Below are positions 1-64,000 of a stretch of 64,000 nt of DNA, one piece after another. The stretch's first letter is position 1. Each line of letters opens with the position of its first letter. Both the position numbers and the translations under genes were made by a program. The notes under the pieces are model-generated. The model worked only from the letters and a program-made list of their open reading frames with translations, did not search any database and was not told where the DNA came from. The stretch comes from Acidimicrobiales bacterium (GTDB lineage: Bacteria; Actinomycetota; Acidimicrobiia; Acidimicrobiales; CADCSY01), in the NCBI GenBank assembly GCA_030446545.1, contig JAUJNB010000002.1, positions 1 to 64,000 of the forward strand. Reading direction: 5' to 3'.

Positions 1-1138
1 GAGCGTCGACCGTGCCGCCGTGGGCAGTGGCGATGGACCGCACGATCGACAGCCCCAAGCCGGCGCCGGTCACCGAAGCGGTCCGCGCCGGCGCTCCCCG
101 TCGGAAGGGCTCGAACAGTGAGTCCAGTGACTCGACGGCCACCGGTGGACCGCTGTTGCGGACGGTCAAGCGGGCCCGGCCGACCGATGCCCCTGCCCCC
201 AGCTCCAACCACCCGCCCGCGACGTTGTGGCGCACCGCGTTCTCGACCAGGTTGTCGACCAGACGCTGTAGGAGCACCGGATCGCCCAGCACCGGGGCGG
301 GGTGCAGGTCGACGTCGAGGGTGATCCCGGCCGCGGTGCGCTCGGCGCCCACATGATCGACGGCCACTCGCGCCAGGTCGGCCAGATCGGTGGCGGTCAG
401 GCGCTCGCGGCCTCGATCGCTCCGGGCCAACATGAGCAATCCGTCCAGCAGGGCGTTGGTCCGGGTGATGGCCCCGAGCACGGTCGCTGCCATGTCCCGT
501 AGCTCGGAGGCCGAGATGTCGGGGTCGGCCAGGGCGACGTCGATCTCGGTGCGCATGATGGCGAGCGGCGTCCGCAGCTCGTGAGCCGCGTTGGCCGCGA
601 ATCGGCGTTGGCTCTCGAAGGCGGTGTCGAGGCGGGCGAGCATGGAGTCGAAGGTGTCGGCCAGCTCCTTGAGCTCGTCTTCGGGCCCGGCCATGGCGAT
701 GCGTTCGTGCAGGTTCTCCTCCGACAATCGCTGCGCCGCCCCGGTGATCTCCTGCAGTGGGCGCAGGATGCGACCGGCCACCACCCATCCGAGGCCCACC
801 GAGGCCACGGCGGTGACCGCCAACGCCTGGGCGGACTGCAGCACGAGCTGGTCGAGCGTCTGGTCGCGTAGCTGCTGTTCGAACGCTTCGATGGCCGCAT
901 CGATCTCGGAGCCGTCGATCGGGGCCGACCGGGTGGAGCGACCGAGCCGGGGGACGATGGTGTGGGGCTCGGGCTCGAACACCACCGGGCCGGGGGCCAC
1001 CTCCAAGCCGATGGCCACCCGGTCACTGACGAGACTGCGCCGCACCAGGGCGTAGTTGACGCCGAGCAGGATGGCCCCGGCCAGGAGGAAGAGGCCGCCG
1101 TAGACCAGGGTCAGGCGGAGTCGGATGCTCGGCTTCAC
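1..1138 (-). CDS. Sensor histidine kinase with HAMP domain, cut by window edge
   Basis: Membrane sensor kinase of a two-component system; the last C-terminal residues lie outside the window. The chosen start is a GTG at 1138 (another GTG lies 12 bases upstream). A first membrane helix spans about residues 7-30, followed by a short extracytoplasmic segment and a second helix near 98-120. A HAMP linker leads to the phosphoacceptor motif AANAAHELRTPL with His at about 186. The N box LVDNLVENAVRHN and the G2-like GAGLGLSIVRSIATAHGG lie close to the cut end. It is divergent from the lipoprotein/exporter operon that starts at 1365, so control of that operon is plausible. No response regulator gene lies upstream of it in the window; one may lie past the left edge. 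The role is sure; the signal is unknown. Confidence 0.88.
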   Translation of the reverse strand, partial: MKPSIRLRLTLVYGGLFLLAGAILLGVNYALVRRSLVSDRVAIGLEVAPGPVVFEPEPHTIVPRLGRSTRSAPIDGSEIDAAIEAFEQQLRDQTLDQLVLQSAQALAVTAVASVGLGWVVAGRILRPLQEITGAAQRLSEENLHERIAMAGPEDELKELADTFDSMLARLDTAFESQRRFAANAAHELRTPLAIMRTEIDVALADPDISASELRDMAATVLGAITRTNALLDGLLMLARSDRGRERLTATDLADLARVAVDHVGAERTAAGITLDVDLHPAPVLGDPVLLQRLVDNLVENAVRHNVAGGWLELGAGASVGRARLTVRNSGPPVAVESLDSLFEPFRRGAPARTASVTGAGLGLSIVRSIATAHGGTVDA

Positions 1139-1364
1139 GGACGGCGGCACCCGGCACCGGGCGAATGGGCCCCCTTGTCGACCACCACTACCGGCACCTG
1201 CACCCTCCTCTCCCCGCTCCGGGGCCCGCAGCGTAGGAGCTAGCGAGTCCCAGCTTCCCCCATCCGGCATAACCCCGGGATAAGGCCGGGGCCCAACGGT
1301 GGCTTTACCAGTCGGGGCGTAGGACGGAACTGCCGACCGACGGCAAACCGACTGGAGGAGAGAC

Positions 1365-2003
1365 ATGGAAACCATGGATGACAGGTCCGTGCGCAGGAAC
1401 AGGCGACGTTCGCCGCTCGCGCTCCTCGGGGCCACGGCGGCCGTGGTCGCCCTGCTGGTGTCGGCGTGTGGCGGAGGGGGCAGCCACCCGAGCGGGGTGG
1501 CCAGCCTGGGTGATCCCGCCACCGCCGACGCCGGCACCGGTGACGACTCCGGCACCAAGACCTTCGAGGATGCCCTGCTGGAGCTCACCGAGTGCATGCG
1601 CGAGCAGGGCATCGACATGCCCGACCCCGCCACTGCGGCCGGGGGCGGCAGCGAGATCGTGGTGGAGCCTGGCGCCGGCGCCGTGGCGATCGACGAGGAA
1701 GAGTTCGGGGCCGCCGAGAAGCAGTGTGGCCACCTGATGAAGGGCTTCGAGCCCGATCTCAGCCCGGAGGAGATGGACCGCATGCAGGACGAGATGCTGA
1801 CCTTCGCCCGCTGCATGCGCGAGCGCGGCATCGACATGCCCGACCCCGAGGTGGACGGCGGCATGCGGGTGGAGATCGGCGGGGACGGCATCGACCCCCA
1901 CGACCCCGACTTCCAGGCAGCCGAGAAGGAGTGCCGTCCCAAGGGTGCGACCGGTGTCGGACCCACCGGCGGTCCCGATTCCGAGGGGGTCGTGGAGTCA
2001 TGA
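1365..2003 (+). CDS. Secreted lipoprotein with an internal duplication
   Basis: Predicted 212-residue exported lipoprotein. An arginine-rich N-terminus and a hydrophobic stretch (about 17-34) end in a lipobox LLVSACGG with the modified Cys at 35. The mature part carries two copies of one unit: CMREQGIDMPDP with Cys near 77 and CMRERGIDMPDPE with Cys near 150, each followed 30-45 residues later by another Cys (KQCGHL, KECRPK). This suggests a duplicated small fold with paired cysteines. The stop overlaps the start of the membrane-fusion gene (ATGA), so it is the first gene of the exporter operon and may be its surface partner. ATG 1374 is an alternative start. The molecular function is unknown. 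The 226 bases between it and the divergent kinase gene should hold both promoters; I see no clear -35/-10. Confidence 0.85.
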   Translation: METMDDRSVRRNRRRSPLALLGATAAVVALLVSACGGGGSHPSGVASLGDPATADAGTGDDSGTKTFEDALLELTECMREQGIDMPDPATAAGGGSEIVVEPGAGAVAIDEEEFGAAEKQCGHLMKGFEPDLSPEEMDRMQDEMLTFARCMRERGIDMPDPEVDGGMRVEIGGDGIDPHDPDFQAAEKECRPKGATGVGPTGGPDSEGVVES

Positions 2004-3177
2004 GCGCCCAGACGCTGACGCAGATCCACCCGACCAACGGCACGACTCCGCCGACCCCTGCGCCCGAGCCACCCCGGCCACCCCGGCGACGGCGCCGGGC
2101 CCTGGCGGGTGGGATCGTGGCGGTCGCCGTGGTGGCGGCGCTGGTCGCCGCCGGCACCGTCGACGATCCCGGCACCGTCCCCGGTGACGAACCCGCCACC
2201 GCCACCGCCACCGCCCCGGTCAGCCGACACACGCTGGCCCAGCAGGAGGAGCTCGACGGCACCCTCGGCTACACCGGGACCTACGCCGTCGTCAACCAAC
2301 GCCAGGGCACGCTCACCGGCACCCCGGGTGAAGGCTCGGTGGTGGACCGGGGACAAGTGCTCTACGAAGTGGACGGGCAACCGGTGTACCTGATGGTCGG
2401 AGGGCGGCCGGCGTGGCGGCCACTGGACGAGACCGTCGACGACGGACCGGACGTCCGCCAGCTGGAGGAGAACCTGGTGGCCCTGGGCCACGCCAACGAC
2501 CAGAACCTGACCGTCGACGACGACTTCACCGAAGCCACCACCGCGGCGGTCAAGCGGTGGCAGGACGCCACCGGCGCCGAGGAGGACGGGGTGGTCGAGC
2601 TCGGGGAGATCGTCTTTCTCCCCAGTGCGCTGCGGGTCACCGATCACCCGGTGGCCCTCGGGACCCAGGCCCCTCCCGACACCTCGGTGCTCGCGGGAAC
2701 GTCGTCGGAGCGCACGGTGACCGTCGATCTCGACGCACGCCGCCAGGTCCTGGTGGCCACCGGCGATGCCGTCGAGGTCGAGCTGCCCGACGGCACCCGG
2801 ACCCCGGGGACGATCGCCAGCGTCGGCATCGTCGCCTCGGCACCCGAGGACGACGACGGCAGTGGATCAGGTGACGGGTCCGGTGGTGTAGGCAGCGACC
2901 CCACCGTCGAGGTCGTCGTCACCCTGGCCGACCCGGGTGCGAGCGGGGCGCTCGACCAAGCTCCGGTGGAGGTCGTGGTCGGCCGGAACCGGGTCGAGAA
3001 CGTGCTGGCGGTACCGGTGAACGCCCTGCTGGCCCTGGCCGAGGGTGGCTACGCGGTCGAGGTGGACGAAGCCGGGAGCCGGCGGCTGCTGGCGGTCGAG
3101 CTGGGACTGTTCGCCGACGGGATGGTCGAGGTGAGCGGCGACGGTCTCACCGAAGGCATGTCGGTGGTGGTGCCGGT

Positions 3178-3181
<4 letters not shown>
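2000..3181 (+). CDS. Periplasmic-adaptor / membrane-fusion-like protein with peptidoglycan-binding-type insert
   Basis: A 393-residue membrane-anchored adaptor of a MacB-type exporter. After a Pro-rich, Arg-rich cytoplasmic tail, one helix (about 35-55) precedes the outer domain. The part around [18 protein letters not shown] looks like the biotinyl-lipoyl half-barrel of HlyD-type adaptors. Inserted in it is a peptidoglycan-binding-1-like segment ([14 protein letters not shown] to [10 protein letters not shown]). The second half-barrel and beta-barrel follow, split by an acidic Gly/Ser linker. The start ATG at 2000 overlaps the preceding stop and the end overlaps the ABC ATPase start. A longer open frame runs upstream from 1592 but it only shadows the lipoprotein gene. 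Similar adaptor-ATPase-permease triplets are common in actinobacteria; the exported substrate is unknown. Confidence 0.85.
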
Positions 3182-3977
<796 letters not shown>

Positions 3978-3981
<4 letters not shown>

Positions 3982-5180
3982 TCACCTCGGCGCCCACCCG
4001 GTCCCGGCTCCACCACCGGGACCTGCTCCTTCTCGGCAGCGTGGGCCTGCGCAGTCGCAAGCTGCGGGCCCTGTTGTCGGCCCTGGGCATCGCCATCGGC
4101 ATCGCCGCCATGGTCGCCGTGCTCGGCATCTCGGCTTCGAGCCGGGCCGACCTCGTGGCCCAGCTCGATCAGCTCGGCACCAACTTGTTGCGGGTGGCCC
4201 CGGGCCAGACCCTGGGTGGGGAGGACGCCACCCTGCCCCCCGAGGCCCCGGGGATGATCGGTCGGGTCGGCCCCGTCGAGGCAGTCTCGGCGACCGCCAG
4301 CGTGGACGCCAACGTCTACCGCAGCGACCAGATCCCGGTGGCCGAGACGGGAGGCATCGGGGTCCGGGCCGCCGACCCGGCGTTGCTCGACACCCTCGGC
4401 GGCAAGGTGGCCGCCGGCGCCTTCCTCAACGACGCCACCGCCCGCTACCCGGCGGTGGTGCTGGGATCGATGGCAGCCGAGCGGTTGGGCGTCACCCGGG
4501 CCGACGGAAGCGTCCAGGTGTGGTTGGGGGACCAGTGGTTCAGCGTGGTGGGAATCCTCGAACCGTTGCCTCTCGCCCCCGAGATCGACCGCTCTGCGCT
4601 CATCGGCTTCCCGGTGGCGGCGGAGCGCCTGGCCCACGACGGCGCTCCCAGCACGATCTACGTGCGCTCCGACCCCGAGGCGGTGGAGGACGTGCGGCGC
4701 GTGCTCGGTGCCAGCGCCAACCCCGACAACCCCGAGCAGGTGGAGGTCAGCCGGCCCTCCGACGCCCTTGCGGCCCGGGCCGCGGCCAACACCGCCCTCA
4801 CCTCGCTGCTCCTGGCCCTGGGCGGCGTGGCCTTGTTGGTGGGCGGTGTCGGCATCGCCAACGTCATGGTGATCTCGGTGCTGGAACGGCGCTCGGAGAT
4901 CGGGCTGCGGCGGGCGCTGGGCGCCACCCGGGGCCACGTCCGGGTGCAGTTCCTCACCGAGGCCCTGCTGCTGTCGGGGTTGGGTGGCATGGGCGGCGTC
5001 GTGCTCGGTGCCGCCGTCACCGCCGGTTTCGCCGCCACTCGCTCGGGGGCGTTAGTGGTGCCGCCAGTGGCGCTCGTGGGCGGGGTGGGCGCAGCCATGG
5101 CCATCGGTGCGCTGGCCGGGCTCTACCCGGCGGTGCGGGCGGCACGCCTGGCTCCCAGCGAGGCCTTGCGGACCGTCTGA
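3978..5180 (+). CDS. ABC transporter permease, MacB/FtsX family
   Basis: Permease of the MacB-type exporter, 400 residues. Helix 1 (about 25-48, [22 protein letters not shown]) is followed by a large extracytoplasmic domain of about 220 residues and then three helices in the C-terminal FtsX domain, which holds the family motif region [21 protein letters not shown]. With the lipoprotein, adaptor and ATPase it forms a complete four-gene export or envelope-stress unit. It ends the operon; the next gene is convergent and about 80 bases away. Drug, peptide or lipoprotein export are all possible. Confidence 0.93.
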
Positions 5181-5263
5181 GGCGGCGAACCAATCTGAGG
5201 CGCCTCGTGCGCGTCCGAGCTCAGGCAGGCGCAGCGCCCCTTGCCCACCAGTTGATCAGGAGG

Positions 5264-5644
5264 CTACCGGCGTGCCCTCGGAGGCAGCGCCGGCGAGCCG
5301 AAGCGGATCAGGTTGCCGTCGGGGTCGCAGTGCGCCCCTTCGGTGAGGCCGTACTCGGTGGGCCGGGGTGGGTGCAGTCTTCCGTCGACTCCGGCGGCGA
5401 CCCACTCGGCGTGGAGGGCATCGGCGTCGTCGACCCAGAGGTAGGCGCACGAGGTCGTCGTCCGGCAGTCGAGGTCTTCGACCTTGGCGATGTGCAGCTC
5501 GATCTCGTCCCGGCCGGCGTAGCCGTAGTAGTCGGCGTCCTCATAGGCCTCGACCTGGAACCCGAGGCGTTGGTAGTGACGGAGCGCCCTGGCGAGGTCG
5601 GTGGTCACGAACACCGGAGCGATTCGCCGCAACACGGTGCCCAC
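5264..5644 (-). CDS. VOC family (glyoxalase/bleomycin-resistance fold) protein
   Basis: Small 126-residue cytosolic protein of the vicinal oxygen chelate fold. The repeated beta-alpha-beta-beta-beta units are visible: PVFVTTDLARALRHYQRLGF at the start, DEIELHIAK in the first half and CDPDGNLIRFG at the end. The His in ELHIAK and the acidic residues near the C-terminal unit are typical metal-site positions. The length and the phrase AYLWVDDADALHAEW fit bleomycin-resistance-like members that act as binding proteins or unknown lyases/dioxygenases. It lies 6 bases downstream of the MFS gene on the same strand, so the two may be co-transcribed, hinting at a resistance or detoxification role. The substrate is unknown. 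Confidence 0.85.
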   Translation of the reverse strand: MGTVLRRIAPVFVTTDLARALRHYQRLGFQVEAYEDADYYGYAGRDEIELHIAKVEDLDCRTTTSCAYLWVDDADALHAEWVAAGVDGRLHPPRPTEYGLTEGAHCDPDGNLIRFGSPALPPRARR

Positions 5645-5650
5645 GGGTCG

Positions 5651-7027
5651 TCAATCTATCTCCGGTGCTCCCGGCCGGCGGTCCCCGACGTCCATGGCGG
5701 CCGACTCCTCCAGCTCCATGCCCCTGGTCTCGGGCAGCCGGAAAAAGGCGAGGGTGGCCAGCAGGGCCGGCGCCGAGACCACCACGGCGGCCCCGGCGAA
5801 ACCGTCGAGGCGGTCGGCCAGGACGCCGAAGACGAGCAGACCGGCCACGGCCCCCACCACGCCCGTCGCCACCAGCCAGCCGGCCACGCGCCCCCTGAAC
5901 TGGGTGGGGAAGAGCTCGTTGGCGAGGGAGGCGACGGTGGGGGCGAAGGCGTAGCCGGTGAACACCGACAGCAGGGCCCCGACGATGGTGGTGGGCAGCC
6001 CGGCGGCGTAGGTCGACATGGCGGCCAGGCTTACGCCGGCCAGGGCCGCGGCCGCCGTGGGCCGGCGACCCCAGCGGTCGGCGCCCCAGCGGCCGAGGAC
6101 CAGGCCCCCCAGGCCCACCGGCACCGCCGCCAGATAGAGGGCGGCGGTGACGGCGGGTGAGACGTCGAGGACTCCTTCGGCGTAGACGTACACGAAGCTG
6201 TTGGCCGGACCGGTGACAAAGGCGGCGGCGAAGGCGACCACCAGCATGGCCCTCAACCGCGACCGGCCCGTCGGGCCGAGGGCGCCCAGGCTGGCCAGGT
6301 GGCCGTGCCTGCCGGCGGCGCCGATCGGAGGGGGCCAGGCCCTCCCGCCGTCTCCGCCACCGACGCCGCTTCCATAGCGGTCGGGTTCGACCATCCACCG
6401 GGCCAGGAGCGGGAGGAGGAGCAGGGGGACCGCAGCCAGGGCGAAAGTGCCCCGGAAGCCGAAGCTCGCCGGCACCAGGCCCCGCACCACCGCCACCAGG
6501 GCGGCGCCCGAGCCATAGCCGGCGGCGACCAGAGCAACGGCCTTGGCCCGATCCGAGCTGGCCGTGTGCTCGCCTGCCACCACCTGGGCCACGGCGTTGG
6601 TGGCGCTGAGGAAGGGCCGGCTCAAGCCGAAGGCGGCCACGAACCACCAGTAGCCGGGGCTGAATGCGCCCAGTGCCACCAGGGCCAGCCCGACGCCGGT
6701 ACAGCCGAGCAGGACGCGGCTGCGTCCCCGCCGGTCGGCCAGGGCGGCGAGGGGCAGGGCACCGAGCGACGCCAGACGGATGACGGCCAGGCCGACCCCG
6801 AGCACGGTCCCCGACAAGCCCGCCTGCTCGGCCACCGAGGCGCCCCCGCGCACCTCCCCGAAGGCCTCGGCCACGTCGGCCAGCGCCGCCACCGCCCCGA
6901 ACTGGCCGAAACCCGAGGCGATGGCCACGGCGGCCACGCTCACCACCGGGGCCTGGCGCCAGCGGTAGAGCCGGAGGGCCGGGTCCGACGATCCCGGTGG
7001 GGAGAGGGGCAAACGGTCAGCGGCCAT
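5651..7027 (-). CDS. MFS transporter
   Basis: Major facilitator superfamily protein, 458 residues, with about 12 hydrophobic helices. The loop after helix 2 carries ALADRRGRSRVL, a good match to the MFS loop 2-3 signature (GxLaDRxGRrxxl). The corresponding loop of the second half reads GRWGADRWGRRPT. This clear double signature resembles sugar/organic-acid or drug transporter subfamilies (helix 1 begins after RLYRWRQAPV). It starts at ATG 7027, divergent from hisS, and precedes the VOC gene. Substrate unknown. Confidence 0.9.
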   Translation of the reverse strand: MAADRLPLSPPGSSDPALRLYRWRQAPVVSVAAVAIASGFGQFGAVAALADVAEAFGEVRGGASVAEQAGLSGTVLGVGLAVIRLASLGALPLAALADRRGRSRVLLGCTGVGLALVALGAFSPGYWWFVAAFGLSRPFLSATNAVAQVVAGEHTASSDRAKAVALVAAGYGSGAALVAVVRGLVPASFGFRGTFALAAVPLLLLPLLARWMVEPDRYGSGVGGGDGGRAWPPPIGAAGRHGHLASLGALGPTGRSRLRAMLVVAFAAAFVTGPANSFVYVYAEGVLDVSPAVTAALYLAAVPVGLGGLVLGRWGADRWGRRPTAAAALAGVSLAAMSTYAAGLPTTIVGALLSVFTGYAFAPTVASLANELFPTQFRGRVAGWLVATGVVGAVAGLLVFGVLADRLDGFAGAAVVVSAPALLATLAFFRLPETRGMELEESAAMDVGDRRPGAPEID

Positions 7028-7088
7028 GCCGGGGCCTGACGGTAGCCTCGCCCCCCGTGCCGTTCGTGCCCCTCGCCGCCAGCTGCGG

Positions 7089-8348
7089 ATGAGCTCCCGA
7101 TCCTTTCAGGCCCCGACGGGGACCCGCGACGTGCTGCCGCCCGAGTCGGCCCGTTGGCGGGCGCTGATTGCCCGCTTCGACGCCCTCGCCACCCTGGCCG
7201 GCTACGGCCTGGTGGTGGGCCCCATGTTCGAGGAGGTCGGGGTCTTCCAGCGGGTGGGGGAGAGCACCGACGTGGTGCGCAAGGAGATGTACGACTTCGA
7301 GGACAAAGGCGGCCGGCACCTGGCCCTTCGGCCCGAGGGCACGGCCTCGGTGGTGCGGGCCTACGTGCAGCACCGGCCCACACCGCCCTGGAAGGTCTGG
7401 TACTGCGCCCCCAGCTTCCGCTACGAACGGCCCCAGGCTGGGCGCTACCGCCAGCACCACCAACTGGGGGTGGAGGCGCTCGGGGCCGCCGATCCCGAGC
7501 TCGATGTCGAGGTGGTCGCCTTGGCCCGGGCCCTGTACGACGCCGTGGGCCTGGTGCGGGTGACGCTGCTGTTGAACTCGATCGGCGACGCAGTCTGTCG
7601 ACCCGGGTACCTCGACCTGCTCGAGGCCTTCCTCGTCGTGCGCAACGCCCGGCTCTGCGGGGAGCACCGCCTGGGCGCCCGCCAGAACCCGTTGCGCGTG
7701 CTCGATTGCAAGCGCCCCGAGTGCCGGGAGACGACCGCCGACGCGCCGCGCATCGTCGACCACCTGTGCGAGGCCTGCGCCCACCACTTCCGCGGGGTGC
7801 AGGAGGGCCTGTCCAGCCTCGGCGTGGCCTTCGTCCTCGACGCCCGCCTGGTCCGGGGTTTCGACTACTACACCCGTACCGCCTTCGAGTTCCAGGCGGA
7901 GGCGTTGGAGAGCGCCCAGAGCACCATCGGCGCCGGCGGCCGCTACGACGGCCTGGTGGAGGCGCTGGGCGGTCCGGCCACCCCGGGGGTCGGCTTCGGC
8001 ATCGGCATCGAGCGGGTGCTCCTGGCCTGCGACGCCGAAGGCGTCCTGCCGGTGCCGACCACCGGCGTCGACGTGTGGGTGGTCGACGTCACCGGCACCG
8101 GCGCAGCCGGGGCGCTGGCCTGGGCGCTGCGTCGGGCCGGCATCGCCGCCGACCGGGGATTCGACGCCCGCTCCATGCGGGCCCAGATGAAGTTGGCCGA
8201 CCGCTCCGGCGCCCGGCTCGCCCTCATCGTGGGCGACGAGGAGCAGCGCTCGGGTACCGTCTCGGTCCGGGACCTGCGCGCCGAGGGCGATCAGCAGGTC
8301 GTCGCCCGCGGCGAGGTCGTCGCCCTCGTCAAGGAGCTGTTGGCATGA
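7089..8348 (+). CDS. hisS: Histidyl-tRNA synthetase
   Basis: Class II histidyl-tRNA synthetase (419 residues) that charges tRNA-His. Visible marks are the N-terminal QAPTGTRDVLPPE, motif 2 with FRYERPQAGRYRQHHQLGVE, the histidine-specific segments LVRGFDYYTRTAFEF and GAGGRYDGLVEALGG, motif 3 GFGIGIERVLL, and the C-terminal anticodon-binding domain. ATG 7089 is chosen because the family begins right before the GTRD motif; an open frame extends upstream to 7026 but has no family match. The stop overlaps the aspS start (ATGA), giving the common hisS-aspS pair. Confidence 0.96.
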   Translation: MSSRSFQAPTGTRDVLPPESARWRALIARFDALATLAGYGLVVGPMFEEVGVFQRVGESTDVVRKEMYDFEDKGGRHLALRPEGTASVVRAYVQHRPTPPWKVWYCAPSFRYERPQAGRYRQHHQLGVEALGAADPELDVEVVALARALYDAVGLVRVTLLLNSIGDAVCRPGYLDLLEAFLVVRNARLCGEHRLGARQNPLRVLDCKRPECRETTADAPRIVDHLCEACAHHFRGVQEGLSSLGVAFVLDARLVRGFDYYTRTAFEFQAEALESAQSTIGAGGRYDGLVEALGGPATPGVGFGIGIERVLLACDAEGVLPVPTTGVDVWVVDVTGTGAAGALAWALRRAGIAADRGFDARSMRAQMKLADRSGARLALIVGDEEQRSGTVSVRDLRAEGDQQVVARGEVVALVKELLA

Positions 8349-10114
8349 CCCCCGCGCCTCCGCCGGATCTCTCGGCCCATCCGGCCACCTCCTTGCGCAC
8401 CGACCGCTGCGGTGACCTCCGGGCCGGCGACGTCGGCCGGGCCGTGTCGCTGTGCGGCTGGGTGGCCCGACGACGCCAGCACGGTGAGCACCTGGCCTTC
8501 GTGGATCTCCGGGACCGTTCCGGCGTGGTGCAGTGCGTGGTCGACGGGGCCTCGGAGCTGCGCTCGGAGTTCGTGGTGCGCATCACCGGCACGGTGCGAC
8601 CGCGTCCCGAGGGGACGGGCAACGCCGACTTGGCCACGGGCGAGGTCGAGGTGGGCGACTGCCAGGTGGAGGTGCTCAATCCGGCCGAGCCGCCACCGTT
8701 CCCCGTCAGCGACCGGGTGGAGGCCGACGAGGCCACCCGGTTGCGACATCGCTACATCGACCTGCGCCGAAACCGCATGCAGCGCAACCTGGTGGTGCGA
8801 GCCGCCGTCACCCGGGCCCTTCGTTCGGCCATGGACCGCCAGGGCTTCCTCGAAGTGGAGACGCCGTTGCTGTGGGTGCCCACCCCCGAGGGGGCCCGGG
8901 AGTTCGTCATCCCCTCCCGGCTGCAGCCCGGCCACTTCTACGTGTTGCCCCAGAGCCCCCAGCTGGCCAAGCAGCTGCTGATGGTCGCCGGCCTCGACCG
9001 CTATTACCAGATCGCCCGCTGCCTACGCGACGAGGACCTCCGCGCCGACCGGCAGTTCGAGTTCGCCCAGCTCGACCTCGAGGCCTCCTTCGTCAGCCAG
9101 GACGATGTGCTGGCCTTTGTGGCCGAGGCCGTCCTCGACGCCACCGAGGCCGCCACCGGGGCCCGACCGGACCCGATCGAGCGGCTCACCTGGACCGAGG
9201 CCATGGAGCGCTTCGGCTCCGACAAGCCCGACCTGCGGGCCGGCCCCGAGCTGGTGGAGCTGGGCCCGGTCTTCGCCCAGACCGCTTTCCGGGCCTTTGT
9301 CGGAGCCGACTGCATCAAGGGGATGCGGGCGCCGGGCCAGGGCGACCTCGGGCGCAACCGCCTCGACGCCCTCACCGAGTCGGCCAAGGGGCTCGGGGCC
9401 AAGGGCCTGGTGTGGCTGCGGGTGGGCGAGGGGGGCACCCTCGACTCGCCGGTGGCCAAGTTCCTCTCCGACGCCGAACGTGCCGGCCTGGTCGCGGCCG
9501 TGGAGGCCGAGCCCGGCGACCTGGTGCTGGTGGTGGCCGACGAACGGCCGACGGTGCGGGCCGTGCTGGGCCAACTGCGCCTCGACCTCGGTCGCCCGCC
9601 GGTGAGCGAGGGCGCCCGGCGCTTCGTGTGGATCACCGAGTTCCCCCTCTTCGAGGGGCTCGACGGCGAGGGCCGGCCCGTCCCCGCCCACCACGCCTTC
9701 ACCATGCCCCACCCCGACGACCTCGACCGACTGGAGTCCGACCCGCTGTCGGTGCGGTCCCAGTCCTATGACCTGGTGCTCAACGGCTGGGAGCTCGGCT
9801 CGGGCTCCATCCGTATCCACCGGGCCGACATCCAGTCCCGCATCTTCTCCGTGCTCGGCATCTCCGAGGCCGAGGCCCAAGCCCGCTTCGGGTTCCTGCT
9901 CGACGCCTTCCGCTACGGGGCGCCGCCCCACGGCGGGTTCGCAGTGGGCCTCGACCGCCTGGTGGCCATCCTCGCCGGTGAGGAGAACATCCGGGAGGTC
10001 ATCGCCTTCCCCAAGACGCAGTCGGGCCTGGACCCCCTCACCGGCGCCCCCGCCCCGGTCGCCCCCAAGCTCCTGGCCGGCCTGGGCATCAAGGTGCTGC
10101 CTGCCCCTGCCTGA
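8345..10114 (+). CDS. aspS: Aspartyl-tRNA synthetase
   Basis: Class II bacterial-type aspartyl-tRNA synthetase, 589 residues, the usual bacterial length. The N-terminal OB fold reads CGWVARRRQHGEHLAFVDLR. Motif 1/2 follow in FLEVETPLL and RDEDLRADRQFEFAQLDLE. The GAD insertion domain sits in the middle, and motif 3 is GLDRLVAILAGEENIREV, followed by AFPKTQSG. The ATG at 8345 overlaps the hisS stop. Whether it is discriminating or also charges tRNA-Asn cannot be told here, since no gatCAB or asnS is in view. Confidence 0.97.
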   Translation: MTPAPPPDLSAHPATSLRTDRCGDLRAGDVGRAVSLCGWVARRRQHGEHLAFVDLRDRSGVVQCVVDGASELRSEFVVRITGTVRPRPEGTGNADLATGEVEVGDCQVEVLNPAEPPPFPVSDRVEADEATRLRHRYIDLRRNRMQRNLVVRAAVTRALRSAMDRQGFLEVETPLLWVPTPEGAREFVIPSRLQPGHFYVLPQSPQLAKQLLMVAGLDRYYQIARCLRDEDLRADRQFEFAQLDLEASFVSQDDVLAFVAEAVLDATEAATGARPDPIERLTWTEAMERFGSDKPDLRAGPELVELGPVFAQTAFRAFVGADCIKGMRAPGQGDLGRNRLDALTESAKGLGAKGLVWLRVGEGGTLDSPVAKFLSDAERAGLVAAVEAEPGDLVLVVADERPTVRAVLGQLRLDLGRPPVSEGARRFVWITEFPLFEGLDGEGRPVPAHHAFTMPHPDDLDRLESDPLSVRSQSYDLVLNGWELGSGSIRIHRADIQSRIFSVLGISEAEAQARFGFLLDAFRYGAPPHGGFAVGLDRLVAILAGEENIREVIAFPKTQSGLDPLTGAPAPVAPKLLAGLGIKVLPAPA

Positions 10115-10119
10115 CCGGT

Positions 10120-10585
10120 TCAGCTAGCGGAGCTGGAGGTCCCGATCACGGTTCTCGGGCGATGTTCCAGGCGATCGAGCAAGCCGGCCAGCGCGGTCTC
10201 GATCTTGCCACTCTCGGCGGTAGGAGGAGCGGCCGGCGCAGTGCCCACTGAAGGCCATCCCGACGCTCACAGGGAGCGAAGCGACGATGGCGACCAGGTC
10301 CACGTCGCTGACCAGGAGGAGAGCAGCGGCGGCGACGGAACCGGACACCGCTCCTCCCGCCACGCACCAGGCGTGGGCGGTGCGCTGCTCCTGGACGTCG
10401 GCCTGGAACCGCACCAAGACCTGGCCGTCGGAATTTGGGGCCTTTGCCAACGCGAACTCGAGGCCGCGCACGCCGTTGAGCGTGAGGCGGTCGTTGAGGC
10501 GCAGTCGAGACGGAGATCCTCGCCCCGGCCTCGGTCGAGCTCGGCCCGCCCGCCCGCGACGAACCGACCGCTCCCGCCCGTCCGC
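10120..10585 (-). pseudogene. Frame-broken gene of unknown function with one membrane segment
   Basis: Protein-like sequence is visible on the minus strand but only by changing frame. The clearest piece is LNDRLTLNGVRGLEFALAK, then VLVRFQADVQEQRTAHAWC, then a hydrophobic stretch (VSGSVAAAALLLVSDVDLV onward). A convincing C-terminus is in another frame: ESGKIETALAGLLDRLEHR, ending at a stop at 10122-10120. A third frame gives a plausible upstream piece, AELDRGRGEDLRL. At least two single-base shifts are needed. No start codon is evident because the 5' side runs into the TG repeat. It is either a decayed gene or an intact gene with sequence errors; I do not recognise the family. This remnant and the repeat fill most of the 617-base gap between aspS and rarA. 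Confidence 0.4.
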
Positions 10586-10656
<71 letters not shown>

Positions 10657-10731
10657 CTGATGGCTGGAGCACCACCAGCGCACACAAAGCTGCGGCCGAG
10701 GGGCCCTTTCCGGTGGCTAGCGTCGACGGTC

Positions 10732-12092
10732 GTGGCCGACGATCTGTTCGGGGCGGCGGTGGAGCAGCGCCTGGCCACGTCGGCCCCCTGGCCGCCCGCC
10801 TGCGGCCCCGCTCGCTCGACCAGGTGGTGGGCCAGGACCACCTGCTCGGCCCCGGCCAGGCCTTGCGCCGCCTCATCGAGTCGGACCGGCTCTCCTCGAT
10901 CATCCTGTGGGGGCCGCCGGGCACAGGCAAGACCACGCTCGCCCGCCTCATCGCCGGCGCCACCAGCCGGGCCTTCGAGCCGCTGTCGGCCGTCACCGCC
11001 GGGGTCAAGGACGTGCGCGAGGTCGTGGCCCGGGCCAAGGGCCGGCTGGGCCAGCACGGCCAGGGCACGATCCTGTTCCTCGACGAGGTCCACCGCTTCA
11101 ACCGGGCCCAGCAGGACGCCTTGTTGCCCTCGGTGGAGGAGGGCGTGCTCACCCTCATCGGGGCCACCACCGAGAACCCCTACTTCGAGGTCAACCCGCC
11201 CCTGCTCAGCCGATCCACCCTGCTGCGCCTTCGGCCGCTGTCGGAGGAGGCGGTGACCACGCTGTTGCGCCGGGCGCTCGACGAGGAGGGGGCCGACGCC
11301 GACGACGACGCCTTGGCCCACCTGGCCCAACGGGCCGAGGGCGACGGTCGGGCCGCCCTCGGTGCCCTGGAGGTGGCCCTGGCCCTGGCCGCCGGCACCG
11401 ACGGACCTCCCATCTGCGTGCTGCTGGCCGACGCCGAGGCCGCGCTCGACCAGCGGGCCCTGCGCTACGGGCGCGACGAGCACTACGACATCATCTCCGC
11501 CTTTCTCAAATCGATCCGGGGCAGCGACCCCGACGCCGGGCTCTACTGGCTGGCCCGCATGCTGGCCGCCGGGGAGGACGCCCGCTTCGTGGCCCGACGG
11601 CTGGTGATCCTGGCCTCCGAGGACATCGGCCTGGCCGACCCCACCGCGCTGCTCGTCGCCGGCGCGGCCGCCCGGGCGGTCGAGTTCGTGGGTCTGCCCG
11701 AGGCCCAGCTCAACCTGGCCCAGGCCGTGGTCCACCTGGCCACCTCACCCAAGTCGAATCGGGTCACGGTGGCATTGGGTCGGGCCCAGGCCGACGTGGG
11801 CGACCGGCCCGCCGGCGAGGTCCCCGTGCACCTGCGTGACGCCCACTACCAGGGAGCGGCGGGACTCGGCCACGGTCAGGGCTACGACTATCCTCACGAC
11901 GACGAACGAGGATGGGTGGCCCAGGAGCACCGCCCGGCGGAGGTGGCCGGGCGGGTCTACTACGAGCCCTCGGCCCACGGCCAGGAAGAGGAGATCGCCC
12001 GGCGCATGGCAGCCCGAGACCGCCACCACCACGACCGCCGCGATCACGACCGCCGCGATCACGACCGACGCGGGCAGGCGGGCCCGTCGTGA
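10732..12092 (+). CDS. rarA: Replication-associated recombination protein A (AAA+ ATPase), one frameshift near the N-terminus
   Basis: RarA/MgsA-type AAA+ ATPase that acts at stalled forks, about 450 residues. The N-terminus starting at GTG 10732 reads ADDLFGAAVEQRLATSAP in one frame. The rest, from LAARLRPRSLDQVVGQDHLL, is one frame over. Adding one C to the five-C run at 10784-10788 joins them into the normal family N-terminus. Then come the Walker A GPPGTGKTT, the Walker B TILFLDEVHRFN, sensor-1 GATTENP and the family-specific FLKSIRGSDPDAGLYWLARM. After the RarA core ends, the C-terminus has a His/Asp/Arg-rich tail (DRHHHDRRDHDRRDHDRR). The stop overlaps the next start (GTGA). The frameshift is more likely a sequence error than a mutation. 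Confidence 0.9.
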
Positions 12093-12445
12093 GTGCCGTC
12101 GACCTGGCCGCGGTCATCGTGTCGATCACCAGCGTGGTGGGCCTGGCCCTGCTGGCCGTCGGCCTGGTGACCCTGCGCCGCACCTTGGGTGTGCTGCGCG
12201 ACGGCATCGAGGAGCTCCGCCGCGAGACCGTGCCGGTCGTGGCCGACCTCCAGGCCAGCGTCGCCCACGTCAACCGCCAACTCGATCGCATCGACGACGT
12301 GGTCGCCTCGATGCGTTCGGTGTCGGGCACCGTCGACGCCGCCTCCCGGCTGGCCTACGTGACCCTGGCCAACCCCGTCATCAAGGCCGTGGCCCTCGGC
12401 GCGGGCACGGCCAAGGCCGCCCGCTCGCTGCGCCAGCGCGACTAG
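12089..12445 (+). CDS. DUF948-like small membrane-anchored protein
   Basis: A 118-residue protein with one N-terminal helix (about 7-29, VIVSITSVVGLALLAVGLV) followed by an amphipathic, probably coiled-coil region (LRDGIEELRRETVPVVADL to VNRQLDRIDDVVASM). This is the DUF948 layout, seen in many actinobacteria and firmicutes just upstream of alaS or in general-stress operons. The GTG start overlaps the rarA stop. A structural or envelope role is usual for the family, but the function is unknown. Confidence 0.8.
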   Translation: MSAVDLAAVIVSITSVVGLALLAVGLVTLRRTLGVLRDGIEELRRETVPVVADLQASVAHVNRQLDRIDDVVASMRSVSGTVDAASRLAYVTLANPVIKAVALGAGTAKAARSLRQRD

Positions 12446-12459
12446 GGACCGCGCCTGCG

Positions 12460-12705
12460 GTGTTCAAGCGGCTGACGTGGATGACGATGGGAACCGGTGT
12501 GGGCTTCGGCGCCGCCGTGTGGGGACGACGCAAGGTGCGGGCCAAGATCGAGCGCTACCGGCCAGCGGCGGTGACGGCTGACGCCACCCAGGCGGTACGC
12601 CGCCTCGGCCACGACCTGCGCACCGCCCGCGACGAGGGCCGCCGGGCCATGCGCCAGCGGGAGGCCGAGCTGCGACTCACCCATCCGGCCCCACCCGACC
12701 CCTGA
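12460..12705 (+). CDS. Small conserved actinobacterial protein upstream of alaS
   Basis: An 81-residue basic protein. Its short N-terminal hydrophobic segment (WMTMGTGVGFGAAVWG, about 6-21) is followed by a helical, charged C-terminus (GHDLRTARDEGRRAMRQREAE). The GTG start at 12460 is 14 bases after the DUF948-like gene. Position between the DUF948 gene and alaS is shared with other actinobacteria, so it is likely real. It is possibly a membrane-associated partner of the preceding protein. Function unknown. Confidence 0.7.
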   Translation: MFKRLTWMTMGTGVGFGAAVWGRRKVRAKIERYRPAAVTADATQAVRRLGHDLRTARDEGRRAMRQREAELRLTHPAPPDP

Positions 12706-12763
12706 GCGCCCGGCGAGCGGGCGCTCCTGGGTGCCGCAGGCCCGGAGGTAGGCTGGCCGGGTG

Positions 12764-15370
12764 ATGGATGCCAACGCGCTGCGGCGTGCCTTCACCTCGT
12801 TCTTCGAGGAGCGGGGCCACACGCGGGTCGGCTCGGCCAGCCTGATCCCCCACCACCCCTCGGCGCCGCTGTTCACCAACTCGGGGATGATGCAGTTCGT
12901 CTCCTACTTCCTGGGCGAGGAGGCCGCGCCCTGGCCTCGGGCTGCCTCCATCCAGAAGTGCGTCCGCCTGAGCGGCAAGCACAACGACCTGGGTGAGCTC
13001 GGGCGCACGCGGCGCCACCTGACCTTCTTCGAGATGCTCGGCAACTGGAGCTTCGGTGACTACTTCAAAGAGGACGCCATCCGCTGGGCCTGGACCCTGC
13101 TCACCGAGGTGGTGGGCTTCGACGGTGACCGTCTCTGGGTGACGGTGCACGTCGACGACGACGAGGCCGAGGCCATCTGGCACGAGGGGGTGGGCCTGCC
13201 TCTCGGGCGCATCCAGCGCCTCGACAAGGAGAACTTCTGGGAGATGGGCCCCACCGGCCCCTGCGGGCCGGATTCGGAGATCCACTTCGACTGCGGCCCG
13301 GAGTGGGGCGAGGAGGGTGGTCCGGCCCACGGAGGCGCCGACCGTTACATCGAGTTCTGGAACCTGGTCTTCATGTCCTCCTTCCGCCACCCCGACGGGC
13401 GCCTGACCGATCTGCCCCGGCACAACATCGACACCGGCGGCGGCCTCGAACGCTGGCTGATGCTGCTCCAGGGCGTGCCCACCGTCTTCGACACCGACGC
13501 CGTGCGCCCCCTCATCGAGGTGGCCGAGTCGCTGAGCAACACCACCTACGGGGCCGACGCCCGTCGCGACGTGGCCCTGCGGGTGGTGGCCGACCACGCC
13601 CGCTCCATGACCTTCCTGGTGGGCGACGGTGTGGTCCCCTCCAACGAGGACCGGGGCTACGTGGTGCGCAGCGTCATCCGGCGCGCCGTCACCCGTGGCC
13701 AGCAGCTCGGCATCGACCGGCCCTTCCTCGGTCCCCTCGTGCGACGCACCATCGAGCTCCTCGGCCACGCCTACCCCGACCTGGCCTCGGGCGCCGATGT
13801 GGTGGTCGAGGTCATCGAGCGGGAGGAGCACCGCTTCCGCCAGACGCTGTCCACCGGCTCGGCCCTCCTCGACATCGAGCTGGCCCGTGGCGCGGTGCCG
13901 GGGGAGGTGGCGTTCAAGTTGCACGACACCTACGGCTTCCCCATAGAAGTCACCGAGGAGATGGCGGCCGAGCGCGGCGTGACCGTCGACCGGCGAGGCT
14001 TCGACGCGGCCATGGCCGCCCAGCGGGCGCGGGGCAAAGAGGCGCGCCGGGGCGCCACGGCCGATCTGCCCGTCGAGGTCTACCGCCGACTCGTGGATCG
14101 CTGCGGCGCCACCGAGTTCACCGGCCGGGAGGAGAACCAGACCAAGGCCCGGGTCCTCGAGGTGGTCGCCGGGGCGGAGGGCGGGGTGGAGATCTTCCTC
14201 GACCGCACGCCGTTCTACGCCGAGTCGGGCGGGCAGGTGGGGGACACGGGGACCATCGTCACCGACACCGGACGGGCCGAGGTCCTCGACACCACCTTCG
14301 CCCTGCCGGGGCTGCACCGCCACCGGGCCCGCATCGTCGAGGGGGAGGTGCTCGAGGGCCAGGAGGCGGTGGCGGCCATCGACGACGAGCGGCGCCAGGC
14401 CATTCGTCGCAACCACACCGGGACCCACATCCTGCACTGGGCCCTGCGTCAGGTGCTGGGCGACCACGTCAAGCAGCAGGGCTCGCTCGTCGGGCCCGAG
14501 TACCTGCGTTTCGACTTCAGCCACCACGCCGCCACCTCGCCCGAGGACTTGGCCGCCGTCGAGGACCTGGCCAACGGCGAGGTCCTGGCCAACGACCGGG
14601 TGCGCCACTACGAGACGACCAAGGCCCAGGCCGTCGAGGTCGGCGCCATCGCCTTTTTCGGCGACAAGTACGGCGAGATCGTGCGGGTGCTCGAGGCCGG
14701 CCGTCACTCCGTGGAGCTGTGCGGGGGGACCCACGTCTCGGCCCTGGGTGACATCGGGCCCATCCGCATCACCTCCGAGAGCTCCATCGGGGCCAACCAG
14801 CGCCGCATCTTCGCCACCACGGGGACGGGCACGCTCGAGCGGGTCCGGCGGGACCGCGACGAGCTGGCCCGGGCCGCCGCCCTGTTGGCCGTTCCCCCCG
14901 ACGAGGTGGTCGGGGGCGTCCAGCGGCTCCGCGACGACCTGAAGGAGGCCCGGGACCTGCTCAAGGCGGCCCAGCGGTCGGCAGCGGGAGCAGGCGCGGC
15001 CGGGCTGGCGGCGGGGGCCGTCGACGGCGTGGTCGTGGCCCGTCGGGACAGCCTGCGCCGCGACGAGCTCAAGGACCTGGCCCTGGCCGTCCGCCAGCAG
15101 GCCGGGGTACGGGCGGTGGTGCTGGGTGGGGCCCCGCCCGGTGGCGGGGTCGCCCTGGTGGCGGCGGTGACCCCCGACAGCGGCCTGACGGCCTCGGCCC
15201 TTCTCGCCGATGCCGCCCGCACGGTGGGGGGCGGGGGTGGCAAGGCGGCCGATCTGGCGGTGGCCGGAGGTCGCCACCCCGAACACCTGGACCAAGCCCT
15301 GGACCAGGCCCGGGCCGCCGCAGTCGGGGCCCAGGTGGCTGGGGCCGAGAAGAAACTGCCTGGACAGTAG
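12764..15370 (+). CDS. alaS: Alanyl-tRNA synthetase
   Basis: Class II alanyl-tRNA synthetase, 868 residues, the usual length. Catalytic domain marks are FTSFFEERGHTRVGSASLIP, TNSGMMQFVSYFLGEE and RLSGKHNDLGELGRTRRH with LTFFEMLGNWSFGDYFK. The editing domain has the metal-binding pair HTGTHILHWAL and CGGTHVSALGDIG, so it should clear Ser/Gly-tRNA-Ala. The C-terminal DHHA1-type C-Ala domain follows (GGGGGKAADLAVAGG). ATG 12764 was chosen; a GTG lies one codon upstream. The ruvX GTG follows two bases after the stop. Confidence 0.97.
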   Translation: MDANALRRAFTSFFEERGHTRVGSASLIPHHPSAPLFTNSGMMQFVSYFLGEEAAPWPRAASIQKCVRLSGKHNDLGELGRTRRHLTFFEMLGNWSFGDYFKEDAIRWAWTLLTEVVGFDGDRLWVTVHVDDDEAEAIWHEGVGLPLGRIQRLDKENFWEMGPTGPCGPDSEIHFDCGPEWGEEGGPAHGGADRYIEFWNLVFMSSFRHPDGRLTDLPRHNIDTGGGLERWLMLLQGVPTVFDTDAVRPLIEVAESLSNTTYGADARRDVALRVVADHARSMTFLVGDGVVPSNEDRGYVVRSVIRRAVTRGQQLGIDRPFLGPLVRRTIELLGHAYPDLASGADVVVEVIEREEHRFRQTLSTGSALLDIELARGAVPGEVAFKLHDTYGFPIEVTEEMAAERGVTVDRRGFDAAMAAQRARGKEARRGATADLPVEVYRRLVDRCGATEFTGREENQTKARVLEVVAGAEGGVEIFLDRTPFYAESGGQVGDTGTIVTDTGRAEVLDTTFALPGLHRHRARIVEGEVLEGQEAVAAIDDERRQAIRRNHTGTHILHWALRQVLGDHVKQQGSLVGPEYLRFDFSHHAATSPEDLAAVEDLANGEVLANDRVRHYETTKAQAVEVGAIAFFGDKYGEIVRVLEAGRHSVELCGGTHVSALGDIGPIRITSESSIGANQRRIFATTGTGTLERVRRDRDELARAAALLAVPPDEVVGGVQRLRDDLKEARDLLKAAQRSAAGAGAAGLAAGAVDGVVVARRDSLRRDELKDLALAVRQQAGVRAVVLGGAPPGGGVALVAAVTPDSGLTASALLADAARTVGGGGGKAADLAVAGGRHPEHLDQALDQARAAAVGAQVAGAEKKLPGQ

Positions 15371-15372
15371 GA

Positions 15373-15891
15373 GTGCAGGACCCACAGGACAAGGTTCCCG
15401 AAGTCGCGCAGGCAGCTTCTTCACGGGCCCCGAGGGTTGTCGGGCTCGACCTCGGCAGCCGGCGCATCGGGGTGGCCGTGAGCGACCCCTCCGGTGTCCT
15501 GGCGTCTCCCCGCCTGGTGCTGCAACGGGGGCGCGACCACGCGGCCGACCACCGGGCGATCGCCGCTCTGGTGCAGGAGGTGGGCGCCGGGCAGGTCGTG
15601 GTGGGTCTTCCCCTGTCCCTCGACGGGAGTGAGGGCCCGGCCGCCCGCCTGGTACGCCTGGAGTTGGCCGAGCTGGGCGCGGCCCTGCCCGTCCCGGTCG
15701 AGGCCCACGACGAGCGCTTCAGCACGGTCAGCGCCGATTTCGCCCTCATCGGCGCCGGGTTGAAGGCTCCGGCTCGGCGCAAGGTGGTCGACGGTGTGGC
15801 CGCCGCCGTGCTGCTGCAATCATGGCTGGACGGGCGGGCGCAGGCACGGCGGGCGCAGGCAGGGCGGGTACGGGCAGGAGACGCGACGTGA
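15373..15891 (+). CDS. ruvX: RuvX/YqgF family putative pre-16S rRNA nuclease
   Basis: RNase-H-fold protein of 172 residues; the family processes the 16S rRNA 5' end and has also been proposed to resolve Holliday junctions. Core motifs are VVGLDLGSRRIGVAVSDPSG with the first catalytic Asp, VVVGLPLSLDGSEGP, and HDERFSTVSA with the conserved Glu. A late Asp lies in KVVDGVAAAVLLQSWLD. The first 20 residues precede the fold, so the true start could be later than GTG 15373. The stop overlaps the mltG GTG (GTGA). Confidence 0.92.
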   Translation: MQDPQDKVPEVAQAASSRAPRVVGLDLGSRRIGVAVSDPSGVLASPRLVLQRGRDHAADHRAIAALVQEVGAGQVVVGLPLSLDGSEGPAARLVRLELAELGAALPVPVEAHDERFSTVSADFALIGAGLKAPARRKVVDGVAAAVLLQSWLDGRAQARRAQAGRVRAGDAT

Positions 15892-16979
15892 GCGACACAT
15901 TCTTCGACCAGGAGCACGACGAGGTCCAGTGGGAACCGCCCCGCCGTGGGGCCCGGCGGCTCCTGGTCCTGCTCGCCCTCGTGGTCGTCGTCGTGGTCGT
16001 GCTCCTGGCGGCGGTGGGGCTGTGGGCCAAGGGCAAGATCGACCCCTCGGGTGACCCGGGTGAGGAGGTGTCCCTCACCGTTCCCGAGGGAGCGACCACA
16101 GCCGACATCGCCGAGCTGCTGGCCACTGAGGGAGTGATCTCCGACGCCACCGTCTTCGGGTACTACGTCCGCTTCAGCGGAGGAGCGTCGTTCCAGGCCG
16201 GCGAGTACACCCTCGCCCGCAACTCGGCCATGGGCGACGTGGTCGAGGTGCTGGACCGGGGGCCCCAGATCACGTTCGACACACTGACGGTGCCCGAGGG
16301 GCTCACCCTCGGAGAGGTGGCCGAGCGGGTGGGGAGCATCGAGCGCTTCTCCAGCGAGCGCTTCCTGGAGCTGGCCGGGAGCGGCGAGGTCCGCTCGGCG
16401 TACCAGCCCGCCGGCGTCGACAGCCTCGAGGGGCTGGTGTTCCCCGACACCTACCGCTTCGACGAGACCGAGGACGAGGCCGCTCTCCTCCGGCGGATGG
16501 TCGAGCTGTTCGACCAGGTGGCCACCGAGGCCGGCTACGGCCGCGACACCCCACCCAACGGGCTGAGCACCTACGAGACCCTGGTGGTGGCCTCGCTCGT
16601 CGAGTCCGAGGCCAGGGTGCCCGAGGACCGGGGCAAGATCAGCCGGGTGATCCACAACCGCATCGAAGCCGACATGCTCCTCCAGATCGACGCCACCGTC
16701 ATCTACGCCCGGGGCGGGCAACGACGGCCCAACGGCCAGGTGCTCTTCAGCGACCTCGAGGTCGACTCGCCCTACAACACCTACAAGAACCCCGGGCTGC
16801 CCCCGACCCCCATCGCCATCCCCGGACGGGCCTCGCTGGAAGCGGCGCTCAACCCCACCCCCGGCGACTGGCTCTACTACGTGAAGTACGAGCAGAACGG
16901 CGCCCACGCCTTCTCCGAGACCAATGCCGAGCACAACCAGCGCATCGCCGAGGCCAAGGCCAAGGGCGTCAACCCGTGA
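15888..16979 (+). CDS. mltG: Endolytic peptidoglycan transglycosylase MltG
   Basis: Membrane-anchored lytic transglycosylase (363 residues) that cuts nascent glycan strands and so sets their length. A cytoplasmic tail of about 23 residues precedes one membrane helix (LLVLLALVVVVVVVLLAAVG, about 24-45). A LysM-like region and the YceG domain follow. The catalytic Glu is at about 239 in SLVESEARVPEDRGK, equivalent to Glu218 of E. coli MltG. The second hallmark, LLQIDATVIYARG, follows at the expected distance. It sits between ruvX and aroE, as in most actinobacteria. Confidence 0.95.
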   Translation: MSDTFFDQEHDEVQWEPPRRGARRLLVLLALVVVVVVVLLAAVGLWAKGKIDPSGDPGEEVSLTVPEGATTADIAELLATEGVISDATVFGYYVRFSGGASFQAGEYTLARNSAMGDVVEVLDRGPQITFDTLTVPEGLTLGEVAERVGSIERFSSERFLELAGSGEVRSAYQPAGVDSLEGLVFPDTYRFDETEDEAALLRRMVELFDQVATEAGYGRDTPPNGLSTYETLVVASLVESEARVPEDRGKISRVIHNRIEADMLLQIDATVIYARGGQRRPNGQVLFSDLEVDSPYNTYKNPGLPPTPIAIPGRASLEAALNPTPGDWLYYVKYEQNGAHAFSETNAEHNQRIAEAKAKGVNP

Positions 16980-17038
16980 CGGCCCGCCCCTGATGGCCTG
17001 CACCCGGGTGGCCCGCCCCTGATGGCCGTGGCACCCTG

Positions 17039-17890
17039 ATGGTGTGGGCGCCGGGGCCGCACACCCGGCTGGCCGGGGTGGTCGGCCACCCCGTCCGCCA
17101 CTCACGGTCGCCTGCCATCCACAACGCCGCCTTCCGGTCGCTGGGGCTCGACTGGGCCTACCTGGCCTTCGACGTGGCGCCCGGTGCCGGTGGAACGGCC
17201 GTGCCCGCCATGCGCAGTCTGGGCCTGGCCGGGCTCAACGTCACCATGCCCCACAAGCACGACGTGGCCCTGGCCGTCGACCGGCGGTCGGCGGTGGCCG
17301 CCACGTTGTCGGCGGTCAACACGGTGGTGTCGGTCGGCGACGAGTTGGTGGGCGAGAACACCGACGGCGCCGGCCTGCTGGCCGCCCTGGCCGCGGACCA
17401 CGGTTTCGACCCCTCCGACCGGCGGTGCCTGGTGCTGGGGGCGGGCGGTTCGGCCCGGGCCGTGGTCCTGGCCCTGGCCGGCGCCGGCGCCCGGGTGGTC
17501 GAGGTGGCGGCCCGTCGACCCGAACAGGCCGAGGTCGCCTCCCGGTTGGCGGGCGCCGTCGGACGGGTGGGGACCGCCGACGGGGCCGACCAAGCCGACC
17601 TGGTGGTCAACGCCACACCGGTCACGGGCCAGCTGCCCCTCGGCCTCGACCCGTCCCGGCTGGGTTCCGGCCAGCTCGTGGTGGACCTCGGCTACCAGCC
17701 CCGGGTCACGGCCCTGCTGGGAGCGGCCGCCGGGCGGGGGGCCACGACCGCCAACGGGCTGGGGATGCTCGTCCACCAGGCGGCGTTGTCGTTCCGCTTG
17801 TGGACGGGTGAGGACGCCCCGCTCGCGGCCATGGCTGCGGCCGCCTACGACGAGGGTGACCCACCCGAGCCGGATTCTGGTGGGCGGTAG
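17039..17890 (+). CDS. aroE: Shikimate dehydrogenase
   Basis: NADP-dependent reduction of 3-dehydroshikimate to shikimate; 283 residues. The substrate domain shows VVGHPVRHSRSPAIHNAAF, the catalytic Lys in NVTMPHKHDVA and the Asp in GENTDGAG. The nucleotide site is VLGAGGSARAVVLAL. The C-terminal ANGLGMLVHQAALSF is typical. ATG 17039 or GTG 17042 could start it. The roughly 60 bases upstream hold a short imperfect direct repeat (ggcccgcccctgatggcc, twice). The other shikimate genes lie 2 kb downstream, after the Uma2, prepilin peptidase and acylphosphatase genes. Confidence 0.95.
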   Translation: MVWAPGPHTRLAGVVGHPVRHSRSPAIHNAAFRSLGLDWAYLAFDVAPGAGGTAVPAMRSLGLAGLNVTMPHKHDVALAVDRRSAVAATLSAVNTVVSVGDELVGENTDGAGLLAALAADHGFDPSDRRCLVLGAGGSARAVVLALAGAGARVVEVAARRPEQAEVASRLAGAVGRVGTADGADQADLVVNATPVTGQLPLGLDPSRLGSGQLVVDLGYQPRVTALLGAAAGRGATTANGLGMLVHQAALSFRLWTGEDAPLAAMAAAAYDEGDPPEPDSGGR

Positions 17891-17900
17891 CCTGGTGACC

Positions 17901-18314
17901 ATGACGGTCGTCGTCGATGTCGAGAAGATCAGCGCCGACGAGTACCTGGCCACACCCGATGACCGGCCCCGCTTCACCGAGCTGATCGACGGGGAGGTCG
18001 TGGTGAACACACCCAGCTCACGCCACCAGCGGGTCCCTGGGTTTCTCTACCGGCGACTGGCGGCCTGGACGGAGGAAGAACCGGGTCGAGGGGAGGTCAT
18101 GATCCCCGTCGATGTCCGCCTCGACGACGACCACGTCTACGCCCCGGATCTCCTCTGGTTCTCGTCCGGACACGTCCCTGTTGGCGATGTCCCCTACGTC
18201 GACGGTCCCCCCGACCTGGCCGTGGAGGTTCGCTCGCCGTCGACATGGTCCCACCTCGACGGCTCCCACCTCGACGGCTTCACCCTCGACGTCGTCGAGC
18301 TGTTCGACCGCTGA
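17901..18314 (+). CDS. Uma2-family (DUF820) protein lacking its central catalytic segment
   Basis: The N-terminal part is ordinary Uma2/DUF820: ISADEYLATPDDRPRFTELI, VVVNTPSSRHQ, VDVRLDDDHVYAPDLLW and PDLAVEVRSPSTW. At that point the family normally continues with a Lys-Tyr helix and the Glu-Tyr-Trp-x-Val-Asp strand. Here it jumps to SHLDGSHLDGFTLDVVELFDR, a short Asp-Gly repeat joined to the usual C-terminal end. At 137 residues it is about 45 short. The PD-(D/E)xK Lys is therefore missing, so nuclease activity is unlikely. This is probably a decaying gene; members are often scattered as lineage-specific insertions. Confidence 0.8.
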   Translation: MTVVVDVEKISADEYLATPDDRPRFTELIDGEVVVNTPSSRHQRVPGFLYRRLAAWTEEEPGRGEVMIPVDVRLDDDHVYAPDLLWFSSGHVPVGDVPYVDGPPDLAVEVRSPSTWSHLDGSHLDGFTLDVVELFDR

Positions 18315-18335
18315 CCGGTTCGGTCACCGTCCGCC

Positions 18336-19028
18336 ATGCTCCTCGTCGTTTCCTGCGCGGTCGCCGGCCTGGTGGTGGGCCGGGCCCTCACCGTCGTCGT
18401 CCAGCAGGTCCCGGCCAAAGCGCCGGTCGGCCCGGCGTTGACCCGACTGGCCCGCGATCCTCTCGGTCGCACACCCGGCGCTCACAGTCCGGCCGTCGAG
18501 CTGGCCACCGCGCTGCTCTTCGCCGCCGCCGCCCTGCGCTTCGGCGCCGACGGGGCCCTGCCCGCCTACCTGGTGTTCTTCGTCGCCCTGGTGGCCGTCA
18601 CCGTGATCGACCTGGAGCACTACATCGTGCCCAACCGCATCGTGGTGGCCACCCTGCTCGTCTCCGTTCCCCTCCTGGTGGTGGCCGCCCTGGTCGAGGG
18701 CGAGTGGTCGCCGCTGCGCACGGCGTTGCTGGGCAGCCTGGCCGCGGGGAGCGCCCTGTTGGTGATCAACCTGATCTCGCCGAAGGGCATGGGCATGGGC
18801 GACGTGAAGTTGGCCCTGGTGCTCGGGCTGTTCCTCGGTTGGATCGGCTTCGGCCACGTCGTCCTCGGGATCTTCCTGGGCTTCCTGCTCGGCGCCCTCG
18901 GTGGCGTGGCGCTCATCGCCCTGAAGGTGCGCAAGCGCTCCGACCACGTGCCCTTCGCCCCGTTCCTGGCCGGGGGGGCCGCCCTTGCCGTCCTGGTGGG
19001 CGAGCCCATCCTGGCTTGGTACCTCTAG
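18336..19028 (+). CDS. Prepilin peptidase, A24 family
   Basis: Integral-membrane aspartic peptidase (230 residues, about 7-8 helices) that cleaves type IV prepilin-like leaders. The two catalytic aspartates are present: Asp92 in VTVIDLEHYIVPN and Asp156 in GMGMGDVKLALV. The cysteine-rich cytoplasmic loop (CxxC pairs) of PilD-type bifunctional enzymes is absent, and only a short loop of that region remains, so an N-methyltransferase step is doubtful. No pilin genes are in the window; targets are probably a tad- or type IV-like pilus elsewhere. It is followed within two bases by a repeat element. Confidence 0.9.
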   Translation: MLLVVSCAVAGLVVGRALTVVVQQVPAKAPVGPALTRLARDPLGRTPGAHSPAVELATALLFAAAALRFGADGALPAYLVFFVALVAVTVIDLEHYIVPNRIVVATLLVSVPLLVVAALVEGEWSPLRTALLGSLAAGSALLVINLISPKGMGMGDVKLALVLGLFLGWIGFGHVVLGIFLGFLLGALGGVALIALKVRKRSDHVPFAPFLAGGAALAVLVGEPILAWYL

Positions 19029-19030
19029 TC

Positions 19031-19149
19031 CTTCGGTCTCACTCGCTTCGCTCCGTTCGACCGAGCTGATCGTGCTCCGGGCGGCGGGCAGAGCCCGCCG
19101 ACCTCCGCCCTGACCACTTCTCTGGCCGAGCGGTGCTCGGCCGGTGCTC
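19031..19149. repeat. Dispersed intergenic repeat, copy A
   Basis: About 119 bases starting two bases after the prepilin peptidase stop. It shares its start (cttcggYctcactcgct), middle (tgatcgtgctccggS and gagcccgMcgacctccgccc) and end (ccggtgctc) with copy B at 47561-47732. It contains the near-palindromic actcgcttcgctcc and a GC-rich hairpin with two mismatches relative to copy B. No coding potential is seen. It may work as a terminator or be a small non-autonomous element. Confidence 0.75.
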
Positions 19150-19162
19150 TCTGGCCGCCAGC

Positions 19163-19253
19163 GGTGGGGCCGCCTTCGGCGGCGGTCGTGGCCGGCGGCC
19201 GGACCAGCGGGGTGGGGCCGCCTTCGGCGGCGGTCGTGGCCGGCGGCCGGACC
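19163..19253. repeat. Tandem 48-base repeat, about 1.9 copies
   Basis: A 43-base sequence starting at 19163 recurs exactly at 19211 (period 48). Each copy contains the hairpin gccgccttcggcggc, with five-base arms around a cttcg loop. It lies just upstream of the acylphosphatase gene, in a gap of 243 bases that also holds copy A of the dispersed repeat. It could be part of the same repeat-rich insertion. Confidence 0.85.
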
Positions 19254-19271
19254 GGGCCGTAGGTTGCGTTG

Positions 19272-19541
19272 GTGGTCGTCCGGCGGCGGGTGGTGGTGGC
19301 GGGGCGGGTGCAGGGGGTGTTCTTCCGGGACACCTGCCGGACCGAGGCCCGGCGGGCGGGGGTGTCGGGCTCGGTTGGCAATCGGTCCGACGGCCGGGTG
19401 GAGGCGGTGTTCGAGGGTGACGACGGGGCCGTCGAAGGTCTGGTCGATTGGTGTCGCCACGGTCCGCCCCGAGCTCGGGTCGACGGGGTGGAGGTCACCG
19501 ACGAACCGCCGACCGGCGAGAGAGGCTTTCACGTCGGCTGA
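19272..19541 (+). CDS. acyP: Acylphosphatase
   Basis: Small 89-residue hydrolase of carboxyl-phosphate bonds. It carries the acylphosphatase signature GRVQGVFFRDTCRTEARRAG with the phosphate-binding Arg, and the second motif GSVGNRSDGRVEAVFEG with the catalytic Asn. Starts are GTG 19272 or TTG 19269, and no strong ribosome site distinguishes them. It lies between the repeat-rich gap and aroC; there is no pathway link to the shikimate genes. Confidence 0.9.
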   Translation: MVVRRRVVVAGRVQGVFFRDTCRTEARRAGVSGSVGNRSDGRVEAVFEGDDGAVEGLVDWCRHGPPRARVDGVEVTDEPPTGERGFHVG

Positions 19542-19584
19542 CTCGGCCCCGTCGGCGCCGGAGGGTGGGCGGTAGCCTCGGGCC

Positions 19585-20745
19585 GTGCTCCGCGTCCTGA
19601 CCGCCGGCGAGTCCCACGGCCAGGGACTGGCCGTCACCGTCGAGGGACTACCCGCCGGTCTGGCCGTCACCGAGGCGGAGATCGGGGGGGAGCTGGCCCG
19701 CCGTCGCCTGGGCTATGGCCGGGGGCCCCGCATGCGATTCGAGGCCGACGAGCTCACGCTGCTCGGGGGCATCCGCCACGGCCGCACCCTGGGTTCGCCT
19801 GTGGTCGTACTCGTGGGCAACTCCGAGTGGAAGCGCTCCGACCGCTGGCACGAGGAGATGTCGCCGGCCCCGGGGACGACGGCGACGCCCCTGACCCAGC
19901 CCCGGCCCGGCCACGCCGACCTGGCCGGGATGCAGAAGTACGGCTTCGACGACGCCCGCGACGTCCTCGAGCGGGCCTCGGCCCGGGAGACCGCGGCCCG
20001 GGTGGTGGCCGGCAGCCTGGCCAAGTCCCTCCTGGCCCACCTGGGTGTCTCGGTGCTGTCCCACGTGGTGGCCCTGGGCTCGGCCCGCACCAAGTCGGTC
20101 GAGCGCCCCACCCCGGCCGACCTGGACCGGGTCGACGACTCCGAGGTGAGGTGCTTCGACGCCGGCGCCGAGGCGGCCATGGTCGAGGAGATCAAGGCGG
20201 CGGCGGCCGCCGGTGACTCCCTCGGCGGTGTGGCCGAGGTCCTGGCCTACGACGTCCCCGTGGGTCTGGGCAGCCACGTGCACTGGGACCGCAAGCTCGA
20301 CGGTCTGCTGGCCCAGGCCCTCATGAGCATCCCCGCCATCAAAGGGGTCGAGATCGGCGACGGCTTCGAGGTGGCCGCCCGACGGGGCTCGGCGGCCCAC
20401 GACCCCATCCTGGCCGACGACCAGACCGGGGGGTACCGGCGAAGCTCCACCCTGGCCGGGGGCATCGAGGGGGGTATCTCCATCGGCGGCCTGGTCGTGG
20501 CCCACGTGGCCATGAAGCCCCTGGCCACGCTCAACCGTCCGGTGCTGGCCACCGTCGACACCCGCACCCGGGAAGCCACCGTGTCGTTCAAGGAGCGCAC
20601 CGACGTGACCGCCGTGCCGGCCATGGGCGTGGTGGCCGAGACCATGGTGGCTCTGGTCCTGGCGGGCGAGGCGCTGCGCAAGTTCGGCGGCGACTCGGTA
20701 GACGAGCTGGTCCGCAACCACGTCGCCTTTGTCGCCCACCTCTGA
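19585..20745 (+). CDS. aroC: Chorismate synthase
   Basis: FMN-dependent conversion of EPSP to chorismate, the last shikimate-pathway step; 386 residues. Family signatures are TAGESHGQGLAVTVEGLPAG, RLGYGRGPRMRFEAD, the region ARPGHADLAG-like RPGHADLAGMQKYGFDDARD, and GGIEGGISIGGLVVAHVAMKP. The start is GTG 19585, 44 bases after acyP. The stop overlaps the aroK ATG by one base (TGATG), opening the run aroC-aroK-aroB-aroQ. Confidence 0.97.
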   Translation: MLRVLTAGESHGQGLAVTVEGLPAGLAVTEAEIGGELARRRLGYGRGPRMRFEADELTLLGGIRHGRTLGSPVVVLVGNSEWKRSDRWHEEMSPAPGTTATPLTQPRPGHADLAGMQKYGFDDARDVLERASARETAARVVAGSLAKSLLAHLGVSVLSHVVALGSARTKSVERPTPADLDRVDDSEVRCFDAGAEAAMVEEIKAAAAAGDSLGGVAEVLAYDVPVGLGSHVHWDRKLDGLLAQALMSIPAIKGVEIGDGFEVAARRGSAAHDPILADDQTGGYRRSSTLAGGIEGGISIGGLVVAHVAMKPLATLNRPVLATVDTRTREATVSFKERTDVTAVPAMGVVAETMVALVLAGEALRKFGGDSVDELVRNHVAFVAHL

Positions 20746-21281
20746 TGGCAGGGCCGACGGGGACAGAGGACCGCCACATCGTGCTGGTGGGGATGATGGG
20801 GTCGGGCAAGACCAGCGTGGGGCGCCAGCTGGCCGAACGCCTGGGTCGACCCTTCCTCGACAGCGATGCCCAGGTCGAGGCCCGCACAGGCAGCACGGTG
20901 CGTGAGATCTTCGAGACGGAGGGACTGGGAGAGGCCGCCTTCCGTGTCCTGGAGGCCGAGGCCCTGGCCCACGCCCTGGCCGACCCGGTCCCATCGGTCA
21001 TCGCCGCCGCCGGCGGCGTGGTGCTCGACTCGGCCAACCGGGCCCGGCTGCGAGCGACGGCCACGGTGGTGTGGTTGCGGGCCGAGCCCGCGGTGCTGGC
21101 CACCCGGGTCACCGGTGGTGTGCACCGGCCCTTGTTGGGCCACGACCCGCGCACCGTGTTGGAGCAGATGCACCGGGAGCGCCGGGCTCTCTACGAAGAG
21201 GTCGCCGAGGGGCGACAGGTCGACGTGGGCACCCACTCCGTCAGCGCGGCGGTCGACGCCGTACTGGAGCTGGTGGCTTGA
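20745..21281 (+). CDS. aroK: Shikimate kinase
   Basis: Phosphorylates shikimate at the 3-hydroxyl; 178 residues, a P-loop kinase of the usual size. Walker A is GMMGSGKTSVG (about 16-26). The shikimate-binding DSD motif is in FLDSDAQVEARTG, followed by the Arg-containing helix IFETEGLGEAAFRVLE, and GGG-like AAGGVVL. The lid Arg is in GGVHRPLLG. It overlaps aroC by one base and aroB by four (TTGA). Confidence 0.96.
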   Translation: MAGPTGTEDRHIVLVGMMGSGKTSVGRQLAERLGRPFLDSDAQVEARTGSTVREIFETEGLGEAAFRVLEAEALAHALADPVPSVIAAAGGVVLDSANRARLRATATVVWLRAEPAVLATRVTGGVHRPLLGHDPRTVLEQMHRERRALYEEVAEGRQVDVGTHSVSAAVDAVLELVA

Positions 21282-22285
21282 TCACGGTTCCTGTCGAGCT
21301 GGGGTCGCGCCGCTACGACGTGGTCGTGGGCGCCGGCGCCCGCCACCGGCTGCACGAGGTGTTGCCGGCCGGGACGCGCCGGGCCGCCGTGGTCACCCAG
21401 GCCGGGATCGGCGTGGAGGTCGACCCCGGCGTCGAGCACCGGGTCTTCCTCATGGGCGACGGTGAGGAGGCCAAGTCGCTGGCCACCGTCGAGGAGCTGT
21501 GCCGGGCCTTCACCCGCTGGGGCCTGACCCGGGGCGACGTGGTGGTGGCCGTGGGTGGGGGCGTGGTCACCGACACCGCCGGCTTCGCCGCCGCCGTCTA
21601 CCACCGGGGGGTCCCGGTGATCCACGTGGCCACCACCCTGTTGGGCCAGGTCGACGCCGCCATCGGGGGCAAGACCGGGGTCAACCTGGCCGAGGGGAAG
21701 AACCTGGTGGGCGCCTTCTGGCAGCCCGGCGCAGTGTTGTGCGACACCGAGGTGCTGGCCACGCTGGCCCCCCGGGAGCGTCGCAGCGGCCAGGGGGAGA
21801 TGGCCAAGTACCGCTTCCTCGGTGTCGACGACCTGCTCGAGCTCCCCCTCGACGAGCAGGTGGCGGCCTGCGTGCGGGCCAAGGCCGCGGTGGTGGTGGC
21901 CGACGAGCACGAGGGCGCTTCAGGGCGGCGGGCCACCCTCAACTACGGCCACACCCTGGCCCACGCCCTGGAGACCGCGGGCGGCTACGGCCTGCGCCAC
22001 GGCGAGGCCGTGGCCGTGGGCCTGGTCTTCGCGGCCGAGCTGGCGGCCCGGCTGGGGCGCATCGACGCGGCGCGGGTGGCCGAGCACCGGGCTGCGGTGG
22101 CCACCTACGACCTGCCGGCCTCCCTGCCTCCCGGGGCCGACCCGGCCGAGTTGGTCCGCCTGTTCGCCCGGGACAAGAAAGCCGTCGGAGGTATCACCTT
22201 CGTCCTCGACGGCCCCCGGGGCGTGGAGGTGGTGGCCGGAGTCCCCGCTGACGCCATCGACGCCGCCTTCAGGGCCCTGTCGTGA
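21278..22285 (+). CDS. aroB: 3-Dehydroquinate synthase
   Basis: Converts DAHP to 3-dehydroquinate with NAD and a divalent metal; 335 residues. The NAD site is VVVAVGGGVVTDTAGFAAAV, substrate/NAD residues lie in TTLLGQVDAAIGGKTGVN, and metal ligands in LNYGHTLAHALE and LRHGEAVAVGL. The start is TTG 21278, chosen because it overlaps the aroK stop and no ATG/GTG occurs before the first strand. It overlaps aroQ by four bases. Confidence 0.96.
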   Translation: MITVPVELGSRRYDVVVGAGARHRLHEVLPAGTRRAAVVTQAGIGVEVDPGVEHRVFLMGDGEEAKSLATVEELCRAFTRWGLTRGDVVVAVGGGVVTDTAGFAAAVYHRGVPVIHVATTLLGQVDAAIGGKTGVNLAEGKNLVGAFWQPGAVLCDTEVLATLAPRERRSGQGEMAKYRFLGVDDLLELPLDEQVAACVRAKAAVVVADEHEGASGRRATLNYGHTLAHALETAGGYGLRHGEAVAVGLVFAAELAARLGRIDAARVAEHRAAVATYDLPASLPPGADPAELVRLFARDKKAVGGITFVLDGPRGVEVVAGVPADAIDAAFRALS

Positions 22286-22764
22286 ACGCGGAGCAAGGGG
22301 GCGGCGGGAGCGTGCCGGTGGTGCTGCTGCTGCACGGTCCCAACCTGAACCTGCTGGGCGAGCGGGAGCCCGAGGTGTACGGCCGAGCCACCCTCGGTGA
22401 CCACGTGGCCGCAGCCACGGCGGCCGCCGGGGCCGCCGGCCTGGCCCTCGAGCACCTCCAGTCCAACGCCGAGGCTGACCTGGTGGCCGCCATCCACGGC
22501 GCCCGGGGCCGTTGCGCGGCGGTGGTCATCAACCCCGGCGCCCTGACCCACTACGCCTGGTCCCTCCATGACGCCCTGGCCACGTTCGACGGGGTCAAGA
22601 TCGAGCTCCACCTGTCCAACCCCAACCGCCGGGAGGCCTGGCGTCACACGTCGGTGGTGGCGCCCGTGGTCGACGCCTCACTCGTGGGCCTGGGCGCCGA
22701 CGGCTACCCCATGGCGCTCGACGCCGTGCGCCGGCTCCTGGCCCGGCGCTCGACCACGCCGTGA
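22282..22764 (+). CDS. aroQ: 3-Dehydroquinate dehydratase, type II
   Basis: Type II dehydroquinase, 160 residues, which dehydrates 3-dehydroquinate to 3-dehydroshikimate through an enolate. The family start LLLHGPNLNLLGEREPEVYG contains the catalytic Tyr of the mobile loop. LEHLQSNAEADLVAAIH, INPGALTHYAWSLHDAL and IELHLSNPNRREAWRHTS supply the Asn, His and Arg positions. The GTG start overlaps the aroB stop. With aroE upstream this covers pathway steps 2-5 and 7; EPSP synthase and DAHP synthase are not in view. Confidence 0.96.
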   Translation: MNAEQGGGGSVPVVLLLHGPNLNLLGEREPEVYGRATLGDHVAAATAAAGAAGLALEHLQSNAEADLVAAIHGARGRCAAVVINPGALTHYAWSLHDALATFDGVKIELHLSNPNRREAWRHTSVVAPVVDASLVGLGADGYPMALDAVRRLLARRSTTP

Positions 22765-23903
22765 CCGCCACCCCTGCGTGGCCCGCCCCTGTGCCCCCCA
22801 CCTACCCGGCCATGGACGTGGTCGGTCGGGCGGCCCGGCTGCGGGAGGGCTTGGAGGAGGTGGGCTGTGAGGCCCTGCTCGTCAACCGCCTGGTCAACAC
22901 CCGCTACCTCACCGGCTTCACCGGGTCGGCCGGGATCCTGGTGGTGACCCGCGACGAGCTGGTGCTGGTCACCGACGGGCGGTACCGGGACCAGGCCGAG
23001 GAGCAGCTCGCCGCCGCCGGAGTGGAGGCGGCCAAGGTCGAGATCGGCCAGACGGCCGCCGAGCAACAGGAGCTGCTGACCACGGCCACGGCCGGGATCG
23101 GGCGGCTGGGCCTGGAAGCGGCCCACGTGAGCTGGTCGGCTCAGCGCCGCTACGCCGAGGACTGGTTCCCCGACGCCGAGTTGGTGGCCACCGAGGGGCT
23201 GGTGGAGCGCCTGCGCCAGCACAAGGACACCGGCGAGCTGGCCCGCCTGGCTGCGGCCGCGGCCCTGGCCGACTCGGCCCTGGCCACGGTGCGCCCTCGC
23301 CTGGGCGAAGGCCCGACCGAGGCCGAGATCGCCCTCGAGCTCGACAGCGAGGTGCGCCGGCTGGGGGCCGACGGCGCCAGCTTCGAGACCATCGTGGCCA
23401 GCGGCCCCAACGCCGCCAAACCCCACGCCCGGCCCGGCGGCCGCCGGATCGAAGAGGGTGACCTGGTGGTGATCGACTTCGGGGCCCTCGTCGAGGGCTA
23501 CCACTCCGACATGACCCGGACCACCATCATCGGCTCCCCGTCGCCCACCCAGCAGCGGATGCTCGACGTGGTGGCCGCCAGCCAGGCCGCCGGCGTGGCC
23601 GCGGTGGTTGCCGGCACCGGGTGCGTCGACGTCGACCATGCCTGTCGAGGGGTCATCGACGACGCCGGATGGGAGGCGGCCTTCCTGCACGGCACCGGTC
23701 ACGGGGTGGGCCTCGACATCCACGAGGACCCCAGGGTGGGCCGGTCCTCGACTGCTAACCTGGAGGTCGGCCACGTCGTGACCGTCGAACCGGGCGTCTA
23801 CCTCCCCGAGCACGGGGGAGTGCGCATCGAGGACACGGTGGTGGTCACCGCCACCGGCTCACGCCTCCTCACCCACGCGCCCAAGGAACCGAACCTGCCA
23901 TGA
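22761..23903 (+). CDS. pepQ: Xaa-Pro peptidase, M24B family
   Basis: Pita-bread metallopeptidase that cuts Xaa-Pro bonds, 380 residues from GTG 22761 (ATG 22812 would remove a Pro/Ala-rich tail and may be the real start). The N-terminal creatinase-type domain shows [20 protein letters not shown]. The metal ligands are all present: the two Asp in [19 protein letters not shown], His in [12 protein letters not shown], and the two Glu in [10 protein letters not shown] and [10 protein letters not shown]. It overlaps aroQ and efp by four bases each. The pepQ-efp-nusB order is common to most actinobacteria. Confidence 0.93.
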
Positions 23904-24460
23904 GCATCACCACCAACGACCTGAAGAACGGCATCACCCTCGACCTGCCCGAGGGGCTGTTCCAGGTGGTCGACTTCCAACACGTCAAGCCGGGCAAGGG
24001 AGGGGCCTTCGTGCGCACCACCTTGCGCAACACCCGCACCGGCGCCGTCCTCGACCGCACCTTCCGCTCGGCCGAGAAGGTGGAGCAGGCGGTCATCGAC
24101 AAACGGGAGATGCAGTACCTCTACCGAGAGGGCGAGGAGCTGGTGTTCATGGACACCACCACCTACGACCAGCTCACCGTCGAACCAGCCTCGCTGGGCA
24201 CGGCCGCCGGCTTCCTCGTCCAGGGGGCCAATGCCGTGTTGCAGATGTACAACGGCGAGATCGTGGGTGTCGACATCCCGGCTGCGGTGGAGCTGCAGGT
24301 GACCGAGACCGAACCCGGCGTGCAGGGTGACCGGGTCTCCGGGGCGCGCAAGCCGGCCACGGTCGAGACGGGCATCGCCCTTTCGGTTCCGCTGTTCATC
24401 AACGTCGGCGACCGCATCAAGGTCGACACCCGCTCCGGGCAGTACCTCACCCGGGTCTGA
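23900..24460 (+). CDS. efp: Translation elongation factor P
   Basis: Relieves ribosome stalling at polyproline; 186 residues in three beta-barrel domains. The tip loop reads KPGKGGAFVRT, with the modifiable Lys at about 33. No modification enzymes (EpmA, EarP, YmfI) are in the window. The C-terminal signature VSGARKPATVETGIALSVPL and VDTRSGQYLTRV are standard. The ATG overlaps the pepQ stop. Confidence 0.98.
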   Translation: MSITTNDLKNGITLDLPEGLFQVVDFQHVKPGKGGAFVRTTLRNTRTGAVLDRTFRSAEKVEQAVIDKREMQYLYREGEELVFMDTTTYDQLTVEPASLGTAAGFLVQGANAVLQMYNGEIVGVDIPAAVELQVTETEPGVQGDRVSGARKPATVETGIALSVPLFINVGDRIKVDTRSGQYLTRV

Positions 24461-24519
24461 AGCCGGGTCCGGGGCGGGTGCAAGGGTCGGGCCGGATGGG
24501 GGCAAACCGCGTCGACGGG

Positions 24520-24954
24520 GTGGGGTCACGCCGGGAGTCCCGGGAGCGGGCCATGTCGCTGCTCTACGAGGCCGAGTCGAAGGGGTGTGACCCCCTCGGG
24601 GCCGTCCTCGAGGGACTGGTGGCCGAGGCCCAGCCCCTGGCGGCCGAGCTGGTGGCCGGCGTGTCCGAACACCTGGACGAGATCGACGGGCTCATCACCC
24701 GCTTCTCCCGGGGCTGGCCTCTGGAACGCATGCCGGCGCTCGACCGCAGCCTCTTGCGCATGGGCGTCTACGAGCTGGCCCACCGCCCCGGCGTGCCCGT
24801 CGGGGCGGTGATCACCGAAGCGGTGGAGCTGGCCAAGCAGTTCTCCACCGACGACTCCGGCCGCTTCGTCAACGGTGTCCTGGGCCAGATCGCCGCCGAG
24901 GTGCGGCCGGCCTCGGGGGCCGGCCAGACCCCCGCTGCTATCGTCGACCGCTGA
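24520..24954 (+). CDS. nusB: Transcription antitermination / rRNA maturation factor NusB
   Basis: All-helical NusB, which binds boxA RNA with S10 in rRNA antitermination. From GTG 24520 the protein is 144 residues and begins VGSRRESRERAMSLLYEAES, which matches how the family starts. In-frame GTG 24478 and ATG 24496 would add 14 or 8 residues. Later signatures are LDRSLLRMGVYELAH and SGRFVNGVLGQIA. It is followed by the pyr leader, so it probably ends the aro-efp transcription unit or reads into it. Confidence 0.93.
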   Translation: MGSRRESRERAMSLLYEAESKGCDPLGAVLEGLVAEAQPLAAELVAGVSEHLDEIDGLITRFSRGWPLERMPALDRSLLRMGVYELAHRPGVPVGAVITEAVELAKQFSTDDSGRFVNGVLGQIAAEVRPASGAGQTPAAIVDR

Positions 24955-24972
24955 GGCGCAGAAAGCGCCTGA

Positions 24973-25003
24973 CCGTGAAGCGGGTCCCGTGAGGCCCGGA
25001 CGG
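24973..25003 (+). promoter_or_regulatory. PyrR-binding RNA hairpin in the pyr operon leader
   Basis: The leader before pyrR contains tcccgtgagg as the apical loop, flanked by cggg/cccg arms, a purine-rich internal bulge (gaag / ga) and an outer ccg/cgg pair. This matches the known PyrR recognition element (UCCNGUGAGG loop, upper stem, purine bulge). The Shine-Dalgarno acaggag begins immediately after the hairpin, 6 bases before the TTG start. I see no antiterminator/terminator pair, so UMP-dependent PyrR binding probably blocks translation, as reported for mycobacteria. Confidence 0.85.
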
Positions 25004-25016
25004 ACAGGAGCATCGG

Positions 25017-25592
25017 TTGGCTGAACGCGAGCGCAGGACCACGCCGCCCTACGGCGGTGCGTTCGTGGCCCGCAGCCGGGTGATGGACGCCGACGACGTG
25101 CGCAGGGCCATCACCCGCATCGCCCACGAGGTGGTCGAGCGCAACGCCGGCCTCGAGGGTGTGGTGGTCATCGGCCTCCAGACCGGGGGCGTCCCCCTGG
25201 CCGAGGCCCTGGTGGAGGAGCTCACCCGCATCGAGGGCGTCCCCGTCCCCCTCGGCACCCTCGACGTGGCCATGTACCGCGACGACATCGGCCTGCGCCC
25301 GGTCATGCCCGAGGCCGTCACCGCCATCCCCTCGGAGGTGTCCGGCCACACCGTGGTCCTGGTCGACGACGTGCTCTTCACCGGGCGCACCATCCGGGCC
25401 GCCCTCAACGCCGTGTGCGACTACGGACGGCCCCGCGCCGTGCAGCTGGCCGTCATGGTCGACCGGGGACACCGCGAGCTACCCCTCCGCCCCGACTTCG
25501 TGGGCAAGAACCTGCCGACCCGCCGGGACGAGGCGGTCGACGTCCACCTCGACGGCGTCCACCTCGGTGACCTGAGGCCGGGCCCGTCGTGA
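25017..25592 (+). CDS. pyrR: Bifunctional pyr operon regulator / uracil phosphoribosyltransferase PyrR
   Basis: RNA-binding regulator of the pyrimidine operon that is also a weak uracil phosphoribosyltransferase; 191 residues. The PRPP loop is VVLVDDVLFTGRTIRAAL. VVVIGLQTGGVPLAEAL and VDRGHRELPLRPDFVGKNLPT are family signatures. TTG 25017 is fixed by acaggag six bases upstream; the first 20 residues are an extra tail. It binds the hairpin in its own leader, so the whole pyr operon is probably autoregulated. It overlaps pyrB (GTGA). Confidence 0.96.
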   Translation: MAERERRTTPPYGGAFVARSRVMDADDVRRAITRIAHEVVERNAGLEGVVVIGLQTGGVPLAEALVEELTRIEGVPVPLGTLDVAMYRDDIGLRPVMPEAVTAIPSEVSGHTVVLVDDVLFTGRTIRAALNAVCDYGRPRAVQLAVMVDRGHRELPLRPDFVGKNLPTRRDEAVDVHLDGVHLGDLRPGPS

Positions 25593-26509
25593 CCCACCAC
25601 CTGCTGGCCGTCGACGACCTCGGGACCGACGGCATCGAGGAGGTGCTGCGCCTCACCGAGTCGTTCGTGGAGGTGAGCGAGCGGGCCATCCCCAAGGTGC
25701 CCACGCTGCGGGGCCGCACCGTCGTCTCGTTGTTCTACGAGGAGTCCACCCGTACCCGGCTGTCGTTCGAGGCCGCGGCCAAGCGGCTCTCGGCCGACAC
25801 CATGAACTTCAACGTGGCCAGCTCGGCCGTGGCCAAGGGCGAGTCGCTGCGGGACACGGTGGAGACCATCGAGGCCATGGGCGTCGATGCGGTGATCGTG
25901 CGTCACGCCTCGGCCGGTGTCCCTGTCCAGGTGGCCCGCTGGGTGGAGGCCAGCGTGGTCAACGCGGGAGACGGCTGGCACGAGCACCCCACCCAGGCCC
26001 TGCTCGACTGCTACACCCTCCGGGAGCGCCTGGGCAGCCTGGCCGGGCGTCGGATCGCCATCGTGGGCGACGTCAAGCACAGCCGGGTGGCCCGCTCCGA
26101 CGTGGCGGCGTTCTCCAGCCTGGGCGCCGACGTGGTCCTGGTGGCGCCCCCGACCCTGCTGCCCCCCAGCCTGGTGGGCTGGCCGGTGGAGGTCAGCCAC
26201 GACCTCGACCAGGTCCTGGCCAAGGTCGACGCGGTGGTCCTGTTGCGCATGCAACAGGAGCGCCAGACCGAGGCCCTGGTGCCCTCCTTGCGGGAGTACA
26301 CCGCCGGCTACGGCCTGACCCGGCGCCGGGCCGAGTTGTTGGGCGAGGAGGCCGTGATCATGCACCCGGGGCCGATGAACCGGGGGGTGGAGATCGCCGC
26401 CGACGTGGCCGACCTGGCCTGCTCGGTGGTCACCCGCCAGGTGGCCAACGGCGTGGCCGTGCGCATGGCCGTGCTCTTCCTGCTGCTCGCCTCCGGGACC
26501 CGTCCGTGA
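25589..26509 (+). CDS. pyrB: Aspartate carbamoyltransferase catalytic subunit
   Basis: Second step of UMP synthesis: carbamoyl phosphate plus aspartate gives carbamoyl aspartate. It has 306 residues, the usual catalytic-chain length. The carbamoyl-phosphate site is FYEESTRTRLSFEAAAKRL. Further residues lie in NAGDGWHEHPTQALLDCYT and in VLLRMQQER. The C-terminal MHPGPMNRGVEIA is diagnostic. No pyrI regulatory chain is present, as in other actinobacteria. Overlaps its neighbours by four bases. Confidence 0.97.
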   Translation: MTHHLLAVDDLGTDGIEEVLRLTESFVEVSERAIPKVPTLRGRTVVSLFYEESTRTRLSFEAAAKRLSADTMNFNVASSAVAKGESLRDTVETIEAMGVDAVIVRHASAGVPVQVARWVEASVVNAGDGWHEHPTQALLDCYTLRERLGSLAGRRIAIVGDVKHSRVARSDVAAFSSLGADVVLVAPPTLLPPSLVGWPVEVSHDLDQVLAKVDAVVLLRMQQERQTEALVPSLREYTAGYGLTRRRAELLGEEAVIMHPGPMNRGVEIAADVADLACSVVTRQVANGVAVRMAVLFLLLASGTRP

Positions 26510-27813
26510 CCCAGCTGCTCCTGCGGGGCGGGACGGTGGTCGACGAGACCGGCACCCGGCGGGCCGACGTGTTGGTGGTCGACGGCGCCATCGCGGCGGT
26601 CGGCGAGGGTCTCGAGGCCGACCACGCCACCCGGGTGCTCGACGCCGACGGTTGCCTGGTCGCTCCCGGCCTGGTCGACCTGCACGCCCACCTGCGCCAG
26701 CCCGGCCACGAGGAGGCCGAGACCATCGCCACCGGAGCCCGGGCCGCAGCGCTCGGCGGCTTCACCGCGGTGGTGGCCATGCCCAACACCGACCCGCCCA
26801 TCGACTGCGCCTCGGTGGTGCGCGACGTGCTCGACCTGGCGGCCAGCGCCACGTGCGCCGTCTTTCCGGCCGGGGCCATCACCGTGGGTCGAGCGGGGCG
26901 GAGCCTGGCCCCCATGGCCGAGATGGCGGCACTCGGTGTCCGGTTGTTCACCGACGACGGCACCGGAGTGCAGGACGGCGGTCTCATGCGCCGGGCCCTG
27001 GAGTACGGCTCGGCGCTCGGGGTGACCCTGGCCGAGCACTGCGAGGACGACCGCCTGGCGGCGGGGGGCCACCTGCACGAGGGCGAGTGGTCGAGCCGTC
27101 TGGGCATCCCGGGCATCCCGAGCGAAGCCGAGGAGCTGATGGTGGCCCGTGACATCGCCCTGTCCCGCCTGACCGGGGCGCCTGTCCACTTCCTGCACCT
27201 GTCCACCGCCCGCTCGGTGGCCCTGGTCCGGGAGGCCAAGGCCGAGGGGGTGGCGGTGACCGCCGAGGCCACCCCCCACCACTTCACCCTGACGGCGGCC
27301 GCGGCATCGGGCTACGACCCGGTCTTCAAGGTGAACCCGCCGCTGCGGACCGACGCCGACGTGGCTGCGGTGCGGGTCGGGTTGGCCGACGGTGCCATCG
27401 ACGCCATCGCCACCGACCACGCCCCCCATCCCCCCGAGGCCAAGGAGGCTCCCTTTGACCAGGCTCCGCCAGGGATGCTCGGCCTGGAGACGGCCCTGGC
27501 GCTCGGGCTCACCGAGCTCACGGCCCCCGCCGTCGGCCTTCCCTGCCTGAGCACCGAAGCCCTGGTGGCCCTGCTGTCGTGGCGGCCGGCCCGCATCGCC
27601 GGCTTGGCGGGTGAGCACGGTGGTCCGGTCCGAGTCGGTCGCCCGGCCCACCTGTGCGTCATCGACCCGGCCGCCTCATGGGTCGTCGAGTCGGCCCGCC
27701 TGGCCAGCCGCAGTCGCAACACCCCCTACGCCGGGCGCACGCTCAGGGGCCGCGTCCGCCACACCCTCTTTCGGGGCGAGCCGGTCGTGATCGACGCCGA
27801 GGCCCAGCGATGA
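26506..27813 (+). CDS. pyrC: Dihydroorotase, class I
   Basis: Zinc amidohydrolase that cyclises carbamoyl aspartate; 435 residues, class I size. Metal and substrate motifs: [29 protein letters not shown], the His in [21 protein letters not shown], and the catalytic Asp in [20 protein letters not shown]. An Asp (TDDGTG) replaces the bridging carboxylated Lys, as in other class I forms. Overlaps pyrB and carA by four bases. Confidence 0.96.
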
Positions 27814-28924
27814 TCTCGGAAGAGAGTGAGGGAGCGGGCTCAGGGTGGCGCCGGAAGGAGGGGCGGGAGTCCTTGCTCGTCCTGGCCGACGGCGAGGTGT
27901 TCGAGGGTGAGTCCTTCGGTGCCCCCGGGGTGGGCAGCGGCGAGGTGGTGTTCAACACCGTGCTGACCGGTTACCAGGAGGTGATCACCGACCCCTCCTA
28001 CGCCGGCCAGATCATCACCTTCACCACTACCCACATCGGGAACTACGGCGTCACCGGCCTCGACGACGAGGCCCGGCGCCCGGCGTGTCGGGGCGTGGTC
28101 GTGCGCGATCTGGCCCGGCGCCGGAGCAACTGGCGCTCCGAGGGCGATCTCGGTGATCTCCTGGCCCGGGCCGGTGTCCCGGGGATCACCGGGGTGGACA
28201 CGCGACGCCTGACCCGCCACCTCCGCGACGCCGGAGCGGTCCCCGGCGCCCTGGGGACGGCCGACGAGCCCACGCTCCTGGCCGCGGCGCGCCGGGAGCC
28301 GGGCACCGACGGGATCGACCTGGTGGCGTCGGTCACCTGCGCCACCCCCTACGTGGTGGGCGACGGCCCCCGCCGGGTGGTGGCCTACGACTTCGGCATC
28401 AAGAACACCATGTTGCGCCACCTGGGCCGTCTGGCCACCGTCGAGGTGGTACCGGCGTCGACGCCGGCGGCCGAGGTGCTGGCCCGTCGCCCCGACGGCG
28501 TGTTCCTGTCCAACGGCCCGGGCGACCCGGCCGCCGTGGTGGGTGCCCGGGACGCCATCCGCCAGCTCCTCGGCCGGGTACCCGTCTTCGGCATCTGCCT
28601 GGGCCACCAGCTCCTGGCCGGGGCGCTGGGGGGCCGGACCTACAAGTTGGGCTTCGGCCACCACGGGGGCAACCACCCGGTGCGCCGCCTGTCCTCCGGG
28701 GCGGTGGAGATCACCAGCCAGAACCACAACTACGCGGTGGCCGAAGGCACGGTGGAGGGAGCCGACGTGACCCACGTCAACCTCAACGACGGCGTGGTGG
28801 AGGGCATCGCCTGTCGGGACGTCCCCGCCTTCAGCGTCCAGTACCACCCCGAAGCAGGCCCCGGCCCCCACGACGCCCGCTACCTCTTCGCCGAGTTCGA
28901 GGCCCTGATGGCGCGGGGCGCGTA

Positions 28925-28925
<1 letters not shown>
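27810..28925 (+). CDS. carA: Carbamoyl-phosphate synthase small (glutaminase) subunit
   Basis: Glutamine amidotransferase that delivers ammonia to CarB; 371 residues. The N-terminal CarA domain shows [20 protein letters not shown] and [17 protein letters not shown]. The class I amidotransferase domain has SNGPGDPA, the nucleophile Cys in [16 protein letters not shown], and the His-Glu pair in [21 protein letters not shown] 27810 overlaps the pyrC stop; the first 25 residues are a non-conserved tail. The stop overlaps the carB GTG. Confidence 0.97.
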
Positions 28926-32335
<3,410 letters not shown>

Positions 32336-32347
<12 letters not shown>

Positions 32348-33289
32348 CCTGTCACGTCGGGTCTTTGACCTTCCCCAACCCGGTGCTCACTGCCTCGGGG
32401 ACTTCTGGGCATGGGGCCGAGCTGGAGGCGTACTTTCCCCTTGCTTCGCTCGGGGCCGTGGTGGTCAAGTCGCTGGCCTGGTTCCCCTGGGCCGGGAATC
32501 CTGCTCCTCGGGTGCACGAGACCTCCTCGGGGATGCTCAACAGTGTGGGGTTGCAGGGGCCGGGGGTGGAGGCGTGGCTGGAGCAGGATCTGCCTCCGCT
32601 GGTGGCGACTGGCGCTCGGGTGGTGGGGAGCATCTGGGGGCGATCGGTGGAGGATTACCGGCGGGCGGCGGACCTGCTGGCCGATGCGCCCCCCGCCGTT
32701 GTCGCCGTCGAAGTCAACCTGAGCTGTCCCAACGTGGAGGACCGACGCTCGATGTTCGCCCACTCAGCCTCGGTCACCGAGGAGGCTGGTCGCCACCGCC
32801 GGTTGCGGGCGGCCCCGGTGGGCCAAGTTGAGCCCCAACGTGACCGATCTGGTCGAGATCGCCGATGCCGCCCGGCGCGGAGGCGCCGAGGCGGTGACGT
32901 TGGTCAACACGGTGATGGGCATGGCCATCGACGTGGAGCGCCGGACGTACCGGTTGGGCACGGGCGGAGGAGGGCTGTCGGGCGCCGCCGTGCACCCGGT
33001 GGCGGTGCGGGCCGTCCACGACGTGGCCGCTGCCCTGCCGGGCTGGCCGTCGTGGGTGTGGGCGGGGTGGCCGGCGGCGAGGATGCGGCGGAGCTGCTCC
33101 TGGCCGGTGCCTCCGCCGTGCAGGTGGGCACCGCCACCTTCGCCGACCCCCGGGCGCCGGCACGGGTGTTGGAGGGCCTGCGGACGTGGGCCGCAGCGCC
33201 AGGGCGTCGTCGGCCTGGACGAGGTTGTCGGGGCGGTGCACCGCCATCTACAGTTCCCCGGCACACACGCCACGGAGGCGACACCATGA
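32336..33289 (+). CDS. pyrD: Dihydroorotate dehydrogenase, class 1B-like, several frameshifts
   Basis: FMN enzyme oxidising dihydroorotate to orotate. Readable pieces in order are [76 protein letters not shown] with [19 protein letters not shown], and [20 protein letters not shown]. To join them, drop one G at 32788-32789, add one G at 33040-33042, and make one more shift near 33190-33200. The last piece ends at TGA 33289, overlapping the pyrF ATG like all other junctions. A further missing G after ATG 32336 would give the natural start [13 protein letters not shown]. As pyrD is essential for the pathway, sequence errors are likely. Confidence 0.8.
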
Positions 33290-34000
33290 CCGAGGTGCAC
33301 GAGATGGGCGCCGGAGAGCAGCTCAAGTCCACGTTGGCCCTCGCCCTCGACGTCGACGACGTGGTCGTGGCCCTGCGCCTGGCCCGGGAGCTGAGGCCGT
33401 GGTTCGGGGTGGCCAAGGTGGGCCTCGAGCTCTACACGGCGGCGGGCCCGACGCCATCGGGACGCTGCAGTCCCTGGGCTACGACATCTTCCTCGACCTC
33501 AAGCTCCACGACATCCCCACCACCGTGGGCCGAGCCGCCGCTGTCGTGGGCGCCTACGGCGTGCGCTACCTGACCCTGCACGCCATGGGCGGGGCACCCA
33601 TGTTGCGGGCGGGGGTCGAGGCGTTCCACCGGGGCGCCGCCGAGGTGGGGCTGGCCTACGGCGACCGGTGGCCCTGGCCGTGACCGTGCTCACCAGCGAC
33701 GCCGACGCCCCGCCCCACATCGTGCCCAAGCGGGTCAAGGTCGCCCTCGAGGCCGGCTGCGACGGCCTGGTCTGCGGTGCCCCCGACGTGGCCGACGTCC
33801 GCCAGCTGGCGCCTCGCCTGACCGTGGTCGTCCCCGGTACCCGCCCGGCGGGCGCCGACACCCACGACCAGGCCCGCACCGACACCCCGGCCGCGGCCCT
33901 GGCCGCCGGCGCCGACCTGCTGGTGGTGGGCCGGGCCGTCACCGCCGCCGCCGACCGGCCCGCCGCCGCCCGGTCCCTCGTCGCCAGCCTGACCGATTAG
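33286..34000 (+). CDS. pyrF: Orotidine-5'-phosphate decarboxylase, two frameshifts
   Basis: Final UMP-synthesis enzyme, about 238 residues when repaired. STLALALDVDDVVVALRLAR begins the barrel, and the catalytic Lys/Asp motif is in FLDLKLHDIPTTVG. TVVVPGTRPAGAD carries the phosphate-binding end, and the last strand is GADLLVVGRAVTAAADRP. The frames join if one C is added to the run at 33447-33449 and one G at 33667-33668. The ATG at 33286 overlaps the end of repaired pyrD. The product closes the pyrR-pyrB-pyrC-carA-carB-pyrD-pyrF operon. Confidence 0.85.
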
Positions 34001-34024
34001 TGCCTTGCACTAGGGTTCCGACCC

Positions 34025-34342
34025 ATGCCGCTGCCGCCTGAACTGTCCCCCGATCAGCGCCAGGCCGCCCTGGCCAAGGCCGGTGCCGCCCGCCGCCTGC
34101 GGGCCGAGCTGAAGGACAAGCTCAAGATGGGCTCGACCTCCCTGCCCGAGCTGTTCGACATGGCCGAGAGCGACGAGACCGTGGCCAAGATGAAGGTGCT
34201 CACCGTGCTCGAGTCACTGCCCGGCCTGGGCAAGGTCAAGGCCCGGCGGCTGATGGAGGAGCTCAGCATCAGCGAGAGCCGCCGTATCCGGGGACTCGGG
34301 CAGCCAGCAGCGCGAGACCCTGCTCAAGCGCTTCCTTCCTGA
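34025..34342 (+). CDS. mihF: Integration host factor, actinobacterial type (mIHF), C-terminus out of frame
   Basis: Actinobacterial nucleoid protein of about 105 residues. The core [38 protein letters not shown] and [19 protein letters not shown] is standard. This form bends DNA through a helix-two-turn-helix and is unrelated to HU-like IHF. After RRIRGLG the frame reads [13 protein letters not shown], whereas the next frame reads [13 protein letters not shown], which is what the family has. One extra G in the run at 34298-34300 explains it. Position between pyrF and gmk is conserved in actinobacteria. Confidence 0.92.
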
Positions 34343-34353
34343 GGGTCCGTCAC

Positions 34354-34899
34354 TTGCTCGTCGTCATCTCCGGCCCTGGTGGCGTCGGGAAGGGCACGAT
34401 CGTCCGGCGGCTCCTGGACCGGAATCCGGACTTGTGGTCGAGCCGGTCGTGGACGACCCGTCCCCACCGCCCCAACGAGGCCGACGACGCCTACGTGTTC
34501 GTCGACCGGGACCTGTTCCTGGCCGAGGTCGAGCGGGGCGGGTTCCTCGAATGGACCGAGTTCCTCGGCAACCTCTACGGCACGCCCGTGCCCGACCCTC
34601 CCTCCGGGTCGGACACCGTGCTCGAGATCGAGGTGGAGGGCGCCCGCCAGGTCCGCCAGCACGACCCCGACGCCCTGCTGGTGTTCGTGGTCCCCCCTTC
34701 GGCCGCCGAGCAGGAGCGTCGCCTACGGGCGCGCGGTGACCCCGAGCACCTGGTGCGCCAGCGCCTGGACAAGGCCGCTGAAGAGGAGTCGGCAGCTGCA
34801 GCCTGGGGGCCCCTCGAGGTGGTCAACGACGACCTCGACCGTGCTGTCGACGAGATCGTCGCCTTCATCGCCGACGCCCGCCGGGCACGACGGGGATGA
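34354..34899 (+). CDS. gmk: Guanylate kinase
   Basis: Phosphorylates GMP to GDP; 181 residues. Walker A is [16 protein letters not shown] at the N-terminus. The GMP-binding segment reads [18 protein letters not shown] and [17 protein letters not shown], and the lid is RLRARGD. TTG 34354 starts it just before the first strand ([10 protein letters not shown]); there is no better start. It is in the conserved mihF-gmk-rpoZ-coaBC order. Confidence 0.95.
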
Positions 34900-34919
34900 C
34901 GAGCAAGTAGCCTCGGCCC

Positions 34920-35240
34920 ATGCCGTGGCGCACCGACACCATGATGAACCCGTCCATCGAGGATCTGCTCGATCGGGTCGACTCCAAGTTCACCCTGGTG
35001 ACGCTGGCCTCGCGCCGGGCCCGCCAGGTCAACGCCTACTTCAACCAGCTCGGTGAGGGCCTGGGGGCCATCGTGCCGCCCCAGGTCGCCTCCACCGCCC
35101 GCAAGCCGCTGTCGATCGCCTTCGAGGAGATCGCCGCCGACAAGATCACCTACGAGGCCATAGAGGAAGGCACCGGCGACGAGGACAACGTGGCCGAGGC
35201 CTCGAGACCGATCGGGAGTGGGGTCCGGTGGGCACGTTGA
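34920..35240 (+). CDS. rpoZ: DNA-directed RNA polymerase omega subunit, C-terminal tail irregular
   Basis: Small RNA polymerase assembly subunit. MMNPSIEDLLDRVDSKFTLV and ASRRARQVNAYFNQLGEG with KPLSIAFEEIAADKITYE are the family core. Starts are ATG 34920 or ATG 34941 (the latter fits the usual N-terminus). After GTGDEDNVAEA the reading SRPIGSGVRWAR ends at TGA 35240. The same frame resumes past that stop with an acidic stretch, DGDGDDVIIAGDDDIAGGEL, up to TAG 35345. The true acidic tail may therefore reach 35345, with compensating sequence errors between 35205 and 35240. Confidence 0.88.
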   Translation: MPWRTDTMMNPSIEDLLDRVDSKFTLVTLASRRARQVNAYFNQLGEGLGAIVPPQVASTARKPLSIAFEEIAADKITYEAIEEGTGDEDNVAEASRPIGSGVRWAR

Positions 35241-35345
35241 CCTCAGGATGGCGACGGGGACGACGTGATCATCGCAGGTGACGACGACATCGCCGGCGGC
35301 GAGCTCGACGGGGCCCCGTCGCCCGGGGCCGGCACCGAGTCCTAG

Positions 35346-36603
35346 GACGGCGACATCCGGCGACAGCCGGCGCTCGCCGGCCGGCGCATCGTCCTCGGGG
35401 TGGGCGGCGGGATCGCCGCCTACAAGTCGGTCGAGCTGTGCCGGCGACTGGTCGCCGCCGGAGCCTTCGTGAGCCCCATGCTCACTGCGGCCGCCGAGCG
35501 CTTCGTCACCGCCACCACCTTCTCGGCGGTCGCCAGCGAGGCGACCCGGACCACGCTGTGGGACGGTCCCGAGCCCAGCCCCCACACCACCCTGGGCCAG
35601 CGCAGCGACCTGATGGTGGTGGCTCCGGCCACCGCCCGGGTGCTGGCCGCCTACGCCATGGGCCTGGCCGACGACCTGCTCGTCACCACCTTGCTGGCCA
35701 CCCGGGCGCCGGTGGTGGTGTGTCCGGCCATGCACACGGAGATGTGGGAGCAGCCGGCCGTGCAGGCCAACGTGTCCACCCTGCGCCAGCGGGGCGTGCT
35801 GCTGATGGGGCCGGTGGACGGCCCCCTCGCCGGCGGTGACGTCGGCCTGGGGCGGATGGCCGAGCCGGCTGACATCGTGGCTGCGTGCGTGGCCGTGCTG
35901 GTCGGGGCCGCCTGAGCCCCGGCCCCCAGGGGCCACCGGCCGGAGAGCCCCGGCCGGGACCTGGCCGGCCTGGTCGTCCTCGTCACCGCCGGGGGCACCC
36001 GCGAGCCCCTCGATCCCGTCCGCTTCCTGGGCAACCGGTCGTCGGGCCGACAGGGACACGCCGTGGCCGCCGAGGCCGCCGCCCGGGGGGCGACGGTGGT
36101 GCTGGTGAGCACCAGCGGGGACCGTGGCCGCGGGGGTGGAGGTGGTGGAGGTGGAGACGGCGGCGCAGATGGAGGCGGCGGTGCTGGCCCGCAGCGACGG
36201 CCGACGTCGTGGTCATGGCCGCCGCCGTGGCCGACTTCCGGCCGGTGCGGGCCGCCGGGGAGAAGCTCCACCGCCGTGGCGGCGTGCCCGACGTGGTCCT
36301 CGAAGCCACCCCCGACATCCTCGCCGGCCTGGTCGCGCGCCGCCGCCGCGGACAGACCCTGGTCGGCTTGGCCGCCGAGTGGGGTGAGGCCGCCGCCGGC
36401 GCCCGGTCCAAGCTGGAGGCCAAGGGCGTCGATCTGGTGGTGGCCAACGACGTGTCGGCCCCCGGCGTGGGCTTCGACCACGACACCAACGCCGTGGTGA
36501 TCGTGTCGGGCACCGGGATGGAGTTGAATGTAGGACCGACCGACAAGCGGCCGTCGCTCGGGCCGTGATCGATGCCGTCATCGCCCACAGGAGCTCACCA
36601 TGA
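35346..36603 (+). CDS. coaBC: Bifunctional PPC decarboxylase / phosphopantothenate-cysteine ligase, several frame breaks
   Basis: CoA synthesis enzyme. The CoaC half starts [20 protein letters not shown] and has the active-site [11 protein letters not shown]. The CoaB half shows [68 protein letters not shown] and GPTDKR. Problems: no start codon between TAG 35345 and LAGRRI (first in-frame GTG is 35400); an in-frame TGA at 35913-35915 in the linker; an extra G at 36117-36120; an extra G near 36199; a missing base near 36550. Repairing the last gives [17 protein letters not shown] and a TGA overlapping the metK ATG. An essential gene, so errors are likely. Confidence 0.85.
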
Positions 36604-37794
36604 ACCGCTCGACCTTCACCTCGGAGTCCGTGACCGAGGGCCACCCCGACAAGATGGCCGACCAGGTCTCCGACGCCATCCTCGACGCCATCTTGACCGA
36701 CGACGTGCAGGGCCGGGTGGCGTGCGAGACGCTGCTCACCACCGGCCTGGCCGTGGTGGCGGGCGAGATCACCACCGACGCCTACGTCGACATTCCCAAG
36801 ATCGTGCGTCAGACCATCTGCGAGATCGGCTACGACCGGGAGTCGTTCGGCTTCGACGGCAACACCTGCGGCGTCATGATCTCCATCGACGAGCAGTCGC
36901 CGGACATCGCCCAGGGGGTCGACAGCGCCTACGAGCTGCGCCGGTGCCCGGGGCGCCGAGGACGACCTCGACGCCCAGGGGGCCGGCGACCAGGGGATGA
37001 TGTTCGGCTACGCCTGCGACGAGACCGACGACCTCATGCCGATGCCCATCTGGCTGGCGCACCGCCTGGCGCATCGCCTGTCCGAGGTCCGCAAGGCCGG
37101 GATCCTGCCCTACCTGCGCCCCGACGGGAAGACCCAGGTCAGCTTCGACTACGAGGAGGGCCGGCCCGTGGCCCTGCGGACCGTCGTCGTCTCCACCCAG
37201 CACCAGCCCGGTCTCGACACCGAGACCCTCATCAAGCCCGATGTCGAGGAACACGTCATCCACCCGCTGCTGCCGGCGGGCTACGCCGAGAACCCCATCA
37301 CCGTCCTGGTCAACCCCACCGGCAGCTTCGAGCTGGGTGGCCCTTGCGCCGACACCGGCCTCACCGGGCGCAAGATCATCGTCGACACCTACGGCGGCAT
37401 GGCCCGCCACGGTGGGGGGGCCTTTTCCGGCAAGGACCCCACCAAGGTCGACCGCTCGGCCGCCTACGCCGCCCGCTGGGTGGCCAAGCACGTGGTGGCC
37501 GCTGGTGCCGCCCGCCGCTGCGAGGTGCAGGTGGCCTACGCCATCGGGGTGGCCCACCCGGTTTCGTTGCTGGTCGAGACCTTCGGTACCGAGACGGTCG
37601 ACCCGGACCGCATCGCCGAGGTGGTCCGGGAACTGTTCGACCTCCGGCCCGCGGCCATCCTGCGAGACCTCGACCTGCGCCGGCCCATCTACCGGCGCAC
37701 GGCCGCCTACGGCCACTTCGGGCGCTCGGACAAGGAGTTCACCTGGGAGGCCACGCCCCGGCTGGAGGAGCTGAGCTCGGCGCTCGGGCTCTAG
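36600..37794 (+). CDS. metK: S-adenosylmethionine synthetase, one frameshift
   Basis: Makes SAM from methionine and ATP. The start ATG 36600 has acaggag upstream. The N-terminal part [20 protein letters not shown] to [13 protein letters not shown] is in one frame. The rest, from [20 protein letters not shown], is in another, with a one-base surplus between about 36940 and 36955. Later motifs are intact: [47 protein letters not shown] (read in two overlapping parts) and [12 protein letters not shown]. Repaired length is about 398 residues, the family norm. The coaBC-metK-priA order is conserved. Confidence 0.93.
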
Positions 37795-37800
37795 GAAACT

Positions 37801-39629
37801 GTGTCGCACCGGCCGCCACGAGCCTCGGCGCGGCCCTGAACGAGCGCATCGTCGGGGTCCTGCCCGACATCCCCGCCATCGACCGTGCCTTCGATTACCT
37901 CGTGCCCGAGGCCCTGGCCGACCGGGTCGGCGTGGGCACCATCGTGCGGGTCGGCCTGCACGGGCGACGGGTGCGGGGTTGGGTGGTGGCCGACGACGTG
38001 GGCGGCACCGCCGGGCGGGTCCTCCGGCCCGTCGCCCTGGTCAGTGGCCTGGGGCCCGCACCCGAGCTGATCGACCTGGCCGGCTGGGCCGCCCGGCGCT
38101 GGGCCGGGCGCCGGGTCCACTTCCTGCGCACCGCCTCCCCGGCCCGGGCCGTGCGGGGCCTCCCACCCCCGGTTCCCGACGTGGCGCCGGAGTCGTCGCC
38201 CCCGGCGGGGGCGGTGGGGGAGTTGGCCCGGGAGGCGCTGAGCCTTCCCCGGGCAGTGCTGCGCCTGCCCCCGGCCGTCGAGGTCCTGCCGGTCGTGCTC
38301 GAGGCCGTCCGCCGGGGACCCACCCTGGTGGTGATGCCGTCGCTGGCCGGCGCGGCCGAGCTGGCGGCCACCCTGCGCCGCCACGGGCCGACCGTCGCCC
38401 TCGTGCCCGAGGGTTGGGCCCAGGCCGCGGCCGGGGCCCGGGTGGTGGTAGGCGCCCGGGCCGGGGCGTGGGCTCCCGTGGTGGGGCTGGCCGCAGTGGT
38501 GGTGGCGGACGAGCACGACGAGGCCCACCAGGAACAGGCGTCGCCCACCTGGAGCGCCCGGGAGGTGGCGGGGGAGCGGGCCCGCAGAGCCGGGGTGCCG
38601 TGCGCCTGGATCTCGCCCTGTCCCTCGCTGGAGGCGCTGGCCTGGGGCCGGCTCCTCACCCTTGCGCGCACCGAGGAGCGGGCGGGGTGGCCCGTGGTCG
38701 ACGTGGTCGACCGTCGCCGGGAAGAGCCACTCCGGGCCGACCTGTACTCGCCCCGCCTGGTGGAGCTGGTGCGCCGCGCCGTCGGCGAGAGCCGCCGAGG
38801 GCCGGGACCGCGGGTGGTCTGCGTCCTGAACCGCAAGGGACGGGCGGCTGTGTTGGCGTGTGCCGCGTGCGCCGAGCTGGCCCGCTGCGAGGTGTGCGCA
38901 GCGGCGGTGGCCCTGGCCGACGCCGGCGGCCTGGTGTGCCGGCGATGCAGCGTGGCCCGCCCGGCGGTGTGCCTGCGCTGCGGAGCCGGCCGCCTCAAGG
39001 CCCTGCGCCCCGGAGTGAAGCGGGTACGCGAGGATCTGGAGCGCCTCACCGGGGCCACCGTGGTCGAGGTCACCGGTGGACGAACCGGCCCGGCCGTCGA
39101 CCACCGGGCCCAGGACGAGCTCGACCGGGCCACGGTCGTGGTGGGCACCGAGGCGGTCCTGCACCGTCGCATGAGCCCGGACGTGGTGGCCTTCCTCGAC
39201 CTCGACGCCGAGCTGTTGGCGCCCCGTTACCGGGCCGCCGAGCAGGCCCTGGCCCTCGTGGCCCGGGCCGCCCGCCTGCTGGGCGGCAAGGTTGGCGGCG
39301 GTCGCCTGGTGCTGCAGACCCGCCTCCCCGGCCATGAGGTGGTCCAGGCCGCCCTGCACGCCGATCCGGCGCGGGTGGCGACGGCCGAGGCCGGCCGTCG
39401 TCGGGCCCTGGGGTTCCCGCCGGCCAAGGCCCTGGCCCTGGTGTCGGGGGCGGCGGCGCCGTCCTTCGTCGAAGGGCTGGCGGGGCACAGCGGGGTCGAA
39501 GTCCTGGGTCCGGCCGATGGGCGCTGGCTGGTTCGGGCGTCCGACCACGCCACGCTGAGCGCGGCCCTGGGCGCGGTGCCCCGCCCCCCCGGTCGCCTCC
39601 GGGTGGCGGTGGACCCGACCCGGATCTGA
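37801..39629 (+). CDS. priA: Primosomal protein N' (PriA), actinobacterial form without Walker A
   Basis: Replication-restart protein, about 608 residues. The N-terminal DNA-binding domain reads [20 protein letters not shown]. The helicase region lacks the P-loop: where GxTGSGKT should be, it reads [20 protein letters not shown]. The DEAH-like box survives as [14 protein letters not shown]. Zinc-binding Cys pairs are intact ([24 protein letters not shown]). Loss of ATPase motifs is known for actinobacterial PriA, so it is probably a non-helicase loader. GTG 37801 is in a different frame from the body (its frame stops at 37837), so a one-base indel near 37835-37842 or another start is needed. 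Confidence 0.88.
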
Positions 39630-39748
39630 CTGGCGCTCGGACCTCGCGTCTCTGCCCTCCGGGTGCCCTGAACACCAGGAGGGGACACAACGTTCGCAGG
39701 GCCGGCCCGACCCGCCAGCCGGACCCCCACCCGTCGCGGCCGGCACCG

Positions 39749-40321
39749 TCAGGCCTGGGAGGCCCACTCCCGGCGGCGAACCTCGTAGACGGCGATGGCG
39801 GCGGCGTGGGCCACGTTGAGCGAGCCGACCCGCCCGAGCTGGGGGATGAAGGCCACAGCGTCGCAGTGGCGCAGGGTGGCGGGCGCCAGGCCGCGGTCCT
39901 CGTGGCCGAGAACGATGCACACGTCGGCGGGCAGGCCCACGACATGGAGGGGGAGCGATCCCTCGGCCAACTCCAAGCCGAGGAGGAAGTAGCCGTCCCC
40001 GCGGGCGGCGGCCAGGGCCTCGGCACTGGCCTCGTGGGTGCTCCAGGGCAGGTAGCGCTGCGTGCCGAGGGACGTCTTGTTGGACTTGGCGTGGTCGGGC
40101 GTGGGCGTGGCCCCGGCCAGGTACAGGTGTTCGGCCCGTTCGGCGGCGGCCAGGCGCACGATCGCCCCCACGTTGAACGGCGTCTGGACCGAGTCGAGCA
40201 GCAGGGCGAGACGGCCGGAGGTCTGCTGGCGCCAGTGGCGGTGCAGGCGCTTGATCTCGGTGTCGCCCAGGTTCCTGGCTCCCTGGTGGTCCGGCCGGTG
40301 GTCCTTTCCGGGTCCGGTCAT
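39749..40321 (-). CDS. TrmH/SpoU family RNA 2'-O-methyltransferase
   Basis: SPOUT-class methyltransferase of 190 residues that methylates a ribose in tRNA or rRNA using SAM. Three family motifs are visible: NVGAIVRLAAAERAEHLYLA (motif 1, with the conserved Asn/Arg), CIVLGHEDRGLAPATLRHCD (motif 2) and IPQLGRVGSLNVAHAAAIAVYE (motif 3, the SAM knot). It lacks the N-terminal L30-like substrate domain of RlmB. TrmH-like tRNA Gm18 or TrmL-like activity are both possible. It is convergent with priA across 119 bases and downstream of the next methyltransferase. Confidence 0.9.
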   Translation of the reverse strand: MTGPGKDHRPDHQGARNLGDTEIKRLHRHWRQQTSGRLALLLDSVQTPFNVGAIVRLAAAERAEHLYLAGATPTPDHAKSNKTSLGTQRYLPWSTHEASAEALAAARGDGYFLLGLELAEGSLPLHVVGLPADVCIVLGHEDRGLAPATLRHCDAVAFIPQLGRVGSLNVAHAAAIAVYEVRRREWASQA

Positions 40322-40334
40322 GGTAGGGGGCTGC

Positions 40335-40937
40335 TCACGGGTCGGACCGGGCCCTGACCTCGAGGAGCCGGTAGCCCCGCCGGGAACGGAGGCGTTGGGT
40401 GGCGAAGCCCTGGCCCCCCAACCAACGAGCGAGGGAATCAGCTCCCAGGTGCTTGTGCATGACCAGCCAGGCCTGACCGTCGGGGGCCAAGCGCCCCAGC
40501 CAGTGCGACAACAGAGCCTGGAGGGCGGCTTTGCCGATGCGCACCGGCGGGTTGGCCCAGATGCCGGCCAGGCGCAGGTCAGGGGGGACGTCCTCCGGCT
40601 GGCGGGGCCGGACGTTGTGGGTCCCGCTGGCCCGGGCGTTGGCCGCGGTCAGAGCCAGGGCCCGGCGGTTCACGTCGACGGCCCACACGGTGGCGCCCGG
40701 GGCCCGGCGGGCCAGGGCCACGGCGATGGGGCCGTAGCCGCACCCCAGGTCCATCAGATCACCCTCGGCCGGCGGTGCCGGCGCCTCGAGGAGGAGGAAG
40801 CGGGTCCCCGGATCGACGGCGTGGCGGGCGAAGACCCCCCGGTCGGTGGTGAGCTCGAGGGTCAGGTCACCGAGCTCCAGCGTCACCTGGCCCGGTTGGG
40901 AGGGGACCGACGGGTCGGGGTCGAAGTAGTGGCTCAC
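40335..40937 (-). CDS. Class I SAM methyltransferase, RsmC/MTS family
   Basis: A 200-residue Rossmann-fold methyltransferase of the small-domain MTS type. Motif I is LMDLGCGYGPIAVALARRAP. The Asp of motif II is in VWAVDVNRRALALTAANA, and the N6/N2 target motif is IWANPPVRIGKAAL. This NPP set and the size match the single-domain actinobacterial relatives of RsmC (16S rRNA m2G), but the exact target is not certain. GTG 40937 starts directly before SHYFDPDPSV, the usual N-terminus; the open frame upstream to 40994 is not family-like. It precedes the TrmH-type gene by 13 bases, so the two are probably one unit. Confidence 0.9.
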   Translation of the reverse strand: MSHYFDPDPSVPSQPGQVTLELGDLTLELTTDRGVFARHAVDPGTRFLLLEAPAPPAEGDLMDLGCGYGPIAVALARRAPGATVWAVDVNRRALALTAANARASGTHNVRPRQPEDVPPDLRLAGIWANPPVRIGKAALQALLSHWLGRLAPDGQAWLVMHKHLGADSLARWLGGQGFATQRLRSRRGYRLLEVRARSDP

Positions 40938-41347
40938 GGCTGGGCCCGAAGCTAGGCCATGGGCCGGCCAACCCGGTCGTCCGGCCCGTGCCACCCGAGC
41001 ACGGCTGCCACCCGAGCACGGCTGTGCCCGACCCGGCGGTGGGAGGTCGAGGCTGCCTCCTGGCGCCCGACGCGCTCCTCCTCCTCGAGCACGCCGGGCG
41101 GGCCACCGCTACCCGACGGCGGCGTCTCCCTCATCGCCGGCCAGACGGGACTCGGCTTCGCCCAGGACGGCGCCGTAGACGAGGTGGGCGGCGACCATCG
41201 TCCACCGGCGACCGGGTCGGTCGCGTTCGGCGGGGGGGGGATCCCGAGCGCCGGATCCACCGAGGTGGCGTCGGCCCCGGCCCGACCCAGCGCCTCGGTG
41301 CTTCTCGCTCCGGTATTCCAGGTCTGGACACCGGGGTAACAGGGGGC
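40938..41347. other. Gap of about 410 bases without a confident gene
   Basis: This gap between the divergent methyltransferase and SDR genes holds a 17-base tandem duplication (40991-41024), a run of nine G at 41232-41240 and a minus-strand 29-residue ORF at 41109-41198 that contains AAHLVYGAVLGEAESRL. The latter resembles the end of a small membrane protein, and the frame upstream is joined only by adding a base to the C9 run. A 126-codon plus-strand open frame (40959-41339) has no protein-like character. I see no promoter motif. Confidence 0.5.
40991..41024. repeat. 17-base tandem duplication
   Basis: The unit ccacccgagcacggctg occurs twice in direct succession, 40991-41007 and 41008-41024. 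It lies in the gap upstream of the methyltransferase gene, just outside its 5' end. It is probably a replication-slippage product. Confidence 0.9.
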
Positions 41348-42346
41348 ATGGCTGCCCCTGTCGTCGTCGTCACCGGAGCATCGGCAGGAGTGGGCCGGGC
41401 CACCACCCGCGCCTTTGCCCGGGCCGGCGCCCACCTGGGCCTGCTGGCCCGGGACCACGAGGGCTTGCAGGCGGCGGCCGACGAGGCTCGGGCATCGGGG
41501 GCCAGGGCGGTCACCGCCTCGGTCGACGTGGCCGACGCCGAGGCGGTCGAGCGGGCGGCGGCCATGGTCGAAGAGGAGCTCGGCCCCATCGACGTGTGGG
41601 TCAACAACGCCATGACCTCGGTCTTCTCCCCGGTGCACCAGCTCGACGCGGCCGAGGTCAAGCGAGTGACCGAGGTCACCTACCTGGGCAGCGTCAACGG
41701 CATCCTGGCGGCACTGGCCCGCATGCGGCCCCGCAATGCGGGCACGATCGTCCAGGTCGGGTCGGCCCTGGCGTACCGGGGCATCCCCCTCCAGGCCGCC
41801 TACTGCGGGTCCAAACACGCCATCCGGGGCTTCGTCGACTCGCTGCGCTGCGAGCTGGCCCACGACCGCCTCGACGTCAAGGTCACCACCGTGCACCTCC
41901 CGGCGCTCAACACCCCTCAGTTCGGCTGGGTCCGCAACCGCCTGCCTGACCACCCCCAGCCCGTTCCTCCCATCTTCCAGCCCGAGGTGGCGGCCCGGGC
42001 CATCGTGTGGGCCGCGAGCCACCCCCGGCGTGAGGTGCACGTGGGCATGCCCACCGTGGCCACCATCTGGGCCAACAAGGTCGCCCCCGGGCTGTTGGAC
42101 CGACACCTGGGCCGCACCGGGTACGACTCCCAGCAGCTCGATCTGGCGTCCGAGGGGCCCGCCGACGGGGAGCGCCCCGACAACCTCTGGTCCCCGGTGC
42201 CCGGAGATCACGGGGCTCACGGCATCTTCGACGACCGGGCCACGGCGTCGAGCCCCCAGCTCGCCTTCACCACCCATCGCGGGGTGGTGGGAGGGGTGGC
42301 CGCGGCGGCAGTCGTCGCCCTCGGCGTGCTGGGCGCCCGGCGCTGA
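41348..42346 (+). CDS. Short-chain dehydrogenase/reductase with C-terminal membrane helix
   Basis: SDR oxidoreductase of 332 residues. The NAD(P) motif VVVTGASAGVGRATTRAFAR starts at residue 5. The NNA motif is in VWVNNAMTSVFSP, and the catalytic Ser-Tyr-Lys is in VQVGSALAYRGIPLQAAYCGSKHA. It is longer than a classical SDR (about 250). The extra part ends in a hydrophobic segment (VVGGVAAAAVVALGVLGARR), suggesting membrane anchoring. Similar C-terminally extended SDRs are frequent in actinobacteria. Substrate unknown. Confidence 0.92.
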   Translation: MAAPVVVVTGASAGVGRATTRAFARAGAHLGLLARDHEGLQAAADEARASGARAVTASVDVADAEAVERAAAMVEEELGPIDVWVNNAMTSVFSPVHQLDAAEVKRVTEVTYLGSVNGILAALARMRPRNAGTIVQVGSALAYRGIPLQAAYCGSKHAIRGFVDSLRCELAHDRLDVKVTTVHLPALNTPQFGWVRNRLPDHPQPVPPIFQPEVAARAIVWAASHPRREVHVGMPTVATIWANKVAPGLLDRHLGRTGYDSQQLDLASEGPADGERPDNLWSPVPGDHGAHGIFDDRATASSPQLAFTTHRGVVGGVAAAAVVALGVLGARR

Positions 42347-42427
42347 CCTGGCGCCGGCCGAGCGAGCGCCGTCCGGCCATCGCACTACCGTGGGACGGCG
42401 GGAAGGGCCCGCGCCCGGAGGGGGACC

Positions 42428-43588
42428 GTGCACATCGACTTCAACGCCTCGGAGCGGTCCAGCCTCGGGGTGGAGATGGAGCTGGAGATCGTCGACCTGG
42501 CCACCCGGGAGCTCCGCAGCGCCGCCAGCGAGGTGTTGGCGGCCATGGGCCGGGGACATCCCGGCGGGGAGCATCCCCGGGCCAAGCACGAGTTGTTCGA
42601 GTCGACGGTCGAGATCATCACCGGGGTGTGTGCCACGGTGGCCGAGGCCAGGGCCGACCTGGAGTCCACGCTGGGCACCCTCGGTGACCTCTGCGCCCCC
42701 CGGGGGCTGGCCCTCATGTGTTCGGGGACCCACCCCTTCACCCATTGGGCCACCCAGCAGGTCAGCCCCAACCCCCGGTACCACCAGCTCGTGGAGGAGA
42801 TGCAGTGGTTGGCCCGGCGCCTGCAGATCTTCGGCATCCACGTCCACGTGGGCGTGCGCTCGGCCGAGAAGGCCATCGCCATCGCCAACGGCCTGGTGGG
42901 CTACCTGCCCCATCTGCTGGCGATGTCGGCCTCCAGCCCCTACTGGATGGGCCAGGACACCGGCCTGGCCTCGTCCCGCTCCAAGGTCTTCGAGGGCCTC
43001 CCCATGGCCGGACTGCCCCACCAGCTGGCCGATTGGGGGGAGTTCGAGCGGTTCATGACCACGTTGGTGCGCTCGAAGGCCATCACGTCCATTCGCGAGG
43101 TCTGGTGGGACGTCCGTCCGCACCCCGACTTCGGTACGGTAGAGCTCCGGGTGTGCGACGGGTTGCCCCGCATGAGCGAGGTGGCCTCGGTGGCGGCACT
43201 GACCCAGTGCCTGGTCGAGTGGATGGACACGGCCTACGACGCAGGGCACCCGGTGACGGCCCCCAGCGCCTGGGTGGTGCGGGAGAACAAGTGGAAGGCG
43301 GCGCGGTACGGGATGGAGGCGGAGATCATCGTCGACGAGCACGGGAACCTGCGCCCCTTGCGGGCCGAAGTGACCACCCTGGTCCACGACCTGGCGCCCG
43401 TCGCCCGTCGTCTGGGCTGTGCCGACGAGCTGGCCCACGCCCGGGCCCTGCTCGACGAGGGCCCGAGCTACGCCCGTCAACGGGCGCTGGTGGCGGCGGG
43501 TGGGGGCCTGGGGGACGTGGTCGACGCCCTGATCGAGGAACTGCGCACCGACCGACCGGTGGGCCCCCGGCCGGTGGTGGTGGGTTGA
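42428..43588 (+). CDS. YbdK-type carboxylate-amine ligase (GCS2 family)
   Basis: Glutamate-cysteine-ligase-like enzyme of 386 residues. The family start SSLGVEMELEIVDLATREL carries the metal-binding Glu pair. HELFESTVEIITGVCATVAEA, SGTHPFTHW and GIHVHVGVRS follow, then WWDVRPHPDFGTVELRVCDG. E. coli YbdK has weak gamma-glutamylcysteine ligase activity; actinobacterial relatives include mycothiol- and ergothioneine-era paralogs with other substrates. The stop overlaps the TTG of the next gene, a gamma-glutamyl hydrolase-type amidotransferase, so the pair may make and break gamma-glutamyl amides. That link is inference. Confidence 0.9.
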   Translation: MHIDFNASERSSLGVEMELEIVDLATRELRSAASEVLAAMGRGHPGGEHPRAKHELFESTVEIITGVCATVAEARADLESTLGTLGDLCAPRGLALMCSGTHPFTHWATQQVSPNPRYHQLVEEMQWLARRLQIFGIHVHVGVRSAEKAIAIANGLVGYLPHLLAMSASSPYWMGQDTGLASSRSKVFEGLPMAGLPHQLADWGEFERFMTTLVRSKAITSIREVWWDVRPHPDFGTVELRVCDGLPRMSEVASVAALTQCLVEWMDTAYDAGHPVTAPSAWVVRENKWKAARYGMEAEIIVDEHGNLRPLRAEVTTLVHDLAPVARRLGCADELAHARALLDEGPSYARQRALVAAGGGLGDVVDALIEELRTDRPVGPRPVVVG

Positions 43589-44346
43589 CGGGGGGCGGCG
43601 ACGTCCGCCCCCTCGTGGCGGTGCCCGCAGCCCGGGTCGAGGGCGGGCGCATCGAGGGATGGGGACCGAGCGCCTTTGCGGTGGCCGAGACCTACGTGGG
43701 CGCCCTGCGCCGGGCCGGGGCCCGGCCGGTGCTGCTCACCGCCCCCGACCCCGACCCGCCCGAGGAGGTCCTCGCCCCCTTCGCCGGGTTGCTGCTGGCC
43801 GGAGGAGGCGACGTCGATCCCCGGCGCTACGCCAGCGACCACGACGATCGGGTCTACGGCGTGGACGGGGATCGGGACACCTTCGAGCTCGACCTGGTCG
43901 CCTACGCCCTGGAGGTGGGCCTGCCCACCCTGGCCATCTGTCGGGGAGCCCAGATCCTCAACGTGGCCCGGGGGGGCAGCTTGTACCAGCACCTCCCCGA
44001 ACCACTGGGCCGGGGGGCGCACGGCGATCCCACGTCGGGGGTGTTGGTCACCCACGGCGTGCAGGTGGCGGAGGGGACCCGGTTGGCCGGGGCGGTCGGG
44101 TCGTCCCGACTGGGCGCGTGCACGTCGGTGCACCACCAGGGGATCGACCGGGTGGGCGAGGGCCTGCGGGCGGTGGGCTGGAGCGACGACGGGCTGGTCG
44201 AGGCCCTCGAACCCGAGAGCGAGGCCGGTTGGTTCGTAGCCGTGCAGTGGCACCCGGAGACCACTGCAGCCGACGACGCCAGCCAGCAGGCTCTCTTCGA
44301 CGCCCTCGCCGAACAGGCCCGCCGTCGGGCCGCCGCTTTCGTCTAA
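43585..44346 (+). CDS. Class I glutamine amidotransferase-like gamma-glutamyl hydrolase (C26 / PuuD type)
   Basis: A 253-residue C26 peptidase-like protein. The nucleophile Cys is at about 119 in LPTLAICRGAQILNVARGG. The His/Glu pair is in AVQWHPETT (about 223 and 225). GLLLAGGGDVDPRRY and RDTFELDLVAYAL are PuuD-family signatures. The TTG start overlaps the stop of the YbdK-like gene (TTGA), so translation is coupled. The PuuD role in putrescine breakdown is known for E. coli, but the other puu genes are absent here, so the substrate is open. Confidence 0.9.
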   Translation: MTGGGDVRPLVAVPAARVEGGRIEGWGPSAFAVAETYVGALRRAGARPVLLTAPDPDPPEEVLAPFAGLLLAGGGDVDPRRYASDHDDRVYGVDGDRDTFELDLVAYALEVGLPTLAICRGAQILNVARGGSLYQHLPEPLGRGAHGDPTSGVLVTHGVQVAEGTRLAGAVGSSRLGACTSVHHQGIDRVGEGLRAVGWSDDGLVEALEPESEAGWFVAVQWHPETTAADDASQQALFDALAEQARRRAAAFV

Positions 44347-44384
44347 CCTCGGGTGACCGCTGGCGGGGTGGCTACCCTGCGGCG

Positions 44385-44744
44385 GTGGAAAGCGACGGGA
44401 CCGACGAGGTGGTGCGGGCGTTCGTCGAACGGAGCCCGGCGCCGGGCCATCCTGTGCTCGGGGTCCAGGCCGGTGCCCTGATGGTCGACTCCTGGTGGGC
44501 GGCAGCCCTGTGGCTGGGTCGACGCACCTGCATCGTGCGCCTCGACGACGGGCCGGCACCCGGGCTGGCCGACCGGCTGGCGCCGGCGCTGGCCGCCGAG
44601 GGCCTCGCCCCGCAGCTGGCCGACCTGGGAGCACCGGTCGAGTCGATCAGTGCCCAACGCCTGGGTGTCGTGGGTGCGATCTGGCAGGTGTGGGCCGACG
44701 GCGAGGAAACCGCCCTGGCCGACATCGCCGCCGGCCTGGGCTGA
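44385..44744 (+). CDS. Hypothetical protein
   Basis: A 119-residue protein from GTG 44385. It contains two Trp-rich hydrophobic patches (ALMVDSWWAAALWLGRRTC and LGVVGAIWQVWADGEE) and acidic ends. No signal peptide or clear membrane helix is seen. It lies 38 bases after the amidotransferase gene and is convergent with the PBP gene (5-base gap). I do not recognise a family; coding is supported by natural composition and by the clean boundaries. Confidence 0.6.
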   Translation: MESDGTDEVVRAFVERSPAPGHPVLGVQAGALMVDSWWAAALWLGRRTCIVRLDDGPAPGLADRLAPALAAEGLAPQLADLGAPVESISAQRLGVVGAIWQVWADGEETALADIAAGLG

Positions 44745-44749
44745 CCCGG

Positions 44750-47047
44750 CTAGTCCACCGGGTTGCGGGGTTGGATCGTTGTTACCGGCTGCTCGTCGTC
44801 GCCCGGGGGCCGGGTCGTCGAGGTTGTCGAGGGGGTGTTGTCACGGGGACGGCCGCCCCGCCGCCCGCCGGGGGGGTTCTGGGGGACGATCAGGGTCGTC
44901 TGGGGGGAGTTGTTGGGGGGCGGGACGAAGGGCCGCCGGGTGGTGAGGGTGGTCGACGGCTCGGGGGCGACGGGGGGAGAGGTGACGGGTGGGACGAAGT
45001 TGTCGGTGGGCGCGGTGGGCGGGGGGCCGGGCGGCGGCGGGGGCGGGGGCGGCTTCTCGAAGTCGTCCGGTGGTACGCCGGCGAGGGCCTCGGTCATGAA
45101 CGCCTTCCAGGTCTCGGCCGGGATGGAGCCTCCGGTGACCCGGCTGACGCCCTTGATGTTGAACAGCGAGGTCGGCTTGGTCTTGTCACCGATCCACACG
45201 GCGGTCGAGAGCGTGGGGGTGTAGCCCACGAACCAGGCGTCTCGCCACTCCTGGGCGGTGCCGGTCTTGCCCGCGGCCGGGCGCCCGATGTCGGCAGCGG
45301 TGCCGGTGCCGCTGGTGATGACCCCCTTCAAGATGTCGGTCACGTTGTAGGCCGCCGACGCTTCGAGGACCCGTTCGGGCTTCCGCTCGCGGTTGTCCTC
45401 CAGAAAGGCGCCGCCGAGGTCTTTGACCCACAGCACCGGGGTGGCCGGGTTGCGCAGCCCGTTGGTGGCGAACACCCCGTAGGCCGAGGCCATGTCCAGG
45501 GGGGAGACCTCCTGGGACCCGAGGGCGTACTCCAGGTTGTGGCGCCCGGGGGTGGCCACCCACGCCGAGGAGATCCCCAGCTTCTTGGCCATGGCCCCCA
45601 CCTCGGCCACACCGGTGTCCTGGATCACCTGGGCGTACACGGTGTTGTAGGACTTCTCGGTGGCGCTGCGCAACGTGGCCGATCCGCCGGCCGAGCCCTC
45701 GTAGTTGTTGATGGTGCAGTTTTCGTCACCGACGCAGTTGGGGATGCGGTAGGTGCTGGGGGCGGAGTAGCCCTTGGTGTCGGGCATGCCCTGCTCCAGG
45801 GCCGTGGCCAGCACGAAGGGCTTCCACGACGATCCGGGCTGGCGCCCGCTGCCGCCGCCTTCGACGGAGATGGCCTCGGGGTCCCAGCAGGTGGCGGCCA
45901 CGTCGACTTGGCTCTTGACCTCTTCGGGAGCCTGGTGGCACTTGCCCAGGGCCAGGTTGACCTGCCCGCTGTCGGCCTTGAAGTCGCGCCCACCGACCAT
46001 GGCCTGGACGAAGCCGCTGCGCGGCTCCACCGACACCAGGGCCATCTCGATGGGCGACGAGGTGCCTTCGAGGGCCTCGCCCACGGCTCGCACCGCGTCT
46101 TCTTGGATCTGGGGGTCGAGGGTGGTGCGGATCTCCAGGCCTCCGGCGTAGACGGCCTGGCCGTACTGTGATTCGAGGTAGCGGCGCACGTAGTCGACGA
46201 AGTAGGGGTGCTCGCCCAGCCCTTCGTCCTTGGTGGGGTAGACGAGGGTCGACTCCCGGGGGGCGGGCCCGTCGGCGGTCAACCAGAGGCGCTGGTCAGC
46301 GGCCTCGTCGCGCTCGGCTTCGGTGATGTGGCCCTGCTCGAGCATGGTGTCGAGAACCAGGAGGCGCCGCTCCTCGGCCTCGTCGGGGTTGCCCCGGGGC
46401 TGGTAGTCGCTGGGAGCGGGGATCAGCCCGGCCAGCAGGGCCGACTCCGACAGGGTGAGCTCGGCCGGCGGCTTGCGGAAGTAGGACATCGACGCCGCCC
46501 CCACGCCGATGGCGTCGCCGCCCAGGTAGATGCCGTCGAGGTACCTGAAGAGAATCTCGTCCTTGTCGACCAGACCGTCGAGCTGGCGGGCCAGCACCGC
46601 TTCCTTGAGCTTGCGTTCCAGGGTCCGGTCGGTCCCCACGTAGGCGTTCTTGACGTACTGCTGGGTGATGGTCGAGCCGCCCTGGGTGATCTCCTGGCCC
46701 CGGACGTTGGCGATGAGGGCCCGCAGCGCCCCCCGGACGTCGACCCCGCTGTTGGCGTAGAAGGTCTGGTCCTCCATGGAGATGACCGCGTTCTTCAGGT
46801 GGTCAGGGATGACGCCCTGCTCCAGGGGGATCCGCTGGTCGAACTCGCGGAAGACGGCGATCTCCCGCCCGTTGACGTCGTAGACCCGGCTGAGCTGGCT
46901 CCCGCCCGGCGGCCGGGCATCGGGGAGCTTCTCGAGGGGCGGGGGATACAACAGGGTGGTGGCGACGAGGGCGGTGACGCCCAGCGGGATGAAGGCGGCC
47001 AGCAACAGGAACCCGATCGTGATCGAGCTGAGCGTGCGCCGGCTCAC
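44750..47047 (-). CDS. Class A penicillin-binding protein (transglycosylase-transpeptidase)
   Basis: Bifunctional peptidoglycan polymerase, 765 residues. A short cytoplasmic tail and one helix (about 10-32) anchor it. The GT51 domain has the catalytic Glu in ISMEDQTFYANSGVD (about 92), QGGSTITQQYVKNAY and RKLKEAVLARQLD. The transpeptidase domain has the SxxK Ser at about 406 (GSSWKPF), the SYN motif in EKSYNTVYAQVI, and KTGTAQEWRDAWFVGY. The last roughly 100 residues are a Pro/Thr-rich tail ([17 protein letters not shown], then Thr/Ser/Pro repeats), probably spanning the wall. No PASTA domain is seen. Confidence 0.96.
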   Translation of the reverse strand: MSRRTLSSITIGFLLLAAFIPLGVTALVATTLLYPPPLEKLPDARPPGGSQLSRVYDVNGREIAVFREFDQRIPLEQGVIPDHLKNAVISMEDQTFYANSGVDVRGALRALIANVRGQEITQGGSTITQQYVKNAYVGTDRTLERKLKEAVLARQLDGLVDKDEILFRYLDGIYLGGDAIGVGAASMSYFRKPPAELTLSESALLAGLIPAPSDYQPRGNPDEAEERRLLVLDTMLEQGHITEAERDEAADQRLWLTADGPAPRESTLVYPTKDEGLGEHPYFVDYVRRYLESQYGQAVYAGGLEIRTTLDPQIQEDAVRAVGEALEGTSSPIEMALVSVEPRSGFVQAMVGGRDFKADSGQVNLALGKCHQAPEEVKSQVDVAATCWDPEAISVEGGGSGRQPGSSWKPFVLATALEQGMPDTKGYSAPSTYRIPNCVGDENCTINNYEGSAGGSATLRSATEKSYNTVYAQVIQDTGVAEVGAMAKKLGISSAWVATPGRHNLEYALGSQEVSPLDMASAYGVFATNGLRNPATPVLWVKDLGGAFLEDNRERKPERVLEASAAYNVTDILKGVITSGTGTAADIGRPAAGKTGTAQEWRDAWFVGYTPTLSTAVWIGDKTKPTSLFNIKGVSRVTGGSIPAETWKAFMTEALAGVPPDDFEKPPPPPPPPGPPPTAPTDNFVPPVTSPPVAPEPSTTLTTRRPFVPPPNNSPQTTLIVPQNPPGGRRGGRPRDNTPSTTSTTRPPGDDEQPVTTIQPRNPVD

Positions 47048-47238
47048 CTGGGCACCAGGCTGTTCTCGGGGCGGAGGGGCACGGGCTCAGCCTAAGGGTT
47101 CCCTTCGATGGTGAGACCTCGGGTCCCGGGGCGGCCCGGGAGCGCCATCCGGCCCGGCCCCCCGCAGCGAACCGGGACCTCCCCGCTAGGCTGGCCCCGC
47201 CCTGTCGGCCCGTCCCTGCTGGAGGACTCGCGACGCCC

Positions 47239-47559
47239 ATGTGGGTCCTGCTGGTGGTCATCGGAGTCGTGCTGGCCGTGGGCCTGTTCGTGGGCCTGAT
47301 GTCCTCTGGGATCCTTCCCAAGCCCGAAGGGGAGGCCAGCAGCGACGTCGGGGGCCCCACCAGAGCCTTCCGCCAGTTCGGAGGAAGCCCCGACCGCGAG
47401 GCGGGGAACGGATTGTTCGGTATCTTTCCCCGGGTGCCTCACCTCCGGGAGCTGCCCCAGGGCTGCCTGCTCACTCTCATCGTGGCTGCCGCCCTGTGGT
47501 TCATCGGCTGGACGGTGGCGCTGGTGCTGGCCATCGGCCTGCTGCGCAGCATCTCCTGA
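47239..47559 (+). CDS. Small two-helix membrane protein
   Basis: A 106-residue protein. Helix 1 is at 2-24 (LLVVIGVVLAVGLFVGLM) and helix 2 at about 76-104 (CLLTLIVAAALWFIGWTVAL), linked by a Gly/Pro/Arg-rich loop of about 50 residues. ATG 47239 has ggaggactcg upstream, a good ribosome site. It is divergent from the PBP gene. A repeat element begins one base past its stop. No family recognised. Confidence 0.7.
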   Translation: MWVLLVVIGVVLAVGLFVGLMSSGILPKPEGEASSDVGGPTRAFRQFGGSPDREAGNGLFGIFPRVPHLRELPQGCLLTLIVAAALWFIGWTVALVLAIGLLRSIS

Positions 47560-47560
47560 T

Positions 47561-47732
47561 CTTCGGCCTCACTCGCTCGTTTCGCTCGCTCCGTTCGCCC
47601 GCGTCGGATCGTGCCTCGTCGGCGTCACTCGCTTCGCTCCCTTTCCACCGGTTGATCGTGCTCCGGCCGCCGGGCGGAGCCCGACGACCTCCGCCCGGAT
47701 CACTTCTCGGTCGCTCGCGCTCGCCGGTGCTC
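47561..47732. repeat. Dispersed intergenic repeat, copy B
   Basis: About 172 bases starting one base after the small membrane protein stop. It matches copy A (19031-19149) at both ends and in the middle, with an extra internal 50-base stretch that repeats actcgctYcgctcc. The core forms a perfect hairpin: arms cgggcggag (47671-47679) and ctccgcccg (47689-47697) around nine bases. As in copy A, the element follows a plus-strand stop codon almost immediately. The remaining gap to the glycosyltransferase gene is about 50 bases. Confidence 0.75.
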
Positions 47733-47782
47733 CGGCGTCGTTGCACCATTGGCTGTGGCTCGGAACCTCGCGCCCGGGCGGG

Positions 47783-48454
47783 TCAGCCCAGGGTGGCCAG
47801 GACCGCCCGCATGTCCTTGATCGCTCTGGCTGTTCCCCGGACGGTGCCGGTGACCTTGGAGCGGCCGGTCCGGGACTGGTAGGGCACCGGCACCTCGGTG
47901 ATGGCCCAGTCGGCAGCGGCCGCACGTAGCACCATCTCCAGGGGCCACCCGAAGCGCCGGTCGACCAGACCCAGCTCCAGCAGCCCCGTACGGGACGCGG
48001 CCCGCATGGGTCCGAGGTCGGTGAGGGCGGCACCGGTGGCCCGGCGCAGGCGCTGGGCCAGGTAGCGGTTGGCCAACCGGGCGTGGGGGGGCCACGCCCC
48101 CCAGCTACGGGGACGACGGGCCCCGAGGACGAGCTGCGGGGTGCCCCGGTGGAGCGGCCCGGTGACCCGGGGGAGGTCCCGGGGGTCGAGCGAGCCGTCG
48201 GCGTCGCAGAAGGCGACGACGTCGGAGGTGGCGGCTCGCAGGCCGGCCCAGCAGGCAGCCCCGAAACCCCGGACCGGTTGGTGGACCACGGTGGCGCCCA
48301 GGCGTCCGGCTACGGCCGCCGACCCGTCGCTCGAGCCGTTGTCGACCACCAGGGGGCGGAATCCGGCCGGGAAACGGCCGAGGACCCAGGGCAGGGCCCC
48401 GGCCTCGTCGAGCACGGGCAGGATCACGTCGATCACGCCGCCTCCGAACTCCAC
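47783..48454 (-). CDS. Glycosyltransferase family 2
   Basis: GT-A-fold enzyme of 223 residues. The nucleotide-sugar site shows VIDVILPVLDEAGALPWVL, VVDNGSSDGSA and the DxD in VAFCDADGSLDP. This resembles dolichyl-phosphate-mannose-synthase-like proteins that lack the C-terminal membrane domain. GLVDRRFGWPLEMVLRAAA and VPVPYQSRTGRSKVTGT are typical of the actinobacterial subgroup found beside DUF2064 and epimerase genes, as here. It is divergent from the epimerase (38-base gap). The acceptor is unknown. Confidence 0.9.
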   Translation of the reverse strand: MEFGGGVIDVILPVLDEAGALPWVLGRFPAGFRPLVVDNGSSDGSAAVAGRLGATVVHQPVRGFGAACWAGLRAATSDVVAFCDADGSLDPRDLPRVTGPLHRGTPQLVLGARRPRSWGAWPPHARLANRYLAQRLRRATGAALTDLGPMRAASRTGLLELGLVDRRFGWPLEMVLRAAAADWAITEVPVPYQSRTGRSKVTGTVRGTARAIKDMRAVLATLG

Positions 48455-48492
48455 GCCGCCGGCCAGCAGGCCCGGCCCCTAACCTCAGAGGC

Positions 48493-49542
48493 GTGCGGGT
48501 GCTCGTGACCGGTGGGGCCGGGTTCATCGGCTCCCACGTGGTCGACCTCCTGGTCGCCACCGGCCACGAGGTGGTGGTGCTCGACTCCCTGGCGCCCGAC
48601 GTGCACCCCGAGCCACCCGACTACCTCAACCCCGCGGCCCGCTACGTGATCGCTGACGTGGCCGAGCCCGATGCCTGGGTCGACGCGGCCGAAGGGGTAG
48701 ACGCCGTGTGCCACCAGGCGGCCCGGGTCGGCCTCGGCGTCGACTTCGGCGACGTGCGCCGCTATGTCGCCGACAACGACACGGGGACGGCCGTGGGGCT
48801 GTGGGTGCTGCACCGACTGCGCTTCACCGGCCGCCTGGTGCTGGCCTCGAGCATGGTCGTCTACGGCGAGGGCCGGTACCGCTGCCGGGAGCACGGGAGC
48901 CAGCCCGCCCCCGCCCGTCGGGCCGATGACCTGGCCGCCGGGCGCTTCGATCCCCGGTGCCCCAGGTGCGGGCGGGATCTCGACGACGAGCCCGTCGGCG
49001 AGGACGCGCCGGTGGACCCCAGAAACGTCTACGCCGCCACCAAGCTCCACCAGGAGCACCTGGGCGCGGCGTTCGGTCGCGAGCACGGCGTCGCCGTCAC
49101 CGCCCTGCGCTACCACAACGTCTACGGCCCCCGCATGCCCCGGGACACGCCCTACGCCGGCGTGGCGTCGATCTTCCGCTCGGCCGTGGCCGCCGGGCAG
49201 CCCCCCCAGGTCTTCGAGGACGGGGGGCAGCGGCGCGACTTCGTCCACGTGGCCGACGTGGCCCGGGCCAACGTGGCCGCCCTCACCGCCGACGACCCCG
49301 TCGAGGGGCCCCTCAACGTGGCCTCGGGCCGGCCCCACACCGTGCTGGACCTGGCGCTGGCGCTGTGCGCCGGCACCGGGCTGGTCCCCGAGGTGGTGGG
49401 TGGAGGCCGGGCCGGCGACGTCCGTCACGTGGTGGCCAGCCCCGAGCGGGCGGCACGAAGCCTGGGGTTTCGGGCCGAGGTGGCCTTCCGGGACGGCATC
49501 CGCAGCTTCGCCGCCGCGCCCCTGCGGGGTGAGGCTGGCTGA
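48493..49542 (+). CDS. NAD-dependent epimerase/dehydratase with Cys-rich insert
   Basis: Extended SDR of 349 residues acting on a nucleotide sugar. The cofactor motif VLVTGGAGFIGSHVVDLL is at the start; LASSMVVYGEG holds the catalytic Ser region and NVYAATKLHQE the Tyr-Lys. Between them sits an insert with CREHG and CPRCGRDL, a likely zinc ribbon. Such inserts occur in dTDP-L-rhamnose 4-epimerase-like proteins, so a related sugar epimerase is my best guess. GTG 48493 is the start. It belongs with the glycosyltransferase and DUF2064 genes. Confidence 0.9.
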   Translation: MRVLVTGGAGFIGSHVVDLLVATGHEVVVLDSLAPDVHPEPPDYLNPAARYVIADVAEPDAWVDAAEGVDAVCHQAARVGLGVDFGDVRRYVADNDTGTAVGLWVLHRLRFTGRLVLASSMVVYGEGRYRCREHGSQPAPARRADDLAAGRFDPRCPRCGRDLDDEPVGEDAPVDPRNVYAATKLHQEHLGAAFGREHGVAVTALRYHNVYGPRMPRDTPYAGVASIFRSAVAAGQPPQVFEDGGQRRDFVHVADVARANVAALTADDPVEGPLNVASGRPHTVLDLALALCAGTGLVPEVVGGGRAGDVRHVVASPERAARSLGFRAEVAFRDGIRSFAAAPLRGEAG

Positions 49543-49559
49543 CTCCACGAGCCCCGACG

Positions 49560-50669
49560 TCACCGGGCCCGGGGAATGCGCACGGTGAAGCGACAGCCCT
49601 CGCCTTCGTTGCGAACGTCGATGTGGCCGGCGTGCGCCTCCACCAGGCCGCGGGCGATGGCCAGGCCCAGCCCGCCGCCGCCGTGGCCACCCGGGGAACG
49701 GGCCGGATCGCCGCGGTAAGCCAGATCGAAGACCCGGTCGAGGTCGGCGGCGGCGATGCCCCCGCACTGGTCCAGGACCGACACCACGGCGTGGTGGGGA
49801 TCGGCGTCGTCGCCGATCTCGACCCACACCGCTCCGCCGGAGGGCGTGTGGCGCACGGCGTTGTCCAACAGGTTGTGCAGGATGCGCTCGACCTCGCGGG
49901 AGGACCCCAGCACCTCGGGCCCCCCGGTGCCGAGGCGCCCGTCGAGGTGGACCCCCTTGGTCTCGGCCACGACGCCGGCCGCGGCCAGGGCGTCGACGAT
50001 CAGCTCCGTCAGGGGGATGCGTTCGACCACCAGGTCGCCGGCCCGGGCCTGCAGGCGCGAGAGCTCGAAGAGGTCGTCGATCAGGCGACCCAGGTGGTCG
50101 GCCTCCCGGGTCATGGTGGCGTGGTAGCGGGCCACGGTGGCCTCGTCGCTGACCACGCCGTCGTCGAGGGCCTCGGCCATGGCCCGGATCCCGGCCAACG
50201 GCGTGCGCAGGTCGTGCGAGACCCAGGCCACCAGCTCGCGCCGGGACCGCTCCAGGGCCCGCTCCCTCGCTTGGGCCACAGCCACCTCGCGCCGGGCTGC
50301 CTCCAGCTCGGAGGCCAGGGCCAGGGCGGCCAGGACGCCGGCGGTGCCGGCACCGGCCACCACCACCACCAGGGCGGTCAGGTCGTGGGCCGAGACGAAC
50401 ATGGCCCGGGCCGCGGCCAGTGCTCCCACGCTCAGGCTGGCCACGGGGATGAGGGCGACGACGGCGGCGCGCACGGGCAACGACGGTTCCCGGCCCGAGC
50501 GACCCCAGGCCCGCAGGACCAGAGTGCCGGCCCCGTAGGCGAGCAGGGCCACACCGAAGGAGATGCCCACGAGCTGGGCGATATCGGCGCCGGGCAGGCG
50601 GGCCAGCGCCGCCACCAACCCGGCCAACCCCAGGCCCATGGCCACCACCACGCTCCGGCGCCGGGTCAC
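49560..50669 (-). CDS. Sensor histidine kinase of a two-component pair
   Basis: A 369-residue kinase. Its GTG 50669 start overlaps the response regulator stop (GTGA), so the two are coupled. The N-terminal membrane region has about four helices (up to about residue 110, with HDLTALVVVVAGAGTAGVLA the last). The phosphoacceptor motif is VAWVSHDLRTPLAGIRAMAE, with His at about 152; the N box is ILHNLLDNAVRHTPSG. The G1 box reads DQCGGIAAADLDRVFD, with Cys where Gly is usual, and the G2 box is GGGGLGLAIARGLVEAHAG. There is no HAMP or sensor domain, so it may sense the membrane. Confidence 0.93.
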   Translation of the reverse strand: MTRRRSVVVAMGLGLAGLVAALARLPGADIAQLVGISFGVALLAYGAGTLVLRAWGRSGREPSLPVRAAVVALIPVASLSVGALAAARAMFVSAHDLTALVVVVAGAGTAGVLAALALASELEAARREVAVAQARERALERSRRELVAWVSHDLRTPLAGIRAMAEALDDGVVSDEATVARYHATMTREADHLGRLIDDLFELSRLQARAGDLVVERIPLTELIVDALAAAGVVAETKGVHLDGRLGTGGPEVLGSSREVERILHNLLDNAVRHTPSGGAVWVEIGDDADPHHAVVSVLDQCGGIAAADLDRVFDLAYRGDPARSPGGHGGGGLGLAIARGLVEAHAGHIDVRNEGEGCRFTVRIPRAR

Positions 50670-51418
50670 GGTTGGTGCCGATCGACCGCCGTGTCGCGGG
50701 CCAGGGCCGAGGCTGCGCCCTCCCACCGGTAGCCCACGCCCGTGACGGTGGCGATGCGCACGGGGTGGGCCGGATCGGGCTCGATCTTCTCCCGCAGTCG
50801 CCGGACGTGCACGGTGACGGTGGAGGCGTCACCGTAGCGATAGCCCCAGACCTCCTCGAGCAGCTCCTGGCGCCGGAAGGCCTGGCGGGGATGGCGCATG
50901 AGGAACACCAGCAGCTCCAGCTCGCGGGGCGTGAGGGCGACCGGTTCGCCGCCGAGACGGGCCTGATAGGCCGCCACCTCGACCTCGAGGTCGCCGTCGG
51001 AGAGCACGGCCGACCCGCCGGCCAGGCGCGGTCCTCCCGTCTCCCCGCCGGCCCGGCGCAGCACGGCCCGGACCCGGGCCACCAGCTCCTTGGCCGAGAA
51101 GGGTTTGGCCACGTAGTCGTCGGCCCCCAGCTCGAGGCCGATGACCCGATCGCTCTCGTCGCCCCGGGCGGTGAGCATGATGACCGGGACGGGGGCCAGG
51201 GCCCGGAGGCGGCGGCAGACCTCGAGGCCGTCGAGGCCGGGAAGCATGAGGTCGAGGATCACCAGGTCGGGGGGGTCGGCCAGGGCCCGGGCCAGGCCGC
51301 TGCGCCCGTCGCCGGCCGACTCCACCGAGAACCCCTCACGGACCAGGTAGCGGCCCACCACCTCGGCCACGGTGGCGTCGTCGTCGATCACCAGCACCCG
51401 AGGGGTGCGCGCGAACAT
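50666..51418 (-). CDS. OmpR/PhoB-family response regulator
   Basis: A 250-residue DNA-binding regulator. The receiver domain has the acidic pocket VLVIDDDATVAEVVG, the phosphorylation Asp56 in VILDLMLPGLDGLEV, the Thr in IMLTARGDES and the Lys in YVAKPFSAKEL. The winged helix shows LTPRELELLVFLMRHPRQAF, STVTVHVRRLREKIEPDP and TVTGVGYRWEG. It overlaps its kinase. The divergent DUF2064 gene starts 111 bases away, so control of the surrounding glycan genes is plausible. Confidence 0.95.
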   Translation of the reverse strand: MFARTPRVLVIDDDATVAEVVGRYLVREGFSVESAGDGRSGLARALADPPDLVILDLMLPGLDGLEVCRRLRALAPVPVIMLTARGDESDRVIGLELGADDYVAKPFSAKELVARVRAVLRRAGGETGGPRLAGGSAVLSDGDLEVEVAAYQARLGGEPVALTPRELELLVFLMRHPRQAFRRQELLEEVWGYRYGDASTVTVHVRRLREKIEPDPAHPVRIATVTGVGYRWEGAASALARDTAVDRHQP

Positions 51419-51529
51419 GGCGGCATGCTACGGCGGCGCCCGCGCCCGAATCGGCAGTGGTCACCCTGTTTCGAGGACGGTAAGCCCCCGACGGGGCGCG
51501 AGCGGGGTCCGAGGCCGTAGACATCTCGC

Positions 51530-52168
51530 GTGGAGCTGCTGGTGGTGGCCAAGGAGCCGGTACCCGGCCGGGTGAAGACCCGGTTGTGCCCGCCGTGCAC
51601 GCCCGAGGAGGCGGCCCAGCTGGCCGAGGCGGCTCTGGCCGACACGCTGACCACCTGCTGTGACGCCGGTGCCGACGGCGTGGTGGTGGCCCTCGACGGC
51701 CGGCCCGGTGCCTGGCTCCCGGCCGGGGTGACGGTCGTCGACCAGGGATCGGGCTCGTTCGACCAGCGTCTGGCCCGGGCCTGGGAGCACGTCGGGGGCC
51801 CGGCCCTGCAGATCGGCATGGACACCCCGCAGGTGACCGCCGACCTCCTGGCCGCTTCGATGGACCAGCTGGCCACGGTGGGGACCGACGCCGTCCTCGG
51901 TCCTGCCCAGGACGGCGGGTGGTGGGCGCTGGGACTGCGCCGGGCCGACCCGTCGCTCCTCGTCGGGGTTCCCACCAGCCGGGCCGACACCGGGAGCCGC
52001 CAGCTCCGACGCCTGGTGGGGTCCGGGCGCCGCACCCGGCTGTTGGCCATCCTGCGGGACGTCGACACCTGGAGCGACGTGCTGGCCGTGGCGGCGGGGG
52101 CGCCCGGCACCCGGTTCACCTCGGCCGTCGAACGGGTGGCCGAACGGGTGGACCGGCCGCGCCCGTGA
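51530..52168 (+). CDS. DUF2064 / TIGR04282-type glycosyltransferase-like protein
   Basis: A 212-residue protein of the DUF2064 family, a nucleotidyl/glycosyl-transferase-like fold seen next to GT2 and SAM-methyltransferase genes (some members are linked to arsenosugar synthesis). The start LLVVAKEPVPGRVKTRLCPP is the family hallmark. Others are GSGSFDQRLARAWEHVGG, IGMDTPQVTADLL with a DxP site, and GPAQDGGWWALGLRRAD. GTG 51530 starts it, and the stop overlaps the methyltransferase GTG. The biochemical role is not established. Confidence 0.88.
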   Translation: MELLVVAKEPVPGRVKTRLCPPCTPEEAAQLAEAALADTLTTCCDAGADGVVVALDGRPGAWLPAGVTVVDQGSGSFDQRLARAWEHVGGPALQIGMDTPQVTADLLAASMDQLATVGTDAVLGPAQDGGWWALGLRRADPSLLVGVPTSRADTGSRQLRRLVGSGRRTRLLAILRDVDTWSDVLAVAAGAPGTRFTSAVERVAERVDRPRP

Positions 52169-52773
52169 CGGCCGTCCTGCGGACGCGCACGGGCGCGACC
52201 ATCCCCCTCGAGGTCGGCCGCTGGCGGGCCGATCCCGACGGGGTGGAGCTGGCCATGATGGAGGGCCTCGGCGAGCCGGTGCTCGACATCGGCTGTGGTC
52301 CGGGCCGGATCGTCGCCGCCCTGGGCGCGACCGGCCGACTGGCCCTCGGGGTCGACACCTCGCCCGTCGCCGTGGCCGAGGCCGGGCGACGGGGCGCGTC
52401 GGTGCTGCACCGATCGATCTTCGATCCCCTCCCCGGGGAAGGCCGCTGGGGGTCGGCCGTCCTGCTCGACGGCAACATCGGCATCGGGGGAGACCCGGTG
52501 GCGTTGCTCGGTCGGGTCCGGACGCTGCTGGCCCCCGAAGGTCAGGCCATGGTCGAGGTGGAGACCCCGGGGATTCCCATGGAGATCCTCACCGTCAGGG
52601 TGGAGGGAGTTCCCGGCGCCGGTGTGGGCCCATGGTTCCCCTGGGCCCGGGTAGGAGCAGACGACTTTGCCTCCCTGGCGACGCAAGCCGGACTCCTCCC
52701 CGCCGGCTTCACCGTCGCCCACGACCGGTGGTTCGCCCGGGCCGTGCGGCCGCAGGTGCCCCTTCGACGCTGA
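52165..52773 (+). CDS. Class I SAM-dependent methyltransferase
   Basis: A 202-residue methyltransferase. Motif I is PVLDIGCGPGRIVAALGATG, followed by ALGVDTSPVAVAEAGRRGA and GSAVLLDGNIGIGGDPVALL. LAPEGQAMVEVETPG marks strand 5. The conserved neighbour order DUF2064-methyltransferase suggests they modify the same product. GTG 52165 overlaps the DUF2064 stop. The gene is convergent with phnC after nine bases, which marks the left edge of the inserted minus-strand block. Confidence 0.9.
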   Translation: MTAVLRTRTGATIPLEVGRWRADPDGVELAMMEGLGEPVLDIGCGPGRIVAALGATGRLALGVDTSPVAVAEAGRRGASVLHRSIFDPLPGEGRWGSAVLLDGNIGIGGDPVALLGRVRTLLAPEGQAMVEVETPGIPMEILTVRVEGVPGAGVGPWFPWARVGADDFASLATQAGLLPAGFTVAHDRWFARAVRPQVPLRR

Positions 52774-52782
52774 TCCGTCGGG

Positions 52783-53547
52783 TCAGCGGAGGGCGCCGAC
52801 CGGCGCCGGTCGGTACACCAGGGCCCGGTGATCGTCGGTGAAGGCGGCCGTCTCCACGTCGACCACGACACGCCCGTCCCGCAGACCGATCACGCGGTCG
52901 GCGAAGCCACTGATCAGGTCGACCTGATGGAGGTTGCAGAGCACGGCGATGCCCTCGGCCCGGGCCACCGAGGCCAGGGCGGCCAGCACGCTGGCCGACG
53001 ACTCCGGGTCCAGGCTCGACACCGGCTCGTCGGCCAGCACCACACGGGTGCGCTGGGCCAGGGCCCGGGCGATGGCCACCCGTTGCTGCTGGCCGCCCGA
53101 CAGGCGGTCGGCCCGGGACCCGGCGTGATCGGCCAGGCCCACCCGGGACAGACACTCCAGGGCCTCGGCCCGCACGGTCGGTCCCGGTCGCCGGACCAGG
53201 ACCCGCCAGGTGGGCAGCTCGGCCAGGCGCCCGGCCACCACGTTGTCGAGGGCCGACAGCCGGCGCACCAGGTTGAACTGCTGGAAGATCAGGCCGATGT
53301 CGCGACGGGCCTGACGGAGCTCCCCGCCAGCGAGGGCCGACAGCTCGCGGCCGCCCAGCACCACCCGTCCGGCGTCGGCCCGTACGAGCTGGGTGACGGC
53401 GCGGAACAGGGTGGTCTTGCCCGCACCGCTGGGCCCGACGATGGCCACCACCTCGCCGGCGGCCACCTCGAAGGACACGTCGTCGAGCACCGGGCGCACG
53501 CCGTAGCGATGGGTCAGACCGTCCACCTCCAGGGCGACCGGGCTCAT
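52783..53547 (-). CDS. phnC: Phosphonate-type ABC transporter ATP-binding protein
   Basis: ATPase (254 residues) of the PhnCDE-like importer. Walker A is GPSGAGKTTLFR, the Q-loop is in GLIFQQFNLVRRLSALDNV (the LVxRLxxxxNV run is characteristic of PhnC), the signature is [15 protein letters not shown] and the Walker B is VVLADEPVSSLDP, with the switch His in CNLHQVDL. ATG 53547 overlaps the permease stop. It is the last gene of the operon. The substrate is given by PhnD, not by this subunit. Confidence 0.92.
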   Translation of the reverse strand: MSPVALEVDGLTHRYGVRPVLDDVSFEVAAGEVVAIVGPSGAGKTTLFRAVTQLVRADAGRVVLGGRELSALAGGELRQARRDIGLIFQQFNLVRRLSALDNVVAGRLAELPTWRVLVRRPGPTVRAEALECLSRVGLADHAGSRADRLSGGQQQRVAIARALAQRTRVVLADEPVSSLDPESSASVLAALASVARAEGIAVLCNLHQVDLISGFADRVIGLRDGRVVVDVETAAFTDDHRALVYRPAPVGALR

Positions 53548-54395
53548 GCCAGCGCCTGGCGCAGGCGGCCGGAGAGCTGGTCGACCGCGGTGACCAGCAC
53601 CAGGATGACCAACACGATGGTCAGCAGGCGGGGGAAGTCGAGCAGTTCGATGCTGTTGCGGAGCTGCTGGCCGATCCCTCCCGCCCCCACCACCCCGAGC
53701 ACGATCGAGCTCCGGATGTTGAACTCGAACATGTAGAGCCCCACCGAGGCCAGCGACGGAAGGGCGTCGGGCAGCAGGGCGTAGGAGACGGTCTTCAGCC
53801 GGCTGGCCCCGGTGAGCTCGGCCGCCTCCAGCGGCCCGGGCGGCAATCCCTCGATGGCCTCGGCGAAGAGCTTGCCGATGCTGCCGCTCGTGTGCAGGGC
53901 GATGCCCAGCATGCCGGCGAAGGGCCCCAGGCCCACGGCGGCCACGAACAGCAGGGCGAAGACGAAGCTGTCGACCCCTCGCAGGGTGTTGAGCACCAGC
54001 CGGGCGGGAAGGCGCACCAGCCAGCTGGGGGTGAGGTTGCGGGCGGCGGGCACGCAGAAGACCAGGGCGATGACCGCGGCCAGGGTGGTGCCGATCAGGG
54101 CGATGGCCACCGTCTCGCCGGTGCGCTGCAGGATCACCGGGAACTCCCGGGCGGTGGGGGGCCAGGCCCGTCCGGCCCATTCCGCCATGGTCGACAGGCC
54201 CTTGACCAGGCGGGCCAGATCGACGTCGGTCAGCCGGAAGCTGACCACGTAGGCGGCACCCAGGGCCGCGATGGCCAGCCATCGGCGCCAGTGCCACCGC
54301 CGGGCCGCTCGGGCCCCGGCTTTGCGCTGCCGGTTACTTCGTCGCCGGGCCGCTCCCCCGGCTCCGCCCACGGGCGCAGCCGCGGTGTCAGCCAC
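53544..54395 (-). CDS. phnE: Phosphonate-type ABC transporter permease
   Basis: Permease of 283 residues with about six helices after a basic Arg/Ala-rich N-terminal tail of about 38 residues. The EAA loop reads GPLEAAELTGASRLKTVSYA and LLPDALPSLASVGLYMFEFN. NIRSSIVLGVVGAGGIGQQL is the PhnE-type coupling helix region. It starts three bases after the PhnD stop and overlaps phnC. The single PhnE suggests a homodimeric channel. Confidence 0.92.
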   Translation of the reverse strand: MADTAAAPVGGAGGAARRRSNRQRKAGARAARRWHWRRWLAIAALGAAYVVSFRLTDVDLARLVKGLSTMAEWAGRAWPPTAREFPVILQRTGETVAIALIGTTLAAVIALVFCVPAARNLTPSWLVRLPARLVLNTLRGVDSFVFALLFVAAVGLGPFAGMLGIALHTSGSIGKLFAEAIEGLPPGPLEAAELTGASRLKTVSYALLPDALPSLASVGLYMFEFNIRSSIVLGVVGAGGIGQQLRNSIELLDFPRLLTIVLVILVLVTAVDQLSGRLRQALA

Positions 54396-54398
54396 CAG

Positions 54399-55337
54399 TC
54401 ACCGCTGCAGGGCGTCGAGGGCCACGGCGGCGTCGCGGATGGATTTGTAGCTGTCGTTGGTGGCGGCCACGAAGCCGGTGTAGCGGTCGGGCAGGATGCC
54501 TTTGGCCTGCTCGGGCGTGAGCGAAAGGATCCTGTCCCCGAGGTCCCGGGCCAGGCCAGGGTCGAACCCCTTGCGCAGGCCGATGGCGTCGTTGGGCAGC
54601 GGGTCGGAGGTCCACACCACCTTGTTGTCGCTCTCCTTGATCTTGCCGGTGGCGATCATGGAGTTGCGGTTGCGGTCGAAGTCGGTGGCGAAGTCCACCT
54701 GGCCGCTCACCACGGCCAACTCGTTGGCCGGGTGCGACGCCCCCTCGGTGTACTGGAAGTAGGTCTTGGGGTCGATGCCCCGCTGCTTGAACCAGTAGGT
54801 GGGCACCAACCATCCCGAGGTGGAGGACGCCTCGGCGAAGGAGATGGAGCGGCCCCGGGCGTCGTCGGGCCAGGTGTTGACCTCGATGTCAGGTCGGCCC
54901 ACCACGATGGCGTGGTAGATCGGCTTGTCGTCGTACTTGACGGTGGCGATGGCCTCGGCCCCCGACCGCTCGTTCGACAACACGTACCCGAAGGGGCCCA
55001 TCCAGGCCAGGTCGAGCTGGTCGGCCCCCAGGGCCACCGAGATGCCGCCCCAGGAGTCGACGGCGGTGAGCTCGTGCTCCACGCCGAGCTCGCCCGCCAG
55101 CCACGAGAAGAAGGGGTCGTAGGCTGCTTTGGTGTCGGTGGTGGTGGGCAGCAGGGGCCCGACGCCGAAGCGCAGCATGGTCGGCCGGGCCGGCGCGCCC
55201 CCCGGTCCGGCGGCTCCGCCGGTCGTGTCACCGTCGCTCCCACAGCCGGCGATGGCCAGCCCACCGGCGCCGGCCAGGGCCAGGGCACCGGCCCGCTGCA
55301 ACAGGCGTCGTCGGGTGAGCGGTGCGGGTTCGTTCAT
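54399..55337 (-). CDS. phnD: PhnD-type substrate-binding lipoprotein
   Basis: Periplasmic-type binding protein (312 residues from ATG 55337, preceded by gaaaggg; ATG 55361 is weaker). LTRRRLLQRAGALALAG is a Tat-like twin-Arg signal running into the lipobox AIAGCGSD with Cys32, so it is membrane-tethered outside. The binding-site phrase SFAEASSTSGWLVPTYWF matches the Ser-Thr-Ser-Gly phosph(on)ate/phosphite loop of PhnD/PtxB/HtxB proteins. DLAWMGPFGYVLSN and YHAIVVGRPD also fit. The ligand is unknown. Its place directly after the TusA/MetE-like gene is unusual. Confidence 0.9.
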   Translation of the reverse strand: MNEPAPLTRRRLLQRAGALALAGAGGLAIAGCGSDGDTTGGAAGPGGAPARPTMLRFGVGPLLPTTTDTKAAYDPFFSWLAGELGVEHELTAVDSWGGISVALGADQLDLAWMGPFGYVLSNERSGAEAIATVKYDDKPIYHAIVVGRPDIEVNTWPDDARGRSISFAEASSTSGWLVPTYWFKQRGIDPKTYFQYTEGASHPANELAVVSGQVDFATDFDRNRNSMIATGKIKESDNKVVWTSDPLPNDAIGLRKGFDPGLARDLGDRILSLTPEQAKGILPDRYTGFVAATNDSYKSIRDAAVALDALQR

Positions 55338-55372
55338 GGTCGTGGCCCTTTCAATCGGCATTGGTCAAAGGA

Positions 55373-55387
55373 CGGTTGAAACAACCG
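55373..55387. other. Short perfect hairpin between the fusion gene and phnD
   Basis: The sequence cggttg-aaa-caaccg forms a six-pair stem with a three-base loop, in the 85 bases between the fusion gene stop (55423) and the phnD start. This is the widest gap inside the operon. It could be a processing site that sets the ratio of importer to enzyme mRNA, or an operator. Confidence 0.55.
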
Positions 55388-55422
55388 CCGGTCGGAACAA
55401 TCGCCCGGGGAGCAGGTGTGCG

Positions 55423-56988
55423 TCAAACGCCGATCAGTCGGTCCCGAGCCGCCACCAGCACCGCCAGGTGGGCTTCGGCCACCTCAGCGGTGACGATCGG
55501 GTTGTCGGCGAAGGTGGCGAAGCCGCAGTCGGGGTTGAGCAACACCCGCTCGGCGCCGAAGAGGTCGACGGCTCGCCGGGCCCGGGCCAGCACCACCTCG
55601 AGCGAGTCGACCACCTGGTCCTTCTGGTTGACCAGGCCTACCCCGATGCGACGGTCGGAGGGCAAGGTGGCCAGCACGCCGATCTCCCCCGCCCGGGGCG
55701 TGCACAGCTCGAGGACGTAGGTGCCGAAGTCGAGGCTCGACAGCAGCGGGACCAGGGGTCGGTAGTCGCCGGCCAGGGCCATGGCCTCGTCCGGCGTCCA
55801 GTTGCCCCGGCACACGTGCAGAGCCAGGCGGTCTGCCGGCAGACCCGAGGTGAGCTCTTGGAGCAGTCCCCGGGCGAAGCCCAGCTCCTCGCCCACACTG
55901 CCCCGTTCACCCAGGGCACCGCACATGAAGGTGCGTCCGCCCTGTCCGGGCGTCCCGTACACCACCTCGGTGAGCACCGGCTCGTCGAACTGCACCAAGG
56001 CCACGCCGGCGGCCAGCAGGTGGTGCACCTCCTCGCGCAGCACCCGTACGATGTCGCGAGCCAGGTCCTCCCGATCGTCGTAGGCCCGGTCGGAGATGCA
56101 CTCCATCCACATGGTGCGGGTCAGCAGGTACGGCCCCGGCAGGCTGACCTTGACCGGCTCGTCGGTCAGGCCTCGCACGAAGGTGGCCTCGTGCACCGCG
56201 AGGGGCCGGCCCCGCCCGAGAGGACCGAACACCGCCGGGTGGCGCACCTGGCCGGCGGGGACGTCGAGGGCCGCCAGCTCCGCCTCGAACTGAGCCGGGT
56301 CGTCGACATAGGGCAGCAGGTCGGTGACGGGGATGAGCTGGCAATTCTCCAGCAGGCCACCGACGAAGCTGGCGTAGTTGTCCCGGCGCTGCTCACCATC
56401 GGTGACCACGTCGGCCCCGGCCCGGCGCTGGGCGTCGACGGCCAAGCGGACGGCGTCGTCGGCGCTGTCGTCGAACTCGGCCTCGTCCATGCGGGTCTCG
56501 AGGCGTTCATGCAGGGCGCGAAGCAGCCAACGGGGCCGTGGCCAGCTGCCGACGCCCATCACCGAGAGGGGACCGATCGCCGGCGCCGGCGCCGGCGCCG
56601 GCAGCGTGTCCGGGATGGTCGGCGTGACCACAGGTTGGGTGATGGGCGCCTGGCGCCGCCCGCTGCGGCCGACGACCACGGCCGGTGTACCCGGCACGAT
56701 CGGCTCGGCGTCGTCCTCCGGCGGTGGCGTGAACGGCCCCTTGCTCACCAGGAAGCTGCGTTGTCGGCCCGTCCGCCACATGTTGACCATCTCGTTGCCG
56801 GTGAGCCGGCACCAGGCCGGGAGATCCTCCTCGACCGATGCTTCGAGGGAGAGGATCTCCAGGAGTTGCCCCTGCTCCAGGGGGTCGATGTGCTTGCGGA
56901 TCAACAGCAGCAGCCCGTTGCCGCAGTCGAGCTCGCCCCCGTCGAAGCCGACGTCGGCCTGGTAGGGATGAGTCCTCGTCCGGCTCAC
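55423..56988 (-). CDS. Fusion of a TusA-like domain and a MetE C-terminal-type methyltransferase domain
   Basis: A 521-residue protein from GTG 56988. Residues 10-90 are TusA-like: FDGGELDCGNGLLLLIRKHI with Cys22 at the sulfur-carrier position (CPxP replaced by CGNG), then EDLPAWCRLTGNE. A Pro/Ala-rich linker (about 100-145) leads to a cobalamin-independent methionine-synthase barrel starting GVGSWPRPRWLLRAL. Zinc ligands are all present: His391 and Cys393 in LALHVCRGNW, Glu427 in YVLELCTP and Cys488 in NPDCGFATFAD. The 61-residue Glu-to-Cys gap equals that of E. coli MetE (Glu665, Cys726). It lacks the MetE N-terminal half. A methyl-transfer role to a thiol is likely; the substrate is unknown. 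Confidence 0.88.
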   Translation of the reverse strand: MSRTRTHPYQADVGFDGGELDCGNGLLLLIRKHIDPLEQGQLLEILSLEASVEEDLPAWCRLTGNEMVNMWRTGRQRSFLVSKGPFTPPPEDDAEPIVPGTPAVVVGRSGRRQAPITQPVVTPTIPDTLPAPAPAPAIGPLSVMGVGSWPRPRWLLRALHERLETRMDEAEFDDSADDAVRLAVDAQRRAGADVVTDGEQRRDNYASFVGGLLENCQLIPVTDLLPYVDDPAQFEAELAALDVPAGQVRHPAVFGPLGRGRPLAVHEATFVRGLTDEPVKVSLPGPYLLTRTMWMECISDRAYDDREDLARDIVRVLREEVHHLLAAGVALVQFDEPVLTEVVYGTPGQGGRTFMCGALGERGSVGEELGFARGLLQELTSGLPADRLALHVCRGNWTPDEAMALAGDYRPLVPLLSSLDFGTYVLELCTPRAGEIGVLATLPSDRRIGVGLVNQKDQVVDSLEVVLARARRAVDLFGAERVLLNPDCGFATFADNPIVTAEVAEAHLAVLVAARDRLIGV

Positions 56989-56998
56989 CGGTGGGTGC

Positions 56999-57361
56999 CT
57001 AGTAGGTGACGCAGGGCGCGCCGCTGGCCAGGAACTCCACCAGCTTGGCCCCGCCCACGATGGTGGCCCCCTCGACCAGGGCGGTCTCGTCCAGCCCGCG
57101 CTTCTTGAAGCACGGGGAGCAGACCCAGATGGTCCCGCCCGCCTCGACGAAGTTGGCCAGCAGGTCCTTGAGCGGGGAGAACCCCTCCTCGTGGATGTCG
57201 TCGGCATAGCCGTCGACGGCCAGGTGCACGCCCTCGGTGGACAGGAACACCAGGGTCTCCTGGTCCGACCCGACCGCCGCGTTGGCGATGACGAATCCCA
57301 CCGTGGCCCGGTCGGGGTCACCCTTGGCGTTGGTCAGCGAGACACAGAACTTTCCAGCCAT
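56999..57361 (-). CDS. DsrE-family sulfur-relay-like protein
   Basis: A 120-residue DsrE/DsrF-like protein. The start FCVSLTNAKGDPDRATVGFV and QETLVFLSTEGVHLAVDGYA are family-like. Two cysteines in IWVCSPCFKKRGLDE (81 and 84) sit at the DsrE active-site region. DsrE-type proteins carry persulfides to or from TusA. It starts 3 bases after the upstream TusA-like gene and ends 10 bases before the TusA::MetE fusion, so all three are surely co-expressed. The acceptor is unknown. Confidence 0.9.
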   Translation of the reverse strand: MAGKFCVSLTNAKGDPDRATVGFVIANAAVGSDQETLVFLSTEGVHLAVDGYADDIHEEGFSPLKDLLANFVEAGGTIWVCSPCFKKRGLDETALVEGATIVGGAKLVEFLASGAPCVTY

Positions 57362-57364
57362 CGT

Positions 57365-57619
57365 CTACTCCTTGGATCGTCGTTGGATGAGGTACACGGG
57401 GTGCTCGGCAGCCACCAGTTGGTGGCCGGTCAGGCGGCACCATGAGGGAAGGTCTTCGGGTGCGCCGGGATCGCGCGCCACCAGCTCGAACCGAGTGCCC
57501 GGGGCCAGTGGGGCGAGGCGGCGACGAAGCTGGATCACCAGCTCGCCGCAGCCCATCTCGCCGGCGTCCCAGTGCTCGACCAGGTCGTGGTCGGCGTGGT
57601 CGTCTGCCCCCCTGGCCAT
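57365..57619 (-). CDS. TusA-like sulfur carrier protein
   Basis: An 84-residue TusA/SirA-like protein from ATG 57619, which has agagaggaacgtcc upstream. Its carrier Cys24 lies in WDAGEMGCGELVIQLRRRLA. The second conserved run, EDLPSWCRLTGHQLV, closely mirrors EDLPAWCRLTGNEMV in the fusion protein downstream, so the two TusA-like units are probably duplicates. The usual CPxP motif is CGEL here. It is the first structural gene of the operon. An open frame extends upstream to 57781 but is not protein-like. Confidence 0.85.
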   Translation of the reverse strand: MARGADDHADHDLVEHWDAGEMGCGELVIQLRRRLAPLAPGTRFELVARDPGAPEDLPSWCRLTGHQLVAAEHPVYLIQRRSKE

Positions 57620-57861
57620 GGACGTTCCTCTCTTCGTCGGGACGGGTGCGGGCCGCCGGTCGCCGGCGGCGACGTGGCGGTCCACGAGATGGGAGCCCTT
57701 CGTGCCCTGGGCACCGCAGCCGAGGCGGTGACGTCGAAATACGGTGCCAACCGGTCGACGACGGTGCAGGCCGACCGGCACGGCCCGACCCGCCGTCGGG
57801 CGGGGATGGGGTTCTAACCGGGGAAGGGGCGCTCGCCCGACCGGGCGAGTACGGCGTCGGC
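57620..57861. other. Long 5' leader of the TusA/DsrE/PhnDEC operon
   Basis: About 240 bases upstream of the first structural gene. It holds several GC-rich inverted segments (for example ccggtcgggcgag against cgctcgcccgaccgg at 57828-57846, a near-perfect hairpin) but no confident gene, riboswitch or promoter. With the two short ORFs just upstream it makes a leader of roughly 420 bases. Confidence 0.45.
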
Positions 57862-57876
57862 TCAGCGATAGGTCAT
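57862..57876 (-). CDS. Possible tetrapeptide leader ORF (MTYR)
   Basis: ATG ACC TAT CGC TGA, with gaggagg-like sequence nine bases upstream, and its ATG overlapping the stop of the preceding 55-codon ORF (CGATGA). It sits 243 bases before the TusA-like gene. So short an ORF cannot be proved by sequence; the strong ribosome site and overlap are the only support. It contains no Cys or Met beyond the start, so a sulfur-sensing attenuator is not obvious. Confidence 0.25.
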   Translation of the reverse strand: MTYR

Positions 57877-58040
57877 CGGGGACGCCTCCTCTCGCTCGGG
57901 ACTTCGGCTTCGGTGGGAGCGTAGCCGGGCCGAACCGCCTTGTGCCGGCGCTCGCGTTCCCGTGCCGCGGAATCGGGACGTCTTCGAGGGAGGAGGACGC
58001 CGCCAGCGGCGAAGCTGGCCGGTGAGATGTGTGCGGTCAT
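57873..58040 (-). CDS. Hypothetical 55-residue ORF with strong ribosome-binding site
   Basis: From ATG 58040, with aaggagg ten bases upstream (58051-58058 on the plus strand). The protein begins MTAHISPASFAAGGVLLP and continues Arg/Glu-rich (RRRPDSAARERERRHKAVRP). It begins 46 bases after the AAA ATPase stop and ends overlapping the tetrapeptide ORF. It may be a leader ORF of the downstream operon or a real small protein. There is no known family and no membrane helix. Confidence 0.4.
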   Translation of the reverse strand: MTAHISPASFAAGGVLLPRRRPDSAARERERRHKAVRPGYAPTEAEVPSERRRPR

Positions 58041-58085
58041 TGGATCAGCAGCCTCCTTAGGGGACTCCGCCCGTGCGGACTCCGC

Positions 58086-59165
58086 TCACACGGGGAAGCG
58101 GTGAGCGATCCAGTCCTCGTACAAGGGGTCAACGACGGTGTGGGCGCCGTCGTCCTTGGTGAGGTGGCCGGTAGCGATGAGCCGATGGCGGCTGTTCTGG
58201 GCTGATGACCTGGACAGTTCGAGCAGTTCAGCGGCTCCTCCGAACAGGGGCTCGGTGGCGGCCACGAGTCGAAGTACGGCCTGGTCGGCGGGCGTGGCCG
58301 CGGAGAACCGGGTCTCGTGCCCGGAGGCGGTCGTCTCCCGCACCGTGGCCAGGGCGTCGGCCCACGGATGGTCGGAGCCGTCCTGGGTGGCGATCCAGGC
58401 GGCGTCGGCGAGCTGCATCGACCGTTGGGGGTGTCCGCGGGTGAAGCTGAAGATGTTGCCGGCAAGTCCGGTGGGTGGGTCACCGTCGAAACCGGCGGTG
58501 ACGATGCCGGTGAAGCCGATCAGGCTCAGCGGTGGCACCGGCAACAGGTCGGCCTGGGCGTAGAACGGCTGGCCGCTGTCCTCGAACAACATGCGCATGG
58601 TCGACGGTTCGGATCCGGCGAACACCAGCCCGACCTGCTGATAGTGGTGCTGCAGCTTTGTCCGGAGGAGCCCGGCTGCGCCCGCGACCCGCCGGATCGA
58701 GGAGAACTCGTCGAAGAACACCACCGTGGGGGTCGAGATGGCATGGTCGACAAGGACATCGAGAAGGCGGCTCGCGGTCATGTCCGGATCCGTGCGGCCC
58801 GGACGACTGATGGTCGCCCGGATGACACCGAGGTTCACGTCGAGCGACGCCGCGATGCGATCCAGACCCGCCCGTTTCGGGCCGGTGACCGAACCCAGCC
58901 CGGCGCTGAGGCGCCCGGCGAAGTCGGCCCAGGATCGCACCTCGTACAGGTCGACGCGCACGACGGTCACGGTCTGCTCGAGATCGGCGGTGACGCGGCC
59001 GAGAAGACTGGTCTTGCCGTACCGTCTGGGTGCGATCACCACGGTGGGGCGGTGCGCAGTGACCCGTGTGGTCAGGTCGGCGAGGATCTCGTCGCGACCA
59101 TGGACCTGGTCAGGGATGGAGCGGTCCGTGATGGGGAAACGGCGAGGTTGGCACGGACGATCATA
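58086..59165 (-). CDS. AAA-family ATPase (archaeal-ATPase-like), N-terminus probably frameshifted
   Basis: Predicted P-loop ATPase of about 360 residues with a C-terminal winged helix. The body reads FPITDRSIPDQVHGRDEILA, Walker A in VIAPRRYGKTSLLGRV, Walker B TVVFFDEFSSIRR, sensor-like LVFAGSEPSTMRMLF and a C-terminal LSRSSAQNSRHRLIATGHLT. No start codon lies in the body's frame before FPITDR. ATG 59165 (four bases after the mannosyltransferase stop) gives MIVRANLAV in the next frame, and one added base near 59133-59142 would join them. GTG 59042 would cut off the conserved HGRDE region. Similar proteins occur as solitary accessory genes; role unknown. Confidence 0.75.
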   Translation of the reverse strand, partial: YDRPCQPRRFPITDRSIPDQVHGRDEILADLTTRVTAHRPTVVIAPRRYGKTSLLGRVTADLEQTVTVVRVDLYEVRSWADFAGRLSAGLGSVTGPKRAGLDRIAASLDVNLGVIRATISRPGRTDPDMTASRLLDVLVDHAISTPTVVFFDEFSSIRRVAGAAGLLRTKLQHHYQQVGLVFAGSEPSTMRMLFEDSGQPFYAQADLLPVPPLSLIGFTGIVTAGFDGDPPTGLAGNIFSFTRGHPQRSMQLADAAWIATQDGSDHPWADALATVRETTASGHETRFSAATPADQAVLRLVAATEPLFGGAAELLELSRSSAQNSRHRLIATGHLTKDDGAHTVVDPLYEDWIAHRFPV

Positions 59166-59169
59166 CCAT

Positions 59170-60648
59170 CTACTGGTACTGCGGATTGCCAGGAGTTGGT
59201 ATGTGTGGGGCCACGGAGCCGTCGTGGCTGGGAACCCCTCTCGAGGATCGGCATGACCGCGCTTCGCCGACCACCACGACCAGGGCGGCCAGGCCGTAGC
59301 TGACCCGACCGATGATGGGGATGGGGCCGTCGAGCAGGGCGGCCAGGTAGACCGGGTAGCCGGCGACGGCCACGGCGATCCACCACCATCTGCGGGCCAG
59401 GGTGGCCAAGGCCACCAGGAGCAGGGCGTACCAGGGCTGAACCGGCGTGGCGAGGAGCAGGGCGGTGCCGAACAACAACGTGGCCGCCACCTCGGGCGCC
59501 CGGCGGGAGCGCCAGGCCACCACCGCGGCCACGGCCAGGCCGAGGCCGGCCACCACCTGGGCCGGGGTGCCCGTCAACCCCACCAGGCCGAGCAACAGGA
59601 ACCGGCTCCCTCCGGCGTAGCCCTCCTCGGCCAGGTAGCCGGGGAGGTAGCCGAGGACGTCGACACCCACGGCGACCGCGTGCCGGGCGTACCCGAGGCC
59701 GATGGTGGCAGCGAAGGCGACCAAGGTGAGCGACGCGTGCCGGGGACGGCGGCCGGCGACCACCGGCAGCAAGGCCGCGGGGTAGAGCTTGATCAGCGTG
59801 GCCAGCCCCAGGAGCACGCCGGCCAGGACGCCTCGCGGCCGCCGGGCGGCGTAGAGGGCACCGACCGTCACCAGGACGGCCAGGGCGTCGACATGGGCGC
59901 TCTGAGCCGACTCCAACACCGCGATGGGACTCCAGGCGTAGAGGACGACCGATCGGGCGTCGTGCCCCGAGCGGGCCAGGGCCAGGGCCAGGGCGGCGAC
60001 GAGGCCGAGGTCGACGACCAGGGCCAGGCCCTGCCAGGCCCGGTCCTCTCCGGCGTCGGGTAGGAGGAGGTCGCCCACCCGGAACCAGACCTGGGCGAGG
60101 GGTGGGTAGATGGTGCGCTGGTCGGCCCGGTTGATGCGGGTGCAACCGGGTGGGCGATCCAGGTCGGCGCAGCCGGCGGCGTCGGGCCACAGCCAGGGGC
60201 CTCGCAGGCCGGCCAGCTCCTCGGCGGTCGGGGGGTGGCGGTAGGGGTCGAACCCGGCGGCCTGGACGCTCCCGTCCCACGCGTAGCGGTAGACGTCGTC
60301 GGAGAGCACGGGGACGCCGGCCAGGGCCACGATCCGAAGGGCGGCGGCCACGACCACCACGAGGACCAGCCCACGGCGTCGGTCGGCCGTGCGCAGCACG
60401 AGGGTCGCGCCCACCCCGAAGGCCACCCACCAGGCACCGACGATGACGAGGAGGCGCCAGCGCTGCTCCAGGACAGGCCCGACGGTGGCGAGGAGCAGCG
60501 CCAGGGACACGCCGGCGAGCCCGGCGACCCCGGCGCCACCGGCGGTGAGGAGGTCGAGCCGACGCCGGCGAGGGGTCGGCGGCGGTGCGGGAGGCGGAGG
60601 AGGAGGAACAACGGTGACGGTAGAGCCCGCCCGGACCCACCGGGACAA
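59170..60648 (-). CDS. DUF2029/GT87-type membrane mannosyltransferase
   Basis: Polytopic GT-C glycosyltransferase, about 492 residues from TTG 60648 (the open frame reaches 60738; the start is uncertain). A Pro-rich N-terminus precedes roughly 12 helices. The first large loop has VLSDDVYRYAWDGSVQAAGF with the acidic pair typical of GT-C enzymes, followed by a luminal loop with INRADQRTIYPPLAQVWF. LATLIKLYPAALLPVVAG and ATPVQPWYALLLVAL are hallmarks of the polyprenol-phosphate-mannose-using group. It is divergent from the Mo-oxidoreductase gene and upstream of the AAA ATPase gene, with a four-base gap. It belongs with the GT2/epimerase set. Confidence 0.9.
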   Translation of the reverse strand: MSRWVRAGSTVTVVPPPPPPAPPPTPRRRRLDLLTAGGAGVAGLAGVSLALLLATVGPVLEQRWRLLVIVGAWWVAFGVGATLVLRTADRRRGLVLVVVVAAALRIVALAGVPVLSDDVYRYAWDGSVQAAGFDPYRHPPTAEELAGLRGPWLWPDAAGCADLDRPPGCTRINRADQRTIYPPLAQVWFRVGDLLLPDAGEDRAWQGLALVVDLGLVAALALALARSGHDARSVVLYAWSPIAVLESAQSAHVDALAVLVTVGALYAARRPRGVLAGVLLGLATLIKLYPAALLPVVAGRRPRHASLTLVAFAATIGLGYARHAVAVGVDVLGYLPGYLAEEGYAGGSRFLLLGLVGLTGTPAQVVAGLGLAVAAVVAWRSRRAPEVAATLLFGTALLLATPVQPWYALLLVALATLARRWWWIAVAVAGYPVYLAALLDGPIPIIGRVSYGLAALVVVVGEARSCRSSRGVPSHDGSVAPHIPTPGNPQYQ

Positions 60649-60722
60649 CGGGCCATTACAGCCCGGGGAACAACGACCCTCATGCCGGACCGGCACAGGG
60701 GCCGGCGTTACCGTCGGATCCC

Positions 60723-61880
60723 ATGGGCGAAGGCGCACGTCGGCTGCGGTTGCCCACCACCGGCTCCTTCACGAGCCCGCTGCACGCCCCTCGCACCGCG
60801 GCCGTCCTCGGCCTGGCCCTGGGCCTGACCTTCACCGTGTGCTTCCTCACCGGTCTGTTGTCGCACCTCCACCAGCACCCGATCGGGTGGCTGACGCTGC
60901 CGTCCCGCCCGGCCGGGCTCTACCGGCTCAGCCAGGGCGCCCACGTCATCACCGGGGTGGCCTCGATCCCCCTGCTGCTGGCCAAGCTGTGGACCGTCTA
61001 CCCCCACCTCTGGGCCCGACCGGTCCTGGCCAGCCCGGCCCACGCCCTCGAGCGCCTCAGCCTGGCGGCCCTGGTGGGGGGCAGCCTGTTCCTGCTCTTC
61101 ACCGGCACGATCAACATCGCCTACTGGTACGAGCCCATGCGCTTCTCCTTCACCGCCGGGCACTACTGGGCGGCGTGGATCACCATGGGCGGCCTTCTCG
61201 TGCACGTCGGGGCCAAGGTGACGACCACCCGCCTGGCCCTGTCGAAGCGCAGCCCCGACCGGCACGGGCCGGCCGGCGACGGGCTCAGCCGGCGCGGCTT
61301 CCTCACCGCGGTGGGCCTCACCTCGGGTGTGCTGGTCGTGGCCATCGCCGGCCAGACGGTGGGCGCCCTACGCCGGATCTCGGTACTGGCGCCCCGGCGG
61401 CCCGACGCCGGGCCCCAGGGCTACCCGGTGAACCGCACGGCGGCCCAGGCCGGCATCGACGCCGGAGGGGCCGACGAGCGACGTTTCCTGCTCTCGGTCG
61501 AGGGTGACGTGCGCCGGCCCCTCACGCTCGACCTGGCCCAGCTCCGGGCCATGCCCCAGCGGGAGGTCACCCTTCCCATCAGCTGTGTCGAGGGGTGGAG
61601 CTTCTCGGCCCGCTGGACGGGGGTGCCCGTGACTGCGCTCCTGGCCCTCGCCGGTGCCGCCGACGGCAGCGGCGCCACCGTCGAGTCCATGGAGGCGGAG
61701 GGCGCGTACCGGACCTCCCCCCTCAACCGGCTCCAGGCCCGGGACCCCGACACCCTCCTCGCCCTCCAGCTCGACGGCCAGCCGCTGGCCCTCGACCACG
61801 GGTTTCCCCTGCGCCTGATCGCCCCCAACCGCCCCGGCGTGCAGCAGACCAAGTGGGTGCGTCGGATCGTGGTGGCATGA
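60723..61880 (+). CDS. Sulfite-oxidase-like molybdopterin oxidoreductase with N-terminal membrane domain
   Basis: A 385-residue protein. The N-terminal 190 residues hold four or five helices with His residues placed like a b-type cytochrome (LTGLLSHLHQHPIGW, AHVITGVASIPLLLAK, GGLLVHVGAKV). A second signal-like segment, SRRGFLTAVGLTSG, leads to the Mo domain. The Mo-coordinating Cys is at about 288 in PISCVEGWSFSARWTG. ALDHGFPLRLIAPNRPGVQQ closes the fold. It therefore looks like an MsrP-type YedY/YedZ pair in one chain. ATG 60723 is the start; it overlaps the next gene. Confidence 0.92.
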   Translation: MGEGARRLRLPTTGSFTSPLHAPRTAAVLGLALGLTFTVCFLTGLLSHLHQHPIGWLTLPSRPAGLYRLSQGAHVITGVASIPLLLAKLWTVYPHLWARPVLASPAHALERLSLAALVGGSLFLLFTGTINIAYWYEPMRFSFTAGHYWAAWITMGGLLVHVGAKVTTTRLALSKRSPDRHGPAGDGLSRRGFLTAVGLTSGVLVVAIAGQTVGALRRISVLAPRRPDAGPQGYPVNRTAAQAGIDAGGADERRFLLSVEGDVRRPLTLDLAQLRAMPQREVTLPISCVEGWSFSARWTGVPVTALLALAGAADGSGATVESMEAEGAYRTSPLNRLQARDPDTLLALQLDGQPLALDHGFPLRLIAPNRPGVQQTKWVRRIVVA

Positions 61881-62341
61881 GCGCGACCCCGTCGTCGACA
61901 CCCGTTGCCTACCCAGAGGGAAGGTCCCGCTGGTTCTGGCCGGGGCTGGTCGTGGGCGGCATGGTCATGGCCGTCGGGGTGCGGGGGCTGATCGTCAACC
62001 GGGCCGCGCTGATGGCCACCAACCCACCCGGATGGCTGGGCCTGTGGCTGGGCGCCAACCTGGTCCACGACCTCGTCCTGGTGCCTGCGGTGCTCGCCGT
62101 AGGGCTGGCCGTGCGGCGCCTCGTCCCCGCCCCCGTCCGGGCCGTGGTCCAGGCGGGCCTGTTGTGCTCGGCCGTCGTCGTGCTCTACGCCCTGCCCCTC
62201 GTCCTGGGCCTGGGGTCGACTGGCGGGAACGACACCATCCTGCCCCGAGACTACGGACGGGGCCTGTTTTTCGTCCTGGCCGTGGTGGCCGTCGTCACTG
62301 CGGCCGCCGCTCTGTTCGTGTCCCGCCGCCCTCGGGAGTAG
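61877..62341 (+). CDS. Small integral membrane protein
   Basis: A 154-residue protein with four helices: about 22-42 (WPGLVVGGMVMAVGVRGLIV), 55-78, 88-115 and 128-148. ATG 61877 overlaps the stop of the Mo-oxidoreductase gene, so it is probably a partner subunit or assembly helper. No motif or family is recognised. It is convergent with the ArsR gene (seven-base gap). Confidence 0.8.
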   Translation: MSATPSSTPVAYPEGRSRWFWPGLVVGGMVMAVGVRGLIVNRAALMATNPPGWLGLWLGANLVHDLVLVPAVLAVGLAVRRLVPAPVRAVVQAGLLCSAVVVLYALPLVLGLGSTGGNDTILPRDYGRGLFFVLAVVAVVTAAAALFVSRRPRE

Positions 62342-62348
62342 CCGGCGC

Positions 62349-62684
62349 TCAACAGGGAGCGGAGGCCTCGCTGGGCTCGTCGTCGGGCAGAAGGGCGCCG
62401 GCCAGGCGGCCCAACTCACGGTGCAGCGCCTTGACCTTGGACCGGTCGGCGGAGTAGCAGACGAAGGTCCCCACCTGGCGGCGGTTGACCAGTCCCGAAT
62501 CGACCAGCACCGAGAGGTGGTGGGAGGCGAGGGAAGGGGACATGCCGATGGCCTCGGCCAGAAATCCCGCCGTACGGGGGCCGCGCCGCAACCAGCGCAA
62601 CATCTGCAACCGGTGGGGCTCACCGAGCACGGCCAGCGTGTGGGAGATCCGCTCCACCTGTCGCCGGGAGAAGGTGCTGACCAT
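62349..62684 (-). CDS. ArsR-family transcriptional regulator
   Basis: A 111-residue winged-helix repressor. The helix-turn-helix region reads PHRLQMLRWLRRGPRTAGFL and GMSPSLASHHLSVLVDSGLV, followed by the wing NRRQVGTFVCYSAD. No CxC metal site appears on helix 3; a lone Cys lies in the wing and one at the C-terminus. It is therefore more likely to sense redox state or a small molecule than a metal. It is divergent from the ketosynthase gene, with a 75-base gap that may be its operator. Confidence 0.9.
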   Translation of the reverse strand: MVSTFSRRQVERISHTLAVLGEPHRLQMLRWLRRGPRTAGFLAEAIGMSPSLASHHLSVLVDSGLVNRRQVGTFVCYSADRSKVKALHRELGRLAGALLPDDEPSEASAPC

Positions 62685-62759
62685 GGGCCAAATCCTACGC
62701 AGTCGAGGATGGCCGAGTGGTGAGCGGAGGGAAGGTGGGCCCACTACGCTGCCGCCGCC

Positions 62760-63968
62760 ATGGGTCCTCGGGTGGTGGCCATCACCGGCATCGGTGTCCT
62801 GGCGCCCTGTGGAACCGGTATCCAGGACTTCTGGGAGGGCCTGCACACCGAGCCCGGGCCGCGGCGCCAGCCGCTGGCCATCGAGGGGTTCGACCCGGCG
62901 GTGTGGTTCGGTCCCAAGGAGGTGCGACGGGTCGACCGGTTCACCCAGCTGGGTGTGGCGGCGGCGACCATGGCCCTCGACGACGCCGGCCTCGGAGCGG
63001 GCCGCGACGTCGACGGTGACGGCAACATGGCTGAGATCGACCACGATCGGGCCGGGGTGATGGTGGCCACCGGAGTGGGCGGGCTGGCCAGCTACGACGA
63101 GCAGTTGCGGGTCCTCGAGACCCGGGGGGCCAAGCGCGTCTCGCCCTTCCTCATCCCCATGCTCATGCCCAACGCGGCGGCGGCGGCGGTGTCGATGCGC
63201 CTGGGTTGGAAGGGGCCGTGTGAGACGGTCACCACGGCCTGTGCCGCCGGCACCCACGGCGTGGCCCACGGTGCCTCGTGGATCCGGTCCGGACGTTGCC
63301 AGGTGGTGTTGGCCGGGGCCAGCGAGGCTCGCCCTTCGCCCGTCGGCATGGCTGCGTTCGCCAACATGACCGCCCTGTCGCCGAGCGGGCTGTCCCGGCC
63401 CTTCGACACCGGGCGCGACGGCTTCCTCGCCTCGGAGGGCGCGGCCATGTTGGTGCTCGAGGAGCTCGACGCCGCCCGGTCCCGCGGGGCTCGCATCTAC
63501 GCCCTGGTGCTGGGCGCCGCCAGCAACGCCGACGCCCACCACCTCACGGCCCCGGCGGAAGCGGGTGAGGGGGCGTTGGCGTGCATGCGCCTGGCGCTCG
63601 ACGACGCCGCTCTCAGCGCCGACGACATCGTCCACGTCAACGCCCACGGCACGTCCACGCCCCTGAACGACGCCGCCGAGGCCGCCGCCCTCTCGGCCTT
63701 GTTCGGATCCCCGGGGCCACCGGTCACGTCCGTCAAGGGTGTCGTGGGCCACCCCTTCGGCGCCGCAGGAGCACTCGAAGCCGCCGCCGCCGCCCTCACC
63801 ATCCACCGCCGGTCGATCCCGCCCACCGCCGGCCACCGCCTGCTCGACCCGACCATGACCCTCGACGTGGTGACGGGCGGCCCCCGACCCATCGAGGCGG
63901 GCCCGGTGCTGTCGAACTCCTTCGCCTTCGGCGGCCACAACGCCTGCCTCATCCTGGGCCCGGCCTGA
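62760..63968 (+). CDS. Beta-ketoacyl-ACP synthase, FabF-like
   Basis: Condensing enzyme of 402 residues. The Cys-His-His-Lys set is complete: Cys161 in TTACAAGTHG, His296 in VNAHGTSTPLND, Lys326 and His331 in VKGVVGHPFGAAGA. GVMVATGVGGLASYDEQ and LSNSFAFGGHNACLIL are standard. It stands alone: no acpP, fabD, fabG or second ketosynthase follows within the window. It may serve primary lipid synthesis or a specialised lipid. ATG 62760 is the start; divergent from the ArsR gene. Confidence 0.93.
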   Translation: MGPRVVAITGIGVLAPCGTGIQDFWEGLHTEPGPRRQPLAIEGFDPAVWFGPKEVRRVDRFTQLGVAAATMALDDAGLGAGRDVDGDGNMAEIDHDRAGVMVATGVGGLASYDEQLRVLETRGAKRVSPFLIPMLMPNAAAAAVSMRLGWKGPCETVTTACAAGTHGVAHGASWIRSGRCQVVLAGASEARPSPVGMAAFANMTALSPSGLSRPFDTGRDGFLASEGAAMLVLEELDAARSRGARIYALVLGAASNADAHHLTAPAEAGEGALACMRLALDDAALSADDIVHVNAHGTSTPLNDAAEAAALSALFGSPGPPVTSVKGVVGHPFGAAGALEAAAAALTIHRRSIPPTAGHRLLDPTMTLDVVTGGPRPIEAGPVLSNSFAFGGHNACLILGPA

Positions 63969-64000
63969 CGGCACCAGCCGGGCAGCCGCACCGGGACGGG

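Follow-up and report, generated by a model that had tools for sequence, protein, structure and literature searches.

The window analysed here, a 64,000-nucleotide stretch of an Acidimicrobiales genome, carries six minus-strand open reading frames at positions 57619–52783 that encode, in order, a TusA-like protein, a DsrE-like protein, a fusion of a TusA-like domain with a MetE-type zinc barrel, and the PhnD, PhnE and PhnC components of an ABC importer. The best reading of this locus is that of a selenium supply operon, which we consider to be an even call. The element handled by the first three genes, hereafter the triad, is probably selenium rather than sulfur or phosphorus; the importer may carry a selenium species, and alkyl transfer from selenium is proposed more tentatively still for the barrel. 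We infer, rather than observe, both the importer ligand and the barrel reaction. Two observations weigh most against the selenium reading: importers of this hybrid class also turn up in a radical-SAM/TIGR04282 setting, and the nearest relative carries the triad with no importer beside it.

Layout of the locus and recurrence of the triad

The first-pass annotation had described these genes as lying in tight order, and all six reading frames were confirmed, with family assignments backed by Pfam and NCBIfam profile scores and with the spacings that it had given. Gaps of 3 and 10 bases separate the tusA-like, dsrE-like and fusion genes, phnD and phnE lie 3 bases apart, and phnE and phnC overlap by 4 bases. 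The interval preceding phnD is 61 bases, or 85 if the gene begins at its second ATG (55337), which opens a twin-arginine lipoprotein-like signal (Table 1).

Table 1. Features of the six-gene locus in the window
Feature	Position	Strand	Remarks
tusA-like	57365..57619	-	84 aa; Cys24 and Cys61 kept in at least 97% of 71 homologues
dsrE-like	56999..57361	-	120 aa; C81-x-P-C84 kept in at least 97% of 73 homologues
TusA::MetE-barrel fusion	55423..56988	-	521 aa; GTG start
Fusion, N-terminal TusA-like domain (residues 1-88)	56725..56988	-	Cys22 at least 97%, Cys60 95% conserved
Fusion, C-terminal MetE-type zinc barrel (residues 140-521)	55423..56571	-	Modelled fold nearest 3rpd, Z 36
Cys356 codon, TFMCGAL loop (defines subfamily)	55921..55923	-	UGA (Sec219) in G221 homologue
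His391 codon, expected zinc ligand	55816..55818	-	
Cys393 codon, expected zinc ligand	55810..55812	-	
Glu427 codon, expected zinc ligand	55708..55710	-	
Cys488 codon, expected zinc ligand	55525..55527	-	
Fusion/phnD gap, up to 85 bases	55338..55422	-	
PhnD-type binding protein, 'HtxB-hybrid' class	54399..55361 (alternative start 55337)	-	
PhnE-type permease	53544..54395	-	
PhnC-type ATPase	52783..53547	-	

The stand-alone TusA-like protein matches the TusA profile at 41 bits (40.9) and the DsrE-like protein the DsrE profile at 57 bits. The TusA domain of the fusion scores 24 bits, which is under the Pfam cut-off, yet it is conserved in 77 homologues, and the barrel matches Meth_synt_2 at 99 bits. 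Every triad protein has conserved cysteines, and both TusA domains, stand-alone and fused, lack the CPxP motif and carry CG instead. The importer proteins score 169 bits (phosphonate-bd), 273 bits (PhnE) and 274 bits (PhnC), the last two above their cut-offs.

Gene-neighbourhood analysis, proposed with the initial description, showed that the triad forms a conserved unit in about 75 of the 80 loci fetched, distributed over many phyla, and that the TusA and MetE-barrel domains share one reading frame in 75 of them. As the unit recurs across phyla in most of these loci, its gene order lies far beyond chance. Single in-frame stops in two of the loci (L044 and L051) were set aside as selenocysteine candidates and taken as sequence errors because they occur at Glu positions. 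The outcome that would have counted against the gene set, separation of the fusion, DsrE and PhnDEC genes in related genomes, did not materialise: the fusion, DsrE and TusA genes adjoin one another almost everywhere, and PhnDEC adjoins the triad in about 10 of the 80 loci. The closest relative carries the triad with no PhnDEC beside it, and the importer, previously treated as an integral part of the set, falls outside the core.

We found no published description of the gene set when searching the literature for TusA in combination with MetE and PhnD, or for all six features at once, in agreement with the earlier view that it does not correspond to a known pathway. The nearest known parallel for the carriers is YedF (TIGR03527), which likewise joins TusA/SirA-type and DsrE-type domains in selenium-using bacteria and tracks SelD (PMC5322559). 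YedF is, however, a single protein with CPxP and CGxC motifs, whereas here the two are encoded by separate adjacent genes, CPxP is missing from the TusA-like protein, and a MetE-barrel fusion accompanies them.

The fused zinc barrel and its relatives

The barrel resembles the core and folate-independent methionine synthases in its fold and in its zinc ligands, of the pattern His-x-Cys, Glu, Cys, which are conserved in all members compared; the modelled structure matches T. maritima MetE at Z 34. Identity with methionine synthase was nevertheless ruled out: the best score against the nearest equivalog is 138.8 bits for a cut-off of 406, and the catalytic His of the GVWDIHS motif is replaced by Asn454, which is at least 90% conserved. 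The fused TusA domain and a new loop bearing Cys or Sec at position 356 are further differences, and this loop occurs in every subfamily member and is missing from 20 other MetE-like paralogues. By alignment, S148, E199 and D335 correspond to the Ser, Glu and Asp of the MetE homocysteine site and are retained.

Position 356 is normally Cys. In an unfused homologue, G221, which is 43% identical, an in-frame UGA falls exactly at this position and is followed by a hairpin (z -2.0). This barrel is the first gene of a selenoneine operon, barrel-selD(Sec)-senA-senB, in which SenA scores above its curated cut-off. This operon is the point of contact with the SenABC selenoneine pathway, but the barrel corresponds to no known Sen protein, and neither senA nor senB was seen in the triad loci. 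Other unfused relatives (G503 and L109) lie beside an Rv1680-type protein, with OsmC-like genes in both and FadE16 in G503. Their setting recalls the Rv1679–Rv1681 cluster (FadE16, SBP-like, radical SAM), where the barrel relative is unfused and there is no triad; one genome with unfused barrel and Rv1680-type genes (G614) contains no clear SelD or SelA, which counts against a selenium role.

It is conceivable, although unlikely, that the triad is a selenium relay devoid of methyl chemistry, in which selenide is bound by the zinc centre and then handed over to Cys/Sec356 and the TusA cysteine, thus screening selenium from sulfur before SelD. The invariance of the zinc ligands and of Cys356, alongside the loss of the catalytic His, would suit such a relay, as would the fact that the triad mostly occurs without a neighbouring importer or methyl-donor gene. 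The retained homocysteine-site residues fit a MetE-like transfer better, and we know of no zinc selenide carrier of this kind.

The PhnDEC-type importer

Alignment of the binding protein, which is about 44% identical to HtxB-type proteins, places W52, S128, H158, F176, R178 and D206 in its pocket, matching the set of the HtxB-hybrid class, in which position 176 is Tyr or Phe. W52, R178 and D206 are shared with HtxB-type proteins, whereas S128 and H158 are PtxB-like and F176 is an additional difference; all ten triad-linked binding proteins share W52, S128, H158, R178 and D206. The HtxB residues N128 and F158, which block the third oxygen site, are thus replaced in the window protein and in the nine other triad-linked copies, so that a hypophosphite-binding HtxB was ruled out. 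Assignment to TIGR04553, a putative selenate binding protein, was also rejected (84 bits for a cut-off of 250).

The hybrid PhnD is found in 12 of 50 triad genomes, adjacent to the triad in 11, and in none of 295 others of the phylum. In Proteobacteria, Rokubacteria and the Actinomycetota genome of the window, the importer genes lie within or beside the triad operon and share its strand. A gene pair denoted c7/c5 takes the place of PhnDEC in Paracoccus, Bordetella and others; it gave no family match above cut-off, and the c5 model is poor (pLDDT 59). A SenA-like match near one hybrid importer (L159) was judged to belong to an ordinary EgtB-EgtD pair.

The hybrid class is uncharacterised (PMC5700983, PMC6629693). 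Its members were predicted to bind phosphite (PMC6629693), and the conserved Trp52 cap is suited to a P-H bond (PMC5700983). The importer could therefore serve reduced phosphorus, or a radical-SAM/TIGR04282 system, with its placement beside the triad here being non-functional, and we regard this as improbable. Among eight hybrid loci of Hyphomicrobiales, two lie beside the triad and four beside radical SAM, metallophosphoesterase and TIGR04282 genes; a Roseomonas plasmid shows the latter setting, and another hybrid copy adjoins a dioxygenase gene. The window has a TIGR04282-like gene as close as 0.6 kb to phnC, but it is convergent rather than co-directional. Against a phosphorus or radical-SAM role stand the same-strand arrangement with the triad in three phyla and the finding that none of the 80 triad loci carries a PtxD-, HtxA-, metallophosphoesterase- or rSAM_R2-like gene above 60 bits; in the window, neither htxA nor ptxD lies beside the importer.

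Selenium genes and a proposed supply route

On a Paracoccus plasmid, selA lies 77 bases downstream of the fusion gene, and the surrounding 25 kb also contains selB, tRNA-Sec and a SufS-type desulfurase; the P. aminovorans triad locus carries selA and tRNA-Sec. In a planctomycete locus (L102), selD, selB, selA and tRNA-Sec lie 2–7 kb upstream of the triad, five Chloroflexota triad loci have selB upstream, and in one Burkholderiales genome selD is 2.4 kb from the triad. Over the 80 loci, such linkage is confined to three clades and is modest when counted by clade. SelD, SelA or SelU is present in 51 of 52 triad genomes tested, and the genome of the window encodes both SelD (with UGA) and SelA. 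Of 50 triad genomes, 46 have a SelD that scores above cut-off, compared with 193 of the 295 other genomes of the phylum (p = 6e-5). All four that lack it have SelA, and six of the seven triad genomes without SelA hold SelU. In one triad MAG (G738), both SelD and SelA are missing. Co-occurrence with SelD alone constitutes weak proof because its background is high, at 66% of the phylum and 75% of Burkholderiales, and within the latter there is no enrichment (three of five triad genomes as against 109 of 145).

That the triad handles sulfur, for example by releasing sulfane sulfur from an organosulfur compound, with the selenium genes co-occurring through lifestyle, would agree with the mostly sulfur-related roles of TusA, DsrE and MetE relatives, with the Burkholderiales counts and with the usual Cys of the barrel, but it is the least probable alternative given the repeated physical linkage to selA, selB, selD and tRNA-Sec and the occurrence of a Sec-containing barrel within a selenoneine operon. 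The combination envisaged at first, of an oxyanion importer, a zinc methyltransferase-type barrel and chalcogen carriers, thus stands, while sulfur or phosphorus as its element gives way to selenium, which is likelier because of the sel-gene linkage, the Sec barrel and the lack of PtxD- or HtxA-like genes in triad loci.

For a selenium supply operon, the HtxB-hybrid PhnDEC would import selenium as a small oxyanion, either hydrogen selenite or methylseleninate, that would be reduced by cell thiols. The zinc barrel would then free the selenium, most likely by transferring the organic (methyl) group that it carries to a thiolate bound by zinc, in the manner of MetE, and the freed selenium would be caught by Cys356 (Sec in one relative) and Cys22 of the fused TusA domain. 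TusA and DsrE would hand it on as perselenide towards SelD, which would make selenophosphate for SelA, SelU or SenB. A partial precedent exists in Methanococcus, where TusA/TusD, methyl-selenide methyltransferases and a PhnU-like importer increase under selenium starvation (PMC11097638). The barrel methyltransferases of its SdmABC methyl-selenide system are believed to liberate selenium from methyl selenides (PMC11097638). SdmABC differs in employing a corrinoid protein and coenzyme M, neither of which was seen at this locus. It is plausible, but doubtful, that these steps amount to a complete, undescribed assimilation pathway, in which a high-affinity ABC importer is dedicated to a selenium oxyanion, the barrel releases selenium to the TusA domain fused to it, and TusA and DsrE relay it to SelD.

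According to a 2026 review, no prokaryote has yet yielded a transport system that is specific for selenium and of high affinity; the terms 'MetE' and 'methionine synthase' do not occur in that review (PMC13188914). The locus bears on the uptake of selenium by bacteria when only traces are present, and on its separation from sulfur en route to SelD. The operon offers a concrete candidate importer, an orphan class of binding proteins with a predicted ligand and a conserved set of carriers, and the barrel would add a MetE-type protein to the selenoproteins.

Operon layout and the fusion protein

The six minus-strand ORFs which the first-pass annotation had arranged as a single operon were borne out when their coordinates were re-read, and Pfam and NCBIfam agreed on their families. 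In the fusion protein a proline-rich linker joins a TusA-like domain (residues 1-88) to a MetE-type barrel. Classification of the barrel as a methionine synthase was rejected by the curated cut-off.

Genes of the operon in the window
Gene	Position	Strand	Remarks
tusA	57619-57365	-	
dsrE	57361-56999	-	
fusion	56988-55423	-	GTG start at 56988
phnD	55361 (or 55337) to 54399	-	
phnE	54395-53544	-	
phnC	53547-52783	-	

Within the gap between the fusion gene and phnD (55362-55422) lie a short inverted repeat (GGTTGTTTCAACC) and a TTGACC, which possibly have a regulatory role. Convergent with phnC, on the plus strand (51530-52773), lie genes for a TIGR04282-like glycosyltransferase and a SAM methyltransferase, and the operon flanks (48493-51418 and 59170-61880) encode a two-component system, a sugar epimerase, a GT87 glycosyltransferase and a sulfite-oxidase-type molybdopterin protein.

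Cysteines 24 and 61 of TusA, and 81 and 84 of DsrE, are kept in at least 97% of homologues, as is Cys22 of the fused TusA domain, where Cys60 is 95% conserved. Conservation in the barrel likewise reaches at least 97% at Cys356 and at the residues that align with the MetE zinc ligands, His391, Cys393, Glu427 and Cys488. The loop bearing Cys356 occurs in every member of the subfamily, with Sec at this site in genome G221, and is absent from 20 other MetE-like paralogues. The predicted model of the fusion is of good quality, with a pLDDT of 86.7, and its barrel matches MetE cores with a Z of 36. Positions aligning with the homocysteine site, which in MetE bind homocysteine, are retained, whereas the catalytic His of MetE is replaced by Asn454.

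Distribution of the gene set

Within its own class the fusion was found in its own genome only, together with one strong unfused relative, in G221, and a search of the phylum added a further unfused relative, in G503. A three-sequence profile run against 84,980 genomes yielded a set of 80 loci out of at least 450 relatives. The TusA domain and barrel share a single reading frame in 75 of the 80. A dsrE gene and a separate tusA lie close by in about 73 and 71 loci respectively, arranged tusA-dsrE-fusion. These loci are spread over Actinomycetota, Planctomycetota, Chloroflexota, alpha-, beta- and deltaproteobacteria, Rokubacteria, Latescibacterota, Acidobacteria and others, while in Alicyclobacillus and Neobacillus the parts are separate genes, with the order kept and an OsmC-like gene in between. 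The gene set is real and widely conserved, and the tusA-dsrE-fusion triad is its core. It is apparently undescribed so far; a literature search confined to open-licence papers found no description of the operon.

At the triad locus of the closest relative (L030, 89% identical) PhnDEC is absent and the triad is followed by a convergent gene. About ten loci, from Proteobacteria and Rokubacteria, have PhnDEC inside the triad operon, where it mostly separates dsrE from the fusion gene. In Bordetella, Paracoccus, Aquabacter and others this place is occupied by a two-gene pair, encoding a small membrane protein with the motif CVSCLAP and an exported protein of 520 residues (L110:9862-11946; also L075, L077-L080, L082, L085, L093, L099 and L106), for which a family profile search gave no match above cut-off. 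Both the pair and PhnDEC are present in Afipia and at L106.

The importer and its binding protein

With 143 bits the window binding protein stays below the PhnD cut-off of 261, and its nearest solved structure is HtxB. In HtxB a third oxygen is kept out by N128 and F158, where PtxB has Ser and His (PMC5700983, PMC6629693). W52, S128, H158, R178 and D206 are found in all ten triad-linked copies, the window protein included, while genuine HtxB copies, which adjoin genes for dioxygenase and PtxD, carry N and F at 128 and 158. By these residues the window and triad-linked proteins are assigned to the 'HtxB-hybrid' class, for which phosphite was proposed, as a guess, as ligand; HtxB itself takes phosphite in the protonated form only, via D206 and R178 (PMC6629693). 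In a tree the hybrids split from HtxB (100/100). At neutral pH hydrogen selenite carries one proton and would therefore suit the hybrid pocket; methylseleninate is a second candidate ligand.

Of the 50 triad genomes 12 encode a hybrid PhnD, adjacent to the triad in 11 of them; none of the phylum's 295 other genomes does. The window permease clusters with the copy from genome G565, and the importer-triad link therefore probably arose more than once. Among 297 Hyphomicrobiales genomes eight encode a hybrid, two by the triad, four by radical SAM, metallophosphoesterase and TIGR04282 genes and two elsewhere; the G565 copy adjoins an Rv1681-type radical SAM protein. This second setting, in which TIGR04282 glycosyltransferase genes usually accompany those for radical SAM and metallophosphoesterase proteins, was seen at L156, L157, L158, L161, L121 and L138. 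Such contexts, including the TIGR04282-like gene near the window phnC, may mean that two systems have a ligand in common or that the importer serves the other one. At L027:7183-11050 and L109:1852-4302 an unfused barrel relative and an OsmC-related protein stand beside relatives of Rv1679-Rv1680, namely FadE16 in L027 and, at both loci, a PhnD-like protein lacking a transporter.

Links to selenium use

Selenium genes recur beside the triad. Plasmid pFER4 of Paracoccus ferrooxidans carries selB, other genes, a divergent SufS-type desulfurase gene, tusA, dsrE, the two-gene pair, fusion, selA and trxB, with tRNA-Sec 8 kb beyond; the P. aminovorans locus has selA and tRNA-Sec. In a planctomycete (L102) selD, selB, selA and tRNA-Sec lie directly upstream of the triad, selB is upstream in five Chloroflexota loci, and in a Burkholderiales genome selD is 2.4 kb away.

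In G221 the unfused barrel gene (L021:4575-5738, contig 72) has an in-frame UGA aligning exactly with Cys356 of the window protein, followed 3' by a hairpin (z -2.0; 4 of 200 shuffles fold equally well); its product is a candidate new selenoprotein. About 28 bases beyond the barrel gene comes selD, with its own UGA at the GUxCK motif, then senA (480 bits against a cut-off of 420) and a gene for a SenB-like glycosyltransferase. No other finding ties the barrel to selenium supply as directly as its place at the head of a selenoneine operon.

SelD exceeds the cut-off in 46 of 50 triad genomes. The four without it all have SelA, and two of them also SelU; SelD is present in all seven that lack SelA, and SelU in six of these. 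The triad is therefore associated with the use of selenium upstream of SelD and not with Sec alone. Background levels of SelD are 194 of 296 genomes for the phylum and 112 of 150 for Burkholderiales, and within the latter order, with SelD in three of five triad genomes, there is no enrichment (p 0.6). Triad genome G738 has neither SelD nor SelA; with it and G652 counted in, 51 of 52 carry SelD, SelA or SelU. Against the Actinomycetota background the statistics favour a selenium role (p 6e-5), as support and not as proof, and adjacency and the Sec form weigh more.

YedF, which combines TusA and DsrE, is a recognised selenium-linked family whose role is unexplained (PMC5322559). In selenium-starved Methanococcus, TusA/TusD, a PhnU-like importer gene and methyl-selenide methyltransferases are all upregulated (PMC11097638). 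By the account of that study's authors no selenium-specific transporter is known, and a 2026 review makes this statement for prokaryotes (PMC13188914). From the barrel features described above we favour, by inference, a reaction in which a methyl or similar group would leave selenium for a zinc-held thiolate, while the selenium itself would go to cysteine carriers. Selenium supply is the most likely role of the gene set; we give this reading as a whole about an even chance, and we are less sure of what is imported and of which reaction the barrel catalyses.
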